From positions 1-31,357 of the IMG/VR virus record IMGVR_UViG_3300028378_000018: a stretch of 31,357 nt of DNA; one strand, given 5' to 3'. Origin of the DNA: a virus. The notes beneath the pieces were generated by a model. That model searched no databases. It saw only the letters and a program-made list of their open reading frames with translations, and was not told the origin of the DNA. The translations under genes and the position numbers were made by a program. Every line of letters starts with the position of its first letter. Within the stretch, counting starts at the first letter, position 1. Below, one piece after another: positions 1 through 31,357 of this stretch.

Positions 1-177
1 CCCGAGGGGAAATACCCCGGCAGCGCGTGCAGGGAGATCGGCGACCCGGAGAAGCAGGGCGACCAAATCGCCGTTCTTCTCATGCTGCCCGATTGGGCCA
101 GCCCGATGAAGCGGCAGATCGCGGCCAAGCACGGCATGAGCGCCAAGCGCCATTCGGCGGAAGGTGGCGCGAAATGA
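1..177 (+). CDS. C-terminal fragment of an upstream phage gene
   Basis: Frame 1 is open from the window edge to a TGA at 175-177, giving the last 58 residues of a protein that starts outside the window. The fragment is mixed charged and hydrophobic, ending in a basic tail with AKHGMSAKRHS. Its stop overlaps the ATG of the next gene in an ATGA arrangement, as expected for neighbours in one operon. In phages with this type of capsid gene the portal protein usually lies upstream of the scaffold, so this could be the portal end, but I do not recognise the sequence and the assignment is only positional. Confidence 0.6.
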   Translation, partial: PEGKYPGSACREIGDPEKQGDQIAVLLMLPDWASPMKRQIAAKHGMSAKRHSAEGGAK

Positions 178-533
178 GCGACCACGACGACAAGATCGTG
201 AGCCTGACCGGCGATCCGGTGCACTTCAATGCGCCGGAGGGGCAACTGTTCTCCCCCTCGGATGTCATGGAGGGCACCATGGCATCCGAACCCGTCGAGC
301 TTCTGACGATCGCGCGCCGGCACGACGGGTCTATGATCGTGCATGGCACGCACAACATCGCTGCGGCAAACGGCGGGTACATCGTCGAGGAAGGGGCGAA
401 AGACCCCCGGTGCTATCCCGACCGTCGGCACGCTTTCACCGACGCGACGGACCTGCTGGAAGCCCTGCCCGAGATCCTTGGGCTGGATGGGCTGGCCGTT
501 CAGGTGCGGCGCCTGGCTTATCCCGCCGAGTGA
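174..533 (+). CDS. Hypothetical phage protein, 119 aa
   Basis: I do not recognise this family. The ATG at 174 is chosen because it overlaps the preceding stop (ATGA); the frame is open further upstream, but that part is only an arginine-rich shadow of the previous gene. The protein begins with a charged stretch (MSDHDDK), followed by a region that looks like alternating strands and turns (residues about 10-90), and ends with a Leu-rich helix near LLEALPEILGLDGLAVQV. No signal peptide or membrane segment is visible. Its place between an upstream structural or packaging gene and the scaffold suggests a small head-module protein. A gap of 63 bp with no clear terminator separates it from the scaffold gene. 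Confidence 0.7.
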   Translation: MSDHDDKIVSLTGDPVHFNAPEGQLFSPSDVMEGTMASEPVELLTIARRHDGSMIVHGTHNIAAANGGYIVEEGAKDPRCYPDRRHAFTDATDLLEALPEILGLDGLAVQVRRLAYPAE

Positions 534-596
534 ACTTCCGTTGACGTGTTTTCTCGCGGCCTAGACGACCTCTGACCAACGAAAGGAGCCAACACC

Positions 597-1589
597 ATGG
601 CAAACGACAAAGACGACGATCTCGAACTTCTCACCGACGAAGAGCGCGCGGCGCTTGAGGCTGACGAAGGCGAGGAAATCGACGGCAGCGCATCGCTGAC
701 CGGCGAAGACACCCAGCAATGGGTCGACAATGGCTGGGCGCGCGAGCATGCGCACAAGGATGACTCTGCCGAAGACGTCGAGGCGCAGGCCGCGTCCGGT
801 GACGAAAGCGACGAGGATGGTTCCGACGAGGACGCTGAAGGCGCGGACGCCGCCGCCGAGGATGATCCTGAGCCGGAAAAGGCCGCCGAGCCTGACGCCG
901 CTGCGCCGCAGCCGCGCGATCCCAAGCAGGTGCAGACGCCGCAGCACGACGCGCAGATGAAAGACCTGCGCGACAAGCGCACCGACCTGTTCCAGAAGTT
1001 CAACGATGGCGAGATCGACGAGCAGGAGTTTGCGGAGCAGGAAGGCGAGATCCAGACGCAGGCCGAGTCCATCATCGAGGAACGCGCGACCTACCGCCAG
1101 CGCGTCGCCGCCGAAGAAACGCAATGGGACAATGCCGTCGCGAGCTACTTCAAGGCGTTCCCCGACCTCAAGGCCGACCAGGCGGTGATGTCGGCCCTCG
1201 ACGCCGAGGTGAAAGACGTCACCAGCAACCCGGCCTACTCCAAGCTCAGTTTCGAGCAACAGCTTTCCCTGGCGCATCGCCGGCTTGAAGCTACCGCCGA
1301 AGACCTTGGTCTGTCCAACGTGCCGCCCAGCAAGAAGGCGGCGAAGAAAGACCCCGCGCCGCAGCAGAAGAAGGCCGCGAAGAAGGAAGAGGACGGCAAG
1401 GAGCTTCATACACCGCCGCAGACCCTCGCCCGCGTGCCGGCGTCCAAGGTCAGCGACGAGGGGGACAGCAAGTTCGCATATCTGCAGCGCATGATGAACG
1501 ACCGAAACGCGCATCCCGACGATATCGAGGCCGAGATCGCCAAGTTGTCGGACGCTGAGCGGGACGAGTTCTCTTCGGCGAACCTCTGA
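597..1589 (+). CDS. Putative capsid scaffolding protein
   Basis: A 330-aa, strongly acidic, low-complexity and helical protein just before the capsid gene, the usual place and composition of a phage scaffold that shapes the procapsid and is then removed. Residues 1-110 are rich in Asp, Glu and Ala. About 115-175 form a charged coiled-coil-like stretch (DLRDKRTDLFQKFNDGEIDE). About 180-235 are helical, and a Lys/Ala-rich patch (SKKAAKKDPAPQQKKAAKK) follows at about 240-265. The C-terminal 40 residues look like a small helical capsid-binding domain, similar in style to other scaffolds. A good ribosome binding site, AAAGGAG, lies before ATG 597. The assignment rests on position and composition, not on a recognised fold. 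Confidence 0.6.
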   Translation: MANDKDDDLELLTDEERAALEADEGEEIDGSASLTGEDTQQWVDNGWAREHAHKDDSAEDVEAQAASGDESDEDGSDEDAEGADAAAEDDPEPEKAAEPDAAAPQPRDPKQVQTPQHDAQMKDLRDKRTDLFQKFNDGEIDEQEFAEQEGEIQTQAESIIEERATYRQRVAAEETQWDNAVASYFKAFPDLKADQAVMSALDAEVKDVTSNPAYSKLSFEQQLSLAHRRLEATAEDLGLSNVPPSKKAAKKDPAPQQKKAAKKEEDGKELHTPPQTLARVPASKVSDEGDSKFAYLQRMMNDRNAHPDDIEAEIAKLSDAERDEFSSANL

Positions 1590-1621
1590 CCCTCAAGCCC
1601 CTGCCATAAGGACACGCCCGC

Positions 1622-1828
1622 ATGCTGGTTTTGAAGTTGAAGAAGAGTGACGTGGTGCGCATCGGCGACATAACCTTGGAAATCAAGGACGCCGGCGCCG
1701 GGCGTGTCCGCATCGCCTTCGGGGCCCCGGATCATGTGTCGATCCGCAATGAACCCGGTGATCCAGAAGAGATCGACGCGTGCGGCGATGACCCACCCCG
1801 CGCGGTGATAATCGGGCCGGCAGACTAG
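1622..1828 (+). CDS. CsrA-like RNA-binding protein (phage-encoded, divergent)
   Basis: A 68-aa protein whose first 47 residues align with the carbon storage regulator CsrA/RsmA with one gap. It starts MLVLKLKKSDVVRIGDITL, against the family pattern MLIL-R-R--GE---IGD, and continues with GRVRIAFGAPDHVSI, against the family QVRIGVNAPKEVSV. CsrA dimers bind GGA motifs in mRNA leaders and block or stabilise translation. The basic position 7 is Lys instead of Arg. The usual Arg44 is Asn here with an Arg just before it, so RNA recognition may be altered. The last 20 residues form an acidic, then Pro-rich extension that is not family-typical. The start has AAGGA nine bases upstream, and a terminator begins at the stop codon. 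The gene sits between scaffold and capsid genes. Confidence 0.72.
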   Translation: MLVLKLKKSDVVRIGDITLEIKDAGAGRVRIAFGAPDHVSIRNEPGDPEEIDACGDDPPRAVIIGPAD

Positions 1829-1851
1829 GGGGCGCAAAGCCCCCTTTTTTT
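1828..1851 (+). terminator. Rho-independent terminator after the csrA-like gene
   Basis: A 6-bp perfect stem GGGGGC/GCCCCC (1828-1833 with 1839-1844) and a GCAAA loop are followed directly by seven T residues (1845-1851). The stem begins in the last base of the TAG stop codon. It separates the scaffold/csrA-like transcript from the capsid transcript. Confidence 0.9.
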
Positions 1852-1861
1852 CGGACACAAC

Positions 1862-1898
1862 ATATGGTATGCAAGACGCACGCTAGGCGCATGATGTG
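1862..1898 (+). promoter_or_regulatory. Candidate phage late promoter, copy A (capsid module)
   Basis: ATATGGTAT at 1862-1870 is followed after 16 nt by GCGCATGATGTG at 1887-1898, which ends 35 nt before the capsid ATG. The 12-mer recurs with one varying base (A/T) at three other places in the window, each in front of a gene module. The site lies directly downstream of the terminator at 1828-1851, as expected for a new transcription start. It does not match a sigma-70 -35/-10 pair or a sigma-54 -24/-12 pair. The role is inferred from position and recurrence. Confidence 0.6.
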
Positions 1899-1933
1899 CT
1901 TATGCAGGTCTCAAACCCGCATGAGGAATCGTT

Positions 1934-3028
1934 ATGCCCCAAACCATCATCCCCTTTGGCGACGTCAAGGCCCAGAAGAAATGGTCCTCGAATCTCGCCG
2001 TCGACTCCGTCAAAAAGAGCTACTTTTCCAAGAAGTTCATTGGCAAGGGCGAAAACAACGTCATCGAACAGAAGACGGATCTCGAAACCGAGCAGGGCGA
2101 GCGCATCAGCTTCGACCTGTCCGTGCAGCTGCGCGGCAAGCCGACCAGCGGTGACAACCGCGTGAAAGGCAAGGAAGAGAGCCTCAAGTTCTACACCGAC
2201 GAGGTCATCATCGACCAGCTGCGGCACTCGGTCTCCGCCGGTGGCCGGATGACGCGCAAGCGCACCGCGCACGACATGCGCACCACGGGCCGCAACCGTC
2301 TCGGCGATTACTGGTCGAAATACATGGACGAGCTGATGTTCATCTATCTGTCCGGCGTCCGCGGCATCAACCAGGAGTTCATCGAGGACACCGACTATGC
2401 CGGCCACGCAGGCAACGCCCTGCAGACACCCGATGCGCAGCACATGATTTACGGCGGCTCGGCCGTGTCGAAAGCGACGATCACCAATTCGGACAAGATG
2501 AGCCGGAAGCTGATCGAGCGCGCCGTCACCAAGGCCCGCATGATGCGCGCCACCGACCCCGATACCGCCAACATGATGCCGGTCAGTGTCGAGGGCGAGG
2601 ATCGCTACGTCACGGTCATGTCTCCCAACCAAGAGCAGGACATGCGCACCGAGGAAGGGTCGGGCTGGCTCGAGATCCAGAAGGCCGCCGCTGCGGCCGA
2701 GGGTCGCAACAACCCGATCTTCAAGGGTGGTCTCGGGATGATCAACAACGTGATCCTGCACAGCCACGAGCGCGTGATCCGCTTCGACGACTACGGGACC
2801 GGCAGCGACCTTCCCGCCGCACGTGGGCTTTTCATGGGTCGCCAAGCGGCCGTCTGCGCCTACGGCACGACCGCAGGCCAGCGGTACATGTGGAAGGAAG
2901 AGGTCGACGATTACGACAACACGCCGAGCATCGCCTGCGGTACGATTGTCGGCCTGAAGAAGACCCGGTTCAACGGGCGCGACTTCGGGGTGATGGCGAT
3001 CGACACCTACGCCAAGCCCGAGAACTAA
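1934..3028 (+). CDS. Major capsid protein, N4-gp56/DUF4043 family
   Basis: A 364-aa protein that I recognise as the N4-gp56-type major capsid family (HK97-like shell protein). Typical stretches are the N-terminal WSSNLAVDSVKKSYFSKKF, then ISFDLSVQLRGKPTSGDN, the block GGRMTRKRTAHDMR and YWSKYMDELMFIYLSG, all in the expected order, plus an ending with the Phe-Gly-Val motif RDFGVMAIDTYA. Length is within the usual range. The start at 1934 has AGGA seven bases upstream; other ATGs in the leader are in other frames or give no family sequence. It is the first gene after candidate promoter A and is followed by a stable hairpin at 3038. Confidence 0.93.
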   Translation: MPQTIIPFGDVKAQKKWSSNLAVDSVKKSYFSKKFIGKGENNVIEQKTDLETEQGERISFDLSVQLRGKPTSGDNRVKGKEESLKFYTDEVIIDQLRHSVSAGGRMTRKRTAHDMRTTGRNRLGDYWSKYMDELMFIYLSGVRGINQEFIEDTDYAGHAGNALQTPDAQHMIYGGSAVSKATITNSDKMSRKLIERAVTKARMMRATDPDTANMMPVSVEGEDRYVTVMSPNQEQDMRTEEGSGWLEIQKAAAAAEGRNNPIFKGGLGMINNVILHSHERVIRFDDYGTGSDLPAARGLFMGRQAAVCAYGTTAGQRYMWKEEVDDYDNTPSIACGTIVGLKKTRFNGRDFGVMAIDTYAKPEN

Positions 3029-3037
3029 AGACCGACG

Positions 3038-3057
3038 CGGGCGCCTCCGGGCGCCCG
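3038..3057 (+). promoter_or_regulatory. Strong GC hairpin with UCCG loop after the capsid gene
   Basis: A perfect 8-bp stem CGGGCGCC/GGCGCCCG closes a TCCG tetraloop (UNCG class), starting nine bases after the capsid stop. There is no T tract behind it, so it is not a standard terminator. It could protect the 3' end of a processed capsid mRNA or cause partial termination. Confidence 0.6.
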
Positions 3058-3096
3058 TGCCGCCCCTGACGTCAGCCTGAAACAAAGGATAGACCC

Positions 3097-3537
3097 ATGC
3101 TGAAACAGAACGACTTCGCATATGGTCGCGCCAATCAACCCGTGGGCTATTCCTCGGGCCTCGTCTGCGCCGCCATTCTGACCTACGACTTCCCTGTCGA
3201 CTTCACCAGCGCGGATGACGTGCTCGAAATCGGCTTCGTGCCGGGCGGGGCCCAGATCGTCGGCGCCACGCTGATCGGCGAAGGTCTCGGGGCCATCACC
3301 GCAGATATTGGCGTGCTCGACGGCGAAGCGGGGTCCACCGATTCCGGCCGCGCGCTGACCACCGATCTGATCTTCGATGGCGTGTCCGTCAACGACAACG
3401 AGGCCCCTGCCACCGTACTGGACTGCCTCGCCGTCGGGCGCACCAACGACCACCGCGGGCTGGGCGTGACCCTGAGCGGCAATGTGACCGTCGGTTCCGG
3501 CAAGAAACTGACCGTCGTCCTTCATTACGTCCACTGA
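3097..3537 (+). CDS. Probable capsid decoration or accessory structural protein
   Basis: A 146-aa protein directly after the capsid gene with AAAGGA upstream of its ATG. The sequence is mostly predicted beta strand with many Gly, Val, Thr and Asp residues (for example ADDVLEIGFVPGGAQIVGA, and a C-terminal LTVVLHYVH), and has no signal peptide, coiled coil or membrane segment. Position and all-beta composition fit a head decoration or stabilising protein, which is commonly encoded next to the capsid gene in this phage type. I do not recognise a named family. It lies between two hairpins (3038 and 3553), which suggests that the level of its message is set separately from the neighbours. Confidence 0.6.
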   Translation: MLKQNDFAYGRANQPVGYSSGLVCAAILTYDFPVDFTSADDVLEIGFVPGGAQIVGATLIGEGLGAITADIGVLDGEAGSTDSGRALTTDLIFDGVSVNDNEAPATVLDCLAVGRTNDHRGLGVTLSGNVTVGSGKKLTVVLHYVH

Positions 3538-3552
3538 TCTCGGACGCGATCT

Positions 3553-3577
3553 GGCCGTCCCTCGCGGGGCGGCCTTT
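3553..3577 (+). terminator. Possible weak or partial terminator hairpin
   Basis: A 9-bp stem GGCCGTCCC/GGGGCGGCC with one G-T pair and a TCGC loop is followed by only TTT and then CCCC. The T tract is short, so read-through into the adaptor genes is likely and this may act as an attenuator between head-shell and connector genes. Confidence 0.55.
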
Positions 3578-3600
3578 CCCCATTCCAGGAGTCCAGCAAG

Positions 3601-4068
3601 ATGCTGATCATCTCGAAAATCGAGCGCGTCGGCGGTACCCGCGTCAGCCTTGACGGCGCCGAATACCTCTTCGAAGAGCGCGAGGCCGGCGGCCCGCATA
3701 TCTGCGACGTCGAGAACGACGCGCACGCGAAGCGCCTTCTGTCCATCCCCGAGGGGTTTGCCGCGGCTGATGGCTCATTCCCCATGCGCGCCGTCGCGGC
3801 TGATGCCGAAACCACGTTTCTGGCGACGCCGGTTGATGAACCGCAGCCCGACGACACCGCGCCCGAAGGCGATGGGATCGAATCCGTGGACGATGAAAGC
3901 GACGACGTTCAGGACACAGCGCCCGAGGATGACGGGCTCGACGATTACGACGAGGGCTCGCTTGCACAGGCATACCGCGACGAGTTCATGCAGAAGCCGC
4001 ACCACAAGATGAAGAGCGACCGCATCATCCGCGAGATCCGTGAGGCCCGCGCCGCGCGGGCCAACTGA
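3601..4068 (+). CDS. Hypothetical acidic protein of the head-tail module
   Basis: A 155-aa protein with three visible parts: a small N-terminal beta-rich part (residues 1-55, MLIISKIERVGGTRVSLDG), a long acidic disordered middle (about 75-125, many Asp and Glu), and a basic C-terminal helix (about 130-155, KSDRIIREIREARAARAN). AGGAG lies upstream of the ATG. The charge layout of acidic linker plus basic helix suggests a docking or adaptor role in head completion, but I do not recognise a family. It is followed by the first adaptor gene after only 11 bases. Confidence 0.6.
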   Translation: MLIISKIERVGGTRVSLDGAEYLFEEREAGGPHICDVENDAHAKRLLSIPEGFAAADGSFPMRAVAADAETTFLATPVDEPQPDDTAPEGDGIESVDDESDDVQDTAPEDDGLDDYDEGSLAQAYRDEFMQKPHHKMKSDRIIREIREARAARAN

Positions 4069-4079
4069 GGGACGGCGCC

Positions 4080-4772
4080 ATGCCGGCCCTGATCGCAAAG
4101 GACGTGCTCGAGCGCGCGCAGACCTTTCTGCAAGACCCCGACGCCGTGCGGTGGCCGATTCTCGAACTGGCCACCGCGCTCAATGACGCGCTCTTGGAAA
4201 TCTGCCTGGTCAAGCCATCCGCCTGCGCGGAGACGGTCATCCTCAACCTGCAGCCCGGCACTTTGCAGAAGCTCGAGGCCGATCAGGCGCAGTTCCTGCG
4301 CGCCGTTTGCAACATCACCAGCGCGGCAGAGGCGCCGCGCGCCGCCGGCCCGGCCATCACACCGATCGAGCGCGACGCCTTGGACAACCAAATCCCCGGC
4401 TGGCACGCCGCCGCCACCTACCCGCGCACGTCGCTGGTGCAGCACGTCATCACCGACCCGATGAATCCGACCGACTTCTACGTGTTCCCGGGCAATGACG
4501 GCACCGGGCGCATGGAGGCCATGGTTGCGGTCACGCCGACGCTGATCACCATCCCGGGCGACCCGACCGACCTTGCCAGCTACACCGACGAGATCGACCT
4601 GAACCCGGTCTACAAGAGCGTGCTTATCGACTTCATCCTCTACCAAGCCTTCGCCAAGGACATGCAGCTTGCGGGCTCCAGCCAGCGCGCAATGGCATAT
4701 TACCAGTCCTTCATGACCAAACTCGGCGCGCGGCGCCAGATCGAGGCCGTGGCGACACCCGACACGACCTGA
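4080..4772 (+). CDS. Head-tail adaptor protein, DUF6682-like
   Basis: A 230-aa protein matching the phage adaptor family I know as DUF6682. It has an N-terminal helix with LQDPDAVRWPILELATALND, a beta section with the invariant-looking DNQIPGWHAA, the NPTDFYVFP motif, and a C-terminal helical pair VLIDFILYQAFAKDMQLAGS. In short-tailed phages this kind of protein forms the ring that joins the portal to the tail nozzle. The start has a GAGGGACGG ribosome binding region and follows the previous stop by 11 bases. It is followed by a second, different adaptor-like gene. Confidence 0.82.
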   Translation: MPALIAKDVLERAQTFLQDPDAVRWPILELATALNDALLEICLVKPSACAETVILNLQPGTLQKLEADQAQFLRAVCNITSAAEAPRAAGPAITPIERDALDNQIPGWHAAATYPRTSLVQHVITDPMNPTDFYVFPGNDGTGRMEAMVAVTPTLITIPGDPTDLASYTDEIDLNPVYKSVLIDFILYQAFAKDMQLAGSSQRAMAYYQSFMTKLGARRQIEAVATPDTT

Positions 4773-4793
4773 CACCAGACAGGAGGCCCCGCC

Positions 4794-5456
4794 ATGGCAA
4801 CCCCCATGACCAACCTGACCACCTTCCTGCATCTGGTGAACCCGCACGCTCCGGGTGCCGCCTCCCAACAGATGCTGCAAGCGTTGCGGCAATCAGCGAT
4901 CGAGTTCTGCGAGCGCACGCGATGCTGGCGCCACCGGGCCGAGATCGACCTGACCGAACAGGGTCAGGCCATTGTCGCGCCGGATGAGTCCGAGATCCAT
5001 GAGATCGAGCGCGCCGAGTTCAACGATATGCGCCTGACGCCCGTGCAGTTTGACGATGTGCCGTTCGAGGACATCGACACCAGCGCCGGCACCACGCCGG
5101 CCATGATCACGCAGGAGATGTTCAACCAAGTGTCGATCGTGCCCTTCGAGGCCGGGACATTGAAGGTTTCGCTGATCCTCAAGCCGCGCCACGGTGACGA
5201 CATGCAGATCGGCGCGGACGGGTTTCTGCAGAACGCCTATGACAGCGTGCCGGCGTTCCTGCACTCGCGCTATTCGGAAACCATCGCCGCCGGCGCCATT
5301 GCGCGCCTTCTCGTCATGCCGCAGCAGCCGTTCACCAACCCGGATCTTGCCATGCTGCATGGCCGGCGCTTCGACCAGGGCGTCGACAATGCCAACGGCG
5401 CTCGCGTGCGCGGGCAGCACCGCGCCCGGCCGCGTTCGCGCGCGGCGTTCTTCTGA
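4794..5456 (+). CDS. Second adaptor / tail tubular protein A-like
   Basis: A 220-aa protein with AGGAGG upstream. Its N-terminal helices (residues 10-45, QQMLQALRQSAIEFCERTRC) come before a beta-rich core and a C-terminal helix (about 160-185, YSETIAAGAIARLLVMPQQP). This helix-beta-helix plan is that of T7 gp11/P22 gp4-like adaptors. The stretch ARLLVMPQQPFTNPDLA is typical of phage proteins annotated as tail tubular protein A-like. The last 20 residues are Arg-rich (RVRGQHRARPRSRAAFF). It lies between the DUF6682-like adaptor and the nozzle-like gene, the expected order from head to tail. Confidence 0.65.
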   Translation: MATPMTNLTTFLHLVNPHAPGAASQQMLQALRQSAIEFCERTRCWRHRAEIDLTEQGQAIVAPDESEIHEIERAEFNDMRLTPVQFDDVPFEDIDTSAGTTPAMITQEMFNQVSIVPFEAGTLKVSLILKPRHGDDMQIGADGFLQNAYDSVPAFLHSRYSETIAAGAIARLLVMPQQPFTNPDLAMLHGRRFDQGVDNANGARVRGQHRARPRSRAAFF

Positions 5457-5467
5457 GGGAGTGAACC

Positions 5468-7057
5468 ATGCGCATGCGCCTCAACACCTTCCAAGGCGAA
5501 TACCCGCGGCTCTACAAGACGCTGTTGCCCGAGGGCGCCGCACAGGTCGCGCTAGACACCAACCACGAGCGCGGCACCATCAAGGCGCTGCATGACGATC
5601 TGGCGCTGCATGACGCCGGGGCGACGCCGCCGGTGGATTTCTACCTGCATAACGGCGCGACATGGCTGACCTTCGACAAGAATGTCGACGTGGTGCCGGG
5701 GCCGGTGGCCGATGACCGGCTTTACATCACGCGCGAGAACGACGTCCCGATCGTCAAGGTCATGAGTGATGGCGGGGCCGAGTATCCGCTTGCTTTGCCA
5801 ACCCCGCCCGCGCCGCCGATCACGTCCATCGCCACCGATTCCGGCGCGACGCAAGAGTCCGAAGTGCTGTTCGTCTATACGTGGGTCTCGAGCCTCGACG
5901 AAGAGAGCATTCCGAGCCCGCCCAGCACGCCGCTTGCCGTGCCCGATGGCAGCACGGTCGAGATCAGCCTGATCGACCAGCCGCCGAGTGGGAGCCGGAT
6001 CAATCGCGTGCGCATCTACCGCAGCCAAACGACCGCGCTGGGCGCGACCGAGTTCTTTTTCGTGAAGGAACTCGAGGCCGCGACCAACCTCTATGTGAAC
6101 GACCTCGACACCGATCCTCTGCAAGAATTGCTCGCGAGCGCCAATTACGACCCGCCGGTCGACGATCTCCGCGGCATCACAGGCATGCAATCGGGGATGA
6201 TAGCCGCGTTCGCCGGCAAATCGCTCTATTTCTGCGAGCCGTACAGGCCGCATGCGTGGCCGCTGAGTTACGAGTTGATCAGCGAAAACCCGATCGTCGG
6301 CTTGGCCGCGTTCGGCTCAATGCTGGCCGTCCTGACGACGGGCGAGCCCTATGTCGTCCAAGGCACCGCGCCCGAGAACCTGATCATGGAAAAGATCGAG
6401 CAGAGCGCGCCATGCGTGTCCAAGGATGGCATTGTCGATCTTGGCTATGCGGCAGCCTATCCCAGCACGGACGGGCTGATCACCTTGTCGCAGTCGGGCG
6501 GCGCGCAGAACATCACCCGCGGCCTGTTCGAGCGCGACCAATGGCGCGAATTCCGGCCCGAGACGTTCAGCGCCGGGCGACGCGATGGATCCTACGTGTT
6601 CAGCTTTGACCCGGGCGACGGCGGCGGACGACAGACGGCGATGATCGCCTTAAGCGCGGACCAGCCGAGCTACATTCGCACGTCCAACGGCGCGGAAAAG
6701 CTGCGCTTTGACGTCTATACCGGCAACCTGCATTTCATCGACGGGTCCGCGATCATCCAGGAGTTCGCCAGCAGCCAAGCCGGCTACATCGCGGCCGATT
6801 GGCAATCGTCGCAGTTTCACCTGCCGACCCTGACGAGCTTCGGGGTGCTCTTGGTGGAAGGTGACGCGCTGGACGACCCGTCATCCTTCGAGGCGACCGT
6901 CTACCGCGATGGCGAGATGCATACGACCGTGACGCGCCTCAATGAGCCCTGCCGGCTCAAGGACGGGCTGGGGCGCCGGTGGTCGGTGCGCGTGAAAGGC
7001 AAGGTCGAGATCAGCCGGATTACGCTGGCCGGTGAAATCGAAGAGATATGGGGCTGA
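5468..7057 (+). CDS. Tail nozzle-like protein (tail tubular protein B-type)
   Basis: A 529-aa protein, almost wholly beta-strand, placed right after the adaptors. An N-terminal strand-turn region (1-105) leads into a fibronectin-like stretch (about 115-205, YTWVSSLDEESIPSPPS then RVRIYRSQT), and the rest shows repeated blade-like segments as in a beta-propeller (GMIAAFAGKSLYFCEPYRPH; MLAVLTTGEPYVVQG; AYPSTDGLITLSQSGG). This pattern is common in podovirus tail proteins of the nozzle position. A GGGAGTGA ribosome binding region precedes ATG 5468. The fit to position and fold type is good; the exact family name is not certain. Confidence 0.65.
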   Translation: MRMRLNTFQGEYPRLYKTLLPEGAAQVALDTNHERGTIKALHDDLALHDAGATPPVDFYLHNGATWLTFDKNVDVVPGPVADDRLYITRENDVPIVKVMSDGGAEYPLALPTPPAPPITSIATDSGATQESEVLFVYTWVSSLDEESIPSPPSTPLAVPDGSTVEISLIDQPPSGSRINRVRIYRSQTTALGATEFFFVKELEAATNLYVNDLDTDPLQELLASANYDPPVDDLRGITGMQSGMIAAFAGKSLYFCEPYRPHAWPLSYELISENPIVGLAAFGSMLAVLTTGEPYVVQGTAPENLIMEKIEQSAPCVSKDGIVDLGYAAAYPSTDGLITLSQSGGAQNITRGLFERDQWREFRPETFSAGRRDGSYVFSFDPGDGGGRQTAMIALSADQPSYIRTSNGAEKLRFDVYTGNLHFIDGSAIIQEFASSQAGYIAADWQSSQFHLPTLTSFGVLLVEGDALDDPSSFEATVYRDGEMHTTVTRLNEPCRLKDGLGRRWSVRVKGKVEISRITLAGEIEEIWG

Positions 7058-7060
7058 CGC

Positions 7061-10000
7061 ATGTTCAAGGGACGCAACACACGAGACCTTGAAACACTCG
7101 CGGGCCGCCGCGGTAACACCGGGCAGCGCGCGGTGCTTTGGGACGAGATCGACCAGATTACCCGGCGCGTCGCGCAGAGTTTCACCGATGGCGGCGTCAG
7201 TACCGGCGGCGGATCGGCTGGCGCAATAGACGAGTCCGCGCTCGAAGACTATATCGCCAACACCAGCCCGAGCGTGCAGCAGATCAACCAGACGATTGAC
7301 AGCACGACCACTTTCATCGGCAACCTGACCGCCGACGCGCGCGCCACCCTGCCGGATCTGGATCAGGCCATCACCGATGCGCGTAACGACGCGCTGGATG
7401 CGGTCAACGTCGCACAGGGCGAGATCGACACGCTGACCGGCGCTTACACCGGGACGCTGCCCGATCTGGAAGCGGCGATCACCGCCGCGCGTAACGACGC
7501 GACTGCGCAGATCGACACCGCAGAAACCGGGCTTCAATCCCAGATCAATGGCGTCAGCGCCGACCTGACGAACAACTATTACACGATCGTTCAGTCCGAC
7601 AGCGCAATCAGCAGCGCGGTCACAACGCTCGAAAGTTCTCTGCAGACGGAGATCAACAACATTATCGCAGCCGGTGATGGGTCCGAGACAGTTCAGACCT
7701 TGAGCGCCCGGCTAGACGCGGACTTTTTCACGAAGACCGAGACAAACACCGCAATCAGCGCCGCAACGACCAGCCTTGAAGCCTCGCTGCAGACCGATAT
7801 CTCCGAGGTCGCCGAGACGTTTCCCAACTTCGATTTCTCGCAGGGGATTACTGGCTGGCGGGGCAAGGCAATCGACCAGGGCAGCTACAGCATTGTGACC
7901 GGCCCGGAGTTCATTGGCGGGCAGGCGTTCCGCCAGGTGGGCGTCCTCAACAGCACCAACTTCCTGGCGCCGGTCGACAGCCGGAAAACCGTCATCGACA
8001 CAGCCCGCGCATATCGCGTTAAGGCCCGTTTTCGCGTGGTGGGAACTGTCCCAAGCGAGATCTTCTTTGTCATCCGCTTTGAGGACGTGAACGGCGACTA
8101 CATTTCCGACTACTTTCCCGCCGGCTTCGGGCTCGGAGTTAACAACACCCCCGTCCAGAACAATGGCGCGTGGGTGTCGGTTTCAATAATGAGCGGCATC
8201 GGGACAGACAATCCGTTTCCAGCGGGCGCGTTCAAAGCCTATCCCCAAATATCTCTTGGCAAGCAGCAGGGGCCTGATTCTATTGTCGAACTGGATGAAC
8301 TAGCCCTGCTGGAGGTGACCGATAGCCGGGAGGTCGCTGCAACTCTGGAGCAAAACTATCTGACGATCGCGGAAACCGATCAGGCGATCTCCACCGCGAC
8401 CACCGCGCTCCAGTCCAGCCTTGAGAGCCAGATCGGCACGCTGAACGCGACGCTGACGGAAGATTACTTTACCTCGGCCGACACGACGCAGGCAATCAGC
8501 GCCGCTCAGGCGACCTTGCAATCGAACATTGATACGGTCTCCGCAAACCTGACAAGCGAGCAGGCGACGCGTGCGAACGCTGACAGCGCGCTCACCACCA
8601 GCCTGAACACACTGACGACGCGCGTCGGAAGCGCAGAGGCGGAGATCGCCGGCGAGCAGATCGCCCGGTCTGATGCAGATAACGCTCTGGCGGTTGATAT
8701 CAGCACGCTGACGACTCGGGTGGGTGATGCGGAAAGCGACATCACCAGTGAGCAGACCGCCCGAACCGATGCGGATAGTGCGATCGCAATAGACCTCAGC
8801 GCGCTCACCACGCGAGTCGACACCGCCGAATCAAGCATCATCAGCGAAAGCATTGTGAGTTCCAATGCGGACGATGCTTTGGCGTCCGATATAACTGCGC
8901 TCACCACGCGAGTAGATGGGGCCGAAGCGGACATCACGTCCGAGCAATCAGCGCGAGCATCAGCAGACAGTGCTTTGGCCACGGACATCACGTCACTGAC
9001 GACGCGCGTCGGAAGCGCAGAGGCGGAGATCGCCGGCGAGCAGATCGCCCGGTCAAACGCGGACAGCGCGCTCGCATCCGATATCTCGACGGTTTCCGCC
9101 AACCTCGCCACAACCGACGCCTCGGTGACGCAGACCGCCAACGCAGTTGCAACTATCGAGAGTTTCGCCGGAGCGACATACACGCTGCGCGCGTTGGCCG
9201 GGGCCGCCGAGGGCGTGCTGGAACTTGTCGCCGCTGATGACCCGATAAACGGGCCGACTTCTGCGCTGCGCATCGACGTGACGCAGGTGAACATTGAAGG
9301 CCGCTTAAACGCCGATTGGATCACCGGCGGTTTCATTCGCGCCAGCCAGATGAAAATTGACGACCTTCTGTTTCTCGACTCTGGTAGTGCCGGATTTTCC
9401 ATCGACAAAACAAGTGCTTATGATGTTAACAGCGATGGCATCTACATGGGCCGCACAAACGAATTGGATGGCTCCATCGGGTTCGGTTTGGCGTTTTCCA
9501 AGACCGATGATATCACAGGGCTTCGCCAATCCATAGAAGCGACCCGGCGCAACGGAGTGCGGCTGTTCAACGCCAACCATTACCGCACCCTGTCCGTGCC
9601 GCTCAATCCCCTGCTCTACACCGATCCGCAAACTGTAGACCTGACCGGTTACAGCCGGGTCGATATCTTTCTGGTCGGCGGTGGCGCGGGCGGCAACGCC
9701 GGCGACCTCGACGGGCAGGGCACAGCCGGCGGTGACACTGTTGTCGTGCTGAAAGATGGCGCGACGGTGATTGAAACCTGGACCGCAGTGGGCGGGCAGC
9801 CGGAGGTTGAATCCGTGCGGAATCGTGCCCCCGCAACGCGCGGAGAGTCGAGCCCGTGGGGCACCGGCGGCGCGGCCGGTGCCAATTTGTCCTACGAGAC
9901 GTATGATCAAAATGCCGGCGGCGAGGGTGACACTAGGCTCGCAACGCGTCCAGTCGATGAAACGTCCGGCGGTAATGCAACGGGATACGGCGCAGGCGGC

Positions 10001-10492
10001 GGGGGCGGCGGCGCAAGTCAACCGCAAGACGGCGGCGGCTTGGGCGGTCAATCAAGCCCACTCGTTTCCATTGTTGGCTACGATATTTCAGGCATGTCTG
10101 CGCCCACGTTGGAAATTACGGATATTGGCGCTGCCGGGCTTGGTGCCAGCGGATCCGCATCGGGAGGGGGTGGCTCGCCTGGTCGGGTCCAAGTTGCAGA
10201 GAGCAACAGCGAGGACATCCCCGCTGATGTCATCCCGCTTTTGGCAACACAGAAAGGCTCCGCCAGCAGCCACGGTCCGTTTCCGGATTATGGCGCTGGC
10301 TTCTGGGTGTTTCACACATTGGATGGAACCTCTTTGAACATGGGGAAAATTGAACTTGATGAGTCTGGCGGCGAAGTGATAGCCACAACCAGCGATTATA
10401 TCTCTTTGGTTTCCGCAAAGACGCCTGACGTCATTATCCCGGCTGGAATTTCCAAAACAATCAGGTTTTTGTTCTTCAAAATGGGGCCCTGA
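7061..10492 (+). CDS. Tail fibre / receptor-binding protein, 1143 aa
   Basis: The largest tail gene, starting three bases after the nozzle gene. The N-terminus (1-60) probably attaches to the tail. Residues about 60-250 and 420-680 are Ala/Thr/Ser-rich coiled-coil-like repeats. Between them, about 255-415, lies a jelly-roll-like carbohydrate-binding module (NFDFSQGITGWRG at its start). Five 32-residue repeats (519-678) follow, then a gpJ/DUF1983-like part (RLNADWITGGFIRASQMKI). The tip (about 860-1143) is Gly-rich (VDIFLVGGGAGGNAG, YGAGGGGGGAS), like phage adhesin Gly-rich domains. The tip and the jelly roll use more A/T-ending codons than neighbouring genes, which suggests module exchange. 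It likely determines host range. Confidence 0.85.
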   Translation: MFKGRNTRDLETLAGRRGNTGQRAVLWDEIDQITRRVAQSFTDGGVSTGGGSAGAIDESALEDYIANTSPSVQQINQTIDSTTTFIGNLTADARATLPDLDQAITDARNDALDAVNVAQGEIDTLTGAYTGTLPDLEAAITAARNDATAQIDTAETGLQSQINGVSADLTNNYYTIVQSDSAISSAVTTLESSLQTEINNIIAAGDGSETVQTLSARLDADFFTKTETNTAISAATTSLEASLQTDISEVAETFPNFDFSQGITGWRGKAIDQGSYSIVTGPEFIGGQAFRQVGVLNSTNFLAPVDSRKTVIDTARAYRVKARFRVVGTVPSEIFFVIRFEDVNGDYISDYFPAGFGLGVNNTPVQNNGAWVSVSIMSGIGTDNPFPAGAFKAYPQISLGKQQGPDSIVELDELALLEVTDSREVAATLEQNYLTIAETDQAISTATTALQSSLESQIGTLNATLTEDYFTSADTTQAISAAQATLQSNIDTVSANLTSEQATRANADSALTTSLNTLTTRVGSAEAEIAGEQIARSDADNALAVDISTLTTRVGDAESDITSEQTARTDADSAIAIDLSALTTRVDTAESSIISESIVSSNADDALASDITALTTRVDGAEADITSEQSARASADSALATDITSLTTRVGSAEAEIAGEQIARSNADSALASDISTVSANLATTDASVTQTANAVATIESFAGATYTLRALAGAAEGVLELVAADDPINGPTSALRIDVTQVNIEGRLNADWITGGFIRASQMKIDDLLFLDSGSAGFSIDKTSAYDVNSDGIYMGRTNELDGSIGFGLAFSKTDDITGLRQSIEATRRNGVRLFNANHYRTLSVPLNPLLYTDPQTVDLTGYSRVDIFLVGGGAGGNAGDLDGQGTAGGDTVVVLKDGATVIETWTAVGGQPEVESVRNRAPATRGESSPWGTGGAAGANLSYETYDQNAGGEGDTRLATRPVDETSGGNATGYGAGGGGGGASQPQDGGGLGGQSSPLVSIVGYDISGMSAPTLEITDIGAAGLGASGSASGGGGSPGRVQVAESNSEDIPADVIPLLATQKGSASSHGPFPDYGAGFWVFHTLDGTSLNMGKIELDESGGEVIATTSDYISLVSAKTPDVIIPAGISKTIRFLFFKMGP
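8615..9094 (+). repeat. Five tandem 32-aa (96-bp) repeats in the tail fibre
   Basis: Units begin TTRV and carry SEQ/GEQ-ARxxADxALA-DI, giving a heptad-like stalk. Units 1 and 5 contain an identical 61-bp stretch (8610-8670 and 8994-9054, 384 bp apart, exactly four units), while units 2-4 have diverged. The identity points to recent duplication or gene conversion within the stalk. Confidence 0.92.
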
Positions 10493-10494
10493 CC

Positions 10495-11019
10495 ATGCTG
10501 ATTTACTATGCCTCGGACAACGGGAATGTTCTGTTCACAGTCGACGGCGACCCGGACGCGCCGCCGCCGGGTGATTACATCAACGTACCCGACGACACGC
10601 CGATCACCCCTCTGGAAGCGTTTGAAGTGTCCGGTGGGGCGCTTTTCGACCGCGTAGTGCCGGTGATGCCCGACCATGTGGATGCAGAGATTGAGCGACG
10701 CTTGCGCATGGGTACGGGAATTGCCGTAACGGGTATTGGCGACATTCCGGTGCAGGGCCGCGATCGGGACATGGCCATATTCCCCAACCTGCGGGACAGC
10801 GCGAAGGAATTGCAGGAAGCCGGCATAACGGCCGCTGTCCTGCCCTTTCGCGACCGGGACAATGTCACGCACATGCTGACGCCGACGCAGATGCTGGAAC
10901 TGGTCTCGGGTGCGCGCATGGCAGCGCAGGCGCTTTACAGCGCAATGTGGGATCTCAAGGACGCCAACCCGATACCGCAAGATTACACCGATGACAGCTA
11001 CTGGCCGGTTTCATCCTGA
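10495..11019 (+). CDS. DUF4376-like protein, fibre-associated
   Basis: A 174-aa protein directly after the tail fibre (2-bp gap). The C-terminal half (about 65-165) shows the DUF4376 pattern seen in phage tail-fibre neighbours: IERRLRMGTGIAV, then FRDRDNVTHMLTPTQMLEL and a final helix ALYSAMWDLKD. The N-terminal part (1-55) is a short beta-rich region with Pro/Asp turns. Proteins of this type are encoded next to fibres and may help in fibre assembly or be part of the fibre, but their function has not been shown as far as I know. Its TGA overlaps the ATG of the QueC-like gene by one base (TGATG), so the two are probably translated together. Confidence 0.7.
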   Translation: MLIYYASDNGNVLFTVDGDPDAPPPGDYINVPDDTPITPLEAFEVSGGALFDRVVPVMPDHVDAEIERRLRMGTGIAVTGIGDIPVQGRDRDMAIFPNLRDSAKELQEAGITAAVLPFRDRDNVTHMLTPTQMLELVSGARMAAQALYSAMWDLKDANPIPQDYTDDSYWPVSS

Positions 11020-11645
11020 TGCAGCTCGCGTGCCGTCTTCTCATGTTTTCCGGGGGTCTGGATAGCACATACGTCCTCAAGAAGTTCCTGACGGAAACTG
11101 ACGGCGTCATCTGCGTGCATCACATTCACTTGGCAAACCCGGATCGCAGGGGCGAGGCCGAAACCAAAGCCTGCCAAGCCATCATCGACTATTGCAAAGC
11201 CAATTATCGCACGTTTTTCTACAGCGAATCCAACATCGACCGAACCGGCATGACAGGTTTTTTCGGGTTCGACGTGATGACCGTCTCTTTCGAAGCCGGA
11301 ATCGCCGCGGTCAATTTCAAGAACACAATGGGCGTCATGCCGACAGAATGGTACTTTGGCGAGTGCCTTGAAGATCTCGACAGCCCGTACCAGAAGATGA
11401 AGAACCGGGCCCATTGCTTGAGGTCAGCCATGCAGGCCGGATGCTGGCCCGAGAAACCGCCGCAGCTGAAAACGATTCCTTGGCCGACGAAATTGCAAAC
11501 CATGCAATACCTCGCGCCCGACCTGGTCGATATGTGCTGGACGTGCCGCAATCCCAGGTCGTCAATCACTGGCCGCTACGGCTTTCGCGAGTGTGGCCGC
11601 TGCCATACCTGCAAGATGGTCAATTCCACGAGACGCGACCTGTAA
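11019..11645 (+). CDS. QueC-like PP-loop enzyme (7-cyano-7-deazaguanine synthase family)
   Basis: A 208-aa protein with the PP-loop pyrophosphatase motif FSGGLDST at residues 10-17 and a C-terminal cysteine cluster (C173, C176, C192, C195, C198) ending CGRCHTC. This fits the QueC zinc site C-xn-CxxCxxC. QueC converts 7-carboxy-7-deazaguanine to preQ0 using ATP and ammonia. PreQ0 feeds tRNA queuosine synthesis and, in several phages, deazaguanine DNA modification that blocks restriction. The stretch TIPWPTKLQTMQ sits where QueC has its helix before the zinc site. Length is near the family norm. FolE, QueD, QueE and the transglycosylase DpdA are not in this window. The middle of the protein is divergent, so a related PP-loop activity is possible. 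Confidence 0.72.
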   Translation: MQLACRLLMFSGGLDSTYVLKKFLTETDGVICVHHIHLANPDRRGEAETKACQAIIDYCKANYRTFFYSESNIDRTGMTGFFGFDVMTVSFEAGIAAVNFKNTMGVMPTEWYFGECLEDLDSPYQKMKNRAHCLRSAMQAGCWPEKPPQLKTIPWPTKLQTMQYLAPDLVDMCWTCRNPRSSITGRYGFRECGRCHTCKMVNSTRRDL

Positions 11646-11669
11646 CGCTTCATCTTCTATTCTGCGCGC

Positions 11670-11707
11670 AGATGTGGTATTCGTGCGGCATCCCCGCGCA
11701 AGATGTG
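11670..11707 (+). promoter_or_regulatory. Candidate phage late promoter, copy B (ejection module)
   Basis: AGATGTGGTAT at 11670-11680 is followed after 15 nt by GCGCAAGATGTG at 11696-11707, ending 41 nt before ATG 11749. The 103-bp gap between genes holds no clear terminator. TTAGATCAG at 11721-11729 is shared with copy D (28851-28859), possibly near the transcript start. Confidence 0.6.
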
Positions 11708-11748
11708 CGGCCCGACAGTCTTAGATCAGACGAAAGGCCCGTCATATC

Positions 11749-12210
11749 ATGCCGCTTCCATCTCATCAGTTGAACGATCTGGCGCTCGAATGGGCTCGCG
11801 GCGATGACGAGGCGGCGCGGTTTCTCGTGAACGTCATGCACATGGTCCGGCTTGCCGACGACATTGCCGACGAGGACACCATGGATCCGGTCGGTGATAT
11901 GTCCAACCTTCTGATCAGAGCATGGCTCGAACACGCCACCAACCCGTTTTTCCAGCGCCACAGCGCGGCTTTGGGTGCCAGCATGATGAACGGCGTTCTC
12001 ATGTGGGACATGAGCGAGCATTGGCGCCACAGCAGTAATCGCAAGACGCGTATGTTCGGCTTCGTGGGGCGCGAGGCCATTGAACACGTCGCCTATACCG
12101 TCGCGTTCATCTGCGGCGGGTATGATCACGCCAAGGAAGTCGCGCAGCAAATTCAAGAATTTAGCCACCAGGCGTCGCCCGAAACCTTTGAACAGTGGGA
12201 GGCCGAATAA
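11749..12210 (+). CDS. Hypothetical all-helical protein with DDIADED motif
   Basis: A 153-aa protein of unknown function and the first gene after candidate promoter B, with GAAAGG 12 bases before the ATG. It is predicted all-helical with no membrane segment. A striking acidic cluster, RLADDIADEDTMDP at about residues 36-49, recalls the first Asp-rich motif of squalene/phytoene synthase-type proteins (ADDIxDE). At half the usual length and without a clear second motif, that likeness may be chance. Several His and Trp residues (MWDMSEHWRHSS) follow in the middle. The stop overlaps the next ATG (TAATG), so it is coupled to the ejection protein genes and may be a virion or assembly protein. Confidence 0.65.
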   Translation: MPLPSHQLNDLALEWARGDDEAARFLVNVMHMVRLADDIADEDTMDPVGDMSNLLIRAWLEHATNPFFQRHSAALGASMMNGVLMWDMSEHWRHSSNRKTRMFGFVGREAIEHVAYTVAFICGGYDHAKEVAQQIQEFSHQASPETFEQWEAE

Positions 12211-13262
12211 TGGGCATTTATGGCGGCGGCGGCGGCAGCGCGCCCGAACCGGATCCGAACATTGGCAAGGCCGCGATGAAATCGGCGCAGATCGGCGAGG
12301 ACTATCTCGGCTTCATGAAGGAGCAGGCCGCGGTTTCGAACCGGTGGGCGGCTGACGACCGCGAACGCTACAAGACCGTGTTTGAGCCGATGCAGGACCA
12401 GTACATCACCGACGCGATGGCCGGGCCGGATTATTCCGAAGTCGACGCCGCGGTCGAGCGCGCGGGCGCGGACGCGCGCCGGCAGTTCAGCCTTGCCCAA
12501 GGGCAGGAAGAGCGCCGGCTGGCCGCGTCCGGGGTCAACCCGGCGGCTGGCCGATCGACAGAGGCCACGCGGCGGTCTGAATTGACTGAGGCCCTTGGCA
12601 CGACCGGCGCGCGCAACACCACGCGCCTGCAACAGCGCAACCGGGCCGAGGACAAGAACGACGCCGAGGTCGCCAACGCGATCAACATGGGATCCGGCAT
12701 GGCCGTGAACCCGGCCACCTCGCTGGGGCTATCCAACAGCGCCACCTCGCAGGGGTTCAGCGGCGCCATGCAGGGCTACGGCCAGCAGGGGCAGCTCCTC
12801 AACACGCAATACAACAATCAGCTTCAATCGTGGCAGGCCGACCAGCAGCAGAGCAGTTCCATGATGGGCGGCTTGGGCTCGGTGGCCGGGCTTGGGATGT
12901 CGCTCGCCATGAGTTCGAAAGATTACAAGGAAGACAAGCGCCCGGCGCGCGGCGTGCTCGAAGTTGCCAATAGCATGCCGGTCGAGGAATGGTCCTACAA
13001 GGACGGCATCGCCGACGAGGGCCGGCATATCGGCCCCTATGCCGAGGATTTCCAAGCGGCCACAGGCAAGGGTGATGGCAAGACCATCCCGATGCAGGAC
13101 ATGATGGGCGTCACCCTGGGCGCGGTTCAGGAACTGTCCCGCAAGGTCGACAAGCTGGAAGGCGGCAAGGGCCCGAAGAAGCGCAGCGTCATGGACCGTG
13201 AGATGACCGAGGGCATGCAGACCGGCCCGGCACCACGCAGCATTGCAGGAGCGGCACAATGA
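12210..13262 (+). CDS. Probable ejection (internal virion) protein with C-terminal S74-like domain
   Basis: A 350-aa protein. The ATG at 12210 is preferred over an in-frame GTG at 12195 because it overlaps the previous stop and has GGGAGG seven bases upstream. It opens MGIYGGGGGSAPEPDPNIG, a start I associate with podovirus DNA-transfer proteins, followed by charged helices (20-160) and a Gln/Gly/Met-rich part (170-232, GYGQQGQLLNTQYNNQLQSW). From about 235 comes a peptidase S74-like intramolecular chaperone domain: SSKDYKEDKRP, VEEWSYKD, HIGPYAEDFQ, then a final helix AVQELSRKVDKLE. S74 domains help trimeric phage proteins fold and then cut themselves off. The last 26 residues contain two copies of an RS[IV] motif shared with the next genes. 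Confidence 0.68.
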   Translation: MGIYGGGGGSAPEPDPNIGKAAMKSAQIGEDYLGFMKEQAAVSNRWAADDRERYKTVFEPMQDQYITDAMAGPDYSEVDAAVERAGADARRQFSLAQGQEERRLAASGVNPAAGRSTEATRRSELTEALGTTGARNTTRLQQRNRAEDKNDAEVANAINMGSGMAVNPATSLGLSNSATSQGFSGAMQGYGQQGQLLNTQYNNQLQSWQADQQQSSSMMGGLGSVAGLGMSLAMSSKDYKEDKRPARGVLEVANSMPVEEWSYKDGIADEGRHIGPYAEDFQAATGKGDGKTIPMQDMMGVTLGAVQELSRKVDKLEGGKGPKKRSVMDREMTEGMQTGPAPRSIAGAAQ

Positions 13263-13987
13263 GCACAGGCGCTTTTCTCAGTGGCCTTGTCGGCGGCTAC
13301 CAGGGCGGCGAGGGCATCAAGGAGCGGCGCAAGGAGCGCGGTATTCTCGAGGATATGGCGAAAAAGAGCGGCGATCATGCGCGGCCCGGAGAAGAAGGCT
13401 ATGCCGGGACGCCGCCGTTCGTGCCGGAAGGCGGCGGCACGCGCTTGCGCGGGCGGTCGATCGCCGGGGGCGGCGCCGCCCCCGAGAACCAGCGCGACCT
13501 TCTGGCTATGACGCTCGACGCAGAGGCCGCGGGCGAAGGCTATGACGGCATGCTCGCCGCAGGATCGGTCATCGCCAACCGCGCCAAGGAAGGCGGGTAT
13601 GGCGGCGACGTGCGCGAGGTCATCATGAAGCCCGGCCAGTTCAGCGCCTGGAACAGCGTGACCGGATACGCCGGCGGCGAGGGCGGGCTTGATATGTCGA
13701 AGCGCAACCCGTCGCAGGACGCCTACAAGGCCGCGGACGCGATCTTGTCTGGCGATTACAAGGATCCGACCGGCGGCGCGACGCATTACTACAACCCGGC
13801 GGCCGCCAACCCCGAATGGGGGCAGGGCGGCGGTGGCAACTGGCACCGCATCGGCAACCATGTGTTCGGGCGCGCGGATGCGGGGCGCGACACCTACACC
13901 GGCCCATCCACCGGCGGCGCGGCCCCGGCCAACGAGCGCAGCATCATGGGGCAGGGCGAAAGCATCGTCAGCCAATTCTACAGGTAA
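13259..13987 (+). CDS. SleB-type cell wall hydrolase, virion-associated
   Basis: A 242-aa protein with a cell-wall hydrolase SleB (Hydrolase_2) domain at about residues 78-210: LDAEAAGEG with the likely catalytic Glu89, VIANRAKEGGYGGDVREVI, GQFSAWNS, ATHYYNPAAANPEW and WHRIGNHVFGRADAG, all in family order. The family cleaves peptidoglycan glycan strands. Residues 1-75 are Gly/Arg-rich and probably serve virion attachment. The gene overlaps its neighbour by ATGA and stands among ejection proteins, away from the lysis genes, so it most likely opens the wall locally during DNA entry. There is no signal peptide. RSIA (residue 66) and RSIM (227) flank the domain. Confidence 0.85.
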   Translation: MSTGAFLSGLVGGYQGGEGIKERRKERGILEDMAKKSGDHARPGEEGYAGTPPFVPEGGGTRLRGRSIAGGGAAPENQRDLLAMTLDAEAAGEGYDGMLAAGSVIANRAKEGGYGGDVREVIMKPGQFSAWNSVTGYAGGEGGLDMSKRNPSQDAYKAADAILSGDYKDPTGGATHYYNPAAANPEWGQGGGGNWHRIGNHVFGRADAGRDTYTGPSTGGAAPANERSIMGQGESIVSQFYR

Positions 13988-13996
13988 GGGGGCAGC

Positions 13997-15838
13997 ATGG
14001 CCGGTCTGGGTTCATTCATCGAAGGCGCTTTCCAAGGCTACGAGTACGGCGAGAAGGTCAAGGATCGCAAGACGCAGCGCAAGCGCAACGACAAGCGGTG
14101 GGAGTGGGAGCAGGAAAGCCGCGACGTTCAGCGTGAAAACCAAGACTGGACCCGCGAGAACCGCGACTATACCCGCACGCAGCGCGAGCGGCAGATGGAC
14201 CAATGGCAGCGCGCCGAGGATGACCGCGAGGCGATCGCCGGCATCTACACGGACGCGCGCGAGAGCTACGGCGCCGATGGACAGCCGGAAACGGAATCGC
14301 AGCCGCGCACCTCGTCGCGCAGCATCATGAGCCAGCCCGCCGCGGAACAACCGCCCGAGGCCGCCCCGCAGCGCCCGCAGATGCGCCCGCGCAGCATTGC
14401 CCAACAGCCGAGTGTCAGCAGCGAGGGGCCGCAGCAGCCCATGGCCGCGTCCAACGGCCAGCCGCCGCAAGCGCCGGGGCCGGAACAGGGCGCCGCGCCT
14501 GCCGTGCCGCCCGGTCCCGCCGCCATGCCGCAGCCCGGACGATCGGTGCGCGGATCCGCCGGCACGGCCCCGACCGGCCCCGACGCGCCCATGCCGCGCA
14601 GCTTTGCCGAGAACCCGCGCGCGCAACAGGCCGCGCAGCAGGTCGGCATCGGTATCGAGCAGCTTTGGGCGGGCATGCGCCCCGAGGATCAGCAGCTTTT
14701 CGCGCAGATGGATGGCCAGCAAACGCCAACGCCGCCGCAGACGCGGCCGACGACGCCCGGCGGCCAACGCCCGCAAATGGCCGCGCAGCAGCCGCCCGCG
14801 CCGCAAGCACCAAGCGGCATGACGGCCCGACGTGATGGTCCGATCGGTCCCGGCCCCACCGGCGGCACGCCCGGCCCGGCCCGGCCCGGCACCCCCGAGC
14901 AGCCCGCGCCGGATCAGCAGCGCCCCGCCGCGCCCGCGCGCCCCGGTGCGCCCGGAGCCGCCCCGAAGGCGGGCAACCTCGATGTGCGCGAGGCGTCCAC
15001 GGCAGAGCTTGACCAGCAGGCGACCCAGAACCCGCCCGGCCAAGGCGGGGCCCCGTCCGTCACGTCGGCCAGCGCAGCCATGCAGGACACGCAGCAGGCG
15101 TCGCGCGGCGTCATGGGCAACGGAGACGTGAACCCCGCCGACGAAGAGCGCGCTTCGCAGACCTTCATGCAGCACTATGCCGAGACGGCGGTTCCCAAGA
15201 TCATCGACCATTTCCTCAAGCAAGGCGACGTGGAGAAAGCCACCGCGTTCCAGGAATGGGCCGACAGCCAGAAGGTCAAGGGCCAGATGGCAAGCTGGTC
15301 GAAAGCGATCTGGGCCATCACCAACGGCGATGAGGACCGATTCATCGAACACCTGTCCGCCACGTACAACGCCATCGACGACGGCATGTCGATCGACCCG
15401 GAACAGACCAGGTTCAAGCATGACCGGCAGGGCAACATCACCGGCGCGACGCTGGCTGTGCGCAACGACGAGACCGGCGAGGTCTCTGTTCAGGAGTACG
15501 ACAACCAGCAGGACATCGTCGAGATGGCGGTCTACACGCTCGCGCCCGAACAGACGTTCGAATACCTCTGGGGCTTGAGCCAGCAGGCACGCGAAATGCG
15601 CATGAAGAACCAGCGCAGCGCGGTGGAACCGATCGACCGCATGGAGATGGCGCAGGAGATCCGGCGCGAGGCCGACAGCATCCGCACGTCGCAGGAGTTC
15701 AACACCGACAAGATGACCGAGGACCAGATTGAAGAGATCGCGCGGCAGAACGTCTACCGTCGTCTCGGCATGTCGGCGGGGGCGTCGACCGGCCAGGGCG
15801 GCGGGGCGCCGCAGCAGGAGCCACCGCGCCTCCAATAA
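13997..15838 (+). CDS. Large Pro/Gln-rich probable ejection protein
   Basis: A 613-aa protein. The N-terminus (MAGLGSFIEGAFQGYEYGEK) resembles other small ejection proteins and is followed by a strongly charged helical segment (25-85, many Arg, Glu, Gln and Trp). A disordered Pro/Gln/Ala/Gly-rich region (about 95-375) contains four RS[IVF] motif copies (R108, R132, R182, R201). The C-terminal part (about 380-590) is folded and mostly helical (MQHYAETAVPKIIDHFLKQG; DRFIEHLSATYNAIDDG). I do not recognise the family. Its place between the hydrolase and the giant polyvalent gene, and the shared motif, suggest that it is packaged in the virion and injected. A terminator follows 100 bp downstream. 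Confidence 0.68.
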   Translation: MAGLGSFIEGAFQGYEYGEKVKDRKTQRKRNDKRWEWEQESRDVQRENQDWTRENRDYTRTQRERQMDQWQRAEDDREAIAGIYTDARESYGADGQPETESQPRTSSRSIMSQPAAEQPPEAAPQRPQMRPRSIAQQPSVSSEGPQQPMAASNGQPPQAPGPEQGAAPAVPPGPAAMPQPGRSVRGSAGTAPTGPDAPMPRSFAENPRAQQAAQQVGIGIEQLWAGMRPEDQQLFAQMDGQQTPTPPQTRPTTPGGQRPQMAAQQPPAPQAPSGMTARRDGPIGPGPTGGTPGPARPGTPEQPAPDQQRPAAPARPGAPGAAPKAGNLDVREASTAELDQQATQNPPGQGGAPSVTSASAAMQDTQQASRGVMGNGDVNPADEERASQTFMQHYAETAVPKIIDHFLKQGDVEKATAFQEWADSQKVKGQMASWSKAIWAITNGDEDRFIEHLSATYNAIDDGMSIDPEQTRFKHDRQGNITGATLAVRNDETGEVSVQEYDNQQDIVEMAVYTLAPEQTFEYLWGLSQQAREMRMKNQRSAVEPIDRMEMAQEIRREADSIRTSQEFNTDKMTEDQIEEIARQNVYRRLGMSAGASTGQGGGAPQQEPPRLQ

Positions 15839-15938
15839 CGCGATTGACCACGCGCGCGCATCAACGTACAAGATCGGCATCGGTCATTGTTGCAGGTCTC
15901 GTCCGCCGCGTAACGTGATCGAGTTCCAAGAGGGAAGG

Positions 15939-15969
15939 CCCGGCGAGTCCATCCGCCGGGTCTTTTCTT
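15939..15969 (+). terminator. Rho-independent terminator after the ejection operon
   Basis: A 7-bp stem CCCGGCG/CGCCGGG with an 8-nt loop (15946-15953) is followed by TCTTTTCTT. The intergenic stretch 15839-15938 before it shows nothing recognisable; I looked for a tRNA cloverleaf and found none. Confidence 0.85.
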
Positions 15970-16021
15970 ATTGTGCGCTTTCCTGTCGCCCCAGTATTTG
16001 CTACTGTGCGCGAGACATACC

Positions 16022-16033
16022 GCGCATGATGTG
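16022..16033 (+). promoter_or_regulatory. Candidate phage late promoter, copy C (giant gene)
   Basis: GCGCATGATGTG ends 32 nt before the GTG start of the giant gene and lies 53 nt downstream of the terminator at 15939-15969. The upstream GGTAT partner is poorly kept here (AGTAT at 15993 or GCTAC at 16000). Copy A has the identical 12-mer. Confidence 0.57.
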
Positions 16034-16065
16034 TGGCCGCTTGAAACTCCATCTAGGAGACTGCC

Positions 16066-19000
16066 GTGGCTCGCGAAAACGTCTTTGCGCTCAATCCCGT
16101 AGATTATGAACTGGAACGCCAGAAAGCTGATCGGCAAGGCCGCAGCATTTTCGGCACGCAGGACAAGGCGCCTAAGACGCCATCGCCCGCGCTGAACGCG
16201 GACGGCACGCCCGATTACGCCAAGATCGCCACCGAAACACAGGTGCCGCGCAATCTCGTGATCGCGCTCACCGAGGCCGCCGGGCTCAAGGACGGCGCGC
16301 AGAAAGGCGCGTTCGCAACCGAAGCCGCCAGCCGGATCGGCCGAGAAATTTCCGGCGGCAAAGACGCCAAGGCCGCGCTCAAGGCGGTTCTGGGCGAAGA
16401 TGCGCCGGTCGACGACCTGATCACCGCCGCGCGCGCCGTGCCCGAATACGAGCGCGTGGGCGTGGACAGCGACAAGGACAAGCCCGCGGGCGATGACGGC
16501 GGCCGGTCATGGCTCGACCCGAGCCGCGCCTATGATCCGCTTGGGCTTCTGCAAAGCGACAATGCCGCCGATGCGCGCAAGCAGGTCGCCGGCGGCGTGG
16601 CGAAAGGCGCCGGGGCCGCGGTCGAGGGCTTCGGCATTCTCCGCAGCAGCCGGTTCTATGATCCGCTCAACCTGATCAACGAGGAAGGCAAGAAGCAGGT
16701 CAGCGACGCGACGCGCAAGGTCGCGGACAGCATGCGCGATTACGGCAAGACTGTGCAGGAAGGCGTGACCAAGGAAAGCCGTGACGCGATCAAGGCCAGC
16801 ACCCCGGACGGCGATATCTTCAAGCCGTCCACCTGGACGCTGGGCGAAGATCCGAGCGTGCGCGGCTACACCATGCTGACGATGGACGTGCTGGGCTCGC
16901 TCGCGCCGGTCGTGGTGGCGTCCGTGATCGGCGGTCCCGGTGCCGGTGCCGTGGCCGGCGGCCTGCAATCGGGCGGGGCTGGAGCGGAAGAGGCGCGCGG
17001 GATTGTCATGGCGGCGGCCAATGAGATGGTCGAGGGGCCGGACGGCGAACAGATTTCACGCCTCGAGGCTGACAGCCAGTATTACCGCGATCTCCGCGCG
17101 GACGGCGAAAGCCATGAAGTCGCCACGCAGAAAACCGCCGAGGCGGCCGGGCGGCTGGCCGCGACCTATGCCGCGCCGGTCGGTGCCCTGGGTGGCGCAA
17201 TCACCGGCGGCATCGTCACCGGCGGCGTCAAAAGCCTCGCCGGGCGGTCTGTTGGCACGCGCGTCGCCGGCGGCGCGGCGCTCAGCGCCACCGAGGAAGC
17301 CGCGCAGGAGACGGCCGAGGGTGTGGCCGCGCGCAAGGGCGCCTCCGACGCGACTGGCATGGACGTGGATTTGTGGGAGGGATCTTTCGGGGCCGCCATC
17401 CTTGGCGCGCTTGGCGGTGGGCCGCTGGGGGCCGCCGGCGGGCTTGTCACACAGCGCGAGGAACAGCAGGAAGAAAGCCAGCCTGCGCCGCAAGCGCAGC
17501 TACCCGCGCCCGACGCACCGATCGACGGCGAGATCATGGCGCCCGAGGCCATGCCCGAACCGACCGGGCCGATCAGCCGGGCCGCGCAGCAGGCGCCCGA
17601 GGGCGCCGCCGAAGCCATGGCGCAGGGCCAAGAGACCGGCATGTTCCCCGACATGAAGCCGGGCGGCGAAGTCGCATTGCGCGATGCGGACGGCCGGGAT
17701 TACAACGCCGTGTTTCTGCGCGAGGATCAGAGCGGCGTCACCGTGCGGATCGCCGGGCAGGAAGTTCCGATGTCCGCGCAAGAGTTTGACGAGGCGCGCG
17801 CAGAGGCGCAGCGTGAGGATGAAGCAGAGGGTGAAGCGCCGGCGGCCGAGGAAGAAGCCGATCCGCTTGCCATGGACGACGAGACCCCGCCTGAGATGAC
17901 GCAGCCGGCGGCCGAAATCGAGTTGCCCGAGGGCGTCGACCGCGACGATTTTGAAGAACGGACCGCCATCCTGGAAGAAGGCGCCGGCATGGACCGGGCA
18001 AGCGCCGAGGCCCGCGCGCTCGAGATGATCCAGCGGCGCATGGAAGAACAGCGTGCCGTTGACGAGCAGGCGGCCATCCCCGACGCGCAAGAAATGGGCG
18101 AGCAGGGGCAGGTTGAGGCGCCCGAGGTCGTCGAAGCCCCGTCCGAACCCGAGCCGATCGCCGCCGAGCCGCCGGCATCGGTTGAGACACCCGAGCCCGA
18201 ACCCGCGCCGGCCACCCCGGACCAGCCCGAGCTTATCACCGTCACCGACGTCTATGGCGATAAGAGCCGCGTTCTAAAGGCCGATCTGGACAGCGACAAG
18301 CCGATGCTGCGCCGGTTCAACGCCAAGGGCGAGCCGATCGAAAATGACGGCGCGCTCATCGCCCGCGGCAATATCGACACGGACGGCACCGGCGTCACCG
18401 AGACGTACAAGGATCAGCCCGTCATTGGCATTGGCCGCCAAGGCGACCAGCCGTCAAAGAGCAAGCCCGGCGTGCGCCAGGCGATCAAGAATCGCGGGCA
18501 GAAGGTCGAGGATTTCGAGATCCGCGAGGTTAAAGGCGGGTTTATCGGCGTGCGCAAGAGCGCGATGGCCGAGCCCACGGCGGAAGACGCCGCCGAGCCC
18601 GAAGACGTACCCGCAACCGGTGAGGATAACGAGGCCGCGCCGCAAGCGCCCACGCGTGGAATGACGACGCGCCCCGGGTATACGCGCCGCATGGAAGGGA
18701 GCGAGTCCACTACCACTCAAGAGCGCATGACCGAAGACGGTTTTGTGGTGACGCGCGAAGTGAACCGCACGACCGTTCGAGACCCAAAGGGGCGTCAAAT
18801 CTTCGTGGGTGAGCATGATGTTGATGAGGGGAAAGTCGAACGCGCCATTGAAAAAGCGCGCGAACCCGAAACCGCCGCGGCGATCGAGGCTGCCGCCGCC
18901 GAAACCGACCCGGATCCAACGCCCGCGCAGGCCGAGGCCGAGAATTACAAGACCGGCAAGGCGCAATGGGCCGGGCTGACCCTTTCGTTCGAGAACCGCA

Positions 19001-22000
19001 AAGGCGGCGAGCGCAGCGGCACCGACGCCAACGGCAACGAGTGGTCCGTCACCATGCCCGCGCATTACGGGCGGATCCTGCGCACCGAGGGCGCGGACGG
19101 CGATCACGTCGATTTCTACATGGGCGATAGTCCGGGCTCCGATGCTGTCTGGGTGATTGACCAGATGGACGCCGAGACCGGCCGCTTCGATGAACACAAG
19201 GTCATGCTGGGCTTTGACAGCGTGAACGCAGCCGCCGAAACCTACATGGACGCGTTTGAAGACGGAAAGGCCGAGGCCCGCTTGGGCGGCATGCGCAAGA
19301 TGACCGTGGAGGGCTTTAAAAAATGGCTGGAGGGCGACACGACCGGCCCGGTTTCGCGCCCTGCCAAGCAGCAGGATGCAGGGGCGCAGGCCAAGCCCAA
19401 GACCACCGTGGACGAAAGCAACGTCAACGACCCTGATATGCCCGCCGGGTTCCAGCTTACGGCGATCAATCGCATGACGAAGCCGCAGGCCAAGGATGCA
19501 GGCGTGTCGTGGCCGGCCGTGAAGGCGATCGTCACGACGTCTAAGCCCTATTCGTGGGGCACATACGAGGGGATCAGCGAGACCAGCCGGGCCGATGCAA
19601 TCCAGAAGGCGCTGAGTTCTGCGCAGCGCGCGGTAGAGAAGCGTCCGCAGCCCCAAGCGACGCCCAAACCCGCGCCCACCGCGCCACAGCCGCCGATTGA
19701 CCGCTTAGAAAGCGTCGTGAGGCTTGTCAGCGAATCGGAGGGTATGCAGGAGACGGGCGCTGCCGCAGTCCTGTTGCCAGCTTTGACCGACTTCAAGCGC
19801 GGCACCTCGCCGGACGCGGTCATTCCACAGCTACAGGAAGCGTCGCAGTTGTTGTTCCGGCAGTACCCCGAAACTTCTGATGTTCTCGACGAGATCGTTA
19901 CGGCACTGGAGCAGCAGGCCGAGCAGGACGCAGAGCCTGAGCCAGAAAGTCCAAGTGTATCGAATGAGAAACCTGAACCGGATCAAGTGGCGCCGCCCAA
20001 ATCGGGCATCCTTGGCACGCTGTCGCAGGAAAAGCAGGACCGCGCCGCCGAGTTGAAGAAGCGCCTCGCCGACAAGGCGCGCAGCCAGACCAGCAGCGGG
20101 ATCGACCCGGAATACATCACCCTCGGCGGCGAGCTGGTGGCGCTCTACATCGAGGGCGGCACGCGCAAGTTCGGGCAGATGCTGCGCGACTTTGCCGAAA
20201 CCACGGGCCTGTCCATGCGCGAGGCTCAAGGGCCCATGCGCGCGGCCTACAACTATGTGCGCGACGAGAAGGATCTGGCGGGCGAAGACGTGTCCGACAT
20301 GGATGGGGCCGACGCCGTCATGGCCGAGATCCGCGCCGCGATTGCCGAGGAAAGCGCGCCCGCCAAACCGGAACAGGCGGCTGACGATACCGCCGAGGCG
20401 CCGCAGCCCGCAGATCCCCGGTCGGAAGTGGTGACGCTGGCCGACTATTTCCAAGGCCGGCTGAGCGACGGGGCCGTGTTCAAAACCATCGTCGGCGCGC
20501 GCAAGGAGGCCAGTCAGGTTCTCGGGCGCGATCTCGGCGAGTCCGATCTGAAAATGGTGGAAGAGGCAATGGAAAGCGGCGTGGTGCAGGCTGCCCGCGA
20601 TATCGCCGCGACCGACAGGACCGACGCGCAGAAGTACGACGACCTTGTGGACCTCTACGGCCGACAGCCCAACCTGACGCAGCGCACATCCTCGTCGATC
20701 CAATACCAAGCGTATTCGACCCCGGCGCCGATGGCCTATCTCGCTTCGCGGCTCGCTGGCATCACCAAGGACACGACGGTCTATGAACCGAGCGCGGGCA
20801 CGGGCATGTTGCTCATGGAGGCCGCGCCGCGGAACGTGGACGCCAACGAGTTGCAGGCCAGCCGGTACGAATTGCTCAACCGCATCTATGCCGAAGGCGA
20901 TATCGCCCGCGGCGACGCGATGCAGGACAAGGTGCCCGACGCGGTCGACGTGGTCATCGCCAACCCGCCTTTCGGCAAGGTGAAGAACCCGGACGGCCGC
21001 GGCAACACCGAATGGGATCTGACAGGCACGTCGACGACGACCAGCGAGATCGACCACGCGATATCCATGCGCGCCCTGTCCGGCATGCGTGACGACGGCA
21101 GCGCCGTGCTGATCGTAGGCGGCCATCAGGGCGACGCGGAAGCTCGCAAGACCAAGTACCGCACCCCGAAAAACCGCGTGTTCTGGAAGAAGCTCTACGA
21201 GACCTACAACGTGACCGAGCACTTCACCCTCGACGGTGGGCTCTACTCGCGCCAAGGCGCCGGGTGGCCGGTCGACGTCGTGGTGATCAAGGGTCGCGGT
21301 AAGAGCGGCAAATTCCTGCCTATGAAACAGGCCCCGATGCTGTATGATGGATGGGGCCAGATAAGGGACCGGATTGATGGAACGACAGATAGCCTGGACC
21401 CCCGAGGGGGGCAACCCGCAGACGATGGCGGTGCTTCTGCCACGGCAGGACAAGCCCCTGACACTGGAGGCGTATCAGGAGCATCTACGCCGCCGGTACG
21501 AACGTCTGGTCAGGCAGAGCAAGCAGGAGGGGCGCGACCCTCTGGCGATGGCACAGGAACAGATGGCGCAGTGGGACGACCTGACGCCCAGCAACAGCCG
21601 GGAGATACCGGAAATGCTGGCGACACGGTCGGAAACCCTGATGACCAACTTTCCGATGGGGCAGTTCCCGGTCCCGCAGAGCAAGGTGACGGAAACGCGC
21701 GCGGCCCGCGAAGCGGTCAGGCTGGTACGGTTCAGCGACCTTCTGACGGCAATCTACCCGACAGCGTAGACAGGCCGTCGCGCGCCAAGGTCGAGCGCGA
21801 CAACACCGAAACCGAGACAGACTTCCAAGTCCAGTATTCGCCGAGGTCCAACGCGAAATTCGCGGTCGGCACGCTGGTCCCGAAGAACGTGGCCGATTCC
21901 GTGGGCGCGGCGCTTTCCGATCTGGATGGCCGGGTTGGCGATATCGACGACTTCGTTGCGCGCGAACTCGGGTATGATGTCGACGACATGCTGGGCACCG

Positions 22001-25000
22001 ACAGCAAGCGCGGGTATTTCTCGGCAGAGCAGGTCGACGCCATTGCGCTCGCGATCGACAACGTGGGCGACGGGCTGGGGTTCATCATCGGCGACCAGAC
22101 CGGCGTGGGGAAGGGCCGCATTGTGGCCGGCATGATCCGGTATGCGCTCAAGCAGGGCAAGACGCCGGTTTTCTTCACGGTGAAGCCGGGGCTCTACGGC
22201 GACATGCTGCGCGATTTGCGCGATATCGGCATGACGGATATCCAATCCGAGGTGATGGTCACAAACAACGGCCTGCGGGCCAGCAACGCGGTGCCTATCA
22301 GTGCGCGTCCGGGCGACGTTCTGGCGTCAGGCACGAACGCTGAGCAGGACGTCGCAATCCGCACTATGCGCGATACGGGCGCCCTGCCGGAAGGCAAGCG
22401 CGTGCTCTTCACGACGTATGACCAGATGAACACGCAGAAGAAGGATATCACTTCGCGCATGCGCGCGATGCAGGCGATCGCCCCGAACGCCATGTTCATC
22501 CTCGACGAAAGCCACGAGGCAGGCGGCACCGCGAACAACCAGGAGCCAAAAGCGGGCGACCCGGAACCGCGTTCCGTGTTCATCCGCAAATTGCTCGCGG
22601 AATCGCCCAACGGCAAGATGTTCTCGTCAGCCACCTTCGCCAAGAACTCGGCCGTCATGTCGCTCTACACCTCGACCAACCTGCGCAACGCGCTGCCGAA
22701 CGCGCAGAAGCTCGAGGAAGCGGTCGAACGGGGCGGCGTGCCCATGCAGCAGATCATCAGTGCCGCGCTGGTGAAGGACGGCCAGTACGTGCGCCGCGAA
22801 CGCACCTACGAGGGCATCAGCATGAGCATGCAGATCCTCGAAAGCGACCCGATCGCTGCGGAGAATGGCGCGGCGGCGGTGCGTGCGATCTTCCGGCTCG
22901 ACGAGGATTACATGACCGGCGTGCGCGACGCCTATATCGAAGAAGAGTTGTCCAACCAGGGCGACGCGGCTGGACGCGATGATTCGGTCGGCGAGGCAGG
23001 CGCCTCGTCCACGAATTTTGCTTCGACCATGCACAACGTCGTCAGCCAGTTGCTTCTGTCCGTGAAGGCGACAGAGGTGGCGGATAAGGCCGTGGAACTG
23101 CACAAGCAGGGCAAGAAGCCGATCATTGCGCTGTCCAATACCAACGCGTCGATCATCAACGATTACGTGAACGATCGCGACCTGCAAACCGGCGACAAGG
23201 TCAAGATCCCGTTCAACGAGATCCTGACGCGCTACCTCAACCGCCTGCGGCGCATCACCATCAAGAATGATGACGACACCAAGGAGCATTATTTCCTGAC
23301 CGACAGCGATATCCGCACCTATGGCGGCCCGATGGCGCTGGAAGAAGTGCGCGCGACGGAAAAGCTGATTTCCGAGATTGATCTTGGCGACCTGCCGGGC
23401 TCGCCCATTGACGCCATCCGCGACAAGATGGAAGCCGCAGGCATCAAGGTCGGGGAGATCACCGGGCGCAGCAAGCAGATCCGCAACGGCGTGCTGGAGA
23501 CGCGCAAGGGCGGTCAGGCCGAGAACAAGCGGATCATGAACGGCTACAACAGCGGGGCCAACGACGCGCTGATCATCAACCGATCGGGCGCGACCGGGTT
23601 CTCGATGCACGCGACCGACGCCCCGGACAATGACGGAAAGACGCGGGCCATGCTCATTTTGCAGCCCGACAACAACATCGACGTGTTCATGCAGATGCTG
23701 GGCCGGATCAACAGGACCGGCCAGACCAAGCTGCCCGAATACGTCATCGCGGTTTCGGATCTCGCGGTGGAGAAACGCCCGGCCGCGCTTCTGATGAAGA
23801 AGCTCGCAAGCCTCAACGCCTCGACCACGGCCAACAAGAAATCAGCGGTCACGATGGATGACGCGCCCGATTTCATGAACAAGTACGGCGACCAGGTTGT
23901 GCGCCAATACCTGATCGACAATCCCGAGGTCAGCATCGCGACCGGCGTAAAGGCGCCGCCCAAGGCGACCGAGTCCGCGGGGATCGCGGCAAAATTGACC
24001 GGCAAGCTGATCGTTCTCGGCCCCAAACGCACCGAGGAAATTTACGCCGACATTCAGGAAGCGTACCAGAACTATATCGACGAACTCGACAGCATGGGCG
24101 CCAATGACCTTGAAGCCAAGGTTCTTGAGATCGACGCCAAGACCGAAGACTCGGAAGTGATCGACCAGGGCACGGCCCCCGATAGCGCGTTCGGGCGCGA
24201 TACCGTGCTCGAGACGGTCGACGCCAAGGTGATCGGCAAGCCTTACACGCTGGAAAAGCTGGATGAGCTGGTCGAAGAGGCGCGCGACAGCAAGAGCATC
24301 GACGCGCATGTCGACGCGCAGACCGAAGCCATCGACGCGGTCTATTCCGAAGTGATCGAGGCCGACAACGAGCGCCGGCGCGACCTGCAGAAGCGCGCGG
24401 CCGAGGCCAAGACCGAAAAGCAGAAAGACAAGATCGCCGACATGCAGACGCGGCACGAGACCGCGGTGCAGTCGAAGCAGGATCGTGTCAGGCAGATCAA
24501 GGAGATCGTCAGGCAGATGGCCCCCGGCCGCCCGCTGATGGTGTCGTTCCTGCAGAACGGCGAAACGCAGGAAACCGTCTATGCGACGGCCTTGGGCGTG
24601 GACCTGTCACGCATGTCCGACAGCGTCGCGCCGTCGAAAATGTCGGTCAAGATCGCGCTGGCGTCGCCCGGGAAACAGGTCACGATTCCCATGGGCCGGC
24701 TGGTCGGTGAAGGGTCGGACGACTATTCGATCACCACGGCGCGCGAGCAGACCGTGCGCAACGCCTTCGAGAAAGGGCAGGCGCAGACCCGCGAGACGCG
24801 CCAGATCGTCACCGGCAACGTCATCAACGGCTTCTCCAAGTTCAGCGGCAAGGGGCAGATCGTCATGTTCCGCCGCGATGACGGGACGCTCGATCAGGGA
24901 CTTCTCTTGCCCAAGGACTTCTCGGCGATGGACGCGCTTGCAGAGGCGCCGCGCGCGTTCGCGAATGTCGATCAGGCCATCCGGTTTGCCGCCATCGCCG

Positions 25001-28000
25001 GCACCGATGGGGCCCCGGCCCTGTTGAAAACTGCGGACGGTGTCATGACGGTGCAGCGGACGCAGAAGCCCAACGACTTCCAGATGACGATCGAGCGGAC
25101 ACGAGGCTACAAGCCTTATATCTTCAACCCCGTCGTGCGCGACATGCTGGGCGACTTCACCGCACGCTCCGGCCCGTTCAAGAAATCCTTGGATACCGAA
25201 ACGCTGCGGCAGGTGCTGTCCGAATACGAAACCAGCCTTGGCACGGAGTTTCAGGCGACCGCGCACAAGGAAGAAGCGCAGGCTATCATCGACGCATCGA
25301 AGCCGCAGGGCCGCCGCCGCGACGCGGGCGACGCCAGCCCGGCGCCTTACACGCGCGAGGCGTTCGAAAGCCTCAAGTCCGATCTGCAGGACGAGTTGAA
25401 CCGCATCGGCATTTCCGGCCAAGTGCGGCTGCGCGTCGCCAAAGGGTTCCGGTATGACGGCACGACCCTCGACGGGTTCTTTCATGAGGGCGTGATCGGC
25501 GCCGGCACGGGGTCCGATGTGGGCGCCCGCGGCGTCATGCGGCACGAGGTCATCCACGCCATGCGCAACCGCGCCTTGTGGGGCCGGGATTACGGGCTCT
25601 TCACCGAAGGCGAGTGGCAGGCCATGGTGCGCGCCGCGCGCAACAACCGATCGGTGCGCGACCGGATCAACCGCACCTATCCCGATCTGAACACGCCGCA
25701 GAAATCCGAAGAGATGGTGGCTGAGGCGTTCCGCGAATGGATGGACCAGCGCGACACGCAGGACTCAGCCGGGCGCGCGTTCGAGAAGCTGCGCCGGATC
25801 GTCGAGGCGTTTCTGAACGCGCTGCGCCGCAACGGGGCCAACGAGGCCGCCGAGGTGTTCGAGCGGATCCGGTCGGGCGAAATCGGCGGGCGCGGCCCCG
25901 GCGGCGGGCGCGGCGTGCGCGGGCCGGTGCAGGGCATGCGGCGCGACCCCGCGTCCCCCAAGGGCGTGCCGATGGGCGCCCCGCGGACATGGCGCTCCAA
26001 GGGCAAGGATCTCTGGAACGACCTTCTGACCGACTCCATGGGCGGGCGCACGGGCAAGGCCAACGTGCTGGCGCTGGTGCCGGGGCGGCCGCTCTTCGAG
26101 GAATTGGGGCGCAACCTGCCGTCAGCGCGGGTTTATCTCAAGCTGAAAGACCTGATGGACACGCTGCGCCAGGAATGGCACGCCAAGACCGACGAGCTTG
26201 CGCGGGACTGGATGAGCAAGGCCGGCAAGGATACCGAGGCCAACGGCCGGATGATGGACCTGATGCACCGGTCCACGCTGGCCGGGATCGACCCGTCCAA
26301 GGCGTTCGACCCGGGCAAATATTCGCAGAAGCAGAACCGGGTCCGCGCCGCGGATTACGATCTGCTGCGCGCCGAGTTCAAGGATCTGCCGCCCGAGTTC
26401 CAGACCCTGTTCCGCAAGGTGCGCGACGATTACAGCGAGATCGCCGACGAGTTCGAGAAGGCTATCGTAGAGAATGTCAGGAACGCGCAGCGCGTCGCGG
26501 TCAAGCGGGCGCAGCGGGCCCATGACAAGGAGATGCAGCGCATCGCCGACGAGGGCCTGACCGGCAAGGAAAAGCGCGACGCGGCCGAAGACGCGAAGGC
26601 AAAGCTGAAACAGGCCAAGGCGCGCATGGGCTGGGCGCAGAACGCGCGCATTGCAGAGATGCGGCAGCAGTTCGAGTCGAACCGCCTGCAAGGCGTCTAT
26701 TTCCCGCTCGCCCGGTTCGGCAGCTACTTCGTGGCGGCGCGCGACAGCAAGGGCAAGGTGGTGTCATTCTCGCGGTTCGAGAAGCAGCGCAAGCAGCGCG
26801 AAGAGGCCAAGAAGCTGGAGGCCGAGGGCTACACCGTCGACACGGGCGTTCTCGGCGCGGCGGATACCGATCTCAAGACCATGGTTGATCCGACCTTCGT
26901 GGCCGACATGGAAAACCTGCTGGCCACCTGGGACGTCGAGCCCGCGGTCATGGACACGGTCTGGCAGAGGTGGCTGGAAACCTTGCCCGATCAGTCGATC
27001 CGCACCAACCGGATCCACCGGAAAGGCCGCCAAGGCTACCAGAAGGACGCGCTGCGCGCCTACACGCACCATATGTTCCACGGCTCGCACCAACTGGCGC
27101 GGTTGAAATACGGGCTGCAGATGCAGGACGCGATCGACGAGGCATATACCGAAGCCGCGCAGAGCAGCGACAGCAACCGCGCGACGCTGGTGGTCGACGA
27201 GATGAACCGCCGGCACCAGTGGACCATGAACCCGCAAGTGTTGGGCGCCTCGACGGCGATCACGTCACTGGCCTTTGTCTGGTATCTCGGGGCGACGCCG
27301 GCGGCGGCCATGGTCAACCTGACGCAGACAACGATCATGGGCATACCCATCATGAACGCGGCGTTCCGCAATGCCAGCGTGGGCGAGATCGCGCGGCAGC
27401 TTGGCCGGGCGGGGCTCGATTTCGCATCCGGGCGTGGCGACGCCACCGCATCGAGCCGCTTGTCGCAAGATGAAAAGGACGCGCTGGAGAGCGCGCACAA
27501 GCGCGGGATCATCACTCGGACCCAAGGGCACGACCTTGCATCGGTCGCGGAAACGGGCGTGGAATACAGCGGGACGCGCGAAAAGATCATGCGCTTCTTC
27601 TCGTACCTTTTCCACAAGGCCGAGGTTGCCAACCGCGAGGTGACGTTCCTCGCCGCGTACCGCATGGCTATGGCCGAGGGCGGCACGCGCGAGGGCGCGG
27701 TCGACAAGGCCGGGTCCGTGACGTGGAAGACGCATTTCGATTACCAAGGCAGTTCGCGGCCGCGGTTCATGCAAGGCGACTGGCCGCGCGTGTTCTTCAT
27801 CTTCAGGCAATTCCAAGTGAATGCCATCTACCGCCTGTTCCGCGACACCTACCAGACATTTGAGGGCAAGACCGACGAGGAACGCCGCGAAGCCAAGGCG
27901 CAACTGGTCGGCATCAGCCTTTCGATGATGGCGCATGCGGGGATCACCGGCGTCTGGGGCTACGGCCTCATCACGACGCTTCTGGGCCTGTTCTCGGGCG

Positions 28001-28770
28001 GCGATGACGACGATATCGACGAATGGCTGCATGACGCGCTTCTGATGGAGGGCAACAGCACCGGCACGGCCGCCTGGAACTACATGATGGGGATGGCGCT
28101 CAAGGGCGTGCCGGGGCAGATCAGCGAGATCGCACTGTCCGAGCGCATTGGCATCCCGAACCTTTGGTTCCGCGGCCCGTTTTACGACATGGACGCGCAA
28201 GACACGGTCACGCATTACGTTCACGAGCTCGCGGGGCCGGCGGCCAGCATCGTGTTCAGCATGGGCCGCGGCATGCAATACATGGCTGAACAAGACTGGT
28301 GGCGCGGGGCTGAGGCCATGGTTCCCAAGATGGCGCGCGATATCTCCAAGGGCGTGCGCTACACCATGGACGGGGTCGAGACGCGCAACGGGGATCCGAT
28401 CCTGGAGGACGTGTCGCCCTATGAGGCGATCGTGCAGGCCATGGGGTTCACCCCGGCCCGGCTGGCCGAGCGGTATGACGACATGAGCCGCATGCGCGAC
28501 GCGGAAAAGAAGATCATCCGCGAACGCTCGAGCCTGCACGGCGACATTGCCAAGGCGGTGTCCGAGGGCGGCGGCATGACGCCCGCGCTTCTCAAGCGGA
28601 TCCGCGCGTTCAATCAGAAGCACCCGACGTTCCCGATCACCGGATCCAGCATCCGCCGGTCGATCGGCTCTCGCCAGCGGTGGAGCGAGGGCGTGCAGCG
28701 CGGCGTGAACATCAACGACAAGCTGCGACCGGGCATAGAGCGGGACATGGCGCCGCAGCTTTACGACTGA
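16066..28770 (+). CDS. Giant polyvalent protein: pyrophosphatase-like, N6-adenine methyltransferase, SF2 helicase, metallopeptidase, LPD38-like
   Basis: One uninterrupted 4234-codon frame from a GTG with TAGGAGA before it. In order: glycine-rich hydrophobic segments (about 272-300, 364-388, 441-461); acidic disorder (470-760); an inorganic-pyrophosphatase-like domain (960-1088, HYGRILRTEGADGDHVDFYMG); a helical domain (1320-1410); an adenine methyltransferase (1535-1745, YEPSAGTGMLL and NPPF at about 1632); a low-complexity linker (1760-1905) hiding a nested gene; a DarB/strawberry-notch-like helicase with GDQTGVGKGR at 2009, DESH at 2147 and QMLGRINRTGQ at 2543; coiled coil; a metallopeptidase with HEVIH at 3160; and an LPD38-like C-terminus with membrane-like stretches at about 3725-3762 and 3946-3980. 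Known polyvalent proteins, such as P1 DarB, enter with phage DNA and counter restriction; the same role here is inferred. RSIF stands at residue 26. Confidence 0.9.
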   Translation: MARENVFALNPVDYELERQKADRQGRSIFGTQDKAPKTPSPALNADGTPDYAKIATETQVPRNLVIALTEAAGLKDGAQKGAFATEAASRIGREISGGKDAKAALKAVLGEDAPVDDLITAARAVPEYERVGVDSDKDKPAGDDGGRSWLDPSRAYDPLGLLQSDNAADARKQVAGGVAKGAGAAVEGFGILRSSRFYDPLNLINEEGKKQVSDATRKVADSMRDYGKTVQEGVTKESRDAIKASTPDGDIFKPSTWTLGEDPSVRGYTMLTMDVLGSLAPVVVASVIGGPGAGAVAGGLQSGGAGAEEARGIVMAAANEMVEGPDGEQISRLEADSQYYRDLRADGESHEVATQKTAEAAGRLAATYAAPVGALGGAITGGIVTGGVKSLAGRSVGTRVAGGAALSATEEAAQETAEGVAARKGASDATGMDVDLWEGSFGAAILGALGGGPLGAAGGLVTQREEQQEESQPAPQAQLPAPDAPIDGEIMAPEAMPEPTGPISRAAQQAPEGAAEAMAQGQETGMFPDMKPGGEVALRDADGRDYNAVFLREDQSGVTVRIAGQEVPMSAQEFDEARAEAQREDEAEGEAPAAEEEADPLAMDDETPPEMTQPAAEIELPEGVDRDDFEERTAILEEGAGMDRASAEARALEMIQRRMEEQRAVDEQAAIPDAQEMGEQGQVEAPEVVEAPSEPEPIAAEPPASVETPEPEPAPATPDQPELITVTDVYGDKSRVLKADLDSDKPMLRRFNAKGEPIENDGALIARGNIDTDGTGVTETYKDQPVIGIGRQGDQPSKSKPGVRQAIKNRGQKVEDFEIREVKGGFIGVRKSAMAEPTAEDAAEPEDVPATGEDNEAAPQAPTRGMTTRPGYTRRMEGSESTTTQERMTEDGFVVTREVNRTTVRDPKGRQIFVGEHDVDEGKVERAIEKAREPETAAAIEAAAAETDPDPTPAQAEAENYKTGKAQWAGLTLSFENRKGGERSGTDANGNEWSVTMPAHYGRILRTEGADGDHVDFYMGDSPGSDAVWVIDQMDAETGRFDEHKVMLGFDSVNAAAETYMDAFEDGKAEARLGGMRKMTVEGFKKWLEGDTTGPVSRPAKQQDAGAQAKPKTTVDESNVNDPDMPAGFQLTAINRMTKPQAKDAGVSWPAVKAIVTTSKPYSWGTYEGISETSRADAIQKALSSAQRAVEKRPQPQATPKPAPTAPQPPIDRLESVVRLVSESEGMQETGAAAVLLPALTDFKRGTSPDAVIPQLQEASQLLFRQYPETSDVLDEIVTALEQQAEQDAEPEPESPSVSNEKPEPDQVAPPKSGILGTLSQEKQDRAAELKKRLADKARSQTSSGIDPEYITLGGELVALYIEGGTRKFGQMLRDFAETTGLSMREAQGPMRAAYNYVRDEKDLAGEDVSDMDGADAVMAEIRAAIAEESAPAKPEQAADDTAEAPQPADPRSEVVTLADYFQGRLSDGAVFKTIVGARKEASQVLGRDLGESDLKMVEEAMESGVVQAARDIAATDRTDAQKYDDLVDLYGRQPNLTQRTSSSIQYQAYSTPAPMAYLASRLAGITKDTTVYEPSAGTGMLLMEAAPRNVDANELQASRYELLNRIYAEGDIARGDAMQDKVPDAVDVVIANPPFGKVKNPDGRGNTEWDLTGTSTTTSEIDHAISMRALSGMRDDGSAVLIVGGHQGDAEARKTKYRTPKNRVFWKKLYETYNVTEHFTLDGGLYSRQGAGWPVDVVVIKGRGKSGKFLPMKQAPMLYDGWGQIRDRIDGTTDSLDPRGGQPADDGGASATAGQAPDTGGVSGASTPPVRTSGQAEQAGGARPSGDGTGTDGAVGRPDAQQQPGDTGNAGDTVGNPDDQLSDGAVPGPAEQGDGNARGPRSGQAGTVQRPSDGNLPDSVDRPSRAKVERDNTETETDFQVQYSPRSNAKFAVGTLVPKNVADSVGAALSDLDGRVGDIDDFVARELGYDVDDMLGTDSKRGYFSAEQVDAIALAIDNVGDGLGFIIGDQTGVGKGRIVAGMIRYALKQGKTPVFFTVKPGLYGDMLRDLRDIGMTDIQSEVMVTNNGLRASNAVPISARPGDVLASGTNAEQDVAIRTMRDTGALPEGKRVLFTTYDQMNTQKKDITSRMRAMQAIAPNAMFILDESHEAGGTANNQEPKAGDPEPRSVFIRKLLAESPNGKMFSSATFAKNSAVMSLYTSTNLRNALPNAQKLEEAVERGGVPMQQIISAALVKDGQYVRRERTYEGISMSMQILESDPIAAENGAAAVRAIFRLDEDYMTGVRDAYIEEELSNQGDAAGRDDSVGEAGASSTNFASTMHNVVSQLLLSVKATEVADKAVELHKQGKKPIIALSNTNASIINDYVNDRDLQTGDKVKIPFNEILTRYLNRLRRITIKNDDDTKEHYFLTDSDIRTYGGPMALEEVRATEKLISEIDLGDLPGSPIDAIRDKMEAAGIKVGEITGRSKQIRNGVLETRKGGQAENKRIMNGYNSGANDALIINRSGATGFSMHATDAPDNDGKTRAMLILQPDNNIDVFMQMLGRINRTGQTKLPEYVIAVSDLAVEKRPAALLMKKLASLNASTTANKKSAVTMDDAPDFMNKYGDQVVRQYLIDNPEVSIATGVKAPPKATESAGIAAKLTGKLIVLGPKRTEEIYADIQEAYQNYIDELDSMGANDLEAKVLEIDAKTEDSEVIDQGTAPDSAFGRDTVLETVDAKVIGKPYTLEKLDELVEEARDSKSIDAHVDAQTEAIDAVYSEVIEADNERRRDLQKRAAEAKTEKQKDKIADMQTRHETAVQSKQDRVRQIKEIVRQMAPGRPLMVSFLQNGETQETVYATALGVDLSRMSDSVAPSKMSVKIALASPGKQVTIPMGRLVGEGSDDYSITTAREQTVRNAFEKGQAQTRETRQIVTGNVINGFSKFSGKGQIVMFRRDDGTLDQGLLLPKDFSAMDALAEAPRAFANVDQAIRFAAIAGTDGAPALLKTADGVMTVQRTQKPNDFQMTIERTRGYKPYIFNPVVRDMLGDFTARSGPFKKSLDTETLRQVLSEYETSLGTEFQATAHKEEAQAIIDASKPQGRRRDAGDASPAPYTREAFESLKSDLQDELNRIGISGQVRLRVAKGFRYDGTTLDGFFHEGVIGAGTGSDVGARGVMRHEVIHAMRNRALWGRDYGLFTEGEWQAMVRAARNNRSVRDRINRTYPDLNTPQKSEEMVAEAFREWMDQRDTQDSAGRAFEKLRRIVEAFLNALRRNGANEAAEVFERIRSGEIGGRGPGGGRGVRGPVQGMRRDPASPKGVPMGAPRTWRSKGKDLWNDLLTDSMGGRTGKANVLALVPGRPLFEELGRNLPSARVYLKLKDLMDTLRQEWHAKTDELARDWMSKAGKDTEANGRMMDLMHRSTLAGIDPSKAFDPGKYSQKQNRVRAADYDLLRAEFKDLPPEFQTLFRKVRDDYSEIADEFEKAIVENVRNAQRVAVKRAQRAHDKEMQRIADEGLTGKEKRDAAEDAKAKLKQAKARMGWAQNARIAEMRQQFESNRLQGVYFPLARFGSYFVAARDSKGKVVSFSRFEKQRKQREEAKKLEAEGYTVDTGVLGAADTDLKTMVDPTFVADMENLLATWDVEPAVMDTVWQRWLETLPDQSIRTNRIHRKGRQGYQKDALRAYTHHMFHGSHQLARLKYGLQMQDAIDEAYTEAAQSSDSNRATLVVDEMNRRHQWTMNPQVLGASTAITSLAFVWYLGATPAAAMVNLTQTTIMGIPIMNAAFRNASVGEIARQLGRAGLDFASGRGDATASSRLSQDEKDALESAHKRGIITRTQGHDLASVAETGVEYSGTREKIMRFFSYLFHKAEVANREVTFLAAYRMAMAEGGTREGAVDKAGSVTWKTHFDYQGSSRPRFMQGDWPRVFFIFRQFQVNAIYRLFRDTYQTFEGKTDEERREAKAQLVGISLSMMAHAGITGVWGYGLITTLLGLFSGGDDDDIDEWLHDALLMEGNSTGTAAWNYMMGMALKGVPGQISEIALSERIGIPNLWFRGPFYDMDAQDTVTHYVHELAGPAASIVFSMGRGMQYMAEQDWWRGAEAMVPKMARDISKGVRYTMDGVETRNGDPILEDVSPYEAIVQAMGFTPARLAERYDDMSRMRDAEKKIIRERSSLHGDIAKAVSEGGGMTPALLKRIRAFNQKHPTFPITGSSIRRSIGSRQRWSEGVQRGVNINDKLRPGIERDMAPQLYD
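21377..21769 (+). CDS. Nested overlapping gene, +1 frame inside the giant gene, 130 aa, unknown
   Basis: An ATG at 21377 (or TTG at 21374) with AAGGGA eight bases upstream opens a frame just after a stop at 21362-21364 and closes with TAG at 21767. It lies wholly within the methyltransferase-helicase linker. The product looks like a normal soluble protein: MERQIAWTPEGGNPQTM, then LEAYQEHLRRRYERLVRQSK and a C-terminal helix AAREAVRLVRFSDLL. By hand count about a fifth of its codons end in A or T, as in other genes here. About half do in the giant frame over the same bases, where the protein is Gly/Asp/Pro/Gln low-complexity. I do not recognise the product. A chance open frame is possible but the codon signature argues against it. 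Confidence 0.68.
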   Translation: MERQIAWTPEGGNPQTMAVLLPRQDKPLTLEAYQEHLRRRYERLVRQSKQEGRDPLAMAQEQMAQWDDLTPSNSREIPEMLATRSETLMTNFPMGQFPVPQSKVTETRAAREAVRLVRFSDLLTAIYPTA

Positions 28771-28794
28771 TCGGCGGTCTTTCATTGCGGGCCC

Positions 28795-28832
28795 ATATGT
28801 GGTATATGGCCTGCAGCGCCGCGCAAGATGTG
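28795..28832 (+). promoter_or_regulatory. Candidate phage late promoter, copy D (lysis module)
   Basis: ATATGTGGTAT at 28795-28805 is followed after 15 nt by GCGCAAGATGTG at 28821-28832, ending 35 nt before ATG 28868. The upstream half sits in a small inverted repeat CCATAT/ATATGG (28793-28809). The 97-bp gap behind the giant gene has no clear terminator. TTAGATCAG follows at 28851, as in copy B. Confidence 0.6.
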
Positions 28833-28867
28833 TGATGCAACCTGGACCCCTTAGATCAGGATTTGCA

Positions 28868-28942
28868 ATGACACCTTGCCATGTGCCTCCCAACTTTTGC
28901 GGATTCTACGGCCGCCATGTTCAGGCGGGGTGTCTGGCATGA
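28868..28942 (+). CDS. Micro-ORF, 24 aa, coupled to the next gene
   Basis: ATG 28868 with AGGA about seven bases upstream starts a 24-codon frame (MTPCHVPPNFCGFYG...) that ends in TGA at 28940. This stop overlaps the ATG at 28939 of the next gene in an ATGA arrangement. It contains three Cys and two His residues. The distance from candidate promoter D to this ATG (35 nt) matches that of the other modules, which supports 28868 as the first translated start. It may be a leader peptide that sets translation of the lysis genes, or a small protein. No family is recognised. Confidence 0.5.
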   Translation: MTPCHVPPNFCGFYGRHVQAGCLA

Positions 28943-29211
28943 CCCGCTGCGGATATCTTATTCGGCGCCTGCTGTGTGACATCGGCAGCCTTCTGACGCG
29001 TGGTGCCAACGCGATATTCTTTGGTGGCTCGACGGCGCAGGGCCTTTCTTCGCGCGCTTATCTCAACGGGCGCGACAGCGAGTTCTGGCGCCGGTTCGGG
29101 GTTCTGATCAATACCGTTTTTTTCTGGCAGGAGAACCACATCAAGAAGGCATGGGAAGACGACGTCGCTCGCGCCCGATATGTTTTGCAACGTAATGAGG
29201 GCATGAGGTGA
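28939..29211 (+). CDS. Conserved-type phage protein of the lysis module, 90 aa
   Basis: ATG 28939 is preferred because it overlaps the stop of the micro-ORF (ATGA); a longer in-frame start at 28876 has no good ribosome site. The protein has a helical N-terminus (LIRRLLCDIGSLL), then NAIFFGGSTAQGLSSRAYLNG and a C-terminal FFWQENHIKKAWEDD. I have seen this kind of sequence (ALLFG---QTLSSRAY---FFWQ-DH) in many phage lysis regions as a small uncharacterised protein. The function is unknown. It is weakly hydrophobic in the first half without a clear membrane helix. Its TGA overlaps an in-frame GTG of the next gene, pointing to a tight operon. Confidence 0.7.
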   Translation: MTRCGYLIRRLLCDIGSLLTRGANAIFFGGSTAQGLSSRAYLNGRDSEFWRRFGVLINTVFFWQENHIKKAWEDDVARARYVLQRNEGMR

Positions 29212-29219
29212 ACCGCCCA

Positions 29220-29534
29220 ATGATTGAAAATTCCGAAAGGGGCGTAACCCTTAACAAGTCGCTGGCTTGGACGATCCTGGTCACGGTCATCGGTGGCGGT
29301 ATCTGGATCGGAGCGCAGGTCACGGACGCCAATAACGGCGTCGATACGCTGCAGGCGCGGCAAGCCGAAGATCGCCAGCACATTTCGCAAAACACGAGTG
29401 CCGTCAACGCCCTGCGATCCGGGGCCGCGCGCTTGGACCAGCGCCTGATCAGCATCGAACAGGGACAGCGGCGCACCGAGGACAAGATCGACACGCTGAT
29501 CGACTATATCAGTAATGGGAGTACGCCGAAATGA
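29220..29534 (+). CDS. Small membrane protein with coiled coil, holin or lysis-associated
   Basis: A 104-aa protein from ATG 29220, which has GAGGTG eight bases upstream; an alternative GTG at 29208 overlaps the previous stop and would add four residues. After a short charged start comes one membrane helix (about 12-34, SLAWTILVTVIGGGIWIGAQ), then a long amphipathic coiled-coil region rich in Gln, Arg and Asp (VDTLQARQAEDRQHI; LDQRLISIEQGQRRTEDKI). One N-terminal membrane helix with a long coiled coil is seen in XhlA-like lysis proteins and in several small phage membrane proteins. It stands just upstream of the endolysin, the usual holin position, but it is not a recognised holin family. Confidence 0.68.
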   Translation: MIENSERGVTLNKSLAWTILVTVIGGGIWIGAQVTDANNGVDTLQARQAEDRQHISQNTSAVNALRSGAARLDQRLISIEQGQRRTEDKIDTLIDYISNGSTPK

Positions 29535-29614
29535 AAATGCCCGCCCGTCCCCGCATGGTCGACACCCTGTCGGAACTCACACGGTATCTGCGCGATAATC
29601 AGGGAGGTAACTGA
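29531..29614 (+). CDS. Micro-ORF, 27 aa, linking the membrane protein and the endolysin
   Basis: ATG 29531 overlaps the stop of the previous gene (ATGA) and its TGA overlaps the endolysin ATG (TGATG), leaving no free base on either side. The product begins with a basic stretch (MKMPARPRM), continues with a predicted helix (VDTLSELTRYLRDN) and ends QGGN. The endolysin ribosome site GGGAGG lies inside its last codons, so its translation would affect endolysin synthesis. The double overlap is typical for genuine small phage genes. The function is unknown; a small regulator of lysis timing is possible. Confidence 0.6.
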   Translation: MKMPARPRMVDTLSELTRYLRDNQGGN

Positions 29615-30372
29615 TGACTGACCGGTTTCCCCGCGCGTTTGATCTTCTGAAAGTCCACGAGGGCGGTTTTTCGGATCATCCGCGAGATCCAGGCGGCGCG
29701 ACCATGAAGGGCGTGACGCAGCGCACTTATGACAGCTATCGCAGGCGGAGAGGGCAACCTACTCGGCATGTGAAACAAATAACAGATGGTGAGGTCGAAC
29801 GCATTTACCGGGCGCAATACTGGAACGCGGTCCAGGCCGATGATTTGCCGTCTGGTGTTGGTTACTGTGTGTTTGATGCTGCGGTCAATTCAGGGCCTGG
29901 GCGCGCGGTGAGATGGCTTCAAGAGGCCACTGGCGCGCGGGTCGATGGCATCGTGGGGAACGAAACGATTTCCCAGACGCGGGAGGTTCCGCCCGATGAG
30001 CTAATCCATCGCTACTGCGACAAACGGCTGTCTTTCATGAAAAGCCTTCGTCACTGGTCTACATTCAAGAACGGCTGGTCACGGCGCGTTCACGAGGTAC
30101 GGGCGCAGTCTATCGAATGGGCCTACGACGAAACCGTCGCGACGGATACGGCAGAGCCGCCGACAGCCAAGGCGGATGGCAAGAAAAGCGTTATGTTCAC
30201 CATCAAGGATGCTGCGAGCAATCGTGGCGTGCAGACGGTCGCAGGTGGCTTGCTGGGCAGTGGTGGTGTTCTGTCAAATAGTGAGGGGCCTATCCCCTAC
30301 GCAGTAGCCGCAGTACTCGTTATAGCTGCACTGGCGGGTCTGTGGTGGATTGTGAGGGGGCGTGAGACGTGA
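29614..30372 (+). CDS. Endolysin, GH108 N-acetylmuramidase with C-terminal membrane helix
   Basis: A 252-aa protein. Residues 5-95 are a glycoside hydrolase 108 domain (HEGGFSDHPRDPGGATMKGV) with likely catalytic Glu16; about 95-170 fit the peptidoglycan-binding partner domain (GYCVFDAAVNSGPGRAVRWLQ; ATGARVDGIVGNETI). The enzyme cuts the glycan chain of host peptidoglycan at the end of infection. After a linker a single membrane helix follows at about 228-247 (IPYAVAAVLVIAALAGLWWI) with a short basic tail. There is no N-terminal signal. The membrane tail suggests an anchored or self-exporting form, seen in other alphaproteobacterial phage muramidases. The GGGAGGT ribosome site is strong. Confidence 0.88.
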   Translation: MTDRFPRAFDLLKVHEGGFSDHPRDPGGATMKGVTQRTYDSYRRRRGQPTRHVKQITDGEVERIYRAQYWNAVQADDLPSGVGYCVFDAAVNSGPGRAVRWLQEATGARVDGIVGNETISQTREVPPDELIHRYCDKRLSFMKSLRHWSTFKNGWSRRVHEVRAQSIEWAYDETVATDTAEPPTAKADGKKSVMFTIKDAASNRGVQTVAGGLLGSGGVLSNSEGPIPYAVAAVLVIAALAGLWWIVRGRET

Positions 30373-30626
30373 CGTGGATCTTCGCCGCATGGCGCTGGAT
30401 CGCCGGTAGCCGCGCAGGACAGGCAGTGGCGGCGGCTCTCGCTGCCTTGGCGTATCTCCGGTGGCTGCAACGCCAAAGCCGCTCACAGGGCCGCTCACAG
30501 GGCCGCGGAGAGGCGCAAAAGGAGATGCAGGACCATGATCGGAAAAACGCTGATGATATCCGTCGCCGCGCTCGCGATGCTGACGGCGTGCAGCCAGAAG
30601 ACGACACCCGCGGTTTCCGCGACTGA
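30369..30626 (+). CDS. Probable inner-membrane spanin subunit (Rz-like)
   Basis: An 85-aa protein from GTG 30369, which overlaps the endolysin stop (GTGA) and has GAGGGGG eight bases upstream. It has one N-terminal membrane helix (about 3-31, with AGQAVAAALAALAYLRWLQ) followed by a strongly charged polar tail (about 32-85, Arg, Gln, Glu and Asp), the plan of an i-spanin that reaches through the periplasm. Its 3' part overlaps the lipoprotein gene in another frame by 92 bp, the classic Rz/Rz1 arrangement. A short SQGR-SQGR repeat is present. The tail is shorter than in lambda Rz, so a partial coiled coil must suffice. Confidence 0.7.
   Translation: MTWIFAAWRWIAGSRAGQAVAAALAALAYLRWLQRQSRSQGRSQGRGEAQKEMQDHDRKNADDIRRRARDADGVQPEDDTRGFRD
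30479..30502 (+). repeat. 12-bp perfect tandem duplication in the Rz-like gene
   Basis: Two exact copies of CCGCTCACAGGG in a row, in frame with the Rz-like protein (adds four residues, SQGR). The pattern suggests slippage that changed the length of the periplasmic stalk. Confidence 0.9.
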
Positions 30627-30756
30627 GCAGGCGCTGTGCGATGTGTGGCAGGGTAGCCTGCCGTCGCGCTCGAGGTCGGACACCGCGCAGACGGTCGCGG
30701 AGATCGGGCGCGCGTACAATGCCTTTGAAGCCGCCTGCCAGCGGAAAATCGAATAA
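30535..30756 (+). CDS. Outer-membrane spanin lipoprotein (Rz1-like)
   Basis: A 73-aa protein starting in the +1 frame inside the Rz-like gene, with AAAGGAG ten bases upstream. The N-terminus is a lipoprotein signal (MIGKTLMISVAALAMLTAC) with lipobox LTAC and Cys19 as the acylated residue. The short mature part (54 aa) is mainly helical rather than strongly Pro-rich. With the Rz-like partner it would fuse inner and outer membranes as the last step of lysis in a Gram-negative host. The overlap and lipobox make the pair assignment good, though the sequence is not like lambda Rz1. Confidence 0.8.
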   Translation: MIGKTLMISVAALAMLTACSQKTTPAVSATEQALCDVWQGSLPSRSRSDTAQTVAEIGRAYNAFEAACQRKIE

Positions 30757-30807
30757 CCGAATACACCCCCGGCCTGCTGGATGGCCTGAACTCGGAAGGA
30801 AACTGAA

Positions 30808-31092
30808 ATGCCACCCCCCAAGCGAGTTGATGTGCCCGCCTATACCGTCACGAAGCTGACCGGATCCTCGAGCCCGGGCACGATCGCCTTCCAGATCAAG
30901 TATGGCGACCTTGTGACCATCATGGGCACTACGGGCGCGACGCCCTCGGCTTCCGATTTTGCGGATGGCTTCGATTACGTGACCCGCGAAGGTGAGCGCG
31001 GCACGCTCGACGATATTTTCCCAGGCGGAAGCTACACGGATCTCTATGCGTTCTCCCGCGATGACGCCGTGATCAACGTCTACCACGCCTGA
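30808..31092 (+). CDS. Hypothetical small protein after the lysis genes
   Basis: A 94-aa protein with GGAAGGAAA upstream of its ATG. It looks beta-rich with many Gly, Thr and Asp residues (TVTKLTGSSSPGTIAFQIKYG; ASDFADGFDYVTREGERG) and has no signal, membrane helix or coiled coil. I do not recognise the family. It is followed 12 bases later by a probable fibre or adhesin gene, so it may be part of a second receptor-binding module placed behind the lysis cassette. Confidence 0.65.
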   Translation: MPPPKRVDVPAYTVTKLTGSSSPGTIAFQIKYGDLVTIMGTTGATPSASDFADGFDYVTREGERGTLDDIFPGGSYTDLYAFSRDDAVINVYHA

Positions 31093-31104
31093 CCGGAGAT
31101 TCCG

Positions 31105-31357
31105 ATGCCGTTCAAGAGCCCTTTCGAAAAAACCTTCAACGGCATTCCGTCGCCTTTCGGCCGGCGGCTCGGCGTCGGACAGCCTTTCGGCGTGTTCACC
31201 CCTGCTGATCTGTTCACGGGAAGCGAGGCAGGTGTCGTCTACGATGTATCCGATCTGTCCACGCTGTTCCAAGATAGCGCAGGCACCACGCCCGTCACAA
31301 CGGCGGGACAACCTGTTGGGCTGATGCTGGACAATTCCGGCAACGGCAACCACGCCA
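31105..31357 (+). CDS. N-terminal part of a probable phage fibre or adhesin (cut by window edge)
   Basis: The frame from ATG 31105 stays open to the window end, giving 84 residues. CCGGAGATT lies upstream as ribosome site. After a Phe/Gly-rich start (MPFKSPFEKTFNGIPSPFGR) comes DVSDLSTLFQDSAGTTPVT and LMLDNSGNGNHA, a stretch I know from fibre or tail proteins of alphaproteobacterial phages, where it leads into a LamG/concanavalin-like domain. The rest is outside the window, so size and domains cannot be judged. Confidence 0.7.
   Translation, partial: MPFKSPFEKTFNGIPSPFGRRLGVGQPFGVFTPADLFTGSEAGVVYDVSDLSTLFQDSAGTTPVTTAGQPVGLMLDNSGNGNHA

Follow-up and report, generated by a model that had tools for sequence, protein, structure and literature searches.

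The locus and its giant gene

The window, i.e., the whole 31,357-base stretch of viral DNA analyzed here (IMG/VR record IMGVR_UViG_3300028378_000018), comes without a completeness estimate and is probably a fragment. It carries a gene for a giant DarB-like polyvalent protein and, between the methyltransferase and helicase domains of that protein, a much shorter nested gene. The features are as follows.

16066..28770, plus strand: gene for the giant DarB-like polyvalent protein (4234 aa)
18925..19332, plus strand: inorganic pyrophosphatase-like domain (InPase) of the giant, Pfam match passing its cut-off
20713..21117, plus strand: N6 DNA methyltransferase domain, giant residues 1550-1684, upstream of the nested gene
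21362..21364, plus strand: in-frame stop TAA upstream of the nested start (the open frame begins at 21365)
21362..21366, plus strand: Shine-Dalgarno-like TAAGG, 10 nt before the nested ATG
21377..21769, plus strand: nested 130-aa gene ending in TAG, +1 relative to the giant gene
22006..22839, plus strand: Strawberry-notch-type P-loop NTPase/helicase AAA_34 (Pfam 2.7e-23), downstream of the nested gene
23446..23919, plus strand: Helicase_C_4 (Strawberry notch C-terminal) domain of the giant, passing its cut-off
26020..26574, plus strand: LPD39 polyvalent-protein domain of the giant, passing its cut-off

The giant is very long, carries polyvalent-specific domains, and has an N6 methyltransferase followed by an SF2/SNF2-type NTPase, which makes it a DarB-like methyltransferase-helicase of the kind represented by DarB of P1, as characterized in the available portions of Iyer et al. 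2017 (PMC5512222). The Pfam N6_Mtase match (4.4e-4) falls just under its cut-off and is accompanied by several PHROG methyltransferase matches, and the C-terminal part of the giant matches phrog_10089 (DarB-like). According to excerpts of PMC9024508 and PMC5512222, P1 DarB, a head protein believed to pass into the cell, gives protection from type I restriction; the former source adds, in the same excerpts, that its entry into the P1 head uses the helper proteins Ulx and DdrB. Within the window, genes for the major head protein, other head proteins, an internal virion protein, a tail fibre, and an endolysin lie 5' of the giant, and spanin and endolysin genes lie 3' of it. A QueC-like queuosine biosynthesis gene is also present amid the virion genes, at 11019-11645. 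Earlier work reportedly exists on the giant protein of Bcep22.

A second reading frame within the linker

A sequence-only reading had placed a 130-codon frame at 21377-21769, +1 inside the giant gene, and its coordinates, frame, and stop all proved exact. The ORF runs for 393 bases from an ATG at 21377 to a TAG at 21767-21769, wholly within the giant ORF and in another frame, as an overprinted gene does. Read-in from farther upstream is barred by the TAA at 21362-21364, which stands in the nested frame. The ribosome site that had been proposed is also present, as the TAAGG that precedes the ATG; many relatives have a stronger site, AAGGAG, than the modest one of the window.

Composition likewise sets this frame apart. 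GC content at codon positions 1/2/3 of the nested frame is 0.669/0.462/0.808, practically the same as that of the entire giant gene (0.661/0.462/0.823), whereas the giant frame over the nested stretch gives 0.809/0.664/0.458, the last of these being the lowest GC3 among 411 windows of 131 codons along the gene. Codons ending in A or T make up 19% of the nested frame vs. 54% of the giant frame, in agreement with the shift previously counted by hand. The giant's low complexity over this stretch was confirmed as well, since its residue composition lies outside the range of 384 other windows of the protein: 85% of the segment is G/D/P/Q/A/S/T/N (mean of the others 53%, maximum 67%) and 8% is I/L/M/F/V/W/Y (mean 26%, minimum 15%).

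Conservation among viral relatives

The methyltransferase-linker-helicase stretch, used as a query, retrieved seven IMG/VR loci (L002-L008) as well as a Sediminimonas MAG contig of 14.2 kb that is identical to L002, and a +1 ORF occupies the linker in all seven loci. Leave-one-out profiles recovered the nested ORF in six of seven members tested (the window, L002, L003, L004, L006, and L007; E values of 5e-41 to 3e-13) and missed L008; L005, searched with all seven, was not found. A profile of the giant stretch gave 226 relatives, of which 80 were kept. Rows left out were L009 (equal to L002), L017 and L077 (repeats of L003 and L004), and the sub-loci L010-L016. The resulting 86 viral loci correspond to 71 distinct nested sequences and to 61 clusters at 85%.

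Every one of the 86 loci scanned has a +1 ORF, 70 codons or more in length, within the methyltransferase-helicase linker, a nested GC3 exceeding that of the giant, and a giant frame free of stops from the methyltransferase through the helicase; position 3 is the most GC-rich of the nested positions in 81. Under the start rule used, which gave L039 a poor start (62 aa; kept in the set), the nested start is an ATG in 81 of 86 loci, and an in-frame stop lies immediately 5' of it in 48 and no more than 10 codons away in 74. A GGAG is found 4-11 nt 5' of 46 of 56 nested ATG starts vs. 60 of 2713 other +1 ATGs in the same giants, the former count being inflated because nested starts were chosen partly by their Shine-Dalgarno score. 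The alignment rows of A6 and A7 start 1-3 codons 5' of the ATG.

BLASTP links 65 of the 86 nested proteins, including that of the window, into one group, to which profile-profile comparison adds two groups of 8 and 7 members at 93.9% and 92.8%, respectively; decoy +1 ORFs (60 of 209 available) reached at most 0.9%. By the same comparison L074 and L091/L092 are joined weakly (44% and 33%), and L005, L008, L039, and the Bacteroidota set described below are unjoined by either profile or profile-profile comparison. The protein search suggested at the outset had a divided outcome. Single-sequence tblastn with nested proteins against phages or plasmids returned nothing or the query itself only, and viral contigs scanned with the window protein and with P0004 as single sequences likewise gave none; a separate search with a profile of 15 nested proteins reached 45 loci, with 36 contigs already in the set and nine new ones. 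In all 45, over the extent examined, the giant frame is open across the nested gene; contig ends truncate two of these loci.

Selection and chance openness of the two frames

Sixteen disjoint close pairs were drawn from 205 pairs in the divergence range, and their substitutions at nested codon positions 1/2/3 number 241/191/405. When the same stretch is read in the giant frame, the counts become 399/241/199, such that in sum the giant wobble position changes least; the methyltransferase flank of the same pairs, read in the giant frame, shows the usual pattern (533/371/1267), the reverse of that in the nested stretch. Individually, the nested wobble is the highest in 15 of the 16 pairs and the giant wobble the lowest in 12. 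Some of these pairs held repeated sequences, and a recount on the 11 pairs without repeats gave 173/133/296, with the nested wobble highest in all 11 and the giant wobble lowest in nine. The ratio of nonsynonymous to synonymous change (N/S) relative to expectation is 0.44 for the nested frame and 1.24 for the giant frame within the nested stretch (317 substitutions, 10 close pairs), whereas in the flanks (five of 11, those with no more than 20% divergence) the +1 frame has 1.70 and the giant frame 0.115. This comparison is uneven, the methyltransferase flank having diverged far beyond the nested stretch in some cases. In pairs such as L037/L050, L038/L040, and L032/L056, for example, the nested proteins are roughly 88-94% alike and the methyltransferases upstream 63-69%, and the methyltransferase seems to have been exchanged faster than the nested gene.

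The nested frame is thus under purifying selection beyond that due to its host frame. Synonymous-site variation had been named as a check, and in close relatives the nested wobble is the most variable and the giant wobble the least. Frequent stops or random change in the nested frame beneath a conserved giant frame would have argued against a gene; the opposite was found across the homologous loci.

An open +1 frame alone is weak evidence, because the +1 frame in the window was open in 53% of trials in which the residues of the giant were kept and their codons redrawn from the usage of the giant gene itself. The observed GC3 of the window giant nonetheless lies 11.8 s.d. below the redrawn-codon value. 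Across the set, chance would leave the +1 frame open in 20.7 of 61 clusters, and all 61 have it open. The giant's GC3 falls more than 3 s.d. below the redrawn value in 44 of them; the other 17 show no such deficit, one being 6 s.d. high. With the nested protein held fixed instead, a stop-free giant frame is expected in 2.1 of 61 clusters and is again observed in 61, which, together with the constraint on the nested frame, argues that both frames are kept.

Predicted fold and protein properties

AlphaFold2, run on 39 nested proteins, predicted a fold with a pLDDT of 95.7 and a pTM of 0.88, in which a helical domain comes after a short strand-helix-strand unit. The predicted fold is without a match in the libraries searched: Foldseek gave no PDB or BFVD match at an E value of 0.001, and VIA-align gave none at Z 2 among 121 chains. 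Family and structure libraries yielded nothing useful for the window-type nested gene, and weak matches to single members (DUF3618 at 7e-4, ERK-JNK_inhib, phrog_4933, and others) were judged to be chance. None of the 61 cluster members has a membrane-like stretch. Acidic DNA-mimic antirestriction proteins of the Ocr and ArdA type are known for their strong negative charge and their mimic fold; a pI below 5 is indeed predicted for 50 of the 61 cluster members, but the window member is neutral (pI 6.6) and the model has no fold match in the PDB.

Occurrence in annotated phages and plasmids

A +1 ORF of the window kind lies between the methyltransferase and the helicase in seven of 16 annotated phage and plasmid records, i.e., in Bacteroides phage BS-TP4 and in plasmids of Chroococcidiopsis, Synechococcus NIES-970, Leptolyngbya, Picosynechococcus, Gloeobacter, and Thalassospira. 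The match to the nested profile is clear in three of them (L099, L151, and L156; E values of about 4e-8 to 5e-8 in a small set), and the remaining four gave no clear match. In the other nine records, namely P1 darB and eight plasmid or phage relatives (Acinetobacter phage MD-2021a and plasmids of P. putida, Persicobacter, Vogesella, Cupriavidus, P. savastanoi, Bosea, and Rhizobium), the linker has neither a +1 ORF with coding-like composition nor a nested profile match; in the Persicobacter plasmid, the methyltransferase and helicase are separate genes. In a midpoint-rooted FastTree of the methyltransferase and helicase segments from 13 of the 16 records (branch supports not considered), five of the six giants without a nested gene fall together and the sixth lies outside. 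Linker length was rejected as a marker, since it does not cleanly separate giants with and without the nested gene: the NPPF-to-Walker A distance in those without is 245, 281, 295, and 304 residues, but also 362 and 424.

The Bacteroidota phages form a set of their own, in which BS-TP4 and nine IMG/VR relatives (L161-L163 being alike) all have a conserved +1 ORF, with the giant frame open across it in all 10 loci. BS-TP4 and L168 differ by 25/9/43 changes at codon positions 1/2/3 of the nested frame, which read 43/25/9 in that of the giant, and their flanks differ by 22/14/96; in more distant pairs the codon-position pattern is less clear. The nested GC3 of BS-TP4 (0.65) is unlike that of its giant (0.41). 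AlphaFold2 predicted the Bacteroidota nested protein with a pLDDT of 89.6 and a pTM of 0.83, and its order of structural elements is nearly that of the window model, which suggests that the two nested proteins may belong to one old family.

Copies elsewhere

For Gloeobacter plasmid pGMOR1 (L156), the annotation lists the nested frame as the hypothetical protein WP_230844304.1, and the helicase alone. This is the sole public protein record of the nested family seen, and hhalign relates it to the family at 95.8%. The pGMOR1 gene table omits the methyltransferase part of the giant and has the helicase begin at an internal ATG; PLSDB tables exclude pseudogenes, and the original pGMOR1 record may differ. 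An unfused, stand-alone ancestor was considered for this copy and rejected, as the methyltransferase frame is open through the nested gene into the helicase.

Genome searches for the nested gene covered overlapping class, family, order, and phylum samples of 385, 394, 390, and 398 genomes, respectively (the third being searched with the G745 protein), and returned only genomes G008 and G745 and one match judged to be chance, which sits in genome G1368 in what is presumably an Rnk-like gene. The copy in G745 (L178:5444-5803, 120 aa) stands alone with its own ATG; it matches the profile at an E value of 1.7e-5 and the family by hhalign at 92% over 47 columns. Neither the window giant nor L099 enzyme pieces gave a tblastn match on its 13.4-kb contig. 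The copy adjoins AlpA, Toprim, and DUF3987 genes, with HsdM on the same contig, and we read the locus as an integrated satellite-like element that bears the nested gene. No stop interrupts the -1 frame of the copy (probability by chance, 0.09), which is rich in Gly/Ser/Asp/Ala, with no giant around it. This open shadow frame suggests that the G745 copy may stem from a nested ancestor. It also indicates that the linker composition follows from the nested code, of which the low-complexity linker in the giant is, at least in part, a shadow.

Interpretation and alternative explanations

That an independent gene is constrained here, with the giant carrying it as a linker, had been proposed from the letters alone and is now borne out by homologues in the same place, the codon-position tests, and a confidently predicted fold. 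That the nested gene is real is hardly in doubt, and the explanation that best accounts for the whole, held with high confidence, is that 21377-21769 is a genuine overprinted gene with its own start on the methyltransferase-helicase linker. The Shine-Dalgarno site and the stop just upstream point to internal initiation, with ribosomes most likely starting at the nested ATG on the giant's mRNA. The product would be a small, soluble, globular protein, and the giant frame would be kept open through the nested gene, giving the low-complexity Gly/Asp/Pro/Gln linker.

Three alternatives dispense with an independent gene. In a GC-rich genome, a linker rich in Gly/Asp/Pro might simply have an open +1 frame by chance, as the redrawn-codon openness (0.53 in the window, 20.7 of 61 clusters) and the 17 clusters without a GC3 deficit beyond 3 s.d. 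would allow. This compositional artefact is contradicted by the substitution tests and by the 61 of 61 clusters open, the depressed giant GC3 (in the window and in 44 clusters), the homology, the Shine-Dalgarno sites, and the predicted fold, and it is highly improbable. An RNA or DNA element, e.g., a structure or a packaging or recombination site, would also suppress change at the giant wobble; yet the changes center on the nested wobble in both the full and the repeat-free counts, the nested N/S is 0.44, and a confident fold was predicted from the alignment, such that a noncoding element has an equally slight chance of being correct. A programmed frameshift in the giant, yielding a truncated methyltransferase that ends in the nested domain without a start of its own, is a little less implausible, though still improbable. 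It draws on the position of the +1 frame directly after the methyltransferase and on Sinorhizobium phage PBC5, where a second nested family (see below) stands in frame at the end of orf33, but 48 of 86 loci have an in-frame stop right before the chosen start and 74 have one within 10 codons, the ATG and Shine-Dalgarno site recur, and the stand-alone copy has its own ATG.

Given an overprinted gene, its function is a more tentative matter. The product may act in trans as an accessory of the giant's DNA-entry or antirestriction step, either aiding the packaging or activity of the giant or acting on host restriction. This predicted role, which we infer from co-encoding with the giant, from occurrence on viral contigs, plasmids, and one element-like locus, and from a copy without the giant, is put forward as a possibility somewhat short of even. 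The stand-alone G745 copy indicates that the giant is not always needed in cis. Nearly as likely, though on balance doubtful, is a role as a dedicated inhibitor or chaperone, with the product holding the giant inactive or packageable through assembly and having no antirestriction role itself. The virion-gene context of the window and the confinement of the nested gene, one exception aside, to that giant are consistent with such a role, as is the help that DarB receives from other P1 proteins (Ulx and DdrB) in reaching the head, according to excerpts of PMC9024508; the stand-alone copy, with no giant on its 13.4-kb contig, speaks against it. Ulx resembles the nested product insofar as it is a small protein tied to DarB (same excerpts) but differs in being a separate gene in P1, and as a homologue of the nested protein it was rejected (hhalign probability of 0.2%). 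Under the accessory reading, the nested product represents a small candidate factor in a DarB-type entry and antirestriction system.

Embedded phage genes have precedents. Gene E of phiX174 lies within gene D in another frame, and E, like Rz1, is a lysis protein encoded within a short host gene. Rz1 inside Rz is illustrated by JC1 in the available portions of PMC9144972. The nested gene resembles both pairs in that a whole gene lies within another, in a different frame, with both used; it differs in that its product is a soluble protein with a predicted fold, located in the linker of a 4234-residue enzyme, and in that the arrangement recurs in phages and in plasmids of several phyla. The sequence-only reading knew of no account of nested genes in polyvalent linkers, and no description of one in DarB-like or polyvalent proteins was recognized in a search of open-licence papers; in the available portions of PMC5512222, the word "overlapping" is absent and "nested" is used of a hairpin only. 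The family, found on viral contigs, in a Bacteroides phage, and on plasmids of Cyanobacteria and Alphaproteobacteria, is almost unlisted in the public records examined because gene-prediction programs tend to retain the long frame at the expense of the nested one. It offers a clean natural case in which to measure two proteins sharing one stretch of DNA, and other low-complexity linkers of giant phage proteins may likewise be shadows of hidden genes.

A second nested family and further candidates

A different +1 ORF lies before the methyltransferase in the DarB-like giants of Erwinia phage PEp14 (L171:5779-6093) and Microcystis phage Mwe-JY07 (L172); members of this second family, which also include L173-L175, have the N-terminus MNLNNWV. 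By tblastn the family occurs in 21 records of 12 phages, including cultured ones. The giant frame is open around the nested ORF in the four phages compared (PEp14, Pavtok, Stean, and SopranoGao), and the family's own wobble base changes most in six of six pairs. In PBC5 (L169), the family is found in frame at the C-terminus of orf33, a separate protein, which implies that the PBC5 giant is split, and a real indel or a sequencing error could explain the split. A stretch like the second family also ends the 2185-position phrog_938.

With respect to origin, it is conceivable, if rather unlikely, that the nested frame is the older one, and that methyltransferase and helicase genes became fused by reading through the gene between them, the linker being newly made. 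If true, fusion that runs across a gene already in place, rather than around it, would offer giant multi-domain proteins a general route of origin; more than one such event is suggested by the second nested family.

A blind codon-usage scan with strict thresholds recovered the nested gene in only 28 of 61 giants and listed five other ORFs (L051:3049-3345, L076:3772-4005, L088:3793-4041, L089:3313-3564, and, antisense, L067:5842-6102). All five have better codon usage than the giant frame, and some may be further nested genes.
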